The notes beneath the pieces are model-generated. The model saw only the letters and a list, made by a program, of their open reading frames with translations. It did no database searches and was not told the DNA's origin. The position numbers and the translations under genes are program-made. From Isoetes taiwanensis (lineage: Eukaryota; Streptophyta; Lycopodiopsida; Isoetales; Isoetaceae), in the NCBI GenBank assembly GCA_021234155.1, contig JAJEKV010000010.1, positions 12,544,359 through 12,608,358 of the forward strand: DNA of 64,000 nt. The letters are read 5' to 3'. Below are positions 1-64,000 of this stretch, one piece after another (positions within the stretch are counted from its first letter, which is position 1; each line of letters opens with the position of its first letter).

Positions 1-1444
1 TTGAAAGTTCAGCTACTTTTCTATAATATTGTAATCCAGAAGTATGAATTAGTAATAATCTAGAGAACAAAAATTTGCCATCCATAGAACACTTTTATTA
101 TCCGCAGGAACACACTTGAATTGATTGCCTACTATATACGTTGTATGTACAAACAAAGCAAGTGACTAAACCCACACCTGTCCTGTCCACTTGTACAAAA
201 CATCCCCAGCCATTGTCCACATTTTTCTTGCCCAGTCTGTCAATGCAGCATAAGGATCTATCTTCCTCAAATCCGATGCTTTCATCCCATGCGGCCTGTG
301 CACAAGAGCCCATCTGGCTGTGGATGCTATGATGTGATTCAGCACCAAATAACAGGTGTGAGGGTGAATCGGGGTGGGGCTTAGCTTGGCTACAAGACTC
401 CTATAGTGTGCTAGACTTATAGCCGGTCACTGAGTGTGGGCCGGGTATGGGTCTGACACTTTCTGGGTCGCAGGAGACGTGCCTATATGAACGTCCTGGA
501 CTAGAACGGGCATGGTGAGCCAGCCTTTAGATTTAAGGGAGTAAGTCGGGTACGGATGCAGGGGTCACTGAGTGGACGACATGTGTTCCTCTAGCACACC
601 CAGGGATCCGTCATGCCCGGGGAGGGGATGCCTCCCTGACCTGCCTCATTGAACCGGGGAGATGTAACCCGGAGTAGTCTCATAGGATGATTCCATGGGA
701 TTGCATCTCCGGAGGGCTACAATCATGCCATAGCATGTTTCAACCTATCTGCAAATTGTGCATAGGAGGGGTGGATGGAGTGGACTACCCTAGCCATTGT
801 TCTATGCCAGCCAATGCCATGTTATACTTCTGTCTGCTGATATCTTGAGGCCCTGACCGTCAGTTGACCCCATGGAGTCTGAGCCCAGGGTGGAGCCCTT
901 GTTTATGATGTATTACTTATGTTATTTGTGTGCTAACATGTATGTATGCTTCTGCTGTATAGAATTCCCATAGAGGACGTGGGACAAATGACACCCGAGT
1001 GTTCCGAGTTAGACGGAGGGCCGTTCCATGGTGATGTAATTATCACGGGAGGGGAATTCCCGTATTTATATGATGGGAGCATCGTATAGATTCTGGGGGC
1101 GTCACATACAAAGTCTAAAAAGGGAGGAATTGGAGCTAGCTGACAAGGGGCTTCATGATTTGGTGCAAGGGCAGAAGAAGAATCTCCTTTCCTCCATACC
1201 GTGCTACCACATAGTGATGCCTAGACATGAATTGGCCAAAGCTTCAGCAGATTCATACTGCGAAATGCAAGTTAGACAAAAAGGGGTTCTGGATAAAACA
1301 AGTTGTGTATCATATCACATACCTGGCATCCACAGTATAGGCAGTAGTAGGACTTGTTGCATAATTCTGTAAGTATTTCTACCAGCATCTGCCATTAACA
1401 GTGAAATGTTTATTTCATATGGATATGCAGAGTTATGCATGAAT
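1..1444. other. Non-coding start of window, GC-richer block
   Basis: No gene is recognised. On the minus strand at 166-348 there is a 60-codon open segment with exon-like composition, followed by a possible GT donor, but I cannot assign it to a family. From about 360 to 1060 the DNA is clearly richer in G and C than its surroundings and has repeated short words such as GTCACTGAGTG (near 425 and 566). It reads like the non-coding part of an old retroelement, which is inference only. The plus ORF at 1070-1372 has no recognisable domain. Confidence 0.35.
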
Positions 1445-2158
1445 TTATAATTTTGTGCTTGTCTGCTGTGTCATAGCTTCCTCTTGCTCATTCGTACTGT
1501 CGTCGCTTGTGTCACTCTCTTTATTCTTATTGAGATCTTTTTCACTATCTTCTCCAAATGGATCCTTGAACTGCAACAAGGTATTTGATGCTTTTGAATA
1601 TTGAATCCAATTTTTTATTTTTCCAGGAACTTCTTGTTTTCTCTTGGAAACTACATTCTAGCTCTTGCAGCTTAGCTTTCTTTGCATCCCTTTCAACAGC
1701 CATCTGTGTAGCTAAAATTTTCTTCCTTTCTTTCTTCATTCTATCTATCCCAAGCCCTGACCTGGAAAGTTTTAGTTCCACTTGAATAGACAAAGATAAT
1801 GTAGAACAATAACATTTGTAAGCAAGCTTGGGAAATGTGTCTTATGAGTAGAATATGTTGTACACCTAGAATAAATTCACTTCTAAGCGGATGATGAAAT
1901 TAGACCCACCTCTTCATTTGATGCCTGGGCCATAGCTTGGAGCTCGTGGGGATGGAAGAAATGAGAAAGGTCGTCCATATAGCCGTAGCATTCATGCCTT
2001 GATTCCGCCATCATAACAAATTCAAAGGCAAAACGATTGCAAAGGTTATGGTCGGCTTGAAGCTTAGAATATGCATCATATCTTGCCCTGCATTCCTTAC
2101 TATCATAACTGGGCTCTTGTTTCAGAAGACAAATAGCAGTGCCGGTGCCGGTTTGCAC
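1445..2158 (-). pseudogene. GPATCH11/CCDC75-like gene remnant
   Basis: Three minus-strand pieces resemble plant G-patch domain-containing protein 11, a nuclear RNA-processing-type protein. Piece one (2158 to about 1900) has YMDDLSHFFHPHE, like the acidic N-terminal block of the family. Piece two (about 1780-1640) has VELKLSRSGLGID followed by a charged helix ending in SFQEKTRSSW, matching the region after the G-patch core. Piece three (1570-1445) is an acidic tail after a good acceptor (TTGCAG) and ends in TAA. The G-patch core that should lie between pieces one and two is absent, because only about 100 bases separate them, and the C-terminal CxxC zinc motif is missing. The 5' end abuts a dispersed repeat. 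The first 50 residues of piece one are not explained by the family. I call it a truncated gene; a live, divergent short form cannot be excluded. Confidence 0.5.
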
Positions 2159-2312
2159 AGCGGCTGCCCAGGACTATTGGCGACTGCCAGCTTATAGCCA
2201 ACAGTAAGTTTTGAAGCAGTTTTTGGCATACTTTAGGCATATCTTAGCATATACTTAGAATATGCCGAATGTGAACGAGGGTTTGCCCCCCAAGGGGCAA
2301 CCCAAAAATTAA
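2155..2312. repeat. Dispersed repeat R1, copy 1
   Basis: About 155 bp similar to 7525-7682. Shared landmarks in order are CGGCTGCC, an ACTATTGG/CTATTGGG-type block, GAAGCAGTTTT or GGAGCAGTTTT, several GGCATAT words including a short inverted pair ending in AATATGCC, and a terminal hairpin TTGCCCC..GGGGCAACCC. A partial relative of the terminal hairpin is near 4450-4475. No coding capacity and no clear target-site duplication were seen. It could be a small non-autonomous transposon. Confidence 0.6.
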
Positions 2313-2434
2313 AATGCATGCATCGTTCCCTACAAACATGGCTCTCTTTTTTTGTGAACAAGGTACGATCTTATCGTAAAGCCAATTGAAATTGATGGCG
2401 TAAAATCCCTGGCACAAACAAGACCTTGAGGGCC

Positions 2435-3921
2435 ATGGCCATGGCAATGGCCGTGTCTATCTTTCTACCCACAACAAGCAAGGCATGGTTTAAACCTTCC
2501 ATACGCTGTTCACAAGGAAAGATGGGAGAAATAGTTCCGGCAGTGATAGTGGGCGCTGGTAGAATAGGGCAAGCTCTTGCACAAATGGGCGATGGCAAAG
2601 ACGTAATTGTGAAAAGAGGAGAGCCAATACCTAGCAATTCTCAAGGACCCATTTTTGTGTGTACCAGAAATGATGACCTAAATGGAGTAGTTGATGCCAC
2701 TCCTCCTGCCCGTAGGGATGGTATACTTGCTACCCAGCAATGCAACTAGTTGTATGTTGTGCTGTGAATTAGGTCCTGATAAGGCTGTGCAGATTTGGTG
2801 TTTTTTCAGAACGGAATGCTTGAGCCTTGGCTCCTTAGTCGTGACCTTGCAGCTGCTACCCAGGTTCTTGTGTATTTTGCTGTTGCCAAACTTGGACAGG
2901 CCCCTCTTGATGGTAGGACTGATTTGAATCCCGAAGGCCTTACCGCGGCTTCCGGCAAATGGGCTCCTTCAATTGCTTATAGATTGCATTCTGCAGGCCT
3001 GTCTTGCAAGGTATTTGTGCTTTACTTTTGCTTTCTTTCCTGTTGTTTTCCTTGTACGTCTTTTTGCAAATTATGGCTGTTTGTGTAATGGCAATAGGTT
3101 CTTGATGAAAAAGAGTTTGTAAAACCTTTATTGGAGAAGCTTATATGGATTTCAGCTTTTATGCTCGTTGGCGCAAGACATGGTGTTTCAGTAGGAGAAG
3201 TGGAGCAAAAGTATAAAACTGAGGTCAGACAAATGCAGATATAAAAGAAGAAATTGCATTCAAGATTTCCCATCCCATGTCAGCTTGGTAAAGTAGTGAA
3301 ATTTGTACATAAAGTGTCATCTGTTAAGCAGCTGCTCAATAAAGAAATCTCAGTTGTAGCTATATTGCTGCTCAGTTTTGGCTGAGGCATTAGCTTCTTA
3401 AAAAAAAATATGCCTAGTGTATAATTATAGTTGTCATATAGACCAGGTGCAAGTTGGATATAAGTATGTTAATTCCAACCATCTGATAGTGCTGCATTCA
3501 TTTTCAGGTGTGTGATCTCATACGCGAACTTGCGGCAGTGGCATCAAAGGAGAAAAATGTGATATTTGATGCAGGTGTCGAGGATCGGCTCTGTGCATAT
3601 GCGCGTTCAGTAGCTCATTTCCCCACAGCAGTCAAAGAGGTGCTTTTCTTTTCCATACTTCCCATTGTTTTTGTTAATTTTGACCTCTATTATTTGCATG
3701 TCAATCCCATGTATCATATAGGCCTTTTGTCATTGTGTGGAATTACAGTTCTCTATATGCCAAAGGCATATCCTTCATGCCATTGATGTGTTTTATGTGT
3801 CTTATAGTTCGAATGGAGAAATGGATGGTTCTATTCCATCTCTCAAAAAGAAGTTGAATTAGGGAAAGATGACCCATGCCCTCTTCACAGTGCATGGTTG
3901 AAAGAAGTTGGTGCAATTTAG
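2435..3921 (+). CDS. Conserved plastid Rossmann-fold protein (ketopantoate-reductase-like), 5 exons
   Basis: Exons 2435-2720, 2793-3010, 3098-3223, 3508-3639 and 3808-3921 join in frame through GT-AG introns to give a 291-residue protein ending in TAG. The ATG at 2435 was chosen because it opens a Met/Ala-rich, Ser/Thr-containing leader of about 30 residues that looks like a chloroplast transit peptide; in-frame ATGs at 2441 and 2447 are possible. The mature part starts with VIVGAGRIGQAL, a GxGxxG dinucleotide-binding motif, then VCTRNDDL, LVFFQNGMLEPW, NPEGLTA and HFPTAVKEFEWRNGWFY. This order matches a conserved but biochemically uncharacterised family of plant and algal plastid proteins. 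Likely role is an NAD(P)-dependent oxidoreductase of the ApbA/PanE type in the stroma; the substrate is unknown. All splice junctions keep the frame and the family motifs, so I regard the gene as intact. Confidence 0.88.
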
Positions 3922-5100
3922 AAGCTGGCCGTGTCTTTGCCTATGTAGAGAATTTAAAATGATATCATCAGATGTGCTACTGATGTGGTGTTGTAATTTC
4001 AATATCTCATGTATATGCTTCTCTTGGCCATGGCTAGGAATCCTCTCACCAAGTGATACATTTATAATTTGTTGATCATAAATGTCTTGGCTATGGAATG
4101 GATACATGTGTCTTCTAGCAACCAACTAGTGGACCTGTAGGCTCAAAATCAGACTTGTATTAGATTGAGGTACAAATGGATACTCAAGCTCCAAGCCACT
4201 TTGAGCAACATGAAGCACAAGATTATCATGAGAGTGCTTCTTTCCTTTGCATTTAGCTTGGACATTTATGGCCTGTCTATGGGATGTTTTCATTGTTTAT
4301 GGTGGGGCATTGATGGCTAGAATATTTCCCACATTATGCCAGATCAAGGCCTCGGATTTTTTTTTCCTTTACCCCAATGAAACTTTCAGTGGTGCAAAAC
4401 AAAGAAGGTGCAAAACTATCATAGCAAAGAAAAACAAGGTGCTATGCACAAGGGGTTGCCCTCCTGTGGCGCAAAAGGTGTGTCTTCTTCATGGTTTCTG
4501 TTTTGGCATTTCATATCGAGTCTTTGTTGTTTGAAAACAGGGTGTCGGTTTCGATCGAGGCAGGTAACTTTTTTCAATCAGGGCATGTAACTTTAATTTG
4601 GAGCCGACGTGGCCATCATCGAGCCACTGATTGAAAAAACATGCATGAGTAACTTTACTTTGTCATCGAGCATAGAAGAGTTTTTTCAACTCTATTTAGG
4701 AGTATTGACAGCCGAAATGATATAACTGGATCAATCATCCTTTCCAAAATATTGATAATGAAATTGATTGGTTTGTTGCAGATAAAATATGTTTTGTAGT
4801 TTTGAGAGCAAATTTTTGTAACTTGTGATTCAATAGGGTCAATCAAGAAATTTTAAACAAGAGATGCCACAATTTGGTTAATCCATCTTGTTCATGAACA
4901 TCCTGATACAATTCTGAGATGGTATTACTAAAAGATATTATGCTCCAATGTTCTGGCCACTCCATTGGATATTTACACATGCAAAAACAATTGGAGCCTT
5001 CACGAAGCTAAAAGTAGACTAAGTTTCCATCATCATATGGATCCAGCAAAACCTTATGCCTTTAATGTCAACCTGTCCCCATGATGGATCTTTTGCAAGT
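3922..5100. other. Intergenic, no gene seen
   Basis: 3' flank of the plastid-protein gene, then AT-rich DNA. A 13-bp perfect inverted repeat lies at 4569-4581 and 4627-4639 (TTTTTTCAATCAG and its complement, 45-base loop). A short block near 4450-4475 resembles the terminal hairpin of repeat R1. The ORFs at 4247-4590 have no recognisable domain. Confidence 0.5.
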
Positions 5101-5834
5101 TCTTCAAGTAATGTAGCCCTTCCTTAACACACTTAAAGATGCAAGACCGTTGTTCAACAAGGTCATTTTATAATGTTGTGGACCAACATTCATGAAGAAA
5201 ACAAAATAATTAGTTGCACTTGTTACAGTCCAACTAAGGAGACAGATAAACAGGCTGAAAATGTAACCCATTTGCAAACCCAGGTTGTGTCGGAAATGGA
5301 GATGTGCAATGTCTTGTAAGATACTCAACAATTCTATTGCTTTTGCCATTCATGGCAAGATACCTTGCTGATGGGAAAATATTTGTCTATGCTGCAAAAC
5401 AAAAAAGAATAATTAGTACAGACAATCAAATCTCCTAGAGTAGTAGCTAGAACGGAAGTTCTAAAACCCAAGCAGTCCTTCAGGAAATCATTTGTACCAG
5501 CAGCATTGATGCTTGGAATGTGAGCTAATAGCATGTCAAAATCCAATCACTTGATACTACAGTCTTGCAAGATTTTGTTCTCAAACTAAAGAAGTTGCAC
5601 TGGAGAAATGCATACAATTTTGAATACACTATTGAAAAGGAAATGTGCTAGCAAGTTGTGCAAGACCTTGTTCCAAGGCAATTGATGATATCAGTAGTAA
5701 TGTACTGTGCTTGTGCTTTTCAAATGCTTCTACTGCTGCCGCTCTAATCAAGAATGAACCAGCTATAATAATCAGATTACATGGATAACATGAAGCGATT
5801 AAAGACCTTTGATTCTTCATGTCATTCTTTACCT
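5101..5834 (-). other. Exon-like open segments of unknown origin
   Basis: Minus-strand open stretches at about 5546-5334 and 5790-5629 have ordinary protein-like composition (for example FLIRAAAVEAFEKHKH at about 5755-5700) and are bounded by plausible splice signals, including a TTTTGCAG acceptor near 5395. They lie where the C-terminal half of the neighbouring acetolactate synthase copy should be, but do not match that enzyme. I do not recognise a family. They may be remnants of another gene or chance. Confidence 0.25.
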
Positions 5835-7130
5835 GCACATTCATATGAAACTTCCATCTCCATCAATATCAATGGCAGGAATCTTTGGTTATGTGGCCTT
5901 ATGCCTGAGCATATAGAAATATGTGATAGCTTGTTCTTACCAATTTCTGCAGGGTCAATGTTAATATGCACTATATTGGCCCTGCTAGCAAAAACATCCA
6001 ACTTCCCTGTCACACGGTCATCAAAACGTACTCCAAATGCAAGCAAGAGTTTAGAACAATCCACTGCGTAGTTTGAGTATGCAGTCCCATGCATACAAGC
6101 ATTTGTGATCGTCAGATTGTGGGAACACACCCAAACCCATCAATGTTGATGTTACTGAAATTCCTGTAAGCTCGACGAATTCTCTTACCTCCTCACTTGA
6201 ATTAATGCAACCTCCACCACAATATACCACATGCTTCATAGAGCTTCCTAAAAACCTGATAATTTGCTCCAACTGTGAGCTCTCTGCCAAATGGGGCAGA
6301 TGGTGTGTGTATCATCCAATTTCATAGGTTGAGACCAGTCAGGAATAGCAAATTGTTGTTGCACATCTTTAGGACTATCGATAAGCAGGACTCAGTCTGC
6401 CAGATGACGCTAAGTAAAAAGCCTCTCGTATCACTCTCGATATGTCATCTATATTCATTACAAGATAATTATGTTTAGTAATAGATCTTGTGGCCTCTAC
6501 AATAAGAGTTTCCTGAAATGCATCACTTCCAATCATCCCCCGAGGGACTTGACCTGTGATTGCTACAAGTGGAACATTATCAGGTAAGGCACCAGCCAAA
6601 CCAGTTACTAAGTTAGTGGCACCAGGACCAGATGTAAATGCACACTCCAATCGTTCCAGAAGCCTTGGCATACCCCTCTGCATCAAATACCTCGTCTTGC
6701 TCACGTCTGCACAAAATGTTCCGAATGGTAGTGGAACGAGTTAACGCTTGATGAATTTCCATTGATGCTCCTCCTGGAGAAGCAAAAACTGTCTCAACTC
6801 CTTCCCTTTCCCATGCCTCCACAAGTATATTACAGCCTTTTCTGGGCTCATTCTCCCCATATTGAGACTTGAAAAGCTTAAGTTTAGGCTCAACCCCAAA
6901 TGCCTTAATAGATGAGGATTCCGACGCACAAGAGGATCAGATGGTCCTGTGCTTCCATGCTTCCCTCTTAGTGGACAGACCGTTTGATACAAGCTCCGTG
7001 CTTGATGAAACCCACTACAAAACCTTGCATTTTCTACAACTTGCTCAGTCTTTCTTAACCCAAAAACCGTCGAGGAACTGGTTTTGCATGCATTGCATCT
7101 ATTGGTGCCGAAAGCTCTTACCTCGATCAT
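5835..7130 (-). pseudogene. Acetolactate synthase (AHAS catalytic subunit) pseudogene
   Basis: The intact enzyme is the plastid, ThDP- and FAD-dependent first step of branched-chain amino-acid synthesis and is normally encoded without introns in about 2 kb. Here recognisable pieces follow in order on the minus strand: [19 protein letters not shown] and [10 protein letters not shown] (about 6820-6730), [10 protein letters not shown] and [20 protein letters not shown] (about 6640-6470), IPDWSQPMKL (about 6345), LEQIIRFLGSS with GGGCINSSEE (about 6270-6190), [13 protein letters not shown] and AEIGKNK (about 6030-5945), then a leap to [13 protein letters not shown] (about 5870-5830). At least four frame changes occur, and more than 100 codons of the ThDP-binding C-terminal part are missing. 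The catalytic Glu region is altered ([14 protein letters not shown]). This cannot make active enzyme. Confidence 0.9.
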
Positions 7131-9425
7131 CCCATGTATGCAATAAGAAGTGATTCTAGATATTTAGAAGAACTTGTATCAGATGCTTGATTTGGTAAAT
7201 GGTAAGCCCTGAGCCTCTAACATGTCTTGAAATTCAAGAACAAAAAGGTAGAAAGATAAATGAAAAACGGGAGAAGCTTACCTGCATAAGAACTTCCGTC
7301 CTACTTGACCGACCTTTATGCTTTTAGTCCTGCTTGACCAACTTTTTACCTGTCATATTTCCATCTCAAAAATATTCTCTAGTTATGCAATACAACACAG
7401 AACATTACAAATTACGAATACGAACCTTTGTGACAAACTGAAAGTCTGGGTTTGCTTGCTATGTTTCATCGAATCGATTGAGCAGAGTGCTACACTAATT
7501 TAGGGTATGCTGGTTAGACAGTTTTAGAGCGGCTGCCTAGCAACGGGGCAACCGATAGTTTATAGGCTATTGGGAGTTTGGAGCAGTTTTCAAGATGTTC
7601 TTGGCATATCCTGACATATACCAGGAATATGCCAAAAACCCATATAAGCAAGGGATTGCCCTCTAGGGGCAACCCCAAAAAGAAAAACAAAAAACACAAC
7701 CAATGGTTAAAACGCCGGGAAGAATCGGAGAAACCCAATGAAACCATCGTTGGCTATGTTCAAACCGGCTTCTACCCTGTACCGGCTATGGCACTGGCTT
7801 CTACCCTCATCAGGCTATGGTAGTGGGCTCACCATACAGCTGCGCAAGCAGCATCCTCTGCAGAAAAAACTGTCGTTGAAATGTGGGATTTGAGCAGCAC
7901 TAATCTTCCCCGAAGTTGCCATAAACGAAAGATGCCATAACTGGAAGATGCTCCACTCTGCTTCGAGGATTCCAAACTGTTCCATGGGTACAAGCTCTCA
8001 CAAGTTTAGTAGAGTGAGCTCAATCGGCTCATCTAAAAGAAGAGATAAATATCAGAGAAAGCAAACATCAGAAATCAGAAGGCAGACAATTGTTTGCAGA
8101 TGCCTCCAATGTTCTGCAACTCCACACAAACCAAAAACATCTGCCCAAGCTTAGCTAGCTTTATCCAGAGTGAATCTGAGCACGCTGTGAACGTGGGATT
8201 AGAACCCACAAATAGCCAAAGTTTCCTCTTCTGAATCCTTTACACCATATTCATGCCTGCCCTTGCCCTCTACGGCTCCAGCGCAAGTAGAGATTTTGGC
8301 CATTAGTTTTGGCATGCAGTTCAACCGGAACCATCGTGTCCTAGCGCCAAAGCCTCCCAGTTTCGAAAGATCCATTTCCTTTTTCAAACCATTGCCAAAA
8401 CCTTAGCCACAGATAGAAAATCTGCATCCACACCCATCAAGCAACTCAAACCCTCCAAAAACTATGGTTCTGGATACAATACCATAATCTCCCTCCACAA
8501 ATCTTGTTTGCCCATCTGAGGTCTTTCTGGGGTCAAACTGGCCCCTGTTGACCTACTTTTAAAGGGGCGTTCCTTGACCAAACCCCATGAGTTAAGATAG
8601 TATTTAGGCACAGTGGTATCCGTACAATATAGCGGCACATAAATACAGCGGCATGGCATAACTCAAACACAACAGCATCATTCAAACACTAGTTCCAATC
8701 CCAGCCTAGAGAATTGAACCCCAGTCCAATCCTGCAAAGAATCCTCGAGTGCTTGGCCTCAATCAACCCAGCGATGCTGGAAACCAAGGGCTGGCAGAAC
8801 TAGGCAGTTCCATCAATCTCTGGAACTGTGTATTTATCCTCATTTCCCCTAGAATCTTGTTGTGCTCCATATACATATGTAGGCTCTAATAGCTCCCTGC
8901 AATCTCCCATGCAAATCCCCTGCCTTTTCCCCTCTGTTGCAAAATAGCTTCGGCCTTCTCCGACTTTTGCACTGTCGATTCCATTTCTGCACATGTAACA
9001 AAAGGGTTGACATATCTGCCCGATTTTGTTCTTCTTTATTTTCTAATCCTGATCATGACAAACAAGACAAAAACCAGAGATAGAAAGCTTTGTGCAAGTG
9101 CATCATGTGCCCATCCATCCACTATAAATGCTTCTGTTTTGAATCGACGATGCCACCATCAACAATGTACGTATTCTCATATGAATACAACAAAAAACCA
9201 TTAACAATGATATGTTATAAAAATACGCTTTCTGATTGTGCAAACATTATGGGAATCATATTCCCAACTATTGCAAGAATACTCTTTTGCAATACATCAA
9301 GAAAAGTTGGTCATTCTTCTTGTTTATCCTCTAATGGTACACCGTCATGTGGCAACCATTCTATCCCAGAATGACAACTTGCTACACCATTCTGTCACAA
9401 CCGGTTGGACCCTATTTCATGCACA
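7131..9425. other. Intergenic, one R1 copy, no gene
   Basis: No recognisable coding sequence. Repeat R1 copy 2 occupies 7525-7682. At 8193-8209 a perfect five-base stem GTGGG..CCCAC with a seven-base loop (minus sense GTGGGTTCTAATCCCAC) resembles a tRNA T-arm, with weak A-box-like sequence about 45 bases upstream; this may be the head of an old SINE. The remaining short ORFs look random. Confidence 0.4.
7525..7682. repeat. Dispersed repeat R1, copy 2
   Basis: Second copy of the repeat at 2155-2312, same orientation, about 5.4 kb away. The order of blocks is the same: CGGCTGCC, CTATTGGG, GGAGCAGTTTT, GGCATATCC..GAATATGCC, then GATTGCCCTCTAGGGGCAACCCC, a stem-loop of about 11 base pairs. Divergence is high, so the copies are old. 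Confidence 0.6.
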
Positions 9426-9592
9426 GCTGAAGCATTGCCATGACTCTGCAAGAAACCATCACCTGAAGCCTGAAACCATCGTCGTATGTCTGCAGGAAAC
9501 CATCACCTGTAGCCTGTAGCCTAAAGCCTGAAACCATTGCCATAGCTGAAGCATCGCCGTATCTTATGAGCTCAAAACCTGAAGCATCAAAA
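9426..9592. repeat. Degenerate short tandem repeat around GAAACCATC / CTGAAGC
   Basis: The words GAAACCAT(C/T), CCTGAAGC, GCTGAAGCAT and CCTGTAGCC recur at 10-30-base spacing. No single strict period can be read, so this is an eroded minisatellite-like tract. It has no coding meaning in either strand. Confidence 0.5.
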
Positions 9593-9650
9593 TCTGGGCT
9601 AAGCTCCAAACCTAAATAGCATCGGATCACCTGCGCCATAAGCGGATCTT

Positions 9651-9746
9651 TTGTTGACGCTGTGGGAATGGGAATAGGGAGCGCGTTCTAGGCCTGACAG
9701 CCCTACCAAGCCCAGAACACGTTCCCTATTCCCATTCCACATCACG
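9651..9746. mobile_element. Fold-back element copy E (short, hairpin)
   Basis: Arms 9661-9693 and about 9709-9742 are inverted copies differing at only a few positions (GGAATGGGAATAGGGA against TCCCTATTCCCATTCC), separated by about 16 bases. The flanks, TTGACGCTGTGGGAATGGG on the left and ATTCCACATCAC on the right, match the ends of the fold-back elements at 39.7-40.3 kb and 47.0 kb, so it is a centrally deleted member of that family. Confidence 0.65.
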
Positions 9747-9857
9747 AAAAGATTATTAGTACACATTTGTATAGCATTGTAGAAGTCCTTGAACCACATA
9801 CACGTCTTATCAAAGATGGATACATTGATCGTCTTTATTTCTTTGCATGTTCATTAC

Positions 9858-9916
9858 TATCAAGATTTTTCCCTTTGAAAACTTTTTGGGCAGAGGTTTT
9901 ATAATCCTCCACGGTA
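9858..9916 (+). repeat. LTR-fragment-like motif, copy 1
   Basis: Contains TATCAAGATTTTTCCCTTTGAAA..AGAGGTTTTATAATCCTCC. It aligns by eye with 11078-11135 and 58199-58258. CAAGGTTTTTCCC followed by a G-rich/GGTTTTT block is common near the 3' part of plant copia LTRs, so this is probably an LTR scrap. That assignment is inference. Confidence 0.35.
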
Positions 9917-11077
9917 ACGATCATACTGTATCCTATTGTTGTGGGCATAGTAATCAATTCAGTAAAGCAAAGTCTATATTCTTCTTCCATTTGCCTTCTG
10001 TTGCTTCTCTCTCATTGTCTTTTCCTTTTGCCTTCGCTAATTTTTGTAAAACCCCCCCTTTCTTTTTTGTAAAGCCCCCCTCATTCATTTTCCTTTCTTT
10101 ATGTCTTTCTCAACCTTTGTTGCTTATCCCCTTCAGCCTCAACCCTCTTCGACAACCCTAATAAATTGAACTAAAGTTACATTCCAATTTTAGCCAAACC
10201 GAAAAGGGCAGACCTCATATCTACATGTATATATTGACTAGAAGCTTGTTGCCCGTGCATACTTAAATCATATTAATAATGTATGCTCTTGAAGGACAAT
10301 CTCCAGTTGATGCATTGTCTTATTTTCACATGGCTAGTTGCATCCATAATAATCTCTACGGTTATTAAAAAGAATGCATCATCACATACATATGAGAAGA
10401 AATACATTCATTTAATTCATAGTTAACAATTTCTATAAATTGAAACGATTCATAAGAAATGCATAATTGGTATGTGCGGAGCCTCATATCCTTAGGATTC
10501 TTCAGAGGGCCGCATTCGACCGCCCCATCATCTACTTTCAAAAGGTGGTCAGCATGGGCAATGCTCATCTTCCCAATCTTGCTTATGCCATGGCAATAGG
10601 TCTGTAGTGCCTCAAAGTCTCTTGGAAGGAAAAATGAGCTAAGTGGTTCTCTCGATGGAATGTAGAGGAGCCCAAATATATATAGGTACAAACTGACAAG
10701 GATCACCTAAACTTGAGGCAAGCTTACATAGAAAGCTTTCAAATGCTGGTGCTCTGGAACAGGTCAAGACAACATATTACCAGAGCTACCGATCAATTCC
10801 ATGTTTGAACGGGGTCTACAATGCTACCTGCGTACGTATTTGCCTATGCAAAAGCCCAGGTTGATAGCTTACATTTGCACAATGCACATCGCCTCAGAAT
10901 AGAGATAGGCGGATGGACCTGCGGGGCACAAGAGGACAACAACTGCTCATTATGATATTGGATATGGCTTTAGTGGGGTTACTAGGATAATATTTCTCGA
11001 AGGTGATTGATATGCGCACACAACCATGTCCTCAGATATTAACTTAAAACGTATTACTCTACAATTTATAAGTAATG

Positions 11078-11135
11078 CCAAGGTTTTTCCCTCGAAACCC
11101 CTTCGTGGCGAGGGTTTTTCATCCTGACAACAATA
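11078..11135 (+). repeat. LTR-fragment-like motif, copy 2
   Basis: CCAAGGTTTTTCCCTCGAAA, then CCCCTTCGTGGCGAGGG and TTTTTCATCCTGACA. The centre can form a stem between CCCTCG and CGAGGG. It is the clearest of the three copies; compare 9858-9916 and 58199-58258. Confidence 0.4.
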
Positions 11136-12904
11136 CATTTGTTGTGTTTATTGATTGGGCTTCATAGGCCAATTGGTTTTCATGACAATAAAACCTCGTT
11201 CAATTTGATTCAATATATTGAGCATATGAAGCTTCCAAGTATTATTATACCAAAGACTTGAAGGCACCAAAGACTTGAAGGCTATGTAGTATGGACATGT
11301 AGTTACATTACATGTATTCTATGTTATAATATACATTGACATATTCCATCGCGAAGATCATCCTTTTAGGTTAATGATATGAATGGTGTATATGTTGGTA
11401 GGTTGAGTCCTTTTTGGTTAATGATATGAATGGAAGGCCATGGAATTGTACCTGCTGGAAAGCATCTCATAAGGTAAAGTCAATGCATCTATTGCTCATA
11501 TTTACTATGCACGCATTACCATTTATCGAAATTGGCAAGCCCCATAGGATGGTATCTTCAGACCATGAATACTCGAAAGGTTTACAAAGATGCACTGCTA
11601 ATAACTAATTTTTATAGAAGTAAAACATTTCAATGCTTACGTATATTAGCTACGAATCACTTAGGTTGACTAATTGTTTTCCAATCCCAATAGAATTACA
11701 AGCCCAAAGCAATAAGTTTATCTTCCAATTAGAGTTATATTCCAAAGCACAACTCCATTATCATAAGCTATGAACATTTCCTCATGCTCTGTATAGTCCA
11801 TGGTCTAGCACAAGTAATACATACTTCAAAAATTTGAATATAATTCAAATGATTCTGACACTTGTACTATTTACACACTTTTGTTGCACATGTATTGGAA
11901 GTCTCCACATCACTATAGTAAGGTGTTTGGAGTCATATGAAAATATACTATTGTGCTAGGAAAGGGAATATATGCCAAGAAAGTAGCCAATTTCTTCAAT
12001 TTAATTCATCCCCTCGCCATTCCATCCCTTGCTCAAAAGCACTCCTGAATTGCCATTTCAAGTAGGCACATGTACATTAAGCTTTCAATCATCTGTCACT
12101 GAAAAATCTATCTGATCATTTGTTGCCAACGCCGGCTGATCATTTATAATCATAGCATGTAATTTCCACATACATTCCCTGAACATTTGGAAGTACCCAA
12201 CTGGGTACCAAACTTGAATTTTCAAAGAGCACATTAGTTTCCTCCAATGCCTTGACATTAATTCCTGAATGAAGATATTCAATGGCACATGTAAAACACT
12301 TACTGCGACGTGCATGTTTTTTCATATTTGCTAGCAATGATACTCCACTTGATCCAACCTCAGACCTGCACTGCATCATACCTTATGTAGTAGCGTTTAT
12401 TGTAAACTTTGCGTTAAGAATCCGCAAGACTTTCAATGTCCCTTCTATGGAGGTCTCTTCTTCAACAATTCCGTTTACTGTAGTATTTTGAGTGCAAATG
12501 TTCTTTACTAGACTTGTTTAAGAAATAAATGGAAATGGGTGATCTCTAGAGAGTTACCTGCACTATTAGTGATCTAGACATTCTAAAGAATGACTCAAAG
12601 GATATCAAAGGAGCATAATTATCAAAGTTAGAACATGAAGAGATAGGTATAAGAAAAAGATGAAACTTTTAATTTGCCAACAGACTCATCAAAATGCAAA
12701 ATTATAATAGAATTGTGTGCATGAGTCTCTTAGAGCAATACTAAACCATCTTGCAAATCACTAGGTTATGCCATCTCCATTTAGTCAAATGAGGAATGTT
12801 GGTTAACTGTCAATAATGCCACATTCTTTGTTTGTTACCTGATATATTGATTGCAAGTTGCATGATGGTTACAAGAAGATACTCATAGAAGTCCAAAAGG
12901 TTAC

Positions 12905-15900
12905 TCAAGTATTGGAATTCTCACTTTGTCCTTCCAGGCGGTCACGCAACTTCCCAGCTATGCTCCGTGTTTTCTCTTCCAACCTTCCACTGACTTTCTT
13001 CCCTAAACTCAGCACTTTCTCACGTGTTGATTCTTTCTTAGAGTATAATCTAGGGCTATTCAATGGAGAGAGGCTTTCTTGCTCAGAAGAGTCCTTCTGG
13101 TCTGATGTTGATAAATCTTCGCTTTTTATTGATAATGCTTCTAAAGGTTGTCTCTGTAAATTGAAAGAACTTGTGTGTCTCAAAGGTTTCACACGCGGAA
13201 TGTTCTCTTCAGATTGCAAAGAGCTTTCAACAGAATCAGAAACTACATTAGAGGACGATTGACTTTCTCGCGTTGAAATACTCCAAGGGAAAGGAACCAA
13301 AGTTTGTGATAACCAGTCTCCATCCTCGGCCATCATCCAAGGAATATGGATATCTTCCAAGTTGGGGTATACCAAGGAATCACGTAAGAGTACCTGCCAA
13401 ATAAAACTGGAATTAGTAACATGATAAGAGCATATGCTACATGTTATATTACACTACACATTTATATGACGTGCTTAAGGAGATAGTTACTTCAAATGTC
13501 TATGAGCAGGCAGCTAGGAAAAGTATATCACAAAAATAATAATAATTTATTCTTATATAATCTCTGGACTAATGCTTTCCTATGTTCTATGTTGCTTGTT
13601 TCATGTATTTTCAAGGAAGATTAGGTAAGTCACTATAGATCAAAATGCGCCATATAAGCAGATTATTTGTGTCTAACATGTTGCCCTACCAAACAACTAT
13701 TATAATGCATTCAACAAATCATTCTCATTGTACGTGTTACCTCAACCATTATAAATATGTTTCAAGGATATGAATTATCATATATTTATATAAAGATTAG
13801 AATACAGATGACGATAACTTCTCTCTATCTAGTGAGGGGTGTTGAAGTTGAACTCGAGATCTTCCTCGTTTTTGTTGAGGTAGACAGCTGACCATAGGAA
13901 ATCTTGCTATTGAACTGAAACATGAGTCCAAGCGATTCGCATAAACTAGTGCTGAGAATTTTAACCCCTAGCTACACAAATTTGACTCTTATTACATGAA
14001 CTAAAATGGCGCACCCAATATTTCAATATCCTAATATTACACTGGATATACAAACTTGTGGTCCTCTGCTCTATTTAGTCTCAATGATAGGACATTGTAT
14101 TGTAGACTCACACCTAATGATTTTGAAAAGAAATTGCATTTACATAAAAGAGACATGGGTGGTTTTCTTGGAATTTATTGATAAAGTAGTTTGTTAAATT
14201 TTGATAAGTAAAATCACAACTATTGACGTTATAGCGACAAGCTAACATTATTTGCAAGTCTCGTCTTTATACCTTTATTCGATCAGTAATAAGTCCAACA
14301 ACTGGGCCGGTCCTGAGCTTCCGATCTGCTATTGAAGGTATGGAATGCAACTCAATATCGGGCATCGAAGAAAAGCCGAACCATATACGGTCAGTTGGAG
14401 GTGTCTTAATTCGTACTTGCAGTGTCCCCTCCAAAGACACTATCCTTATCGACAATGTAAATGGTACCTTAATACAGAATAATCTTTAATTGTTTGCAAA
14501 AATGCATGAATGTCCAATTATTGTTGCAATACATTTTGTTTCCCAGCTTCATTTGAAAGGTACAGGATATTGAATTGAGAGCATGTTATACTTTCCAATT
14601 CAACGTACTCGAAAAATAAATATGATACTGACATATTCAGATCTTAAATGACTACTACTAACCTGTGACATCCGATTAGCAACATGCGAAATCATGGCCT
14701 TCAATCCTAACCTTGAAGACCACCTTTTGTTTTTACTGGAGCCTGCAAATCCAATATAATAGCTGATCAGATCTATGAAGGTGATGCTAATTCCATATAT
14801 GATAGAAAAGCATGCCCATCTCTTCATTCTGGTCTAACAATGTTGAGACATCAACTGTTGATAATAAAAAACCCCTTTCATGCACAATAAGTGGGCATTT
14901 GGCATAATGCCTCTTTCTAAATGCATAAAAGATACAAATATATAACGTTGGAATAAGTTTTAAGTACCTTCGCCCTCCTTGGACACTCTCTGTTCACGTT
15001 CCTTCAGAGCATTAGGCACAGCTATTTGGTTAGATGCATATTGCAATTCCTCCATTTTATTGTTAGCATCAGCTTGCATACCCCCTTCGGTAAATAAAAC
15101 TTCAGAATGTGAGACATCCTTTTCTTGTGGGTCAGGATCCTGCACTTCCAACCTCGTCTCAAATGTAAGGACAACACCACCAGCATAAGAGACATCAGCT
15201 TCTAAAATCCAGACGCCATTTAAGTCCATAGATAACACTCTCATCCTTTGAACAAGAGGGGGTGCTTCTCCAAGATCAAGGCCAGTGCACGTAATTGGAC
15301 CAATATAGCTAGGTGTTGAAAGCTTTGATAGTTTTTTCTGATATAAGTCACAAAGAAATTAGTATTCTCATAGAATCATTGAGTTATTTTTCCAGCCTAG
15401 TTTAACATTCTAAACTTAAGTGCTTTATATATAATTATTTTTCAATGTTGATAATACTTCTCTGAAAAGAAACTTGCCTTAATACGATTCTCTAAATATG
15501 AGATAACTGCAGAACTGTGAATAATGTCAAAAAATATCCTCGAGAAAAATATGTTCCAGCTATGTAGTGCAATATCACAAACTTGCTTTGATGAGTCTTC
15601 ATTTGAAGGACTTTTCTCTAATGCTTCATTGTGTACTAAATCTGACTCATTCCTTGGTCCATTGTTGAGCCAAGTATGAATGCTGGACTTCAATCCAATC
15701 ATCATATCATCTTGGCTCTGCCTACGATGGGAAGATACTGCATCACTTTTTGAATATTCATCCTTTGACTTGTTTTCTTTTGATGATTTCATTAATTTCT
15801 TCCATAACCTTTTCCTAGCGGGCAAAGGATCTTGCTTCTGATATTGATACTTTCCTTCAATTGAGTTAGGAGGTCCATCCATTTCCAACAATGATGGGAA

Positions 15901-18900
15901 CCTCTTCTTAAGAGAAGAAATGTACTCTCCAAAACCTTGTTCATTGTAAACATCTCCTTTTGAAGCTGCCCGAAGAATACCACACCATACCTCCTTCTCC
16001 CATCCAGTATCCAAGTATAATAAGCATATATTTGATCCACCATAAAGCATACGACTGTTATGTTGCAATTTGATAGGGTATTTCTTGGCCCTTCAATGAA
16101 ATCATAAAAGACTATCATATTTAATGGCATTTAAAAGGATAAAAGAAAAATCAAGTTAATGTGAGGAGATTGACCAATCTATTTCAAAAATTAAGACCAA
16201 TAGAGATAAACAAGTTGGAATTTGTGGATTCAAAGGATGTATTATAGTGCAGGAGGAAGATGGGAAGAGAACATATCTAGTGAAGCCAACGGGCTTATAA
16301 GACAGTTTCATAATAAAAGACAGCATCTTGTTATGAGCTACTAGTAAAAGGTCCAGAGAGTAAGGGAGAGGGATTGGGGAGGGGGGAGGGGGAGGAAAGA
16401 TAATGATTATGTCTATGAACGCCTCATAGGTTCAAACGATGACTATTTTGTACAATATCATAAAAGAATAGTTGAGTCTTTGAATCCTCATCTACTTTGT
16501 CACTCTCCCTCATGGTCTTATCTTCATCCAATAGAGCATTTATATGCAATTTATCCTATATTGTAAAACTTCTATCATATATGATCCTATTTTAGCAGGA
16601 CATGTTCTTCATCTTCTACATCTCCATATACCTTATTCTCAATTGCATTCTCTCAGTGATCTTAGGATGATTTAGCCCCATCTTCTAGTTTCTACTCCAA
16701 GGTCATGAGAACTAAGGTGTATTCTACAAATAGTACGCCTCTTCTTTATAGAAACATTCTCCTTCAAGTACTTTGGTGTGCCCAAGGGGGGTTCATATGC
16801 TTTCATAGAGGATCATTTTTGTCTTGGGATTTTGACATATTTTTCGTCCTACTTTCTCATGTACCCATCATCTTAGGTCATCTTCCACTAGGATTGTTTC
16901 TTCCAAATCAATATCCCACTTACTGAACCACATTTTAAGTTTGTATTTCACACCCAGTTCAAGGCATAGAAATTCCTTTAGGACCTGTTCAATATCTTCC
17001 CATAGGCATTGTGGTACACTTGGATCCCAAATATCACATAATATAGGATGACACCTTGCATCAATGCCTCAAGGAGTTTCACTTAAGGTGCCAAACCCAC
17101 AAATAAATTCTCATGCACATGCTTTGCGTGTCATACAATATTTTCTATCCTCCTTCAATTCTTTGTGCAATGCAAACATTCCACTTATAATTCCTGCTTA
17201 TGGCTAACCCTAGATATTTATATAAGTCACATGTTTTTACAACTCCCTTTGTATCTACAAGGATGGCCCTCTTTAAGTGCCCTTATTGTCATGATATTAG
17301 TTTTTTCATCTGCATTTTTGTTGCATCACATGGCTAAACATGGGAGAGGGAGGGAGGGAGGGAGGGAGGGAGGAGGGGAGGGAGAAGGGGAGGGAGAGAG
17401 AGCATTCAAGGCAAGACAATATTTAAACCCTTTCTTATGGAGACCACTCATCAGCCCATACACGAGCATTGTGGCAAGTTTTCATTAAATGAAGTGCTTG
17501 TATATAATATATAACAAAATATCATCTCAAGCAAAGATCTCATTTAATCAGGTTTCCTTTATTAAGGGCTATGAAATTATTCTCTAGGTCATAAATTGAT
17601 GTAGTGGAATTTTGACTAAGAATTAGCATTTTGTATTATTCCTTTTAAATGCTAACCATTTCTTAGATGGCGTATCAGAGCCCGAGATTGCAACCACGTC
17701 ACAACCAAGGAGAAAAATTTGATCTTCATCACCATCCATGGATCTCAAGTTAAGTATCATTTTTTGTAATTTTGCATAAGTCCAAGATGGAGATACTGCT
17801 GGCCCAAATTTTATGACTTCCTTTTTGTTCTTTTGCTCTTTCAACCTTTTTTGGGCCAATATATTAGCTTCATTTTCTGCTTTTTCCAAGGTGGAATTTG
17901 ATATTGACGCTATCCACATCACACCCTGCCCAGAGGAATAAAACCTTAGAAGATAAAAATGCTTCAAGTAAACCTGTTACTTAGATGTAGAATATAATGA
18001 TGTTAACTGTTGGGAGGAAGGGATTAAAAATAGTCCATTGTCAGTTCTAACACCTTGTCAGCAAGCAAAATAGACCATTGCTAGGATGCACAACCTAGCA
18101 CTAGAAAGCTACCAGCCTGATGTCCAAAGGCATATGCAAACTAACCCTTTATATTTTATAAACTCCCTCCATTTACACTATCTTACACCAGGTCTCGTAG
18201 GACAGCATATTCACTAAAACTAAGCCCATGTTGAACGCATCAAGACAAGGGGTCTTTGCTCCATGATTTCAAGGAATTTCGCCAAGGAAATTGCTAAAGT
18301 ATATCTTTGACTTCTTCCTAGCCAACCTTATTTCTCCTTATTAAAAATGATGCCAAGAGCAATGTTCAACATCGTCAAAAAAAAAAAAAAAAAAGTTGGG
18401 TGTTCCTGTTCCAAACTATTCCATTCTTGGGATGCGATTTTGATTATGGGTTCGAGTAGCTATGTTGCACAGATGGCTCTTCTAAAATGACTAGGCTAAG
18501 CTACTCTAGTAAAATCTAAGATAGGCTAGTAAAAATGATGCCGAAGAACAAAAGCTAATGGGAAACTTAAAAGCCATTCAAAAATGTAACAGCAACTAGT
18601 TATGTAAACATATATGCAGTCATCTAGAGCAATGTTCAATTGACAAGGATAACAATTGCCAAGGGATATCATATGAGAAATGGGGCAACACAAGCTAGTA
18701 AATTTATCTACTTCAAACGCATTATCAATATATGACTTACAGAGGTATGATGTTTTTTACAAACCGAGAAGACTTAAATTTCCAATTAGTTCAAAGTTCT
18801 ACTGTAATAGAATCTTATAATTCTTCGAATAGAAAATCTGAGTTTCTCATTTAATTGAAAGATCAATCAGATTTGCTATAGAATCATACTTGATAGCTAT

Positions 18901-21900
18901 CAAAATATGAAAAAGGGGCAAATTAGACATACCCCAGAGAGAACAAATGTAGAAGACGATCTAGTAATACGTGGAAAATATTTATAATGATATGTGGCCA
19001 TGTTTTTATAAAATAGGGGATCAACAGCACTAAGTCATCAAGATTGTGTATTGATTATTGTAAAATTGATCATCCTTTCTCTTCCTGCAACTTCAAGGGA
19101 ATGATTTGAAATTCTTTCATTATGGACTGCAAGTGAGGACCTGCCAATTCATCTACAAACTGTTGCTCCACAGAACGCATATAAGACCATTTACTACCTT
19201 TTATTGGACAAGGCACCTTAGCAATCAACTTGGTTTTATGGCTCCACTATGATCACGACGAAGAGTAACTAATGCCAAGGTCTTCAAATAAATGAACCAT
19301 TCTATACAGCTGCGTATAAATATTTTAGCCCAACTTCAATGGTACTAGTACTTACTAAGGGTTGTCTTGGACCTCCATGTCATTGGATTTCACCAGAGAT
19401 CACTTATTGTCCTTACATCATCAATTTTGATAACAATATGAATGGAAAAGAAGGGCAAAGGTTGCTTGTTCTAAAGTTTTGATAGGCTTTTGAATGAGCC
19501 TTTTTTCCTTAGCCTTTGATTCCGTATTTTCTTTTTCATCGATGCTTTCAGAAACTTTCCATATGAGGACACTTAAAAGTGGAAGAGCATTATAATAAGT
19601 AATCAAATCAAGCTATAGCTTTATCAGTTTATATTGTAATTGAGTATAAACTAGTTGCTTTATACAGACCTGCTATAGTGGATGGACATGACAGCCGAAG
19701 AGTAGGTTCGAAGAGAGAGGCTTCAAATTTATTTTCTATCAAAAATGATTATGAGCAAAGCATATCCACCACAATTTTTAGCCACTCCTCTGCAATTGGC
19801 TAAAACATTCTAGTTAATGTAGCTTAGGACCTTGGAGCAAGGTCAAGGCAAACTTCCATGGATTGCCCTGAAGGCTTCAAAATGGTTGGCTGGGAAGGGA
19901 CTTCAAAAGTGTTGGTTCGCAAACACATTGCAATGGGTTGCCTCTTTCGGATTTGGTTTGGAAAATCTACACCTTTTTCAATATTATACGATACAACCAA
20001 TACTGCAGTGAAATCTAAGAGACTTTAAAAGGATATGAATCAGCTGACTCAACATGAGCTGCACATATCAAGGACATGGGTAACTCCAAGTGAGCTCCCT
20101 ACAAAGATGCAATTAGGGATCACTTCTATGAGATAAAGGTAGTTTGGCCAGCTCACAATCCCATTTCATCAACTTGAGGCTGGCCATGCAACTAGACCTA
20201 AGATCGAGAGACCTGCAGATTGTATAATTTAACTATAATTGAGCTTGAGAAACAATTACTTTTTACACGTCCAGTATCTTACAAAATATGGGGCAGATTC
20301 TGTTGCCTCTTTTGGGAACCTACCCCCCTTTCAAAACTCATCAAATATGAGGATCAAAAAATGTATAGCAGTATTCCTTCATCTTATGAGTGATCATAGA
20401 AGAAATCTATTAAATGAGCATGCCGAGGAAGAATTGGACATGAAAATGTCCTACCTAAATCTTTTTTCTCAATGGAGGTGATAATAATAATAAACAGAAG
20501 TCAGGCCCCCTACCTGAGCCATCTAATCCTATTCCAAAAGGGGTAACCATGAAAAGTAAAGCACGCAACAAAGAAAATATATGAGCAGTCTTTTAAATGA
20601 GGAAAAAAGTTCGACATCACGTCATAATTTGAACCATTGGCTAAGAAGAAGACAAAAGTTTCTTGATTTCAGTGTTTCATTTTCTTAGGAGGATGCAATG
20701 CGCCCCTAGCTATACATGATTGCTTAATAATGGATCTAATAGATCCAAGTGTTCTCTCATATCTTAATATGAGAAAGCCTCTCGTAATAATCATGAACAA
20801 TTGTCAATCAATAAGCTTATCTCTTCAGGAGAATCTTCGTAACTTTACAGTTAGCCCACTTGAGGGTATCTAGCATTCCCTGTATGATAAGTTACTGACC
20901 AACATCAATTCCAATCTGCACACAGTTCTCTTCCAAATACTTCTATGTGTAGTAAAAGTATCACAATCTCTAATTCTATATTCTGTTGTGGCAAGAAAGC
21001 TCAAATGATTAAGAGATGTTTCAACATACTTGACTTCTTTAATGGTTTTTGGCATATTTGGAATCAAGAACACTCTAATCCCTTTAATCCATGTACTTCA
21101 ATACCATTAAGGGTGGTAGGACTAAGGGTGCACTCCCAATATCATGTTAGCCATAAAGACCAAATGTGAGGAAGTATGGCAGAAATTAAGAGGAATTTTG
21201 GACCCAATCATCTAGTCACAAGAAATAGTAACACACCTGAAATTAGCATAAATCCGAAAAGATATAGAAAAGGGGTACAATTTCTGACAAAATTGATTGG
21301 AAATAGATCAGGTCTAAAACAAATCAGCACACACACATGAAAAGTGTTTAAAGAAAAAAAATGCTGATCCCCCAAAGACATTATGACAAAAACTAACCTA
21401 TCTAGAAGAAAACCAAGATAATAAAATCGGGCTCCAACTAGTCTTCTTACAAGAGTTTCCATATCCCATCTGCTTCAAAGATAGATGTCGAGAATGTGCA
21501 CATAGAAGGTAATTAATTTCAAATTTGATCTATTTTTCACGTTTTAAAGTTTTCCAAATTCTTATTTTGGTTTCAAACAGGTGATAGAAAGGGTGTGGAG
21601 TTTGAAGATATAGGAAAAGCTAAAATTGGGAAGGATGTAAGTTCAATTGGGAAAGCTATGTTGGTGAAGCTATTGGTCCAGCCGGAAGTGAGCTAGATAA
21701 TTCCTTTTTCGACACTGTTTCTTTTGAAGATCTAGTTGGAGATAATCCATGTGCGAGGAAGGCCTTCAATCTGAATGTTGAAGCATGATCGAACCGAATA
21801 ATGGGGGGGCATTTTCGATAATTGCATCGTAGGTTCTGGTGGTAGTAGCACTCTTGATGTCTGTGAGATTATGAGGAAAATTACTAGAGGTGGAAGTCTA

Positions 21901-22361
21901 TAAGACTGGCATTGATCTGAATGGATCACATGTCTTTGATTCAAAGTGTAATTTTTTACTTTTGAATACAAGGTTTTTACTATTGAAAATAGTACTTGGA
22001 ACTGATCTAAAGGATTTCAGATGTGTAACTTTAAATTTTAAATCAAGGCTTTTACTAGACGTTCTAGAATTTTTACTGTTCATCCTGCTTTATTTTACTA
22101 TTCATTCTAGTTACTAGTATTCATTCTAAAAGTCCAAAAAGACAAGCAGTTCAAACTAATTATGATGAATCTATGGATGGAAAACACAAATTGATCACTA
22201 TAATTTGGGTCTGCCATACAAACCTCATATTCGCCATTGATGTTGTGGAATGAAAGAGGCCCTTCAGGACTCGTGTTCTTTATCTTTGGCTTAATAATGT
22301 AAACAAGCAGAATAAGCTCCAAAACGAATGTCAAGAAGACTCCCACCAAGAACGGACACAT
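12905..22361 (-). CDS. TEX2-like SMP-domain lipid-transfer protein, PH + SMP regions, at least 7 exons
   Basis: Exons on the minus strand are 22361-22224, 17925-17657, 16090-15478, 15337-14968, 14742-14663, 14467-14273 and 13393-12905 (TGA). Joined they give about 717 residues, close to plant TEX2-like proteins. Exon 1 encodes a membrane anchor (about residues 3-23, FLVGVFLTFVLELILLVY). Exons 2-3 carry the PH-type region (GCDVVAISGSDTPSKKW, AKKYPIKL). Exons 3-6 carry the SMP lipid-binding domain (NIFFSRIFFD, TPSYIGPITCTGLDLGEAPP, VWILEADVSYAGG, TRLEV, WFGFSSMPDIEL). The last exon has IPWMMAEDGDW, then a Ser-rich basic tail. Such proteins move lipids at ER contact sites. The intron after exon 3 uses a GC donor (AAG|GCAAGT). 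Exon 1 and exon 2 are both in phase 0, but a small exon in the 4.3-kb intron may be missing, since relatives have a few more residues before GVMW. All other junctions keep the frame. Confidence 0.85.
16369..16396 (+). repeat. G-rich purine tract in intron
   Basis: A run of GGGGAGGGGGGAGGGGGAGG type inside the intron between TEX2-like exons 2 and 3. On the gene's own sense strand it reads as C/T. Four G-runs of three or more make it a possible G-quadruplex. Confidence 0.7.
17341..17404 (+). repeat. (GGGA)n microsatellite
   Basis: A GGGA/GGAG purine tract of about 60 bases in the same intron, about 250 bases downstream (minus sense) of exon 2. The plus ORF covering it (17165-17488) is low-complexity and is not a gene. 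It may also form a G-quadruplex or triplex. Confidence 0.85.
18377..18394 (+). repeat. Poly(A) tract
   Basis: An uninterrupted run of about 18 A inside the 4.3-kb first intron of the TEX2-like gene. It could be the tail of an inserted retroposon, but no body is recognisable next to it. Confidence 0.6.
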
Positions 22362-23111
22362 GTAACTCAAGCTAGAAAGAACCGTAGAAATATTATGAGT
22401 GTGAAACATGGAAATGGTGCAAAATTTGAGCTTAATTAGTACTTTCTAATACCTACCTTGAAGGATCCATTCCAAGAATTTCCAACTAATTTATCAACAC
22501 TCGTAAGGGTCCTGTTGAATTGTCTTCCCAAATCAGCTCTATCTTTTGCACGAGCCTTAAGCAATATACATTGGTAAAAACAGAGAGCCCTTCATTTGAG
22601 AGGAATAAAAAATATATACATAGTTCTTGGAGCAGTTTAGACACCCAGCAAGATGGAAATCTGTCGTCCACAATTTTGTTGTGATCATGCTTAAATAAAC
22701 CCGAATCATAGTCCTGTTGCCTCTACTTTGGCTTCTTCTTATCCAATCAAATTCCATTCTGTTCACCGATCCATGTTATTTGTGAAGCTTCTTCAAAAAG
22801 ATATTTGTAAGTTTGTGAAGAATACATCTACAGATTTTTCTTGATGGGCTGAAAGGTACAGTAAGATGTAGCAAATAAAATCCACAGGGGAATTTGATCA
22901 AAATTGTAACTTAAAGCTGATGATGCACCAGAAGATTTGTTGGATATGGCCATTGGCATTACGTGGTCTTCTGACATGGACATTGCAAAACACAAAAACC
23001 TGCGCAAAATTTGAAGCCATAAGGAAAATAGCAAAGAGGCGCAACAAAAAATTTTGAGTCTTAAGAATAATGTGAAGCTACTACATCCAATACAAACAAT
23101 ACTAAATGCAC

Positions 23112-23186
23112 CTGCCATATTTTACATAACTTAAATGACAAATGCATCTCATGTTTTATATAACTTAAACAACAAAAGCATCTCAG
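23112..23186 (+). repeat. Two-copy tandem duplication, about 35 bp
   Basis: The string ACATAACTTAAATGACAAATGCATCTCA is followed directly by a copy reading ATATAACTTAAACAACAAAAGCATCTCA. There is no coding sense. Confidence 0.6.
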
Positions 23187-23404
23187 ACATGTGGCATGCC
23201 TTATGTCATATGTTGCTACTCATTTTTATGTTTTCTGTATAGAGAAACTTATGACATATGTCAATGCTATATTTGGCATGCCATTAGTCTCACTTATCAT
23301 AGAAGTATTTCTATAGTTGTCTCATGTGTCACTAGTAATTACTTTTGCATGTCTTGCTTGCAAGGGTCATGATTATGGGTGTCGCTATATAAGATGGTTG
23401 TGGC

Positions 23405-23532
23405 ATTCATGTGCCATATAATACTAGAAGTGTTGGTATATGTCATGGTTGTTTCATATGCCATATAATACTAGAAGTGTTGTTAGATATCATGGTTGTG
23501 TCATGTGTCATATAATACTAGAAGTGTTGTTG
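23405..23532 (+). repeat. 47-bp tandem repeat, about 2.7 copies
   Basis: CATATAATACTAGAAGTGTTG begins at 23415, 23462 and 23509, giving an exact 47-base spacing. Between the repeats lies a variable TCATGGTTGT(T/G)TCAT(A/G)TG segment. Copies differ by a few substitutions. Confidence 0.85.
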
Positions 23533-24477
23533 TCTCCTCTTTTGCATTAGTGGCATACACGCAGATGATTTTTTGTAACTGCATGACATAAAACAAACAC
23601 ATACACACATATCGGAAACTACCTGAATACACTCAATCCAAGACAGGTTCATCGTACTCATTTATTCTCAAACCCAACTGTCCTTGCACATCTAAAGTTG
23701 TAAGGCTATAGGCAATCTTTGATGTTTACCATTAAACCAAATTTTTTGTTCGTCTAGTGGTCTTCTGGATAGATATAAACCAAAAAGTACCTCATCAACA
23801 AATTTGGAACTACTAATAGGTAGGTTAGTTAAGCTTCCTTACTTTAGGCGAACTATCCAATGAGGAATTCTAATCATTGATTTGCTTGCCTAAAAGCCTA
23901 TTAACATTGATAACCATCTATTGAGGGTTGATTCCAAGAAAACAACTATATTTCCCTATTCTATTTAGGATATTGCAGACCGCATTGAGGGAATAAGAGA
24001 CAAGTATCTTATGGGCCCATTTCCTTTTCATTTACTATGGGAGGATATAGTCACTTTGCACTTTAGTGCAGCACCCAACCCAATCATAGAATCCTATAAC
24101 TAGTTTTTGTCTCTCTCTCTGTATCTTATAGCACATCCCGTTTTCATGTGCCGCAAAAGATGAGACATTTTCAAATAAAGCAGCAACCAAGGCTAACTGT
24201 GCTCATACAAGTAAGTATTGAACTTTTGAAGCTAATGCAAATCTAACTAGTCCATTTAGAAAAGAAAATCCCCACAACTTGCACTTTTCTTAAACCTTTG
24301 AAGCTAGTCCTAGTCTACTAGTCCATTCATAAAATTCTTGCAACTTTTTTGTTTTTGTCAAGGATACATGTTGCATTTGTACGAGCATATCTAGTTGAAC
24401 AAGACCAACTAAGCCCATTATTATTGCAAGATAACAAAAAGTGACAGCTTCTACCCACTACAAAATACAAGGGTGTC

Positions 24478-24562
24478 AATTAACATGCAAACTTCAACTT
24501 TAAATTAGCATTGAGTGACATGCAAACTTTAACTTCAAATTAGCAATGAGCAACAAACAATG
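24478..24562 (+). repeat. Two-copy tandem duplication, about 43 bp
   Basis: ACATGCAAACTTCAACTTTAAATTAGCATTGAG is followed by ACATGCAAACTTTAACTTCAAATTAGCAATGAG, with a third weak echo (GATATGCGAATTTTAGCATTGA) after it. Confidence 0.7.
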
Positions 24563-26289
24563 AAACAATGATGTCAACTGATATGCGAATTTTAGCATTG
24601 AAACAACTCTCGTGTTGTAATAGGAGCTACATCATGATACACGTGAGCTTATCCACCTAGGAGAATGTTAATAAGAACATGCTCATATTATGCTCCGAGA
24701 TGGTAGTAATCATGATAGAGCATTGTTTACATCAATTGTATCCAATGACATTTTGCTGGGTGATTGTTGAGAATGTTGCAATACTAGAGTTGGATTTTGT
24801 TGGCAAGTTGACGCAGTACTTTTTATTCATTCTCTACAATTCAGTATGGTATCTTAGGATACAAGTGAAGCGAGATGTATGAGATTGGAAATGCAGAACC
24901 ATGGATGAATCACCAACAAGTAGAATATGTTCTAATATGGTGGCATATCAAAATATGGATTGTCCTTGCATCCTATTCGCAACCATAGTGAAGGAAATCC
25001 ATCTGAACATCATGTGAATAAGATGATTCCCTTACACCACATAGGAAGGAGGCAAGTTCCATGATTTTTCTTAATCTGCTAATTACTCCAAGGGTAGAAG
25101 ACCTCCAGTTTCCTAGTGAAATACACGAGTTCTACAATCTAAAATTGAGTACCAACGGCAATACGAAAAGCCGAAGTCTGAAATGATTATACTTGGCATT
25201 TGAAAATGCTGCAAATTAGAAAGGCTCTGATTCCATGAACACTAAATTTACTCTCAAGAAGTGAGAAAGGTTCATTGTCTATGCTGTTCTTGACCTATTA
25301 CATTAAACAGCTGAAGGCACAAAGAAAGGAGCTTGGAGAATTAGGCCCCAGAAGACACATTTTTCTTCATTCTGGGAAGTTAGTAAATTTCCCTTCAAAA
25401 AGAGAGTTCAGCTTCTTTAAAATAGAACGTTCAAGTTCTAGATCAACCTACACGAGCATTAAAAGTCTCCAACAAGATTCTTGCAAATGGGCAGTAGAAA
25501 TAAAGTATGATAAAAGTTTGATAAAAGGAAATCAACAGCGATTCAAAACAAAAGAAGTATACAGAGAAGATATAGACTTCCCTGCGTTTCAATAAAACAG
25601 CGCTTTAAAATGAAGAACAGTTGAACAGAGAAGATGAACCTACGTCCTACGTTTCAGTTGAAGGAAGAATGTTCAGGCATTTCGTGCAGACGATTTGTGT
25701 TATGCAAAAGAACAGTTACAACAGTACTGCTTATTTGCCATGCCATGTGACAAGAGCATTGACTTTCACGAGACGGTTTTCCCCACAAAAATAAAGAAAG
25801 ACGTAAACTCTGTCTCCTCAAATGTCAGCATATACCTGTAAATTAGAGGCCGCAATTGGGAAGAAGATCTACGGAACAAGGATTCCTGCTAGAAGGGAGA
25901 AATCAAAGCACAAAATCCAATTCTCCAGGACGTCCTTTGGCATCTCCGTGCCAAGTTTCTCATTCAAATAATGATTTCATGAAATGATTTGACACCCCAA
26001 AATAAGACTGTAATACCCAGGTTATGAGAGATCCAAAGGAATACTTGACTAAAAATTCTACAAAGGAAGAAGGCTCTTATTTGCCATAGTTGGCAGTCAG
26101 GGACACACAGAATATGCAATCTTATTTCTGGATATTCCTTGAGTTGGAAACCCAGCCACTAAACCAATAGCACAGCCTAATATCATTCATGATCTTAAGT
26201 CATTAATACAAGCCTGACTTCTATAAGCAGCAAGCATCTTGCCTTCCTTTTCCATTTTCTTTACCATAGAACTCCAATTAATTCGTGAG

Positions 26290-26500
26290 AATTGTTTTCC
26301 ATCTGCCCAGAGTGCAACTAAACAGATGATCTAAGGTGCATTTTTCTCGTGGCACTCTGAAACATCCTAAGAATTGAGCCGAACTCAACCAATCAGGTTC
26401 TGTTGGATCAAGAAAATCCTCAACTCGATCTATTTGCCCTGCTCTGCCTAAAAGTGAAAGCATGCATCTGCAATGATCTGCTAGTGATCTAAGGGGATAA
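26290..26500 (-). pseudogene. PPR-protein (PLS/E-type) fragment
   Basis: The minus-strand frame contains HCRCMLSLLGRAGQIDRVEDF followed by PTEPDWLSSAQFLGCFRVPREK. This matches the conserved C-terminal part of plant pentatricopeptide-repeat proteins (H-Y-x-C-M-V-D-L-L-G-R-A-G, then a PD-x-x-x-W-x-x-L-L-G-A-C-R block), which bind organelle RNA. Only about 60 residues are present, with no upstream PPR motifs or downstream DYW domain, and key Trp/Leu positions are altered. It is a truncated, probably retroposed or degraded fragment. Confidence 0.7.
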
Positions 26501-26511
26501 TCTTGTAACAT

Positions 26512-27717
26512 AGAATCAAAATAATGGTACGCATTTCACCATATCTGGGACGATATGCAGTTGTACTGGGCCCTCAATTTTTGTTGTTTTCATAAGATAT
26601 CATGGTTATTTAAAACGGGAATTTGCAGAAGCTCGTAGTAGATGTGGTTGTATTTCTTACTAGAATTTAATTTTAATTCATGTATTGGTTTCAATGGCCA
26701 GTTTTACCAAGTAAGGACAACCAATATCCTAAACTATGTAATGACAGGAAATACAAGAGATTGCAACAGAAGAGGTTGTAGGGGCAAACCCGCAATTGAA
26801 CTAAAATTCTCTGAAAATATTTTAAGCAGCTTCTGCTTGACAGGTTAGTACATGCCCAATTAGTTAGTCAAGTTCAATTGCCTCCAGACATTAGGATGTA
26901 GGGCCCCTCTGGATCCCTGATGGAATAGTATTCCCCTGTGCTATCCATAATCCTTTACTTCCTACCAAGTTCTAAGGGGCATATGCATAACTAACTTCAC
27001 TTAAGATCTTCCTTCTCTGTGCATCCGTCCATTGCACTCATGCTTAAGCAATTCGAGCACAATATGGTGCATTAACAAACCTGCTTGTCACGTGGTTGTG
27101 GATGTTCTTAGCGGTCCTAACATTGTTTGCTTGTTTCATAAGTTGTCTAAAATATTACAGTGATGCCTTTGATGCAAAGTGAAATAGAGTTTTCTAAGGA
27201 AATTTATAACCTGTAAATAAACAAAAAAGCACTAAGGGCAGAACTCCAGCAAGGTTTCCACGCAAACCGGAATAAAGACCCTTAAGAGATAATCTTTCCC
27301 CCCAATTGAGCTGCCTGCAAAAACCTACACGTGTAAGGCGATATCATCCATAAGCGTGATGAGAAATCTTCAAACAAGTATCTTAGAAATGGAAGTTAAT
27401 GAGAAAGAAATAGATAGTTAGGCATTACCCACTAAACAAAATACGAAGAAAGTTAGCGGACAAGACTGCAGCAGGTTACGACAGGCTGATGGTCCGCTAC
27501 AGGACTCATGCAGTTTTTGAAGTTGGAAGCAACAGGACTTGCTTCAAAGGGCATGAGCAACTAATTTTCAACATCATTTAGCTAGATCACACTAAGCCTA
27601 AACCGAGAAAATAATTTCAAATAAACAAATTAAGTAATGCCAAACGGATAAGTTAACTGTTCCAAAAAGGGATTGTCAATTCTACTGCATCCATACTCCT
27701 TGGGAAGCTTACTCAAT
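26512..27717. other. Intergenic, nothing recognised
   Basis: AT-rich DNA. The plus ORF at 26642-26848 has no known domain. No repeat was noticed within this stretch. Confidence 0.4.
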
Positions 27718-27900
27718 AGTTTAGAGGATCCCTATGCAGAGGTATCCTATTATACTGAGCATATGCACAGACCTAAATATGACAATCTGATCCAATTGCC
27801 TGGAATTGGGGAGCTGCCAAACTACAATACTCCGTCTAGCCACTAGTTTAAAGGATGCCTATGCAGAGGTATCCTATTATACTGAGTATAAGCACAGACC
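27718..27900 (+). repeat. 57-bp direct repeat pair, 126 bases apart
   Basis: GTATCCTATTATACTGAG, preceded by CCTATGCAGAG, occurs in 27718-27774 and again in 27844-27900, with about 90% identity over the whole unit and about 70 bases of unrelated sequence between. It is a small segmental duplication. Confidence 0.75.
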
Positions 27901-28687
27901 CTATAATCCACGAAAAGATAGGAGGCTTAAAAGCAATATGCAGTGCCGTAACTTCATAAACAAACCAAGAATTCATATTGTGCCAGCACATATACGCTCT
28001 TTATCAGTTTTCAAACATAATAAGCTGATAATATTTAATTAAGGTAAACCTAGGAAGGAAATGCTGAAGGAGTGATGCGTAGCCACATTGGAGATACAGA
28101 ATGCTGCATTTTCATATCTAAGTTTTGGTTCTGCAACACATCAGCAGCAAGGTATGTCGATCAAAATGTGGATTGACTACCGCTGTTGTCCTAAATAGTC
28201 ACCCCAAATTCTCGCTAGAGCACTATATTGTACAATGTGCAGTGCCAACATCAAAGGCAAGGTAACGTTTTGGTCCTTCAAATTCCAGAATTAATGTAAA
28301 AGAGTTATAGCCATATGCTGGTGCATTGAGTTCAAATCGCTCCTTCTTATTTAACGCATTAAAGGCAGGCGACAATCTAAGAGACATACAGACTGGCATA
28401 TCTTTGTGTTGACGATTAAAAGCCATAGACTGTATAATTGCCATATAAAGGCTAGCACCAGAGAAATTATCACTCAGGCCCTGTTCATCAGATAAAACTT
28501 CTACTCATGTCATGCAGAGTTTTTTACTAAAGAATGCATTGCACATGCCTTTGCAGCTAGGCACCACATCTAAACATCAATTTGCACAGATTACAGAGCA
28601 AACTCTGGACATGCTGGTCCGTCGTAAAGTGAGAATCCGAAATGCAAATGGCATGGCAAGGTAAATCAAGTCTCAAATGCCAGAACG

Positions 28688-29136
28688 TCATTATTCTATG
28701 ATGCCGGGAACTACAATTAAGGCTGGGATAGAGCTACGATAAATACGAGCTAAGAAAACCTGATTTACCTTTGTGGAGCATCTTCTGATCTAGGTCCATA
28801 CCTTTGTGAAGCATCTGATATAACCTAGGCAACGGTCCAGAACCGCCATCGAAGTTTGAAAACTGTCTATTCTTGTAGATCACCATCGAATGGCGTAAAC
28901 CACATCCAACTCACATTATCTTGTGATGGCGGGAACTATGATCTTAATTAATGCTGCAATCGAGTTACGATAAATAGGAGCTAAGAAAAACTCTGATTTA
29001 TCGCATCATAAGGCGACGATCCATACCTTCTGTGGAGCATCCTCTGCTCTGACCTAGGCGACGGCCCAGAACGGACATCGAATTTTGAAGACCGTCTATT
29101 CCTGTATGATCGAATGGCTTAAGCCATAACCAACTC
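28688..29136 (+). repeat. Diverged tandem duplication, about 225-bp unit
   Basis: Two consecutive blocks, 28688-28912 and 28913-29136, share many words in the same order: GGGAACTA, ACGATAAATA, GAGCTAAGAAAA, TGTGGAGCATC, CCAGAAC, CATCGAA, TGTCTATTC/CGTCTATTC, GATCGAATGGC and CCAACTC. Several indels separate them. Neither carries a recognisable ORF. Confidence 0.75.
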
Positions 29137-29250
29137 CGATTTTTGGACAAGTGGATAAAGATACTGGGCCACTTTGTGGTCAAGAAAACAAAGTGATATC
29201 CGAAATTATATAGCCAACGGAATGTCTTGTATAGGGTTCAGGATACTTTT

Positions 29251-30345
29251 ACCCTGGTTTCGGGGATCCCGGTGGTAAAAAAACCATCCTCTGGTTTCGG
29301 GGATCCTGGAGGTAAAAAAAACCATCCTCTGGGATCCGGGGTCGCTCCCAACGGGATCCGTTCGGGAGACCTCGTTCGGCCGTAAGAGTGCACGCCACGT
29401 AGGCACAGACAATCTCAGCATAGAAAACCCCATGCGATCCCAGCCAACTAGGGTTCGGAGATCCCGGCCTTTGGGATCACACCGACGATACCGTCCTCCG
29501 GGATCCTCTGGACGTGTCCAATACTGGGACTGTTATCGGCCACCGGTATATCCCGACCTCCGTGATCCCTGGGCCCGGGGACGTGGATCCCCTCCTCCGG
29601 GATCACCCACGGGTGGCTGTTAACAGCGGTCCTTATCTACTTAGGTGATCCCGACCTTCGGACCCCGGCCCGGGGATGTGTATCCCCTCTCCGGGATCAA
29701 TCCCTCCCCCCTTCCTTCCCCGGTTTGTTAAGCGGGGGACATTATCTGCCTAGGTGATCCTGCCCTCCGGGATCCAAGATGGATCCCCTCCTCCGAGATC
29801 ACCCCGGTTCGTGGCTGTTAACGGCGGACGTTATCCGCCGTGGTGATCCTGTCCTCCGGGGTCCCCGGGCCTCGGGAGATGGATCCCATCCTCCGGGATC
29901 ACCCACGGCTGACGTGGATCCCGTCGTGCAAAATCATCACGCGGCTGACGTGCTTGGATCCCCTCCTCCAAGATCACACCTCGTCAAGATGATCCTGTCT
30001 TCCGGGATCCCCGTGCCCACTGAGGTAGTTCCCCTCCTCTGGGATACCCCATTGTGGCTATTAATGGCGGACGTTATCAGTCGAGGTGATCCCCTCCTCC
30101 GGGATCACCCAAGGCTGACATGGATCCCGTCGTGCCGGATAACCGGTGCTGTGGACGTGCACGGATCCCCTCCTCCAGGATCACGGTGACGTTAACGGTG
30201 GACAATATTCGCCTAGGTGATCCCATCCTCCGGGATCCCCGGGCCCCGGGAGGTGGATCCCCTCCTCTGGGATCACCCCACGTGGTTGTTAACGACGGAC
30301 GTTATCCGCCTAGATGATCCCGCCCTTTGGGATCAACACGTTAAT
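29251..30345 (+). repeat. GC-rich minisatellite, roughly 100-bp period
   Basis: The whole 1.1 kb is built from GGATCC/GGGATCACC words. The landmark GTTAACGGCGGACGTTATCC, with variants, recurs at about 29625, 29728, 29817, 30060, 30191 and 30288, each followed by CCTAGGTGATCC and then CCTCCGGGATCC. Spacing is near 100-120 bases, with one double gap. The array opens with two copies of a shorter 39-base unit (GGTTTCGGGGATCC..AAACCATCCTC) at 29253-29331. The G+C content is far above the surroundings. The ORFs at 29432-30507 are by-products of the repeat, open because GGATCC-type words have no stops. Confidence 0.85.
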
Positions 30346-31178
30346 TACACCTGTGATTCCGGAGGCCAGTATAATGTTTGGACGGTGGAGATTGAGGCAT
30401 GGAATAATCCAGTGGTTGAGGTTTTAATTTGCCAGCCCATGCACGGACTGGCCACTGAAATTCAGGCACGTGGAGGTCCTGAGACCATCCTTTGGGATCA
30501 CCTCTGAGCGTGTTTTCTGGGGTAGCAGGGTTGAGGAGCGGAATATGGCAGGCATGGATGAAGTAGAGGAGAGAAGAGAAGAGGTAATCGATGGACAACC
30601 TACTTTAAGGTTTAAGCTTGCATGGCCATTTAGTTTTCAATATTTGTTTGCAGCTAAGGGCTGAAATACAGCCCGAATCACCCCCAAATGGTTTGTTTGA
30701 TCGTGACAATCTCCATTGGTATCCTGAAGAGCATCAGGTACCTACTATTCGAGGGGTTGGTGTGGGCCTGCTACATCCACACCAACTGGATCCAAGATTT
30801 TATTCTTGGCACCTTCCAATTTCTACTTCTGGAGTTCCGAGCCTAAGAGAGTATTGAGAAGATCCCATAAGGATTCATATATGACCTTGAAGAGTTATGG
30901 ACATTGGTTCATTCATGTGCTTCTATTAGAACTACACATAGTTCCACATGAACTTGTAATGCCCAATTTTGAAGTCATTTGTTGTGCTTCAGTTAGAATT
31001 ACACTTAGTTCTGCATTAATATGTACTGCACAATACAGATATTAGTGTTCATATGGACCTCAAGACGAGACAACAAACAGTCATGTGGTTGAGGATGGAC
31101 CATGTCCACAGGGCAGACGCAGAAAAAGAGTTGAGAGGGGAGAGGGTGTATGTAGGGGATGCCAGTGCTATTTCACAA
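30346..31178. other. Intergenic, nothing recognised
   Basis: No domain in any frame. Near 30935-31015 two similar 35-base strings (TTAGAACTACACATAGTTCC and TTAGAATTACACTTAGTTCT) form a weak direct repeat. The truncated end of the gypsy element abuts at about 31178. Confidence 0.4.
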
Positions 31179-33340
31179 TCAGGCTGTGCTCATCTGCAAC
31201 TGAGTTCCAACTCCCTTGAAAAACAAAATCCAAAAGTTACTAATAAACCTTGGAACTCTATCAGAAACAATACTTGTAGGAATGCCATGTAAACGAAAGA
31301 TGTCATGAATAAAGATATTAGTAGTTTCCTTCGCTATTATTGTTTTGCTAACTGGAAAGAAATGAGCATGTTTAGTTAACCTGTCAATCACCATAAGAAT
31401 AGCATCCTTTCATTTTTGTGTTCTTTGCAATCCTACTATGAAATCCATGCTAATAGATTCCCATTTTCTTTCTGGAATATGTAACGGCTGCAAAAGTCCA
31501 GGTGCCCTAATCTGTTCGGCCTTAACACGTGAACACATCACACACTTTTGCATATACTTACGAACATAATCTTTTAATCCTGGCCAAACGAAACTTCTCT
31601 TTACCTTGTGATATGTCTTATGAAACCCTGGATGATCTGATATTATTGCATCATGACATTCATTTAGTATCTTCTTTTTAATGTGATCTATTGCAGGAAT
31701 ACAAACTCTTGACTTGTATCTCAATATTCCCGGTTCAAAACTATAATTATCCTTTATCTCCAGATTCTCTTTTTGTACTTTCTTCAATTTCGATCCAAAA
31801 TAATTGTCTGTAGCAATAATAGTTTTCACCTCATCCAACCAATCTGTTGTAACATGGAAGTCTAGATAAAGCATCTGCAACGACATTTGTGCTGCCCATT
31901 TTATAATTAATCTAAAAGTCATACTCTTGAAGAAATTCCATCCACCTATGTTGTCTCAAATTCAAATTAGGTTGTTTCGTAAAGTATACAAGACTAGCAT
32001 GGTCGGTATGCACCTCAAAATGATTTCCTAAAAGATAATGTCTCCATGCTCTAAGTGCATGTACAATTGCCAAGAGTTCCTGATCACTAGTGGGATAATT
32101 TCGTTCGACATCGTTCAGTTTATGAGAAATATATGCACACACATGCTTGTCTTGCATCAATACAGCTCCTGTCCCTTCCCCACTAGCATCTGTCATAACC
32201 TGATACTTCTTACTTGGGTCTGCCACTTTTAAAACAGGAGCGTTTATCAACTTCTCTTTTAAATTTCTGAAAGCTTTCTCACATTTCTCATCCCATTGAA
32301 AAGCTATATTTGATTTTGTAAGTGTTGTCAAAGGACTTGCTATTGTAGAAAAACTTTTGATAAATTTCCTATAGAACCCTGCAAGTCCTAAGAATAAGCG
32401 CACCTGTTTTGGGTTTTTAGGAACTGGCCATTCTCTCACTGCCTCAACCTTTTTGGGGTTAGGTATATTTCCCTCTGCTGAAACAATATGACCTAAATAC
32501 TCCATTTTGGTGCTATAAAATGAAAGCTTGACTTTTTTAGCATACAATTTTTCTCTTTTTAAAATATCCAAAACAATTCTCAGATGTTCTCTACGCTCCT
32601 CCAAATTCTTTGAATAAATAAGTATATCATCAAAGAACACAAGAACAAACTTATCAGATATTCACGAAAAAGATCGTTCATTAAACACTGAAAAGTTGAT
32701 GGTGCATTTGTGAAACCAAAAGGCATAACAACAAATTCAAAATGCCCATATCTTGTAGAAAAAGCTGGTTTGAGTATGTCACTCTCTTTGATTCTTATCT
32801 GGTGATATCCAGATCTAAGATCTATCTTTGAAAACAATGTAACTCCTTGAAGTTGATCAAACAAGTCATCTATTCTAGACAATGGGTATTTATTTTTAAT
32901 TGTGATATCATTTAGTTGCCTATAATCAACACACATACGCATAGAACCATCTTTTTTCTTAAAAATAATACTGGTGCACCAAAAGATGAAATACTAGGCT
33001 GTATATATCCTTGATTTAGAAGTTCTTTTAACTGTCTTTCTAATTCCTCGAGGAGGTAACTCTGTCAACTCTTCCGAAAACACTTCCTTGAACTCCTCGA
33101 GGATATCCTGCACATCATTCATGTATACTTGATTAATTTCTCCTGACCCTTTGAGTACAAGCAACCCCAACTTTCATGCTTCCTAATTGACCTCTTGATT
33201 TGCTTGTCATTAATGGGTTTAGATTCAATCCTTTCAGTGTATGTAGCTCTTGATGTTCCTTAGATTTTACTCTCACAACTTTCATATATGTATTTACACA
33301 GCATATGAAGGTCACTATATGACCAGTAATTACAATATCA
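31179..33340 (-). mobile_element. Truncated Ty3/gypsy retrotransposon (RT-RNase H-integrase)
   Basis: In minus-strand order: a broken linker with EVFSEELTELPP (about 33075), reverse transcriptase from [12 protein letters not shown] (32942) through [11 protein letters not shown], a frameshift near 32640, [11 protein letters not shown] (catalytic FxDD), then AEGNIPNPKK, the connection FLGLAGFYRKFI, and RNase H with VMTDASGEGTGAVL and HTDHASLVYF. A second frame change near 31915 is followed by the integrase HHCC zinc finger (HPGFHKTYHK..CVMC) and ISMDFIVGLQ with catalytic-core start. The element stops inside the integrase core (after VGTQLQ, 31179). Gag, an intact protease and both LTRs are missing. 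It is a dead fragment. Confidence 0.9.
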
Positions 33341-33341
33341 T

Positions 33342-33650
33342 TCATACCTTTACCATTGTGTCCCGTGCAAAGTTGTGCTCAAACCTTTTGAGATGGAGCT
33401 GAAGGACTGGGGGGAAATCAATGAAAAGAACGCCTTTTCTAGCATCCTGGTCATCATAAGTATATGTCATGATTTTCTGCTCAACATTGAAGGAACTAAG
33501 GTTCTCAAATACTTGCAAGCCATGTTGTTCTGCATAATACTTATTCTCAACATCAAGATTCTCCACCTCCACATATTTGTCAAATGATGCATAGACAATC
33601 TATATACTCTTCTACATCAAGTTGAAAATCTGCATTATAAACTTCTAACA
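33342..33650 (-). pseudogene. Ubiquitin-specific protease 12/13-like (USP7 family) gene fragment
   Basis: Minus-strand exons read DFQLDV, then YASFDKYVEVENLDVENKYY and AEQHGLQ (to about 33513), an intron (CAA|GTATTTG..GACCAG|), then DARKGVLFIDFPPVLQLHLK and RFEHNFARDTMVK up to a donor at about 33343. This matches the catalytic domain of plant UBP12/UBP13, deubiquitinases in the nucleus and cytosol. Between the first and second block a one-base shift appears to break the frame, and no further catalytic-domain exons were found on either side. A gypsy fragment follows directly downstream, so the gene piece may be interrupted or captured. Confidence 0.75.
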
Positions 33651-34227
33651 ATCCATAAATCACAAAATCAGAAAATGTTTCAACAGTAATTACATTCCCC
33701 TTACATTCTTCAAAGTTCTATAGAAACCATGTTGCCCGTAACATATATATTTAACATGTGACTAGGGATAAGAGCCTCTTGATACTGCAAACTATCACTA
33801 TTATCAATTGCAGCAGTCCCATTCACCAAGCAATTGCAAGTTATCCATCATTTCTATTATGCATTAGTTGCCATAATTGCATTAGAGGCCTTGTTGATAT
33901 GCACACATCCTACCTGATTAGCTGTGACATGTCTAAATGAAATAATAACCTCTTATACTAGATCGCAGCACCAGTTCTTAGCACTTTAACATGTGACTTA
34001 CAGACAAAATAATATGCACAGCTCATTTACGTACCAAATGGCTGATTCTACTCCATCTACTGGCAAATCCCACAACTTTTCTTGATTTTCAAACTGCTTC
34101 TTGGTTTAAGATCGAGATGCAAAAACAAACCATGCGCATGAACAATCTACCATGTTGGGAGGAAATCAGCACATGCCATCTTGTGAGCGAGGTAAACGCA
34201 TAAGCATAGTTTAAAATCACGGCCAGT
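33651..34227. other. Intergenic, nothing recognised
   Basis: AT-rich DNA between the UBP12/13-like fragment and the inverted-repeat element. Minus-sense sequence just above 33650 may hold one more decayed exon, but I could not read it securely. Confidence 0.35.
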
Positions 34228-34232
34228 GAGTA

Positions 34233-37200
34233 ACGGATGCCCGTATATGGAGCCCGGGATGTGTGGTATTTTCAGCCACCCGTTATCAGCTAGGTGGTAC
34301 TTTCGGCCACCCGTTATCAGCCAAAATGGTATTTCCGGCCAAAAAGGATGGTATATCCGGCCAAAAGAATGGTATTTCCAGCCAAAAAGTGGTATTTCTG
34401 GCCAAAAACCAAGTGTGAAACTGCATGGCAGAGCTAAGATCTTTGGTGGATCGTTCTTGCAGCTCTGTGGGCAGCTTTAACACTAGACCTGTCCCATGAT
34501 GGACCATTAAAGGGCATTTTGAATGTTCACAAAAAAAAATCATATAAAATCAAGAACACAAAAACTAGCCAAACCCTTTCTAGGAGTTCATATATGGCAG
34601 TCATGCTTCAAATGAAAAATACACAAAAATGTATCAGCTCCCATTCTTGTGAGTTATGCTCTAGCAAACCCAAGGGGGTCAAGTACCAAAAGCTTTATGA
34701 TCACACAAAGTAAAATTGTCTTGATGAAAAGATTTTTTTGATTTTTTTGGTTATAATTGTTATTTTTTTATACGAGATATGGAGCAAGGCACAAAAAACC
34801 ACATCTCGATTCGAACTCTGTGAAGGAAGATAGAGCAATTCAAACATGACAGCGTCAAAACTGTCCTTTGCCTTCTGAGAACCAATACTGGTTCCCAGAA
34901 AGCAGTTGTGATATAAAAACAACAACTTTCAGAAAGAGATCATTTTTTAGTCCAAATTTGGCATATAAGTAACTCACGAGGTCCTCCATCCTATAAAAAT
35001 ATTTGTTGAGTTTGAATTTGATGTTTTGACTTTTACTTCTATTTTCAATTTTAGGGAATTTATACAAATGGATAGTATTGCTACATATGATTCTAGGTTG
35101 TCCTCCAAAAAATCGCATTATGAAAGTTTATAAGGATATGAAACTAATGCAAAAACAAGCTTGTGGAAAGAGCAAAAGGTATGGTAAAAAAAAATCAAAA
35201 ACAATATCTGTACCTGCCCATTATTGGTCCATAGTTCATTCAAAAATTGATAATATCCTTATGTTAGTCCATTTCAAGTTGAGTTTTGAGAGACGAGTAG
35301 CTCTTGAATCTTTTTGTTCACAAAAAATATTTGTTGTTCATTATCTTAAGGATTGTACTAGAATAGATAGCATTAATTATATTATATCTTCTATGTGTGT
35401 TCTAGATTTGTGCCCTAAGGTGTGACTTTACAAAATCACATCCTCAAAATATCTCATGTCAAGAAACCAATGCAAAAAGAACCAAGGAAAAATATGAAAA
35501 ACTTTTACTATAAAAAATCAAGATAGACTGCTATCTGCAGTCTAGTTACAGACCATCATTGGTCCAGATGACTGAAAGTTTAAAAATTATTAATGGTGCC
35601 ACCTTATTCAATTTTGATCTCAACTTTCACATATAGTTTACTTGTATGATTCTCTATAGAACAAAATTAATTGATTAGGTTAGCTTGTATAATTTAAGGG
35701 TAAGTTTGAAGCACAAACAATTGAGAATTTATAGGGTATTTATGACCAATTGAACCTACATGGAACTTACACCTTTCAAAAATCATGTGATCGAAGCTAA
35801 AAGGCCATAACATCATTCTATGGAGAAAAATGGATAAGGCTAGTGAGAGATGTATGCTCTATACAATTGGTCTCGTGGACCATAAATGGTGATGCATGCT
35901 TATAAAATTTAAAATCTTAGAAATAACATGTTACTTTAATATGCAACTAGAGATTTCTATTGCCAAGAAAGGTTTGCATCCATAAAAAATATAATATACA
36001 TGAAAGATAACTTACATGTAATGTTATTCTACTTGGATGACAATGCTTTATAGCAGTAACACAGATATGAAGTTTATGCTAGTAAGAAATAAGCAGATTT
36101 CATGGTATGTTTTTCAATAAGACCATACAACCTATATAAGAGGTCTCTATATATGTCATTTCTCACATTTTGAACCATTTTAAAGGCATATTTGGGGAAA
36201 AGTAGTGTCTCTTTCTATGAACCAAAGAAGCATATATGAAATGTTATGTGGTCTATTTATATATTGTTATGGCTAAACTTCACAATATCCACTTGAATTC
36301 ATCAATAAACATCACTAGCTTAATCATTATGGAGTTTTTGGACCTATAATTATGGAGTTGACCCAACTTTTTATGCTCTAATGTGTTAATTTGGCTGTTG
36401 TACATCATGTTTGAATTCCAAAAATTACATGGTTACACCCTAGTTATACTATATGTAAGTTGATAAAAGTTATGTTCTATGTAGATATAAATAGAACACA
36501 TCATTTATTGCCCACATGGCATTATGGATGGTTGTTATTGGAGCATTTTAATATATACTTTTGTCCTGAATTCTGTATAGTAGATTCTTTTAATAAATAT
36601 TAAGGTTAACATGACTTATTTAAACTCCAAAAAATCATGAAACTATAGTTCCTATAGTTAGCAACTCATGGCCACAAGAATTAAATCAAAACTTGTTATA
36701 GTGAAAGAGTAACAATTCTTAAACCTCCAGTAGCTTTTTTTTATCAAAATAGGGTTTGGCGGCTTCCACCGATTTCAAATGATGGCAAAAAAATATGGGA
36801 ACATAAAACTCAATGTATTCTATGATAAACAGGCAAATACCTCCAACTTTAGCAAGGTTTAAGTCACTTTATGCTAGAAATATCGAAGAAGGCAGTTCTG
36901 GACTGGTGCAGAAACTGCCAAATTCTCCAATGTTTGAGCAATCACCACAAGGTATAGGTGACCTCATTGGTCTTGAAATTCTCAGAGGTCATTAAGAAAT
37001 AAGTGAAGACTCAAGTGATGGTGGTATATTATAAAATGGAAATTTCTTTTGTGAATTACGTGGGTTTAAGTGGCAGAGGTCATGTGGGCCAGTTCTGGTC
37101 CATGGATCAGGAATGGTCCCAGGGACAGGTCTAGTGTTAATCGCTTCAAAATCCCTTCTAATTACCTTGCCTGCCTCTTTAACACTGGTTTGATGAAGAG

Positions 37201-37363
37201 AGAAAGCGATTTGAGCTGAGATAGAGCCGGATCGATCCAAAAATGCCCCAAACCTGTTAGTTCTGGGCTTCAAACTGCGAAGTGTACAATGGTTGATAAT
37301 GATTGGCTGATAATGGGTGGCCAAAAATACCACACATCCCGGACTCCATATATGGCCGTCCGT
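34233..37363. mobile_element. 3.1-kb DNA-transposon-like element with long terminal inverted repeats
   Basis: The left end (34233 on) and the reverse complement of the right end (back from 37363) align over about 70 bases: ACGGATGCCC against ACGGACGGCC, then TATATGGAGCCCGGGATGTG against TATATGGAGTCCGGGATGTG, then GGTATTTT and GCCACCC(G/A)TTATCAGC. A second shared block deeper in, TTAACACTAGACCTGTCCC (about 34477 and, inverted, about 37125), shows that the inverted repeats extend about 280 bases with indels. The 5-base string GAGTA flanks both sides (34228-34232 and 37364-37368), a possible target duplication. The AT-rich interior has ORFs of at most 115 codons and no transposase that I recognise, so the element looks non-autonomous. 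Long inverted repeats suggest a Mutator-like element, but those usually make 9-base duplications, so the class is open. Confidence 0.7.
34270..34412 (+). repeat. Short tandem repeat GGTATTTCCGGCCAAAA
   Basis: Inside the left inverted repeat, GGTATTT(C/T)(C/T)(G/A)GCCAAAA recurs about five times at 17-22 base spacing, after two copies of GCCACCCGTTATCAGC. The right inverted repeat has only one such unit, so the array expanded on the left side. Confidence 0.8.
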
Positions 37364-39621
37364 GAGTACCTCTACAGTCGATGCCATCCTTCTTCATTCT
37401 TGAGTTAAAAAAAGGTATTTTTCTATAATTATAATTTTCAGAGAGTACCTCTACAATTGGATGTCATTCTTCTGCAGCCGCCAGCCGTTCTTCGGTATCG
37501 CTTGTCGTTCTTCAACAAGTTTCCCTTCACAGAAGATAGTGAACCATCTATGTTAATGGATTTTCATACAGGGATTCTCGGATAAACTATGTTAAGAATT
37601 TTTGAGCAAAAACCTAGTTAGTCAATTATCTTCTGCAATTGTTGAAAGGGCAAATATTACCTAAGATTGTGGATGGTTTTGACACGTATGAGTATGCCTG
37701 CTGATGTCAGCATTTGTGGTTTGAATTTTCAGTGGTGTGGTTTTTTTTCCGTCCCCATTTTTTTTTGCCCTTTTGTGGAAGGAATGGGCGCAAGTCAGTG
37801 ATGCTCATGGGCATACCGGATTTGCAGGGCAGAGCGGTTCTGTCGATTTGTAGGGCAAAGTAGGGCGAAGCAGGCGGATATGGCCTTCTGCTGGATTTTT
37901 ACACTGAAGCAGGGTGATTTGTTGGCGAAGCAGGCGGATATGGCCTGCTTTCGACTTTGTATGTTGAAGCAGGGTTCTGGCGGATTTTTATGTTGAAGCA
38001 AGTTTGTATTTTGCAGGGTCCTCCATATCCCACTCTCTTCTGCTTTTGGTTCTGTTCTGGGTGAGGGTTGCAAGTTATTATTTTCCCTTTGCCAGATTCA
38101 TGAAAGGGATTTCGCAGTAGTATCTTTTCATCAATGGGTTCCTCTTTGCGTCACAAAGAGAATGGCCACACCTGGAAGGTGCTATTTACTTTACCATTTA
38201 GTTAAATATTAAGTTGAAATTTGCATTGTTATTAGGTTCAATATCTCTAGTGTAAATACTGAACCTAATAACAGGATGGACCCTTTTATTTGTAGAGCGT
38301 GTTAGACTTTTCGATAACACTGCCTAGAACAGTGGGAAAATTTCTTACTAGCAAAAAGAAAACACTAGATAAAATTGATGGTAAGCAATATATTTATGCT
38401 TTTCCATTCGTATCAGTGCTTTACATCCAGGTCTTATTCCTGCTGGTTAAAGAACAGAAAGTTTAGGCATTGGCGTAGCAGCTTTGGGTTTGGGTGAGAA
38501 GCTTAACTCTGTTAGTCGCCAGCTTCTCATTGTGGATCCCTACACTATCTAATGAGATTGAATCCATTTTCCTATTTTTCTAGCTTGCCTCAATGTGGCC
38601 CTCCTTTGTGACTGATGCCTATTCCATTATGCATCTGGAAACTCTAGAATTTTGAAGCGTTGGAATTACGTCCCTTTGGAGCTGAGAAGGGGTTCTTTTT
38701 CATTTTATGTCAGGTTTTAGCATAGGTTAGAATCTCTATGATTCTGTATTGCTCTTCCAAGAGATAGGCTGACTAACTTCTGAGGAGCAGTTCCTTAGGC
38801 ATTGTTGATGCATGTGTTGCCTCCTTCATTGGGAGTGTTGCATTGTTCTAAATCCTAAGTCAGAGCTCAGGCCGTCATGTTTCACCTCTGTCAAAGCTTC
38901 ATGCTTTTTTAATGTCAATGTATGCAAAATTCATGTGGCAGAGTTCAGAGTGTCGTGTTTCGCTCTATCAAAGCTTCATGTTTTTTTTTTTTAATGTGAA
39001 TGTATGCTGTTCGCATACATGCACTGCTGTAAACTGCTAAAGATGAAAACACTTCGTGGAACTTTTTGTGGAACTGTTGACTCTGTGCACTTCCTTTGAG
39101 GCGTGGGAGCGACTTGCTTGACAGTTGTGAATGTCAAGTAATATTTCAAGCTGTTCTGCAGCTGTCTTCATGGAGAAAGTTGTGTGGGAACTCATAATGT
39201 GGACTAGCGGTTGCTCTTCCTGTGCACTTCACGCATATCACACTTCAATGTCTCTGTAATGGTGCAAATGTGCGTGTTGTCATTCAATGTATTTGGAGTT
39301 GTTGTGGACTACATACATGTGATAGTCTATTATTTCTGTAGTGGCACGAATGTTGAACAATCTGCTTATTGCTGTCCACCTATTGTTTGTTTCAGTTGTT
39401 GTATTGTGTAATGTGTATTCTCATTGACTACATTGTTGACTCTGAAAATTAGGATTGAAACCATAGAATGACGTGTAAAATGGGGTTTGACCCCATTTTC
39501 TTTTTGGATGGATGGCCAGTGTTGTGAGTTGAGGCATATGCTATGGTATATTCCATGGATCAAGGGCTAGGATAGGATGAGTATTAGGACAATACTCGCC
39601 TAGTTAGTCTAAATATAAATA
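37364..39621. other. Intergenic with small direct repeats
   Basis: No gene is recognised. GAGTACCTCTACA followed by a GATG..CATTCTTCT-like string occurs at 37364 and about 37443. GGCGAAGCAGGCGGATATGG occurs at about 37869 and 37924 (55-base spacing). A block of about 75 bases with TCAAAGCTTCATG, T-run and AATGT(C/G)AATGTATGC occurs at about 38870-38930 and 38945-39008. These look like local slippage duplications. Confidence 0.5.
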
Positions 39622-40305
39622 TATCAAGGTAAGTGGGTCTGCATTCTTGCATCTTCTTGAATCATTCTCGTCAAGAATGACAAATCGCCCCTCCAAAACC
39701 TGTAGAACCTGATCTCTCTTACCTTGACGTAGTAGAATGACATGGGGTCAGCCATTCTTGCTGCCCCCATAACTTACAGATTCAGGAAGCGTCGCGCTCT
39801 TTGATTCTGCAGGTCATGGGGGCTTCAAGAATGGCTTCCCCCATGCCATTCTACATAACATCAAGGTAAGTGGGTCCAGATTCATGCCTAATTCAAGATC
39901 ATTCTTATCAAGAATGAAAACTTGCTGCACAAAACCTATAGAATCCAGCCATCGTTTACCTTGGAGTAGTGGAAACGGGAAGGGGTAAGGCATTCTTGCC
40001 ATCCCACTAACCTGCAGAATCCGATTGCGCCTCAACTGCGCTCCCAAATTATGTAGGTCGGGGGGTGGCAAGAATGCCCTCCCCCTTCCCCTTCCACGTC
40101 ACGTAAACAGTAGCTAGTCAAGATCAAGATCATTCTTATCAAGGATGAAAACTCGCTGCACAAAACGTGTAGAATCCAGTCATTGCTTACCTTGACGTAG
40201 TGGGAATGAGAAGGGGGAGGGCATTCTTGCCAGGTCAGAAGGATGGCAAGAACGTCGGGGCGATGGCAAGAATGCCCTCCCCCTTTCCATTCCACATCAC
40301 AATAT
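39622..40305. mobile_element. Cluster of three composite fold-back elements (copies A, B, C)
   Basis: Each unit has a head of about 100 bases (CAAGGTAAGTGGGTC.. ATTCT(T/C)(A/G)TCAAGAATGA ..AAAACCT(G/A)TAGAA..TTACCTTGACGTAG) followed by a fold-back of 110-145 bases. The fold-back arms read GTGGAA..GGGAAGGGG..GGCATTCTTGCCA on the left and TGGCAAGAATGCCCTCCCCC..TTCCAC on the right. Copy A is about 39622-39860, B about 39858-40106 and C about 40118-40300. In copy B the pairing continues through CTGCAGAATCC and GCGCCTCAACTGCG, so almost the whole 140 bases can fold. The head is itself an inverted repeat (TTACCTTGACGTAG against the start). No ORF is meaningful. They are MITE-like, with relatives at 9651-9746 and 46886-47136. 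Confidence 0.75.
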
Positions 40306-41254
40306 GTAAACACCTAGTTAGTCAAGTATACAATATGTAAAAGCATTCTGCCTTCTTTGCCAATGAGCATTGCACCACGTGTACAAGATTTTGATTTCAG
40401 TTCTGATTTCGACCACCCAAAATGCAACGTCTAACATGGAATATAACCTCCCTTCCTTCCACGTTAAGAAAAGGGGCACTTCCCTTGGAATGCAGAGGAA
40501 TGCAGGGGAAGCTGTGGCATTCTAGTCAAAGGATTGTGCATTCCTCAGTTAGGACATTCTAGTTGACGGATCTAATAAGACCCACAATCCAAATCAAAAG
40601 AGATAGAAAATATCTGGATCAAAGCACTTCTGCGAATCTTACCAACGTCTGTTTCCTTTGTATTTTGAAAAGCTTTGACTATGCCAACCTCCAAAGTAGA
40701 GATCACCTACAAATGAGTAACAAGGGAAAACAACCTAGAATCAGAGTTACAAAGGAAACAACCAAGAATCAGAGAAGGAAACAGTCGAGAATTAGAGAAG
40801 GAAGATCAGATACAACAAACTTGTGGAGCCAATTGAGCAAAATGAAAAGGGGCTCAAGAGAATGGCAATGGCTAAAAATGAGGAAAAGAGGCAACATAAA
40901 AAGGAGACGCGAGAAAGGACGTCCCCATCCAAGGAACCGTAGCATTGTTTTTAACAATAGTTGGTCACTATTGCAAACTATTTTCGTTTGACGGTTCTAG
41001 GCTCAACTTTTATAGCATTGATTGATGCTCCAACTCCTACAATATGTCAATACTAGTAATGAGCACAAAATGGGAGCAAAAATTAATGGTAATAATCGAC
41101 TTTAAATACAAAATTTTGAGCCTAAGGAAGGCTAGGTCTATTCCGATATTTAGCAATCAACTTTGGCTTAAAATGAAATGGGGACATACATGACACATAT
41201 TCACATATGATGCCTAGATATAAAAAAATCTTTGTGTTATATGTGCATTGTAGG
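40306..41254. other. Intergenic, no supported gene
   Basis: At 40440-40560 GGAATGCAGAGGAATGCAGGGG and nearby words echo the fold-back family. The plus ORF at 40563-40991 (142 codons) is very rich in Arg, Lys, Gln and Asn because of an A/G-rich tract and has no recognisable domain. Confidence 0.4.
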
Positions 41255-41313
41255 CTCCACTGCTTGTGCGGGTTTTCGTCAATTCCTTTGAGTTTCATTC
41301 TTACGAACGTATT
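41255..41313 (-). pseudogene. Nuclear copy of a plastid 16S rRNA segment (about 59 bp)
   Basis: The minus strand reads TACGTTCGTAAGAATGAAAC, then TCAAAGGAATTGACGAAAAC and CCGCACAAGCAGTGGAG. This is the universally conserved small-subunit block around E. coli position 900-940. GAATGAAACTC is the plastid/bacterial form, not the cytosolic 18S form. Every difference I can see from the usual plastid sequence (CGC to CGT, GGGGGCC to GAAAACC, GCGG to GCAG) is a G-to-A or C-to-T change, as expected from methyl-cytosine decay of a silenced nuclear insert. It is far too short to function. Confidence 0.8.
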
Positions 41314-42136
41314 CTTTGAACATCGCGATAGATTTCTTGTAAGCATAATACTATCGTATCCAAGTGTCTTGAATGTCACATTATGAAAAAGAATAGAACT
41401 GAATTGGATTGATTTTTTCCATCCACGAAGGCTAAAGAGAGCTATGGAACCCAAACAAACAACGCGATGGAGCTATTACTGTCCAAGATTAAAATATCCA
41501 TGCCCTGAAGGATTTTCGAGGGAAAGAAACTTAGCAGTAATAGACTTGATGTTACATATACATTTTGTACATATTAATATAATGCTTGAGGACTCAACTG
41601 AGTGTGCATGTTCATTTACCTCTTGGAGGTATGATGCTAGGACCTCCACTAAAGCCACCTCCAGCATCACATGCAGTGGTTGGTTAGGTGGAACCAACCT
41701 GGTATAACGTGCCCTGATAGACCCAAAGCTTGGGCGGTTTTGAAAAGTGTAGCACTCATCTTCAATAACACCCTGCACGATCTTCTCAGGCCCATCGATC
41801 TATCTTAATTATGAGGCGGTGCGCCCTTGCGTGAATGGATACAATTAGTTTATGCTTTTTCATGGAAAAATGCATTAGCAAGTATGATATAGACCCCTGG
41901 CAAGTGTGGATTAATTTGGGCTTTGTAATGTGATATCTTCACTAATTCAAATGGCTCCAAAGCTCTAGCATCCTAAAGGTTACTTAGGTTTGCTGTATGC
42001 ATCTCTATTCCTGCACATTCCATTTGGAGAAACAAGTGTTCCAGTACATTGTAAAAAAGAACTTCACAACCAAATACTTGTAGGTGTGTATCACTTCCAC
42101 ATCTCGCCCCCGGTAACTGAAGGAGGGAGGTCTTGG
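41314..42136. other. Intergenic, nothing recognised
   Basis: No domain in any frame. The minus ORF at 41476-41778 (100 codons) is anonymous. The stretch ends at the 3' edge of the LINE fragment. Confidence 0.35.
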
Positions 42137-43410
42137 CTAACGTGAGGATGATATAAGGACTACCTTAGTCTTGGCCAGGTTGATGCGCATGTTAATGCCT
42201 CGACAGAATGCACCCAAGGCATGGAGATGGCGATGCATGCCCTCCAAAGTTTGAGCTAGAAAGTCCACGTTATCAGCATATATTAGTTGTTTGATGATCC
42301 GGTGCAAAAGTTGAGTTCCATTGTCTCCATTTTCAGCAAGCCAATTCTCCAACTGATCAATGTAGAATTCAAACAGTGTTGGAGAGAGGCAACATCCTCG
42401 ACGGACCCTGATACTGTTATTGAAAGGTTGGCATGCCGGCTGCAATTGGCTTGAGCATATTCCATATAGCCTATACACCGCATTCTGTAGCTCGACAGGG
42501 ACCCTTAGTTGTCTCAATTTTGTCTGCAGCTTTTCCCGGGGCAGAATATCAAAAGCCTTGCCAAAGTCAACGAAGCAACGATACAGGTCTTGGCGACAAT
42601 TCCTGCTATCTTCAACCAGAGTCCACGACGTGAAAATGTAGTCAATGTTGAGTGCGGGGCACGAATCACATTTCACGTGAGGGCATGTACTGCCTGGCAT
42701 ACGCCTAGTCGGTCAAGCTGGCCGCTTTCGAGAACCCTGACTAACGTTTTGCCACCAAAATGTTCATGATTACCTGGTAACTGGTTGGGCAGTGGGGGTC
42801 ACCTGTCTTGTAGATGGGAACAACTTTACTAGTAGTCCATTGAGGAAGGAAGCCTTCCTGTAATGCCGTGTTGAACAAGGCAGTTAGGACCTGTACTATG
42901 GATGGCCCTGCCCACTTGATCACTCTGCCTGCATACCATCCTAGTCTGTCGCTTTTCCATTGGCTAGGCGTTGTAAGCCCTGGTCAACATCTGCCCCTAT
43001 TGCTCAGAGGTAATGTTCCCTACAGGCCGTACTGGCTTTCTGAGCACCCTTCGTTAGAAGGTCCTGGGATGACGGTCCAGGAGGTAGAACATCCCCATTT
43101 GATGTCCTGTGATGTATCTTGATGTCCTGTGATGTATCCGGCTTTCTTAGCCTTGACAAAAGTGCAATATTATCTAGCCGCGTGCGAGCGTAGCGCGAGA
43201 TTTGTGACCTGGGGCAACCAACATTTGAGTTCCTTGCACTCAACATCAAACCACTGGTTACGCAGGCAAGTTGTAGTCCCCGAGGTCCTTCAAGGGAAGC
43301 TTCTCCCAAAGAATCTTTCGGGAAGCGTCCCAAGCACGTCAATCAACTGGGCAGTCTGTTGCTCTAGTGTGGGATACTGCCACCATAAAGCCACCAAAGA
43401 ACCACTATAA
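42137..43410 (-). mobile_element. LINE (non-LTR) reverse-transcriptase remnant
   Basis: The minus strand has, in order, WKSDRLGWYAGRVIKWAGPS (about 42960), FNTALQEGFLPQWTTSKVVP and IYKTGDP (the RT palm start, about 42870-42790), then after a frame change SRNCRQDLYRCFVDFGKAFD (about 42610-42550), GCCLSPTLFEFYIDQLENW and IYADNVDFLAQT. The last is the catalytic YxDD block, with the second Asp replaced by Asn. An upstream part (43342-42970) in other frames holds further decayed ORF2 sequence. Frameshifts, stops and the YADN change show that it is inactive. No poly(A) end or target duplication was identified. Confidence 0.85.
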
Positions 43411-44123
43411 AGCTCTTGAGCACAATGTGTTGATGCGACTAAACCCTAGAACTCTGTGTTTACGCCCTCTATGTTTACGCCCTACTATAACAATCTTAGG
43501 CTTCCGCCCTCAATTGCTATAATAGGGCATAACACCCTCATTTTAGGGTATTATCTTTCTCATAGTGATCGATGAGCATACCTAAATTTAAGACTATAGA
43601 GCTAAATAACAAAAGCAAAGAACTAGGCTACATACAAGGGGGCAGGGCAGATACAACATAAAGCAAAGACTTAACACAGGTTGATATTGGTCGATGGAAG
43701 ATTTAGATTTAACATTAAACTCAATCACATACACTTAATAGATTCGTTCTCCTGGATCTTTGTAATAAAGCTAGTTACTATAAAGATTAGAAGGGGGTTT
43801 ATTCTTTATCCGAATCAATGAAACCCAAATTTAATTTCCTTCCGCATTCAGAAACGCATTATAGAATTTAAGCATTATAGTAGAGGCAAAAATTTATCTT
43901 TCGAGAGGAACCATACTAATATATGAAACATGCAAAAACTACTATATTCTACTAACTATTATAAGTATATATATGATAGCAATGTTCCCAGATCAGTCCT
44001 GTGCTTCAAACAGCATATACAAATTTTGAATTGGCTGTTTAGATGGTGCTTCAAATGTTGATAGCAGTAGCCCAGTTTGCCAGGGAAGATCAGAGCACTT
44101 GACAGTTACACCAGATCGAGGGT
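43411..44123. other. Intergenic, downstream of peptide locus
   Basis: AT-rich. Near 43450-43560 there are short repeats of TTTACGCCCT and CCCT-type words. No gene was recognised. The part next to 44124 is the likely 3' UTR of the peptide locus on the minus strand. Confidence 0.4.
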
Positions 44124-44480
44124 TCATGGAATATGTGCAATTGATCCATGATTTGCATTAGATGAACTCTTAACATGGTTTGCTGGCGAAGCAGGCGGCA
44201 TTATCGGCATAGTTTGAGAAGCATATGATGGAACCTTTCCAACAGGAGCAGATGAAGGTGGAACTTTTGGTGGTGATGGAACATAGGGATGTGCTAAAGG
44301 AGGCAGTGGTTTCAAGTGTTCTATGGGACCAGGTTCAACAGGAGACTGAAGCCTTGGTTTTGGATCAACTGCTTCATAATCTTGTAAGTCACTTCCTTCA
44401 AATTCCTTAGCAATCTCAACTTGCTGACCTACCAAAGTTCTAGAAATCAAGAACCTTCTTGCTTCATGCAAGCCATGATC
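44124..44480 (-). CDS. Second (distal) peptide-encoding exon of the secreted-peptide locus
   Basis: After an acceptor (TTAACAG|GATCATGG) the minus strand is open for 118 codons to a stop at 44124. It begins DHGLHEARRF and contains DLQDYEAVDPKPRLQSPVEP and GPIEHLKPLPP, then a Pro/Ser-rich tail. The layout (ARR, then about 20 residues, then DY-x-AVDP-x-PR, then P-x-x-GPI) is the same as in the exon at 44898-45155. No ATG-plus-signal-peptide exon was found between the two, so it either shares the upstream exon at 45569-45658 by alternative splicing (the phase fits, 0 to 0) or is an orphaned duplicate. DY flanked by acidic residues is the usual context for tyrosine sulfation. Family identity and function are inferred. 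Confidence 0.55.
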   Translation of the reverse strand, partial: DHGLHEARRFLISRTLVGQQVEIAKEFEGSDLQDYEAVDPKPRLQSPVEPGPIEHLKPLPPLAHPYVPSPPKVPPSSAPVGKVPSYASQTMPIMPPASPANHVKSSSNANHGSIAHIP

Positions 44481-44897
44481 CTGTTAAGTTCAGTGGAGAA
44501 AAAAGTTTAGTCTAACAAAGAAAATTCTTCCACATGATTCAAAACAGTTATGAACATACGATAGTACTAATGCACAGGCCAAATATATAGAAATGCCATC
44601 TTGCATACATACAAATTCAAACAAAAGATTACATGACTTCAAATCTTAAAACTCTAACATACAATTGAAGATGAAGAATAGATATTCATAAGGAACAACC
44701 AATCAAATAAGAAAGAATACTGCACAGAAAAATCAATTTAAGTTCTGTATAGACCATCAAGGAACCACAAAATCTACAGTTTAACGTTTCTGAACTGTAA
44801 CAAGAGCAAATGGGAGCCATATGGTCCGGCTGCCATTCAAAATTGCATGTGCTAGTTCACAAAAATTTGGTCTGATATCATACCATTTTAGAAATGA

Positions 44898-45658
44898 TCA
44901 GGCATTGGATGGAGTTGAGGCACTGAGTGGGACTGATGGATCTGGTGGCTGAGGATCATCTGGAATAGGTGGACTAGGCTGCATATAGATTATAGGACCT
45001 GTCTGTGGAGGTGTTGGTGCCCTAGGAGATGGATCAACAGCAGGATAATCATGAAGACTACTATTATTATCTTCCAGGATCCTGGCCATATGGCCCTTAT
45101 GCAACATGGTTCTTCTTGCTTGGTGCATCTGGTATCTTTCATCCAGATCTGTATCCTGTCATACATTCAAACATCAAGTTGTTCTTAAACAGATTTTACA
45201 GGTTTGTATTGCTGAAAACAACTCAGTGATCAAGTGAACTACTATTCAAGCTATAGGTTTCTTGGTACACTAGAGATAAAAGAAATCTACAAAGGTTAGG
45301 AGCTACTTTAGAAAAACTGATCTTATGTAGCTGATTCAAACGATCGTTTAGATATGTTTACGACATTGTTATGTATAAGCTTGCCAGCAGAAATCAGCAA
45401 AAGACGGTAATAGAGGTGCCAATCCAATATACTTGCATTAATGGCAGAAAGAAGGGAAAAAAAAGGAAAGAAAAAGCTTCAAGAATCAAGCATTTTAAAT
45501 ACGTGCAGAAAGAAAGAAGGCAAAGAAAGAAAACGCTATAAGAATCAAAGAAATAGGTCATACTGTACCAGGGAAGAGCCAGAACGAAAGGTATTTCCAA
45601 GTGATCCAAGAAGAAGCAGGGCAACGAAGCAGCTAATCGACATGGAAGAAACCTTCAT
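44898..45658 (-). CDS. Putative small secreted peptide precursor (DY-motif), 2 exons
   Basis: Exon 1 (45658-45569) starts MKVSSMSISC and runs into FVALLLLGSLGN, a typical signal peptide, ending at CTG|GTACAG. Exon 2 (45155-44898) follows ATGACAG|GAT and continues in phase 0. The protein is 115 residues: signal peptide to about residue 22, a charged pro-region with ARRTMLHKGH, then SSLHDYPAVDPSPRAPTPP, QTGPI and a Pro-rich tail. The DY followed by Pro-rich, hydroxylatable sequence resembles plant tyrosine-sulfated peptide precursors of the PSY/CIF kind and a set of uncharacterised plant proteins sharing (D/E)Y-x2-(V/I)DP-x-P..PGPI. I cannot name the family. It would act outside the cell, processed from the C-terminal half. 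A second copy of exon 2 lies 418 bases downstream. Confidence 0.65.
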
Positions 45659-46885
45659 GCTTGCAAAATTCCTCACAAGATTTCGTTTCTCACGTCCACC
45701 ATCCCATGTCTATTTGGCTCCTCTATAAAAGCCCAGGCCCTCCAAGAAAGGGCGCCTCAGCCAGCCTTGCCTTCTAAATTCGTCCTTCTTACAATCCGGA
45801 AGCTTGAAACGTTTGGGCCGGAACCAAAATATGAGAATCCATTTCTGACGAATCAAAAGGCCGTCAAATGGGAATCCAACACCCGAAAAGAAAATGACCC
45901 AGACGATCTTTTTGCGGTTTGAACTGGGAATCGGATCGTCCCTGTACAAAAGAAAGAATTAAAGGCGGAAATTTAGCGCAGCAAGAAGCATATCATGTTA
46001 GCAAGAAAGGCAGAAACAGCCGATATGATTCATTGGGTATGGCAGAAAAAAGGGTATTCTTTCATTCCGTTCAGTCACCATTTCTGGCTTGCAATTAATG
46101 CAAATGACCCAACAAAGGCATTCTATTCTATGCAGCGCAGAGCTCCTACCTATACATGCAAGTTTCTCGTTACTTGATACCTTTCCAGCGCTAACCTCCT
46201 TCCATAGCCTGTGCTGCAGCGGCATTAATTAGGCCATCAATGCCATCACTTCCAAGAATGCTTTGATTTATGGCTTTGCAAGGTTTCATTATTGTTCTGC
46301 CTATTCAGTCCCTTTCCTGCATTGTTTTGCTTGCACCCTTTTTCTGTAATTTCTGCCATACCCACTTCGAATCTAGCAGTGATTTGCCAAAAAAGAGTAT
46401 GTAATTGGGTCCTTTTCGCCAATGGTGCAGGGAATCAATGATCATGTGAACCAAGTACTTGAATCTTGCAAAACAAAAAAGAGAAATAAATAGTAGGTTA
46501 GAGAAGACAATGGCCAAAATTATAGTCAACAAAGAAGATATAAAGGACGCCATGTCCTTGGGGATGTGTGCGCACTTACTTGTTTGAAAAATGTACAGTT
46601 AATGTCGAAATGTAAGACCCATATCTGAGCCGTCTCTCAATGTAAGATATGCAGGTCTTGTCATCAACATTTGGCCTTCTTTCTTAAAATGGACGTTTTC
46701 TTTATAGAGGAGATCATCGTTCAAAAAGAATCTAGAGCAGAATTCAATCCTTCCCTCTAAAATCATCACTAGGCTAAGTCCCATGTTACAATAACATCCT
46801 AATATACCGGTGATATTTTACTATAATCATAAATACAACTGTCACATTGAGATATGACACCATTTATGACTCAAAACCAAAAAAT
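45659..46885. other. Upstream flank of peptide gene; no other gene
   Basis: The stretch includes the probable promoter of the minus-strand peptide gene; no clear TATA box in minus orientation was found. The minus ORFs at 45710-45949, 45998-46225 and 46305-46553 are anonymous. The plus ORF 45441-45728 overlaps exon 1 on the opposite strand and is low complexity. Confidence 0.35.
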
Positions 46886-47136
46886 ACGTCAAGGCAAGTG
46901 GGTCTGCCTTCCGGCAGTTTCTGCATCCATTCTAATCAAGAATGGCAAATCACTACCAAAAAACCTGTAGAATCTGGTTAAATTTGCCTTGACGTCGTGG
47001 AACAGGAAGGGGTCAGGCATTCTTGCCAACCCCCTGCAGAATCCGGTCGCGCCTCAACGGCGTTCCCAGATTCTGCAGTTCAGGGGGCTGGCAAGAATGC
47101 CCTCCCCCTTCCCGTTCTACAGTTCTACATTACGAC
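46886..47136. mobile_element. Fold-back element copy D (complete)
   Basis: Head module 46886-46988 (TACGTCAAGGCAAGTGGGTC.. ATTCTAATCAAGAATGG ..AAACCTGTAGAATC..TTGCCTTGACGTCG), then fold-back 46988-47136. The arms pair through GGAACAGGAAGGGGTCAGGC, ATTCTTGCCA, CCCCCTGCAGAATC and the centre GCGCCTCAACGGCG against its complement. It is the best preserved member outside the 39.6-40.3 kb cluster. Confidence 0.75.
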
Positions 47137-47954
47137 ACATAGAATCCATGCCAATTATAAGCCCTTCGATTCAACTTACTTGGGTAATGAAATGCTCTTG
47201 CATATGTAATTGAATTCGGTTAATTGGATTTACTAGACCACAAATTGGAGTTGCATAATTAGGTTAGTATAAATCACCAATTTATTTTGAACTGAGAATT
47301 TCTATACTTGGTTGCTTTGTGATTGGTTAGATTGCACAAACCTTTGTCGTTGGTAAGGAGTTTGGGATTAGTAGGGATGCATTCGAGAATGGCACAAGGG
47401 ACCCCCTTTCCAGTTTGGAAGAGAAGCCCTCTGACTAGCATTAGCCGGGAGCAAGTCCTTCTAAACCAGTGTGACAGTCCTTCACCCGACACCGATCGTT
47501 ACTGAGTTACTTCATACGACGCTCAAGATCCCACGGGTGCAGAACCTACAAGTCATCCCCAGACCCCAAGTAATATGTTGCGGTCACCCTAAGCTACGGG
47601 TCTCTAGCCCAGGGAAAAAACCTTCACCTAGAAGCAACTCGACGTGACCAACATCGAGTCCGTGCTAGCGAGCTTCATCAGTGCCCACTCGCTAGTGCTG
47701 AGTGCTTAACACTCGTGGCCTCGGTTTCTGCTTATTCTCCCCCGGAGAGTTGTGGGCAGACCAAGGTGCAACTAGGCTAGCAACATTATGAAAGTTCAAT
47801 TCCATTTAGCTGTCAAATTTGACATTTTACTTGTTCTATGTATTGCCGTTCTAACATTTGCAAGGTATATCTATAAGCAACTCAAGGACACCCTAACTCG
47901 TAAAGACTGACATAATTATTATCCATAAGCTATAAGTAAATATCAAAAGACTTT

Positions 47955-48376
47955 GAAAAAAAAAAAAAAAAGATAAATCCAGTGTAGGACAAACTCTAAA
48001 AACCTAACAAGTATATTTCCTGGATAATTTAAGCTAGGCGGAAGGCACCTATGAAAATCTAGATTTCATCCGGAAAAATATAAAGAAACCCATAGATTTT
48101 GACCGGAAAACTTCCTGGAATTTTTTCTCCTTGTTGAAATCTAGATTTCATCCGGAAAAATATAAAGAAACCCATAGATTTTGACCGGAAAACTTCCTGG
48201 AATTTTTTCTCCTTGTCGGAAATTCTCGATTTCAACAGGTAGAATGCTAGTGTTCCTAGAAATTTGGCACACACTAGATAAATCCCCGAATAAACAATCT
48301 CAAAAACTTTCGACTTTGCGTAGGCTTGAACCCTTGCCATCAAGCCAAAAGACCAAGCCCTTGACCACTAAACCAA
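47955..48376 (-). mobile_element. Possible tRNA-derived SINE
   Basis: The minus strand from 48376 reads GGTTTAGTGGTCAAGGGCTT, and about 30 bases later GGGTTCAAGCC. These fit the internal RNA polymerase III A box and B box (GGTTCAAGCC) of tRNA-derived SINEs. The body includes the 82-base tandem repeat, and the minus strand ends in a T-run (plus-strand A-run at about 47957-47973), as in poly(T)-ended plant SINEs. Boundaries and target duplications are not established, and a decayed tRNA gene is an alternative for the head. Confidence 0.4.
48053..48238 (+). repeat. 82-bp tandem duplication, 2.2 copies
   Basis: CTAGATTTCATCCGG starts at 48059 and again at 48141. The two units are nearly identical through AAACCCATAGATTTTGACCGG and GGAATTTTTTCTCCTTG; a partial third unit begins after 48216. 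The high identity implies a recent event compared with other repeats here. Confidence 0.9.
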
Positions 48377-48886
48377 ATTATCTTTTATTTTTTTTAAAGA
48401 AACTCATTCAACTCTTAAACTTAATATCGACATGATATAATAGAAGAATTATCTTCTAATTCCAGCAAATCCTATGGGAGGATTCCAAATCAGGGAGCGG
48501 CCAACCTATTTATTATCTGTTTTGATTCTTTGTGTGGATATTTTAAGTAGACTAGGTTCAGATCCTTTCGATTTATTCATGCAGAAGCAGACAAAGTCAG
48601 GCAAAGCCAAGAGAAAACGATTCCAGAGAAGGGCCCATCTTGCCGGATGAATGCAATTGTTGGTTCTGTTAATAGGAAGACTTCATCTGGCTCTTCCCTA
48701 ACCCTGTACTCCTGATTACTAATAGATCTAACCTATTGCTTTCCCTTGGCTCAGCGCAGACAGGGCGGCTGGTTGTAATTTTGTGACAATCTCAGAGGGT
48801 CCTACCAGCTGGTGATGGATTAGACAGGGATTTCGGCCTTTGGGTTCACATAAGAACCCATCAGTTCCTGGTTTAAAACAAGAATA

Positions 48887-49116
48887 TATTGGACGTGGAC
48901 CTGTCAAGATAATGATGCAGTAACCTTCTCATGATCAAATCTTAACCCTACTGTTTAGATATTCTGTTATTCAGTTGCTATCTTTAGAAGAACCCGTTTG
49001 GGACTATAAAAGAGGACCAGTACGCATTGATCCAATGCGCCTCTTCTCTGTTGTATCGTCTTCTTGCAATACAAAGCTTGGCTTATTGTTTCCATTATCA
49101 TTGACTTGTTTCAACA
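48887..49116 (+). repeat. 5' LTR of copia element
   Basis: 230 bp, TATTGGACGTGG..TTTCAACA. A TATA box TATAAAAG is at 49005-49012, inside the context GGGACTATAAAAGAGGA, marking the likely U3/R promoter. Confidence 0.95.
49005..49012 (+). promoter_or_regulatory. LTR TATA box
   Basis: TATAAAAG, conserved in the 3' LTR at 53286-53293. Transcription would start about 25-35 bases downstream. Confidence 0.7.
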
Positions 49117-49229
49117 GGTTATGGACCCATTTGCCTAGAATCTGATCATCCGCCTAAGACGCCGCTCATCTCATCTGCTTCATCACTTCCTCCGTCAATC
49201 TCGCTCTTCCATCGAATTTCTTTTTAGCC

Positions 49230-49876
49230 ATGGATTTGCCAACACTAGAGTCCTGAATGCTGTTGACTGGCGCCTTCTTCCTCGATTTGGAGGCAAGAAT
49301 TTTCAAATGTTCAAGTGGCGCCTCTAGACGATTCTGGAGGACAAAAACTTATGGAATATTGTGAATCCCAATGTATCCTCGCCCACGGCGAGTTCTGAAA
49401 CCGTTTTGACCACTGAGGTCATTGTGAATGCTCCCATCTCCGATTTTGATGAGAAAGATCGGAAGGCTCGTATTCTGATTTGTACTCTCCTTGAAGATGC
49501 CCCTGCACGAGTTGTGAAGGAGGCAACCACTGCTCGAGAGATGTGGAAAAGGCTGATGAATCATTATGAATGTCCCAATGCCGCACATCGGTTGATGCTG
49601 CGGAAGAAGCTGTATGATCTCCATCTGCCTGACGGTGGGGATGTTGGAGAACACTCTAGCAAGATCAAAGAACTATTGGATGATCTCTGTGCTACCGGTG
49701 TAGATGTTACAGAAGATGAGAAAGTATCTCTGCTCCTCAATAATCTGCCCAAATCTTTTGAGAGCTTGATTATCAATCTTGAAGGGCGACTTTCCGATTA
49801 TACCTTCGATTCTGCCATGGATCGAATTCGTGTTGAGGCTCTCCATCAACAACACAATGGGGTTTTAACATCATAG
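49230..49876 (+). pseudogene. copia Gag region
   Basis: Capsid-like protein that packages element RNA. Reading starts at ATG 49230 (MDLPTLES), shifts frame to NAVDWRLLPRFGGKNFQMFK, meets a TAG in place of a Gln codon after FKWRL, then continues TILEDKNLWNIV and the UBN2-type Gag helix region (AREMWKRLMNHYEC, KLYDLHLPDGGDV, LLNNLPKSFE) to a stop at 49876. One frame change and one nonsense codon disable it. Confidence 0.85.
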
Positions 49877-49882
49877 GTTGTC

Positions 49883-50560
49883 ATGCTTGCAGATAACAAG
49901 AATCCTGCCAAGAAAATCTCTAAGCCTCGTTCTGACAAGAGGCGACCAACATGCTATCGATGTCAAAAGGGGGGACATCTTGCTAGGGATTGTCGTGCCC
50001 CAGCTCCAATTCCTTCAAACTCCACCGAACCTAGCTCTGATCGAACTGTATCAGAAGAACAGAGCAATATAGTTCAAGATTTTCTTTATTATGTCAATGC
50101 TGATCATGATCTTCCTGATCCTTCCTGGTATCTCGACTCTGGTGCAACAAGTCACATCTCTCCATATCGACAATTCTTTGTGACTTATAATATCTTGTCC
50201 TCTCCTCGTCCAGTACACATGGGAGATCATAGCAAGTGTTATGCAATTGCTCAAGGCACTGTTTCTGTTCCACTTTCAAATGGCAATGTCAAAATGGTTC
50301 GACATGTATTACATGTCCCAGATTTGCAAAAGAATCTTATCTCTGTGAGCAAGCTGACTGATGCAGGCCTCCGTGTTGCTTTTAATGCCAACGTCTGTGA
50401 AGTTCTTAATTCTTATGACAAAGTTCTACTTTTCTTTATCGCATTGCAGATGGTACTCTACCTGCATAATATGCACATCTTGCTGTTTCGCCACCCACTC
50501 CTCAGAATCTTTGGCATTACTGTCTTGGCCATATTTCTCCACGTCGCCTTCATCATATGA
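49883..50560 (+). pseudogene. copia zinc knuckle and aspartic protease region
   Basis: A CCHC knuckle CYRCQKGGHLARDC near the start, then the protease active site WYLDSGATSHIS (DSG) and the typical HVPDLQKNLISVSKLTDAG block preceding the integrase. After about 50450 the frame is lost; the GAG-pre-integrase segment continues in another frame. It is separated from Gag by a stop and a one-frame change. Confidence 0.88.
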
Positions 50561-52017
50561 TCACTCACCATCATCTTCGCCAGCCTGCCACTGTCTTTAC
50601 TCCATGTAATGCTTGCATGCAAGGCAAGACTACTAGAGCTCATTTCTCATCATCCTCTTCCACTTCCCATCATCGTCTGGAGCTTCTTCATCTTGATGTC
50701 TGTGGCCCAATCAGTCCTCCTTCTGCCAGCAAAGCACGTTACTTCTTCCTCATATTGGATGACTTTAGCAGAAAGACCTTTGTTTATTTTTTTCAGGCAA
50801 AAAGTCAAGCATATGAATTCTTTCTTATTTTTCATCGGGAAATTGAGCGTGCAACACAAGATCACAGTATTACTATTCGAACTGATGGTGGCGGAGAATT
50901 TTGTTCCAATATGTTCAATTCCTTTTGTGCCTCCCATGGTATCCAGCACCAGCCATCTGCTCCTTCCACTCCAGAACAAAATGGTCGTGCTGAGCGTGCC
51001 AATCGCACCATCATTGAGATGGCTCGCACCTTGCTTCTTGCCATGCACGTTCCAGCCACTTATTGGGCCGAAGCAGTGGATACTGCTGTTTATCTCAGCA
51101 ATCGCACACCTCACAGTGCTCTTGCAGGTCGTCTACCTGAAGAAGTCTGGACCGGCAAATCTGTTGCTTTCTCTCATCTTCGAGTCTTTGGATGTCGTGC
51201 CTTTGCTCATATTCCCCATAGTCACAGATCCAAATTTGCTGCCACTGTCAAAGAATGTATGTTCTTGGGATACTGCACTAACCGCAAGGCTTATCGTTTA
51301 TTGGATCTTGCTACCAAAACTCTGGTTATCAGTACCCATGTTCGTTTTAATGAGTTTGAGTCCTGCCATATTTCCCCTGATAATCCTTGTTCTTTCACTC
51401 TGGTTGAAGACCCGCTTCCTTCTCTATCCGATTCTGCTCCTGTTCTGCCCCCATCTATACCTTCTTCACCACCTTCTGCACTCCCACCAGATACTTCATC
51501 TGAGCCTTCTAGTCCGCCTCCTCCACCCCTTCCTTCCCTGCCTCCTTCTGATCGTCCTCAACGACTTCGCCGTCCTCCTATTTGGCACAAAGACTATAGT
51601 CTTACCCTCTCTGAGCTTCCTCATGAACCGTCTTCATACTCTGCTTCCACCAACAGTCCTCATCAAGCACAATGGATTGTTGCTATGACAGAAGAAATTC
51701 AATCTATTCATCAAGCTCATACTTGGAGCCTCATTCCTCGCCCTGCAGATTGTCATGTTGTTGGGTCTAGATGGGTTTACAAATTGAAATTCAAGCCTGA
51801 TGGGTCCCTTCATCGTTTCAAGGCACGATTGGTAGCCCGTGGATTCTCTCAAATTGCCGGTGTTGATTATGATGAGACCTACGCTCCAGTTGCCAAAATG
51901 GCCTCCATTCGCACTGTACTAGCATTTGCCACTCTCCACCATTATTTCATTCATCAAATGGATGTAAATAATGCCTTTCTCAATGGTGTTCTCAAAGAGG
52001 AAGTCTTCATGGAATAG
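50557..52017 (+). pseudogene. copia integrase and N-terminal reverse transcriptase
   Basis: An open stretch of 486 codons with the end of the integrase zinc finger (CNACMQGK), the integrase core (LHLDVCGPI.., RTDGGGEFCSNMF, STPEQNGRAERANRTIIEMA; the D-D-E residues are visible), then a Ser/Pro-rich spacer, and RT_2 motifs WVYKLKFKPDGS, RFKARLVARGFSQ, YDETYAPVAKM and HQMDVNNAFLNG. It ends at a TAG in place of the usual ME-Q-P-x-GF junction. This is the best-preserved part of the element. Confidence 0.9.
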
Positions 52018-53147
52018 CTGAAGGTTTTGTCCAAGGTTCTGCTGCTGACACAGTTTGTGGTCTCAAACAGGCTTCTCGAACTTGGTATGAACGTCTACAC
52101 TCCACTCTTCTTGAGTTACAATTTACTCAAAGCACTTCTGATCCAAGCCTTTATTTCTGTCATCACTCTGTCTAATTATCCTCTTGTGTTATGTTGATGA
52201 TCTCCTTATAGTAGCTGCTGATGAATCCAAGCTTCTTGCTCTCAAACAACAGTTGCAACAAGTCTTTCATATGAAAGATCTCGGCCATATCCACCATTTT
52301 CTTGGTCTTCAAGTTGATTATGATCAGCAGAAAGGGTCTCTACACCTTCACCAATCTAAATATCTCAAGGATCTGCTTCTTACCTCTTGTAATCCTGTTC
52401 ATACTCCATTAGATCCTGGCCTCTGCTTGTTACCTGATGACGAACCTGTTACTTCTTCTCTTCAATTTTACAAAGATCATTATCGTCAATTCCTTGGGAC
52501 TATCAATTTTGTTGCCACATCCACACGCCCAGATCTTTCCTTTCCCCTTTGTAAGCAGAGTCAATCCACTACTGATCCCCGCCTTACTCATTGTATCCCT
52601 TAAACATCTGATCCGCTATATTGCAGGTGCTCATTCACATGGTATCCACTATCAAGCTAGTGGGGGTAAAGAAATTGTTGCCTACTGTGATTCAGACTGT
52701 GCAGGCAGTATTCATGACCGCAAGTCCACTTCTGGTTACCTTTTTATGCTTGCTGGTGGTGCCATTTCCTGGAGTAGTTCCAAGTAAAGGTGTGTGGTCC
52801 AATCCACTACTGAAGCAGAATATTGTGCTATTGCTCATGCCCTTAACGAGGCCATTTGTATTCAGCGCTTGGCTATGGAACTTCACATTCTTTCTGCTCC
52901 TGGCCTTCTACTTTATGTTGATAATCAGGGAGCTATTGCCATTTCCCATAATCCCGTTCTGCACAAACGTATGAAACATGTTGACATCAAATTCCACTTT
53001 GTTCGTGATATTGTTCAGCAAGGCCTCATCACTCTCTCTTACTGTCCTACATCTCACATGGCTGCCGACATGCTGACCAAAGCTCTCCCTCGACCCAAAT
53101 TGGCTCAGATTCTCCAGTTCATTGGTTTAACTTCTGCTCCGATTTGA
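52018..53147 (+). pseudogene. copia C-terminal reverse transcriptase and RNase H, broken
   Basis: Pieces in changing frames: GLKQASRTWYERL (about 52060), CYVDDLLIVAAD (52187, catalytic YVDD intact), HFLGLQVDY, then LIRYIAGAHSHGIHYQASGG and YCDSDCAGSIHDRKSTSGYL (RNase H), and after another shift STTEAEYCAIAHALNEAIC.. to ADMLTKALPRPK, ending at 53147 just before the polypurine tract. Confidence 0.88.
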
Positions 53148-53170
53148 TTCACCCTTATCTTGAGTGGGGG

Positions 53171-53397
53171 TATTGGATGTGGACCTGTCAAGATAATGAT
53201 GCAGTAACCTTCTCATGATCAAATCTTAACCCTACTGTTTAGATATTCTGCTATTCAGTTGCTATTAGAAGAACCCGTTTGGGACTATAAAAGAGGATCA
53301 GTACGCACTGATCCAGTGCGCCGCTTCTCTGTTGTATCGTCTTCTTGCAATACAAAGCTTGGCTTATTGTTTCCATTATCATTCACTTGTTTCAACA
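53171..53397 (+). repeat. 3' LTR of copia element
   Basis: 227 bp, about 95% identical to the 5' LTR. Differences include a 3-base deletion after CAGTTGCTAT and several transitions. The TATA box is preserved at 53286-53293. Confidence 0.95.
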
Positions 53398-53402
53398 GAA
53401 TA

Positions 53403-56400
53403 ATGAATCAAGATCTGCAAGCCCTGCTGTTGTTTATTTTCCTGATGCCACAGCTCATAACTACCCCTGTTCTTCTATATCTGGTATCAAATGGAGTACC
53501 CTTCCTTTAAAAAAAACATCAGACATTTTCTTACCTCTAAATCGCTTCCTTGAAACACTTCCTATCTCTCTCTCTTTCAATCCCAAAATCTCTCTCTTCC
53601 TTCCTCTCCGTTTTTTTTCCTTTCCCTAATTCTAACCTCCTTCAATTATTTCATTGCCATATCACCTCTTATGCCACGTCATCTCCTTATTTATTTAATA
53701 TAGCTTAGAACAAATACCACAATAAAATTCACATCACAACCAGAAAGAGAACAACATGGAAGTTGGATCGTTCCCCTTTTTGTCCACATTTTTGGTAGTC
53801 GGCATACATTTTTGGGTTGCGTAGGGCAATCCTTGAGGAATGTGGGGATTGATAGATAGAGGGCCACGATTTAAGAATATTGTGGCATATTCTTTATCTA
53901 CGGTTGTCTACTTTTGGGATCTGAGGGACACCTATGGTGTGGATTTTATGAGAGTTTGGAAAGGTGGGGATGCGATCTTCGCTTCCTGGCGCTGCCTACA
54001 AGCATTTGTCGCCATAGTTTGTGGTCGAGACCACGGCAACAAGATTCGTCAGTGCCAGATGGTGAAGATCTTTGCTCTGAAGAAAAGTTTGTGGCGATCC
54101 TTTAGTGCCTGTATAAGCGGCAACGGCAGGCATTCGCTAAAAAATCAATCGTCACTTGTTGCATCTATGGCCAGACAAGATAGTTGAAGGGAGCGATGTC
54201 GGTCATAATCTGTAAGGTCCTTTGACCAATGCTTTTAAATTCTTTTGTTTTTTGTGCACGGGACAAGCCCATCGTTCGCATCCCGTCCCACCTTGAAGTT
54301 GCTCAACAATAACCTCATGTTTCATTCTTTTTGCTTCCTCTTCTTCATCTTCTTTTGCAGAAGCCTTTTGATTTGTAAGGAATACAGAGTTTTATTGTCC
54401 TCTACCAGCTCCTCCTCCTCCTCCCCCATTCCCGCCAGCCCCTCTTTGCATAAAAATTAAGTCATTTTTGTGCAAATTATATTTCAGAGTTCATTACCAA
54501 TGTATTTTCATTATCTTAGCAGAATGTCCACCTATTGTGGCCCCTCAACCCCTCTTCCGCAGGCTCGTAATGTAATTTTGGTTAGCCGCAAATAGGTTTG
54601 TGCTTTTGGGTTTGTCTTATGTTAACCATTTTACTGCTCGGATTATTAATTGCAGTTGTAAGAGTGTTTTAATCATGTTATGTTCTTTGGTTTTGCAACA
54701 AGGAAATCACATTTTGAAGTATATTCGTAATGTCAGATGGAATTTGCTAACATAGTGCTAGATTTTGGCCAGACATCATGTGCTCTTTATCTAAGGTGTG
54801 AAATTAATTAGAAATTGTTATTGAGCTCTTTCTAAGAGGCAGGCCCTGTTTTGCTTATTCCCATATTTGACGAAAACAACGCTTTCATCGACCTTATGCA
54901 GGAAATAAAAGTTAAATGTAATGGAAAAATGCATCTTTTTGGCAGAAATGCTTCTTGCAACATCTTTGGCTGTGTGGACTTTTCTAGAAGTTATATAGAT
55001 ATGACTTACAATGAATTTATCAATGGCCAGCATAAGATATGATTTACTTCATCTAGATCACCTCTACTTTTGAGTTAGGAAGTTGCAGAAGAACTATCGC
55101 TTACATGTTGTACTATGCCATGTTGACGTGGTTGTGTCTAATTTAAGACCAATCCAGCTATAGTATGCACATTGTGCATATAACAAACTAAGTTATGTTG
55201 TGCTAGGAATATATATTTGAAGACTGGACTGTACTTTCATGTAACATTTGTTTTCCTCCACCACTCCAGGAAGACGTAATCAAAATCATTGCATGAGGTG
55301 ACAAGAACAGCATTGCTTCATAACTGTAGTCTACTCTCTGGGGGAATGAGGAATTGGCACATTATCCATGAATTGGAGAACGCAAGGTAAATCCAAGACG
55401 TTAAGCAATAGTAAAAAAAAAAGGCATCTGAAAGGGGACTCTGTTGGCACTTTTTCTATTATCTAAGTAATGGTTCACTTAATTCCTTTCCACAGGTGAA
55501 ACGGTTATATGATGCATTTCATGAGCCATTTCGACGAACAAGCAAGCAGCTCCGACTTAGCAATGTTGGAATCATCTCATCTATTGATAAGCAAAAGGAA
55601 GGAGATATGGGTAAAGCGTTGCATAAGAAAGAAAACCCTGGGAAAAAGCATGAAGTATCCATATGGGACGCATTAAATTAGGCATATGCAAAGATTTCAA
55701 ACTCCGATGGTGCAAAGATCTCAAACTCTGACGGTGCAGTTGGAAATCGACAAGATGGAGAGAGAACGAATCTCTCTTTTGCAAATAAGAATACCCTTGA
55801 TAATGGAGAGAACATATCTCTTTCTTCTGCACATAAGTCTCTTGTGGCACATAATCCTTGGCAATAGAATGCCTGATCCACTTCCCATTCACCATTTGTG
55901 TAAGCTTCCGTTATCAAATTTACTTGTAAAATTGCCCCACTATGTTTTGATTTCTAGATTTTCATATTTAAATCTATACAAGTAATTTTTGAAGATGCCT
56001 ATATACTTGATATGCTTCCAGAGAAAATAGCTCTTGTATGCTTAGGGAGTCCAGTGAGACTTTTACGTATTATTGAACAAAGATAAGCTACATCAAAGCA
56101 TAGCTTCTACAATATAACATTTTGGCATCAACTCATATCATTATATGGATGCTATGAAATAGAATTCATGTAATCATCATTTTCCATTTAATCCATCTTT
56201 TTTAATAATGACTTCAAATCTGTTTCAAACAATTAGGACACAAAGACTTCAACATCTATTGCAAGGGTGATAATTAGGGCACAAAGATTGAACACGTCAA
56301 TTTTTGTGCCTAAGCCTTCAAATTTAGCACAACGTGTCAAATGTAAAATGGCATCATACCAAGGCACTTGAAATTGAGCAAGTATATGTTATGTTCTATG

Positions 56401-56850
56401 TATTTAGAAATGAACTTCCATAAATAGATGTCAAAGTATATTTGTCTTTACACAATATATATTGCCATGAAGTGCCTCTTTAGCTTTCTATAAAGAATCA
56501 CGTTATAACTGTGAATCCTATATAGTAAAGTTTTGAGTCTTATAAGGAAAGCTTGAGAAGTGTCATAATAGATGCATTCCCATGCACTAGACTCTAAGAT
56601 TATCACAATTCTAGAGCATTGTACTTATTAAAGCTTTGGCCTTTGAGATGTTCTTAACTTAAATCCACCATCTTATTAGTACTCGGCAAAAAGCACATCA
56701 ACGCGAGGCACTTTTTCCAATTATAGATAATCTACATCTGTCATTATAAAATGCCCTCCTTCTTAATAGAGGGCATTAGATCATTCATTTCCAAAATTCA
56801 TCTACAAGCACATGTAATCCAAATCTTCACAAATATTATAGCAACAAATA
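53403..56850. other. Intergenic; some exon-like segments, none identified
   Basis: The plus ORF 53840-54187 (115 codons) has protein-like composition but no family I know. A plus segment 55496-55681 follows a strong acceptor (CTTTCCACAG|GTGAAACGG) and encodes about 60 mostly basic, polar residues (VKRLYDAFHEPFRRTSKQL) to a TAG; it could be a last exon of an unidentified gene whose other exons I did not find (54851-55042 is one candidate). Two tandem copies of AAAGAT(T/C)TCAAACTC(C/T)GA(T/C)GGTGCA sit at about 55690-55737. Confidence 0.3.
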
Positions 56851-57234
56851 TTAAAGTTGTTCCTCTAAAGTAGTTGGCTTGACTATCTCTGACAACAAAG
56901 CAATCAGATCTTCTGATAGGTCACCAATGTCAAGTTTTGAATAATCGCATAGAGCAAAATTCTCATCTGACTTTTCTATATCGTTTGTGATACTAGAAAC
57001 ACAAGGCTGCGGAACAAGATGCATTTTCTTTTTACTTTCCATATTTAACCCTGTTAATTGTTGCACTACAGCCTTGAAGTTCTCCTTACTAGTTTGTACC
57101 TTCTGTGGATATATACGTCTAATCAACCCTGGAATTTCATGCTGCGAATTCTGCCATGGCACTCTAATTGTTCTCTTTTTTCTTATGGATGAGTGCAATT
57201 TAGGCTTTGGAGACCAATCTTGCTTGCTTGTCAT
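56851..57234 (-). CDS. VQ-motif-containing protein (small, intronless)
   Basis: 127 residues from ATG at 57234 to a stop at 56851. The defining VQ motif FKAVVQQLTG occupies residues 53-62 (F-x3-V-Q-x-L-T-G all present), preceded by a basic N-terminal half with KKRTIRVPWQ and followed by an acidic C-terminal half. VQ proteins are plant-specific nuclear cofactors that bind WRKY transcription factors through this motif and modulate defence and development. Most are small and intronless, as here. The size is normal for the family, the frame is uninterrupted, and charged termini are typical. It has no close gene neighbours. No expression signal was examined beyond the ORF, so activity is inferred from motif conservation. 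Confidence 0.85.
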   Translation of the reverse strand: MTSKQDWSPKPKLHSSIRKKRTIRVPWQNSQHEIPGLIRRIYPQKVQTSKENFKAVVQQLTGLNMESKKKMHLVPQPCVSSITNDIEKSDENFALCDYSKLDIGDLSEDLIALLSEIVKPTTLEEQL

Positions 57235-58198
57235 GTAAGCGCAATATTAGAAGAAGAAAAAGCAATTTTTATGTCATACCACATTAGCAACAAGACGAAC
57301 ATATATATATGTATCTGATTAGATTATACCGTTTCAAAGTATCGAAAAGTGAAGACAATTTCAAATCAAATATAAAAATAGTTTGGAAACATTAGTGAAG
57401 GTGGTAGGGCAATTTCAAAGCAAGATCAAAATTACTGTATCAAATTTGTTTTTTGTATGATAAAGTTGCATCGTCAAATTAAATTTATTATATAGGGCCA
57501 TGAATATCAAAGACCGTGAAAGGGCTATAAAAGGGTATCGTGTAGCCAAAGAAATCAAATAAGGACCATTCCAATAAAAAAAACTAAATTGTGATTTTAT
57601 ATTTGTAGACAATGATAAACATTGAGTAAGCACACCAAACTTCTATTAAATTACCAAATAAAAAACAACAACATACAAATGCACATTACTAAAACTCCAG
57701 TGGATAAATTGATCCAACCAAGTAAAACCACCTAACGATGCATATGACTATTGAAGATAACCAATTCTTTCTCGCGAAGAACAGTAATAAGCCTTGACAA
57801 ATTTAGTTCGTGCATTAAAAGGAACCTGCTTATATAGGAACCATCACACTCTTAAATAAACGTAGATTCCTCCTCTTCTAAATGAACAAGAGCAACCACC
57901 CGATAGCAAGCTGAGGGATACACAGTAAGAAAGATTTCTTGGCTTGTGAGAGAGACTCCAAAAAAGGGCTATCAACCAAGACTACCCCACCCTAAGATGC
58001 TTATACAACAAGAAACAATACTTAGTCGTCACCAAGCCATTTACAAGATGAAGGGATCACCATGAAGAAGTAGTTTGTACATTGATAAGCAATGAGTTTG
58101 TTATTGGCCAATTTTTCTCGTAGTAGATTCTTTCTCTCTCCCCATATCTCTCTACATCACTTCAATGCTTCATATATATTACTTAATATGCTTATTAT

Positions 58199-58258
58199 TA
58201 TCAAGGTTTTTCTTCCTCAAAAAGCCCTTCGGGGCGGGGTTTTTAATCATGTCAGGAA
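58199..58258 (+). repeat. LTR-fragment-like motif, copy 3
   Basis: ATCAAGGTTTTTCTTCCTCA, then GCCCTTCGGGGCGGGGTTTT and AATCATGTCAGGAATA. It aligns with 9858-9916 and 11078-11135. Confidence 0.4.
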
Positions 58259-58433
58259 TAGACTTAGTGGTTCCATAGACTAAACGAGATGCACCCTGGA
58301 CTACCACAGTCAGATCTGTCGATCCTACGGCCCAGACAGTATGTTGGAGCCTCTGGGAACCTCTCGTTTCGCTTATGGTCATTTATGATTGTAGGCGCCT
58401 ATGATTTTGGAATATAAAATACGAATTCGCCTA

Positions 58434-58530
58434 AGGTTTTGAGGGAATATATTTGCTTATGAAATACAAGGGCTTGAACCTCTACCAAAATAACTCAATG
58501 TCTTAATAAGACTACTTTAACCAACATACC
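58434..58530 (-). mobile_element. tRNA-like SINE head
   Basis: The minus strand reads TTGGTTAAAGTAGTCTTATT, and about 30 bases later GAGGTTCAAGCCC. GGTTCAAGCC is a B box identical to that at 48323-48332, at nearly the same distance from an A-box-like sequence. It does not fold into a full tRNA cloverleaf by eye, so it is a SINE head or tRNA relic. Confidence 0.35.
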
Positions 58531-59975
58531 CAGTAAACTAATGTGATTATTTTCTATCTTGAATCTATATTTTTTTTATAACAACCCATTCAATTGTTTT
58601 AGAGATATATGGTCTATGGTTTCAGGAAATGTCATTTTTACATCCATGTCAAATCCCCCTAGAACCCCATGTTATTGTGTTACGTATTTGGTCTCCATGG
58701 ACGATAAAAATCAAATCAAATCAATTCTTATTAATTTTATTCTATTCTCGACTGATTACTTTATAGATGCTTCCATATGGGCATTGTAGCACATGAAACA
58801 TTTAATACTTAGCGTCACTTTCATAATCAGCAAAATAAACGATATATCTTCATATATAAGATTGTCTTCCAATATATAAGATTACTAGAAAAACAATTTT
58901 ATTTGAAATTATATATATATTTCAAAGTGTTTTCCTGCGATAAGCCTGGACTATAAGTTTCACACTTCAAATTGCTAGAGGCCCATGATCACCGAATTTG
59001 GTTATGTAGATCTATTTAAGAGTTTCAAAGCAAGATGTATCATTCTGTCAATTGGTCTTTTAATCCCACTTGAGCTTGAGTTTTGATGCTTTTTTGGAGG
59101 ACGTAGAAATGACCATAGCAGACTACCTTAGAGCCATAAGACTATTGCTATTGTTTATCTCTATTCCTTCTTATTGAAAGAACAAAGTAGCTGCAAATAG
59201 ACATCTTAATTGAATTTGCACTTCTTTTGCGAATCAGAACATTGACCAAAACATTTGCAATACTTTCTTGTATATTGGGCTTTGATTATTGTTAGTGGCA
59301 CAATTGCTAGCTTCTTTAGATACACTCTAGTGCTTTAATTTCGTTTACAAGAGAGTGTGAATAATACGCTCATATGCTAAATAGCCATTGCCACATCCCA
59401 TCAACCTTTTATGTATCTGAACCTCAAAGTGTCACCTTGTTAATTAGATCTAGAAATGACTAGAATCCATCAAAGTAATAGGGTAATATGTTTACGATGA
59501 TGGAATCTTAATGTCCACGAAAATGCCCAAGCTGTGGATAACATATGCTTAAACATTAAAGCATTTTTTTTTTACCAAGTTGTATTGGTAAAAGGAGTTT
59601 CTTAGCTAAAAAAAAAACGATTTTGTTGGAAGGTGTTAAGAGTTACAGTTTTTTTCTTGAAGGATGCGAGCCTTTATACTTAGAGAAAGTTACTAACGAA
59701 TAACAATGCAGACTAAAAACCCAGTGGAAAGGATGTCCACTAAAGCAAATCCACCCCACCTAACAACACCTAAACAATGTGAAGAAAAATCAAAAGTTTA
59801 TGAGTAAGAAGATAGTGCTCCCACATACGGCTCATTACTTCATCATCAATTGATGAGCCCTGATTGCTTTAGCAATTCCTTGTCGGGCCCCGATAAGAAA
59901 CTGTGCATCAGAACAATACATGGCATTTGAATATGAGGAGATTTCTTCTTTGCCAAATGGGCCGAATGATCCCCC

Positions 59976-61270
59976 CCTTTTTTTAAGGACAAAAAAGCAA
60001 GTTTATTAATCACAGGTAGACATTACAAGATGTACAAATCTCATCTAACTGTACAATGCGCCCGAAGCACGAATCTGAAGCATTATGTACTCACTCCAGC
60101 ATAGGAGACTAATAATAAGAATTTATTTGAAGATACCGAATCTAAATACGGTCTCTCACTTCTTTCTTGCAGGAGAAAGAGCTATAATCCATTAATATCT
60201 TAGCCCGGGCTACAGTAATGACTCTACAAACAGGTGAATAAATGCCTTGGAAAATGTACATCCTACGATCCCCCAAATTGACCACAGTAACCAACCAGAC
60301 CCGAGATGAAATGACTTCCGTTTATCTGGGGCCCATGCACGTGGGTAGGACACTAGGAGAACATATTGGAAATCTCGTGTACTATTAAATAATGCTTGAA
60401 TCTAGGACCATATTGGTCGAACTTCTGGATAAGAAAAGAGGCAATGCTCAAGCATTTCGACATCTGAAAGGCAAAGCGGGCATATTGTAGATTTGTGAGG
60501 ATCATAGTGATGCCGCAAGGTGTTTATACGCAAGCACCTACGTAAGACTTGCCACCAAAGTATTGAAAATTTAGGATGGAGCAACTTATCCCAAAGCCAG
60601 CGCCATGTGCGAGCCCGCATGGGTTCTAGAATCTGTAATCGCCATGGATCCGTTTGGCAATGGGAGGTGACATGGAGCTAAGAGTAGACGGTATATAGAG
60701 CAGACAAAGTACTTGCCTTTGTGAACATCCTTGTGACAACCCCATGGCATCCTTTCCGGGACGTCGACTCTACTATGAGAGGCAAGTTCTTTGCCACCTT
60801 CTCCCATACATTTACATCCCAACGTGAGAGTAAAAATTTTGTTTGAAACACCGGCCATGACAAGGGGCGACCACCTTCATACCATGCTTCAATAGAGACG
60901 ACACCTGCTAGAGCCCACCTCTCTGCGGAAGGGGATGAAAAGATGCAACAAGTGGAGGTGCTAAGGGTTCTGATGGCAATGGTGCCCACCACCACGGAAT
61001 ATCTAGGAGAGCATAGGTAGATGGACATGGCCAAAATAGATGTCTGGTTGCATCCCATGCTGCCAATAATGCTCGAAGGAAAGGAGATGCATTTGAAAAA
61101 GGCTCAAGAGGGTGAAATAGAGCTAGGGCGAGCTAGGGAAGAACTGGTTTGACTGCTTTCTTGCCTAAAGGAGTACAATGATCGAGAGGTTGTTTGAGAA
61201 GGCGAATCCTCAGCTTCTGAGCAAAGTGGGATATAGCTGCCCTAGTCTCCTGCTCGAAATATTTAAGTCA
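59976..61270 (-). mobile_element. LINE 3' remnant with zf-RVT domain
   Basis: Minus-strand frames contain WEKVAKNLPLIVESTSRKG (about 60810-60750) and, after a shift, WRWLWDKLLHPKFSILWWQV and ICPLCLSDVEMLEHCLFS (60610-60440). This is the reverse-transcriptase zinc-binding domain found at the C terminus of plant LINE ORF2 (W..W, CPLC, E-x-x-EH-C). The next conserved Cys is replaced. The element ends in an A-run on the minus strand (plus-strand T-run near 59979-59986), the expected LINE tail. It is 5'-truncated, as usual for LINEs, and frame-broken. Confidence 0.75.
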
Positions 61271-61611
61271 TGGAGTCAATGCTAGTGGATAAGGCATCCA
61301 GACGTGCCAAAGGTCAACCAAGGTTGCTTTATCTCCATAGCAAGGTACATCATGCATTGGGCTATAATAGCTAAAGGAAGTGAACACTCATGGTCGAATG
61401 CATACATGAATAAGGTGATTGACTACTGGTTGGCTTTATTGGGGGTTCTTGAGAATGTGGATGCTAGTTCTGCCGCTATGCATGGTTTTTTGCCTCGCAC
61501 GAGGTAGGATGCTCTAGTTGAACGGGAAATTGTCATCTAGCATGAAAACAATGATCCACTGCCATAGGGGTCGGCTAGTGAAATACCAAAATAACATGTT
61601 TAAGTATTGGG
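61271..61611. other. Intergenic, nothing recognised
   Basis: The plus ORF 61304-61507 (67 codons) is anonymous; part may be older LINE sequence. Confidence 0.35.
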
Positions 61612-62136
61612 CAAATTCTAAAAATGGCCTTATATCTTTTTATAATTATCAAAATGCCACGATATTTTATGTATTTATCAAAATGCCCCCTTAAATCAGT
61701 CTATGCCATGTATCCAAATTCGGATCACTTCCGGATTTCACACTGCTCCAGATTTCTTCAACAATGATGGTATCTGAAAGACCACCCTCAAAAACTTGAA
61801 TCTGCCAGAATAACAGGATGGATAGGGCCTTCATATAAATTTTTTTGTAATACAAGCATTTGATGTGGCTATAGCGGGCCATTACCTTAGAATACAACTC
61901 CGTTACCTGTGGATTTCGGCAAACCTAATCCAGATTCGGCAGACCTTTCTTCATGTCTCTTCTCCGGTAACCTCTTTGCTGGATTAACGTTTTCTCTACT
62001 CTGGACCCTTCTATCCCCTAAATACCGAGGGCCAAAGACAGGGTAGGGTATAAAAATTAGGGGCATTTTAATAAATATATAAGATACAGAGGCATTTTGA
62101 CAATTATGAAAAAATGCAAGGGCATATTTAAATTTT
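61612..62136. mobile_element. 525-bp element with 85-bp terminal inverted repeats
   Basis: The left arm 61612-61697 contains ATAATTATCAAAATGCC, then GTATTTATCAAAATGCCCCC. The reverse complement of 62050-62136 contains ATAATTGTCAAAATGCC, then ATATTTATTAAAATGCCCCT in the same order and spacing. About three quarters of positions match. No ORF is meaningful inside. The size and structure fit a MITE. A target duplication could not be identified because both flanks are A/T-rich. Confidence 0.65.
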
Positions 62137-62631
62137 TTTTTGATCCATATCAAGTACTAAGAAGGGTATATTTTTGTTTGTGGGGCCACTTGACAGCTGT
62201 CCTACCTGATTAGCTTATGCAGAGGAAGATCCCATTGAAGACCCTCGTTATGAGGAGGTATACGGCTCTTGGTGGGAACCTGTCAATAAGAAGGCTATAG
62301 CTTACCCCAATAATTATCTTATGTTGGTAGAAGAAATAGAGATCTAACCCTAATGGCAGTTCTCAATATCATCCTCTAAAGACCATAAATGCTGCATGGA
62401 CTATTGAAGGGGACTGTTAAGATAGCATGGCTTATGTTGCTGCATGCCTTGTGTAGCAATAATACAGGTAGCATAAGTGCAAGGAATAGTGAAGTTTTCA
62501 ACATAAACAATTCTTGCTTCCAAAAGATTAATTCAAGAACAGAAGGTCCTATTGAAAATCCCAACCAAGATTGATGAAATATTTCATTAGAAGCACATTA
62601 CTGTTAATAGTATTATCATGTTATAGTGCAT
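62137..62631. other. Intergenic, nothing recognised
   Basis: No domain in any frame. It lies between the inverted-repeat element and the putative LTR of the copia element at the window end. Confidence 0.3.
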
Positions 62632-63244
62632 GTTGAAGACAGGTGCAGATAAACACAGGGTTGACTGCTTCATATGACAACAGGGAGGTTGATTGATTCA
62701 TTTGAAGTTTAAATTTCTTATAGGTTTGAAGATCTAACTTCTTGTAGGTGCAAGTATCAAGTGTATTGAGTCGGAAAAACTCAATATACATAAGGCAAAA
62801 TAACTCAATGGTTCGTGGCTGCAATATTGTAAAAACGCATGTGGGATATTGTTTGAAAGATCCCAGAAAAATGTTAATGCCTGTGGGATATTGCAAGCTG
62901 CGGGCAGAAAATAGAATGCCGTGTTCTTCGCCTTGCCGAGCTGCTACACGCATCTAAACCGACGGAGCTGTGAATAAATCGGGTGAAACAGATGTTGCAG
63001 TGGTTGGATTGACGAATCCGGAGCGGATTGAAATTAAATCGAATATCAAGTGCTTGGGCTCTCGGAGTTTACCCAATAGTGTTTAAATATATTCATTGTT
63101 CAATGGTTAATGGTTTAACTATTTTAAAAACGCTATTGAGTTTGTGATGTGCTAGTGAATTGCTCCTGTTGTCTCAATATAAGAAACGAGTTGATTCTAA
63201 CTTTGCTTGCATTTGTGTAGTCTACCTATATAGATTTTCTTCAT
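62632..63244 (+). repeat. Putative 5' LTR of second copia element
   Basis: The 3' end is set by the primer-binding site that follows: the LTR should end ..TTTTCTTCA at about 63243. The 5' boundary at TGTTGAAGAC (62632) is a guess from the usual TG start; TGTTAAGATA at about 62417 is the other candidate. The second LTR lies outside the window, so it cannot be verified. Confidence 0.4.
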
Positions 63245-63256
63245 TGGTATCAGAGC
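63245..63256 (+). promoter_or_regulatory. Primer-binding site (initiator tRNA-Met)
   Basis: TGGTATCAGAGC, the exact complement of the 3' end of plant initiator methionine tRNA, the standard minus-strand primer site of copia elements, two bases after the LTR end. Confidence 0.85.
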
Positions 63257-64000
63257 CAAGTTGAAGAAGCATGGCTACTCGTTTTGAAGCTAATTTGCTA
63301 AATTCTATAGAGGTTTTCAAAGGAGATGGAGGCTTTCAAATTTGGAAGCAGAGCATTAGAGAAGTGTTGGAGTTTGAAAAATTATGGTACTTGGTTGATC
63401 CAACTGCTGCCAATAATTCACCTGTGATTGTAAGAGCAGGGACTTCTAGTCAAGGGGGAACAAGCTCCAGCTCAAGTGGTGAAGGGTCTACCTTAAGGGC
63501 AACTGCTGAAAGTGGACCAGTGAATTCATCCAGTACTGCAACAGTTGGAGAAGATGAAAAAATAAAAAGTATGGAGGCCCAGGCAATCATCAGTTGCAAA
63601 GTGGGATCTGCAATTAAGTTGAAGTTGAGGGGTATGACTCCAAGAGAAATGTGGATGTATCTAATTAAAGAGTATGAAGCCAAGACTTCATCTCAAATTG
63701 ATGTTTTGGAGAAGCAGTTGAGAAGGTTAAAGCTGCATGAAAAGGATAACATAACAGAGTTTTTTGAAAAGTTTGACTCTATTATAGCTGACCTTGAAGG
63801 TGCTGGAGTTATCCTCAATGAAGAGTATTAGTTGTTGGCTATATCTCGTGCAGTATCTCATAATTTCCATCTTGCAACCCTGATAAGGAATATTGCAAAG
63901 TCCAAGGAGCATGCCATTAAAATAGTACGAACTGAGTTTGAGCAGAGTAAAGTGCATGATGATGATGAGGATAATTCTGAAGCATTGTACACTGGAAGAT
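63257..64000 (+). mobile_element. Ty1/copia element, 5' internal part with Gag (runs off window)
   Basis: Gag starts at ATG 63271 (MATRFEANLLNSIEVFKGDG, then IWKQSIREVLEFEKLWYLVD) and contains EMWMYLIKEYEAKTSSQIDV and KDNITEFFEKFDSIIADLEG, a UBN2-type Gag. A TAG at 63829-63831 interrupts it after NEEY; the same frame then continues LLAISRAVSHNFHLATLIRN to the window end. The nonsense codon suggests a dead copy. It differs from the copia element at 48.9 kb in LTR, primer site and Gag, so it is another family. Confidence 0.85.

Follow-up and report, generated by a model that had tools for sequence, protein, structure and literature searches.

Does a single gene of Isoetes taiwanensis make two different secreted peptides by choosing its last exon? 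The question is raised by a locus in which one exon, encoding a putative signal peptide, precedes two tandem terminal exons, A and B, with related peptide motifs. The locus lies in a stretch of 64,000 nucleotides (contig JAJEKV010000010.1), hereafter the window, whose first base is position 1.

The locus and its exons

The first-pass annotation had placed exon 1, exon A and exon B in this order, and this three-exon layout was recovered on the minus strand when coordinates, phases and translations were rechecked. Exon 1 (45569–45658, minus strand) consists of an ATG and the signal-peptide-like sequence MKVSSMSISCFVALLLLGSLGNTFRSGSSL; it ends in phase 0, as had been claimed, with GTACAG next. 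Its hydrophobic stretch has an 11-residue mean hydropathy of 2.71. Among the 15 rows of the whole window that run from an ATG to a phase-0 donor (cut-offs of 2.3 for hydropathy and 0 for the donor score, nested starts being counted), exon 1 is only 4th by hydropathy, and it is therefore a good candidate but not a unique one. Its donor, CTG/GTACAG (the slash marks the cut), is middling, at the 89.9th percentile of GT sites; the splice-site frequencies are rounded plant values, which makes this and all the site ranks and percentiles below only rough. An alternative donor five bases downstream, ACA/GTATGA, was rejected: it scores −0.32 vs 0.98 and breaks both frames at the acceptors of exons A and B. 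A TATA-like element, TATAGA (45722–45727, minus strand), which is a consensus match only, is found 69 bases upstream of the ATG.

An intron of 413 bases (45156–45568, minus strand) separates exon 1 from the proximal terminal exon A (44898–45155, minus strand), which has 85 codons and a stop. The acceptor of exon A, ATGACAG/GAT, ranks as strong, at the 98.8th percentile of AG sites. Exon B, the distal terminal exon (44124–44480, minus strand), has 118 codons and a stop, and its acceptor, TTAACAG/GAT, is middling (89.1th percentile of AG sites). The ACAG acceptor followed by a GAT start is common to both exons, each of which has its own stop, and the phase 0 end of exon 1 fits both acceptors. 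ARR, DY-x-AVDP-x-PR and GPI are present in A and in B; these motifs, the phase-0 start with GAT and the separate stops had all been reported before, and all were found again.

The frames of the two exons are unlikely to be open by accident: if stops occurred as often as in the non-coding DNA on either side, the chance would be about 0.006 for A and about 0.0008 for B. Dinucleotide shuffles of the exons themselves, which stay open in 22/2000 cases for A and 9/2000 for B, give a weaker result than the figure based on flanking stops.

The interval between A and B (44481–44897, minus strand) has 417 bases, is 42% T and contains five TGTA. If the locus is spliced as proposed below, it would be the 3′ UTR of the A transcript and an intron of the B transcript. 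The interval has no exact AATAAA, that is, none is found after exon A. An AATAAA downstream of exon B (43798–43803, minus strand) is signal-like and does not prove a poly(A) site.

The surroundings are transposon-rich and plant-like, with a GC content of 39.4% over the window, in which tRNA and Rfam scans were empty. Pfam was run on 10 of the 23 stop-to-stop ORFs of at least 130 residues in the window, and those 10 include Copia, RT-RNaseH/integrase and LINE-like remains, an ORF with a VQ motif and an ORF with an SMP-associated PH domain. The remains of a Copia-type LTR retrotransposon (gag, integrase and reverse transcriptase; 49328–52017, plus strand) are located about 3.7 kb upstream of exon 1, and a second Copia-type gag is found at 63265–63831. 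A LINE-like reverse transcriptase fragment (42137–42712, minus strand) is found downstream of exon B, at a distance of about 1.4 kb, and ORFs with RT-RNaseH and integrase zinc-binding domains (31410–32661, minus strand) are Gypsy-like in our reading. The VQ motif (PF05678, E 1.6e-8) belongs to an ORF at 56851–57246 (minus strand). The ORFs at 14960–16092 (minus strand) match the SMP-associated PH domain (PF23065, E 1e-13) and also, under the curated cut-off, MMM1 (PF10296, E 0.0027); we take them to be, perhaps, a TEX2-like lipid-transfer gene.

Identity of the two peptides

The peptide core of exon B, DYEAVDPKPRLQSPVEPGPIEH (44316–44381, minus strand), is identical at 12 of 22 positions to the mature TWS1 peptide of Arabidopsis, DYNFPVDPTPTTKASIKPGPIEH, as given in a review table (PMC11534595; this and the other papers are cited from excerpts), with one TWS1 residue gapped. 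The identities include DY, VDP, the next P and the whole PGPIEH end. With TWS1 as the query, B comes first and A second among the 2120 stop-free segments of at least 20 residues in the window, with scores of 64 and 38; the next segment scores 36, so that A alone barely stands out. The score of B compares with a shuffled mean of 25 and is reached by 0/5000 shuffles; that of A is reached by 42/5000. Judged by its sequence, B is clearly TWS1-type. The earlier remark that the family is little described does not survive this comparison, since TWS1 is a well-studied ligand of the CIF family.

The core of exon A, DYPAVDPSPRAPTPPQTGPIIY (44985–45050, minus strand), is identical to TWS1 at 9/22 positions (again with one TWS1 residue gapped) and to core B at 12/22. 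Against CIF1, A scores 40 (reached by 7/1000 shuffles) and B 37 (11/1000); against CIF2, 33 (29/1000) and 36 (22/1000); against CIF3, 32 (111/1000) and 36 (54/1000); against CIF4, 26 (193/1000) and 30 (138/1000). Exon A is thus tied to the CIF/TWS1 family mainly via B, and its raw score is marginally nearer to CIF1 than to TWS1. Membership of the RGF/CLEL family was rejected: the RGF9 and RGF10 scores of A are reached by 755 and 231 of 1000 shuffles, and those of B by 391 and 684. An HN end is absent from both cores.

The DY with which the mature peptides start is present in both cores, and the earlier guess that the peptides are tyrosine-sulfated fits this, the sulfation itself being putative. 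The other end differs between the copies. In the table of PMC11534595, the five Arabidopsis CIF/TWS1 members end in N, N, H, H and H. Copy B, ending in GPIEH, has this C-terminal His/Asn feature. Copy A reads GPIIY: the EH is lost and there is no C-terminal His or Asn, which is why we term it a diverged paralogue of the TWS1-type exon and not a TWS1.

TWS1 belongs to the CIF family and is a sulfated ligand of GSO1/GSO2, made from a CIF-like precursor of 81 residues. According to the excerpts of PMC13082318, PMC11534595 and PMC11756074, the precursor is cut at the N-terminal side between Glu31 and Asp32 (GLE/DYNFPV) by SBT1.8, whose action depends on the sulfotyrosine, and at the C-terminal side between His54 and Gly55 (PGPIEH/GTPLNP) by ALE1 or SBT1.8; the cleavage by ALE1 requires both the His and the Gly. 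The same sources describe the mature peptide as acting through GSO1/GSO2 and SERK co-receptors in the monitoring of the embryo cuticle, and other CIFs as acting at the Casparian strip and the pollen wall. Like Arabidopsis TWS1 (At5g01075), the Isoetes locus encodes a small precursor that is predicted to be secreted, with VDP-x-P and PGPIEH in core B and a C-terminal extension past the core; unlike TWS1, which has one precursor, it has two alternative peptide exons. The cleavage contexts also differ, with Q/DY and H/L in B vs E/DY and H/G in TWS1. The His-Gly site for ALE1 is absent from both copies, His-Leu being found at that place in B and Tyr-Met in A. Since B has His then Leu and A reads GPIIY-M, cleavage at the C-terminal side is expected to be unlike that in TWS1.

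Databases add little to this assignment. No Pfam model matches exon A or B, searches of solved structures with A and B gave best E-values of 0.58 and above, and the TWS1 query matched no chain there; the CIF2 query did match 6s6q, the entry of the CIF2 peptide. A scan of prokaryote genomes returned 111 pattern matches, none of which was confirmed as a relative.

Published accounts, again as excerpted, conflict on the origin of CIF and TWS1. In PMC13074997 and PMC11855783, CIF first appears in gymnosperms, and the latter reports genes of the TWS1 type from seed plants, spruce and Ginkgo having a single homologue each. On the other side, PMC10638237, which cites Furumizu 2021, assigns CIF to hornworts and TWS1 to vascular plants, and PMC13091385 makes the claim that three deeply branching lineages outside plants have CIF-like sequences.

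Homology and constraint of exons A and B

Exons A and B are homologous. Their local alignment scores 133, compared with a shuffled mean of 40 (sd 7), and 0/5000 shuffles reach this score. When phmmer is run against the stop-free segments of the window of at least 15 residues, A and B find each other with E-values of 2.1e-10 and 3.9e-10, and the next match has an E of 0.73. Six-frame motif scans, similarity scoring and phmmer all failed to reveal a third copy in the window.

The two exons share 28 residues over 71 aligned codons, and the bases match at 33, 48 and 28 of the 71 codons at positions 1, 2 and 3, respectively, which is the order expected if the protein sequence is conserved. The pN/pS ratio is 0.64 (95% 0.48–0.85) and is at least 1 in 3/2000 bootstraps; the corrected dN/dS has a median of 0.40 (95% 0.19–0.76), with 367/2000 replicates saturating. 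The exons have therefore been under constraint at the protein level, but this is a comparison of two copies alone, which does not establish that both are in use today.

The duplication is old, as indicated by a dS near 1.7. Consistently, the 413-base intron and the A–B interval are no more alike than shuffles, which reach their alignment score in 61/300 cases. A recent duplication of a larger segment was rejected on this result, the best blastn match between intron and interval being 69% over 61 bases (E 0.009).

A proposed choice of the last exon and its alternatives

The reading that fits these features best is that of one gene with a shared 5′ exon and two alternative last exons. The first-pass annotation had proposed as much, and the proposal is still the best available: the anatomy fits, and it is this anatomy that argues for the layout. 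We consider it somewhat more probable than not. The locus would then be a precursor gene of the CIF/TWS1 family, with one signal-peptide 5′ exon and two tandem 3′-terminal exons derived from an old exon duplication. If exon 1 is spliced to exon A and the transcript is polyadenylated before B, the product would be a precursor of 115 residues with the diverged peptide DYPAVDPSPRAPTPPQTGPI(IY). Skipping of A and splicing of exon 1 to B would give a precursor of 148 residues and the canonical TWS1-type peptide DYEAVDPKPRLQSPVEPGPIEH. Both peptides would be secreted, sulfated by TPST on the tyrosine of DY and trimmed by subtilases, and at least B may be sensed by GSO1/GSO2-type receptors, which have apoplastic barriers (embryo cuticle, Casparian strip, pollen wall) under their control. 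What is most unusual about the locus is the position of the canonical peptide in the distal exon, which requires the proximal one to be skipped. Given the strong proximal acceptor, and the middling donor of exon 1 and acceptor of exon B, the junction that skips A is less favored by the sequence. Also against this reading are the cryptic first exon for B, the modest match of A to TWS1 and its lost EH, the His-Leu of B in place of His-Gly and the lack of AATAAA after A.

The alternative that survives best, although we regard it as unlikely, is that of two adjacent genes: A would belong with exon 1, and B would have its own promoter and first exon within the 417-base interval. Tandem CIF genes have indeed been described in Liriodendron (PMC13074997, as excerpted), and the interval does contain a hydrophobic stretch that starts with ATG, MYARWHFYIFGLCISTI (44560–44610, minus strand), followed by a phase-0 GTATGT donor 79 bases before exon B. 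The earlier statement that no second signal-peptide exon is present between A and B is thus nearly correct, but not in the strict sense. This candidate first exon is weak: it is short, it is not among the phmmer matches of exon 1, and at least one such candidate arises in 76/1000 dinucleotide shuffles of the interval. Moreover, the interval resembles the region of exon 1 no better than shuffles do (48/300), and about 290 bases, shared with the 3′ end of A, would have to accommodate a promoter, a 5′ UTR and the first exon. There would seem to be not much space in the interval for a second promoter and first exon.

It is distinctly unlikely that one of the two exons is an orphan, namely a decaying duplicate that is spliced into no coding mRNA. 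The loss of the EH end from A would agree with this, as would the position of B, whose middling acceptor is distal to a strong one. However, both frames are open, pN/pS is below 1, and the exact TWS1 end is kept in B. The annotation had raised the same alternative; the codon-level constraint opposes an orphan that died long ago, and a recent loss of use is compatible with the data. The last possibility, that of a single exon 1–A–B transcript in which B is a spliced 3′ UTR exon, regulatory or translated by reinitiation, is very improbable: it can invoke the donor-like ATG/GTATGA (GTATGA at 44878–44883, minus strand; 97.5th percentile of GT sites), which is found 14 bases past the stop of A and is the best of three donors scoring >1.5 on the minus strand between 45700 and 44300, but it gives no reason for an open frame of 118 codons with a TWS1 core, and leaves B without a signal peptide.

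The layout of one gene with two last exons has a precedent in another peptide family. Conifer CLEL/RGF genes have alternative 3′-terminal exons (Strabala 2014, PMC4016512), and pairs of gymnosperm RGF peptides possibly originate from such splicing (Furumizu 2021, PMC8329595), according to the excerpts of these papers. Like these genes, the Isoetes locus has, by its anatomy, one signal-peptide-like 5′ part and candidate alternative terminal exons with different DY peptides; it differs by the family, the peptides being CLEL in conifers vs VDP...GPIEH here. In conifer CLEL14/22, an alternative donor is used inside the terminal exon (PMC4016512), whereas exon A has no internal donor scoring >1.5. 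Within the CIF family, a further likeness is that of LcCIF1-1 and LcCIF1-2 of Liriodendron chinense, which also result from tandem duplication. By their description in the excerpt of PMC13074997, on which this comparison is based, these are two genes with their own 2-kb promoters, whereas a single convincing first exon is present here. Among the matches listed from titles and open-access literature, none names a CIF/TWS1 gene with alternative terminal exons. As far as the literature search reaches, the two-ending layout is thus published for CLEL and unreported for CIF/TWS1.

A more specific proposal, which we consider highly doubtful, is that the terminal exons form a switch under a shared promoter and signal peptide: the distal B would be the canonical agonist of GSO1/GSO2, and the default proximal A, which keeps the sulfotyrosine end without the C-terminal His/Asn, would act as a competitor or reach another receptor.

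It is through TWS1/CIF peptides that plant cells learn whether an apoplastic barrier is closed. If the terminal exons do form such a switch, the choice of a splice site would set the output of barrier signalling. If one gene makes both peptides by choosing its last exon, a change in the identity of the ligand would need no second promoter. Genes with two endings could be split or overlooked by annotation pipelines. Should the reading be true, the same architecture would have arisen in two families of sulfated peptides, CLEL in conifers and CIF/TWS1 in Isoetes, which would suggest a recurrent route to the diversification of peptide hormones.
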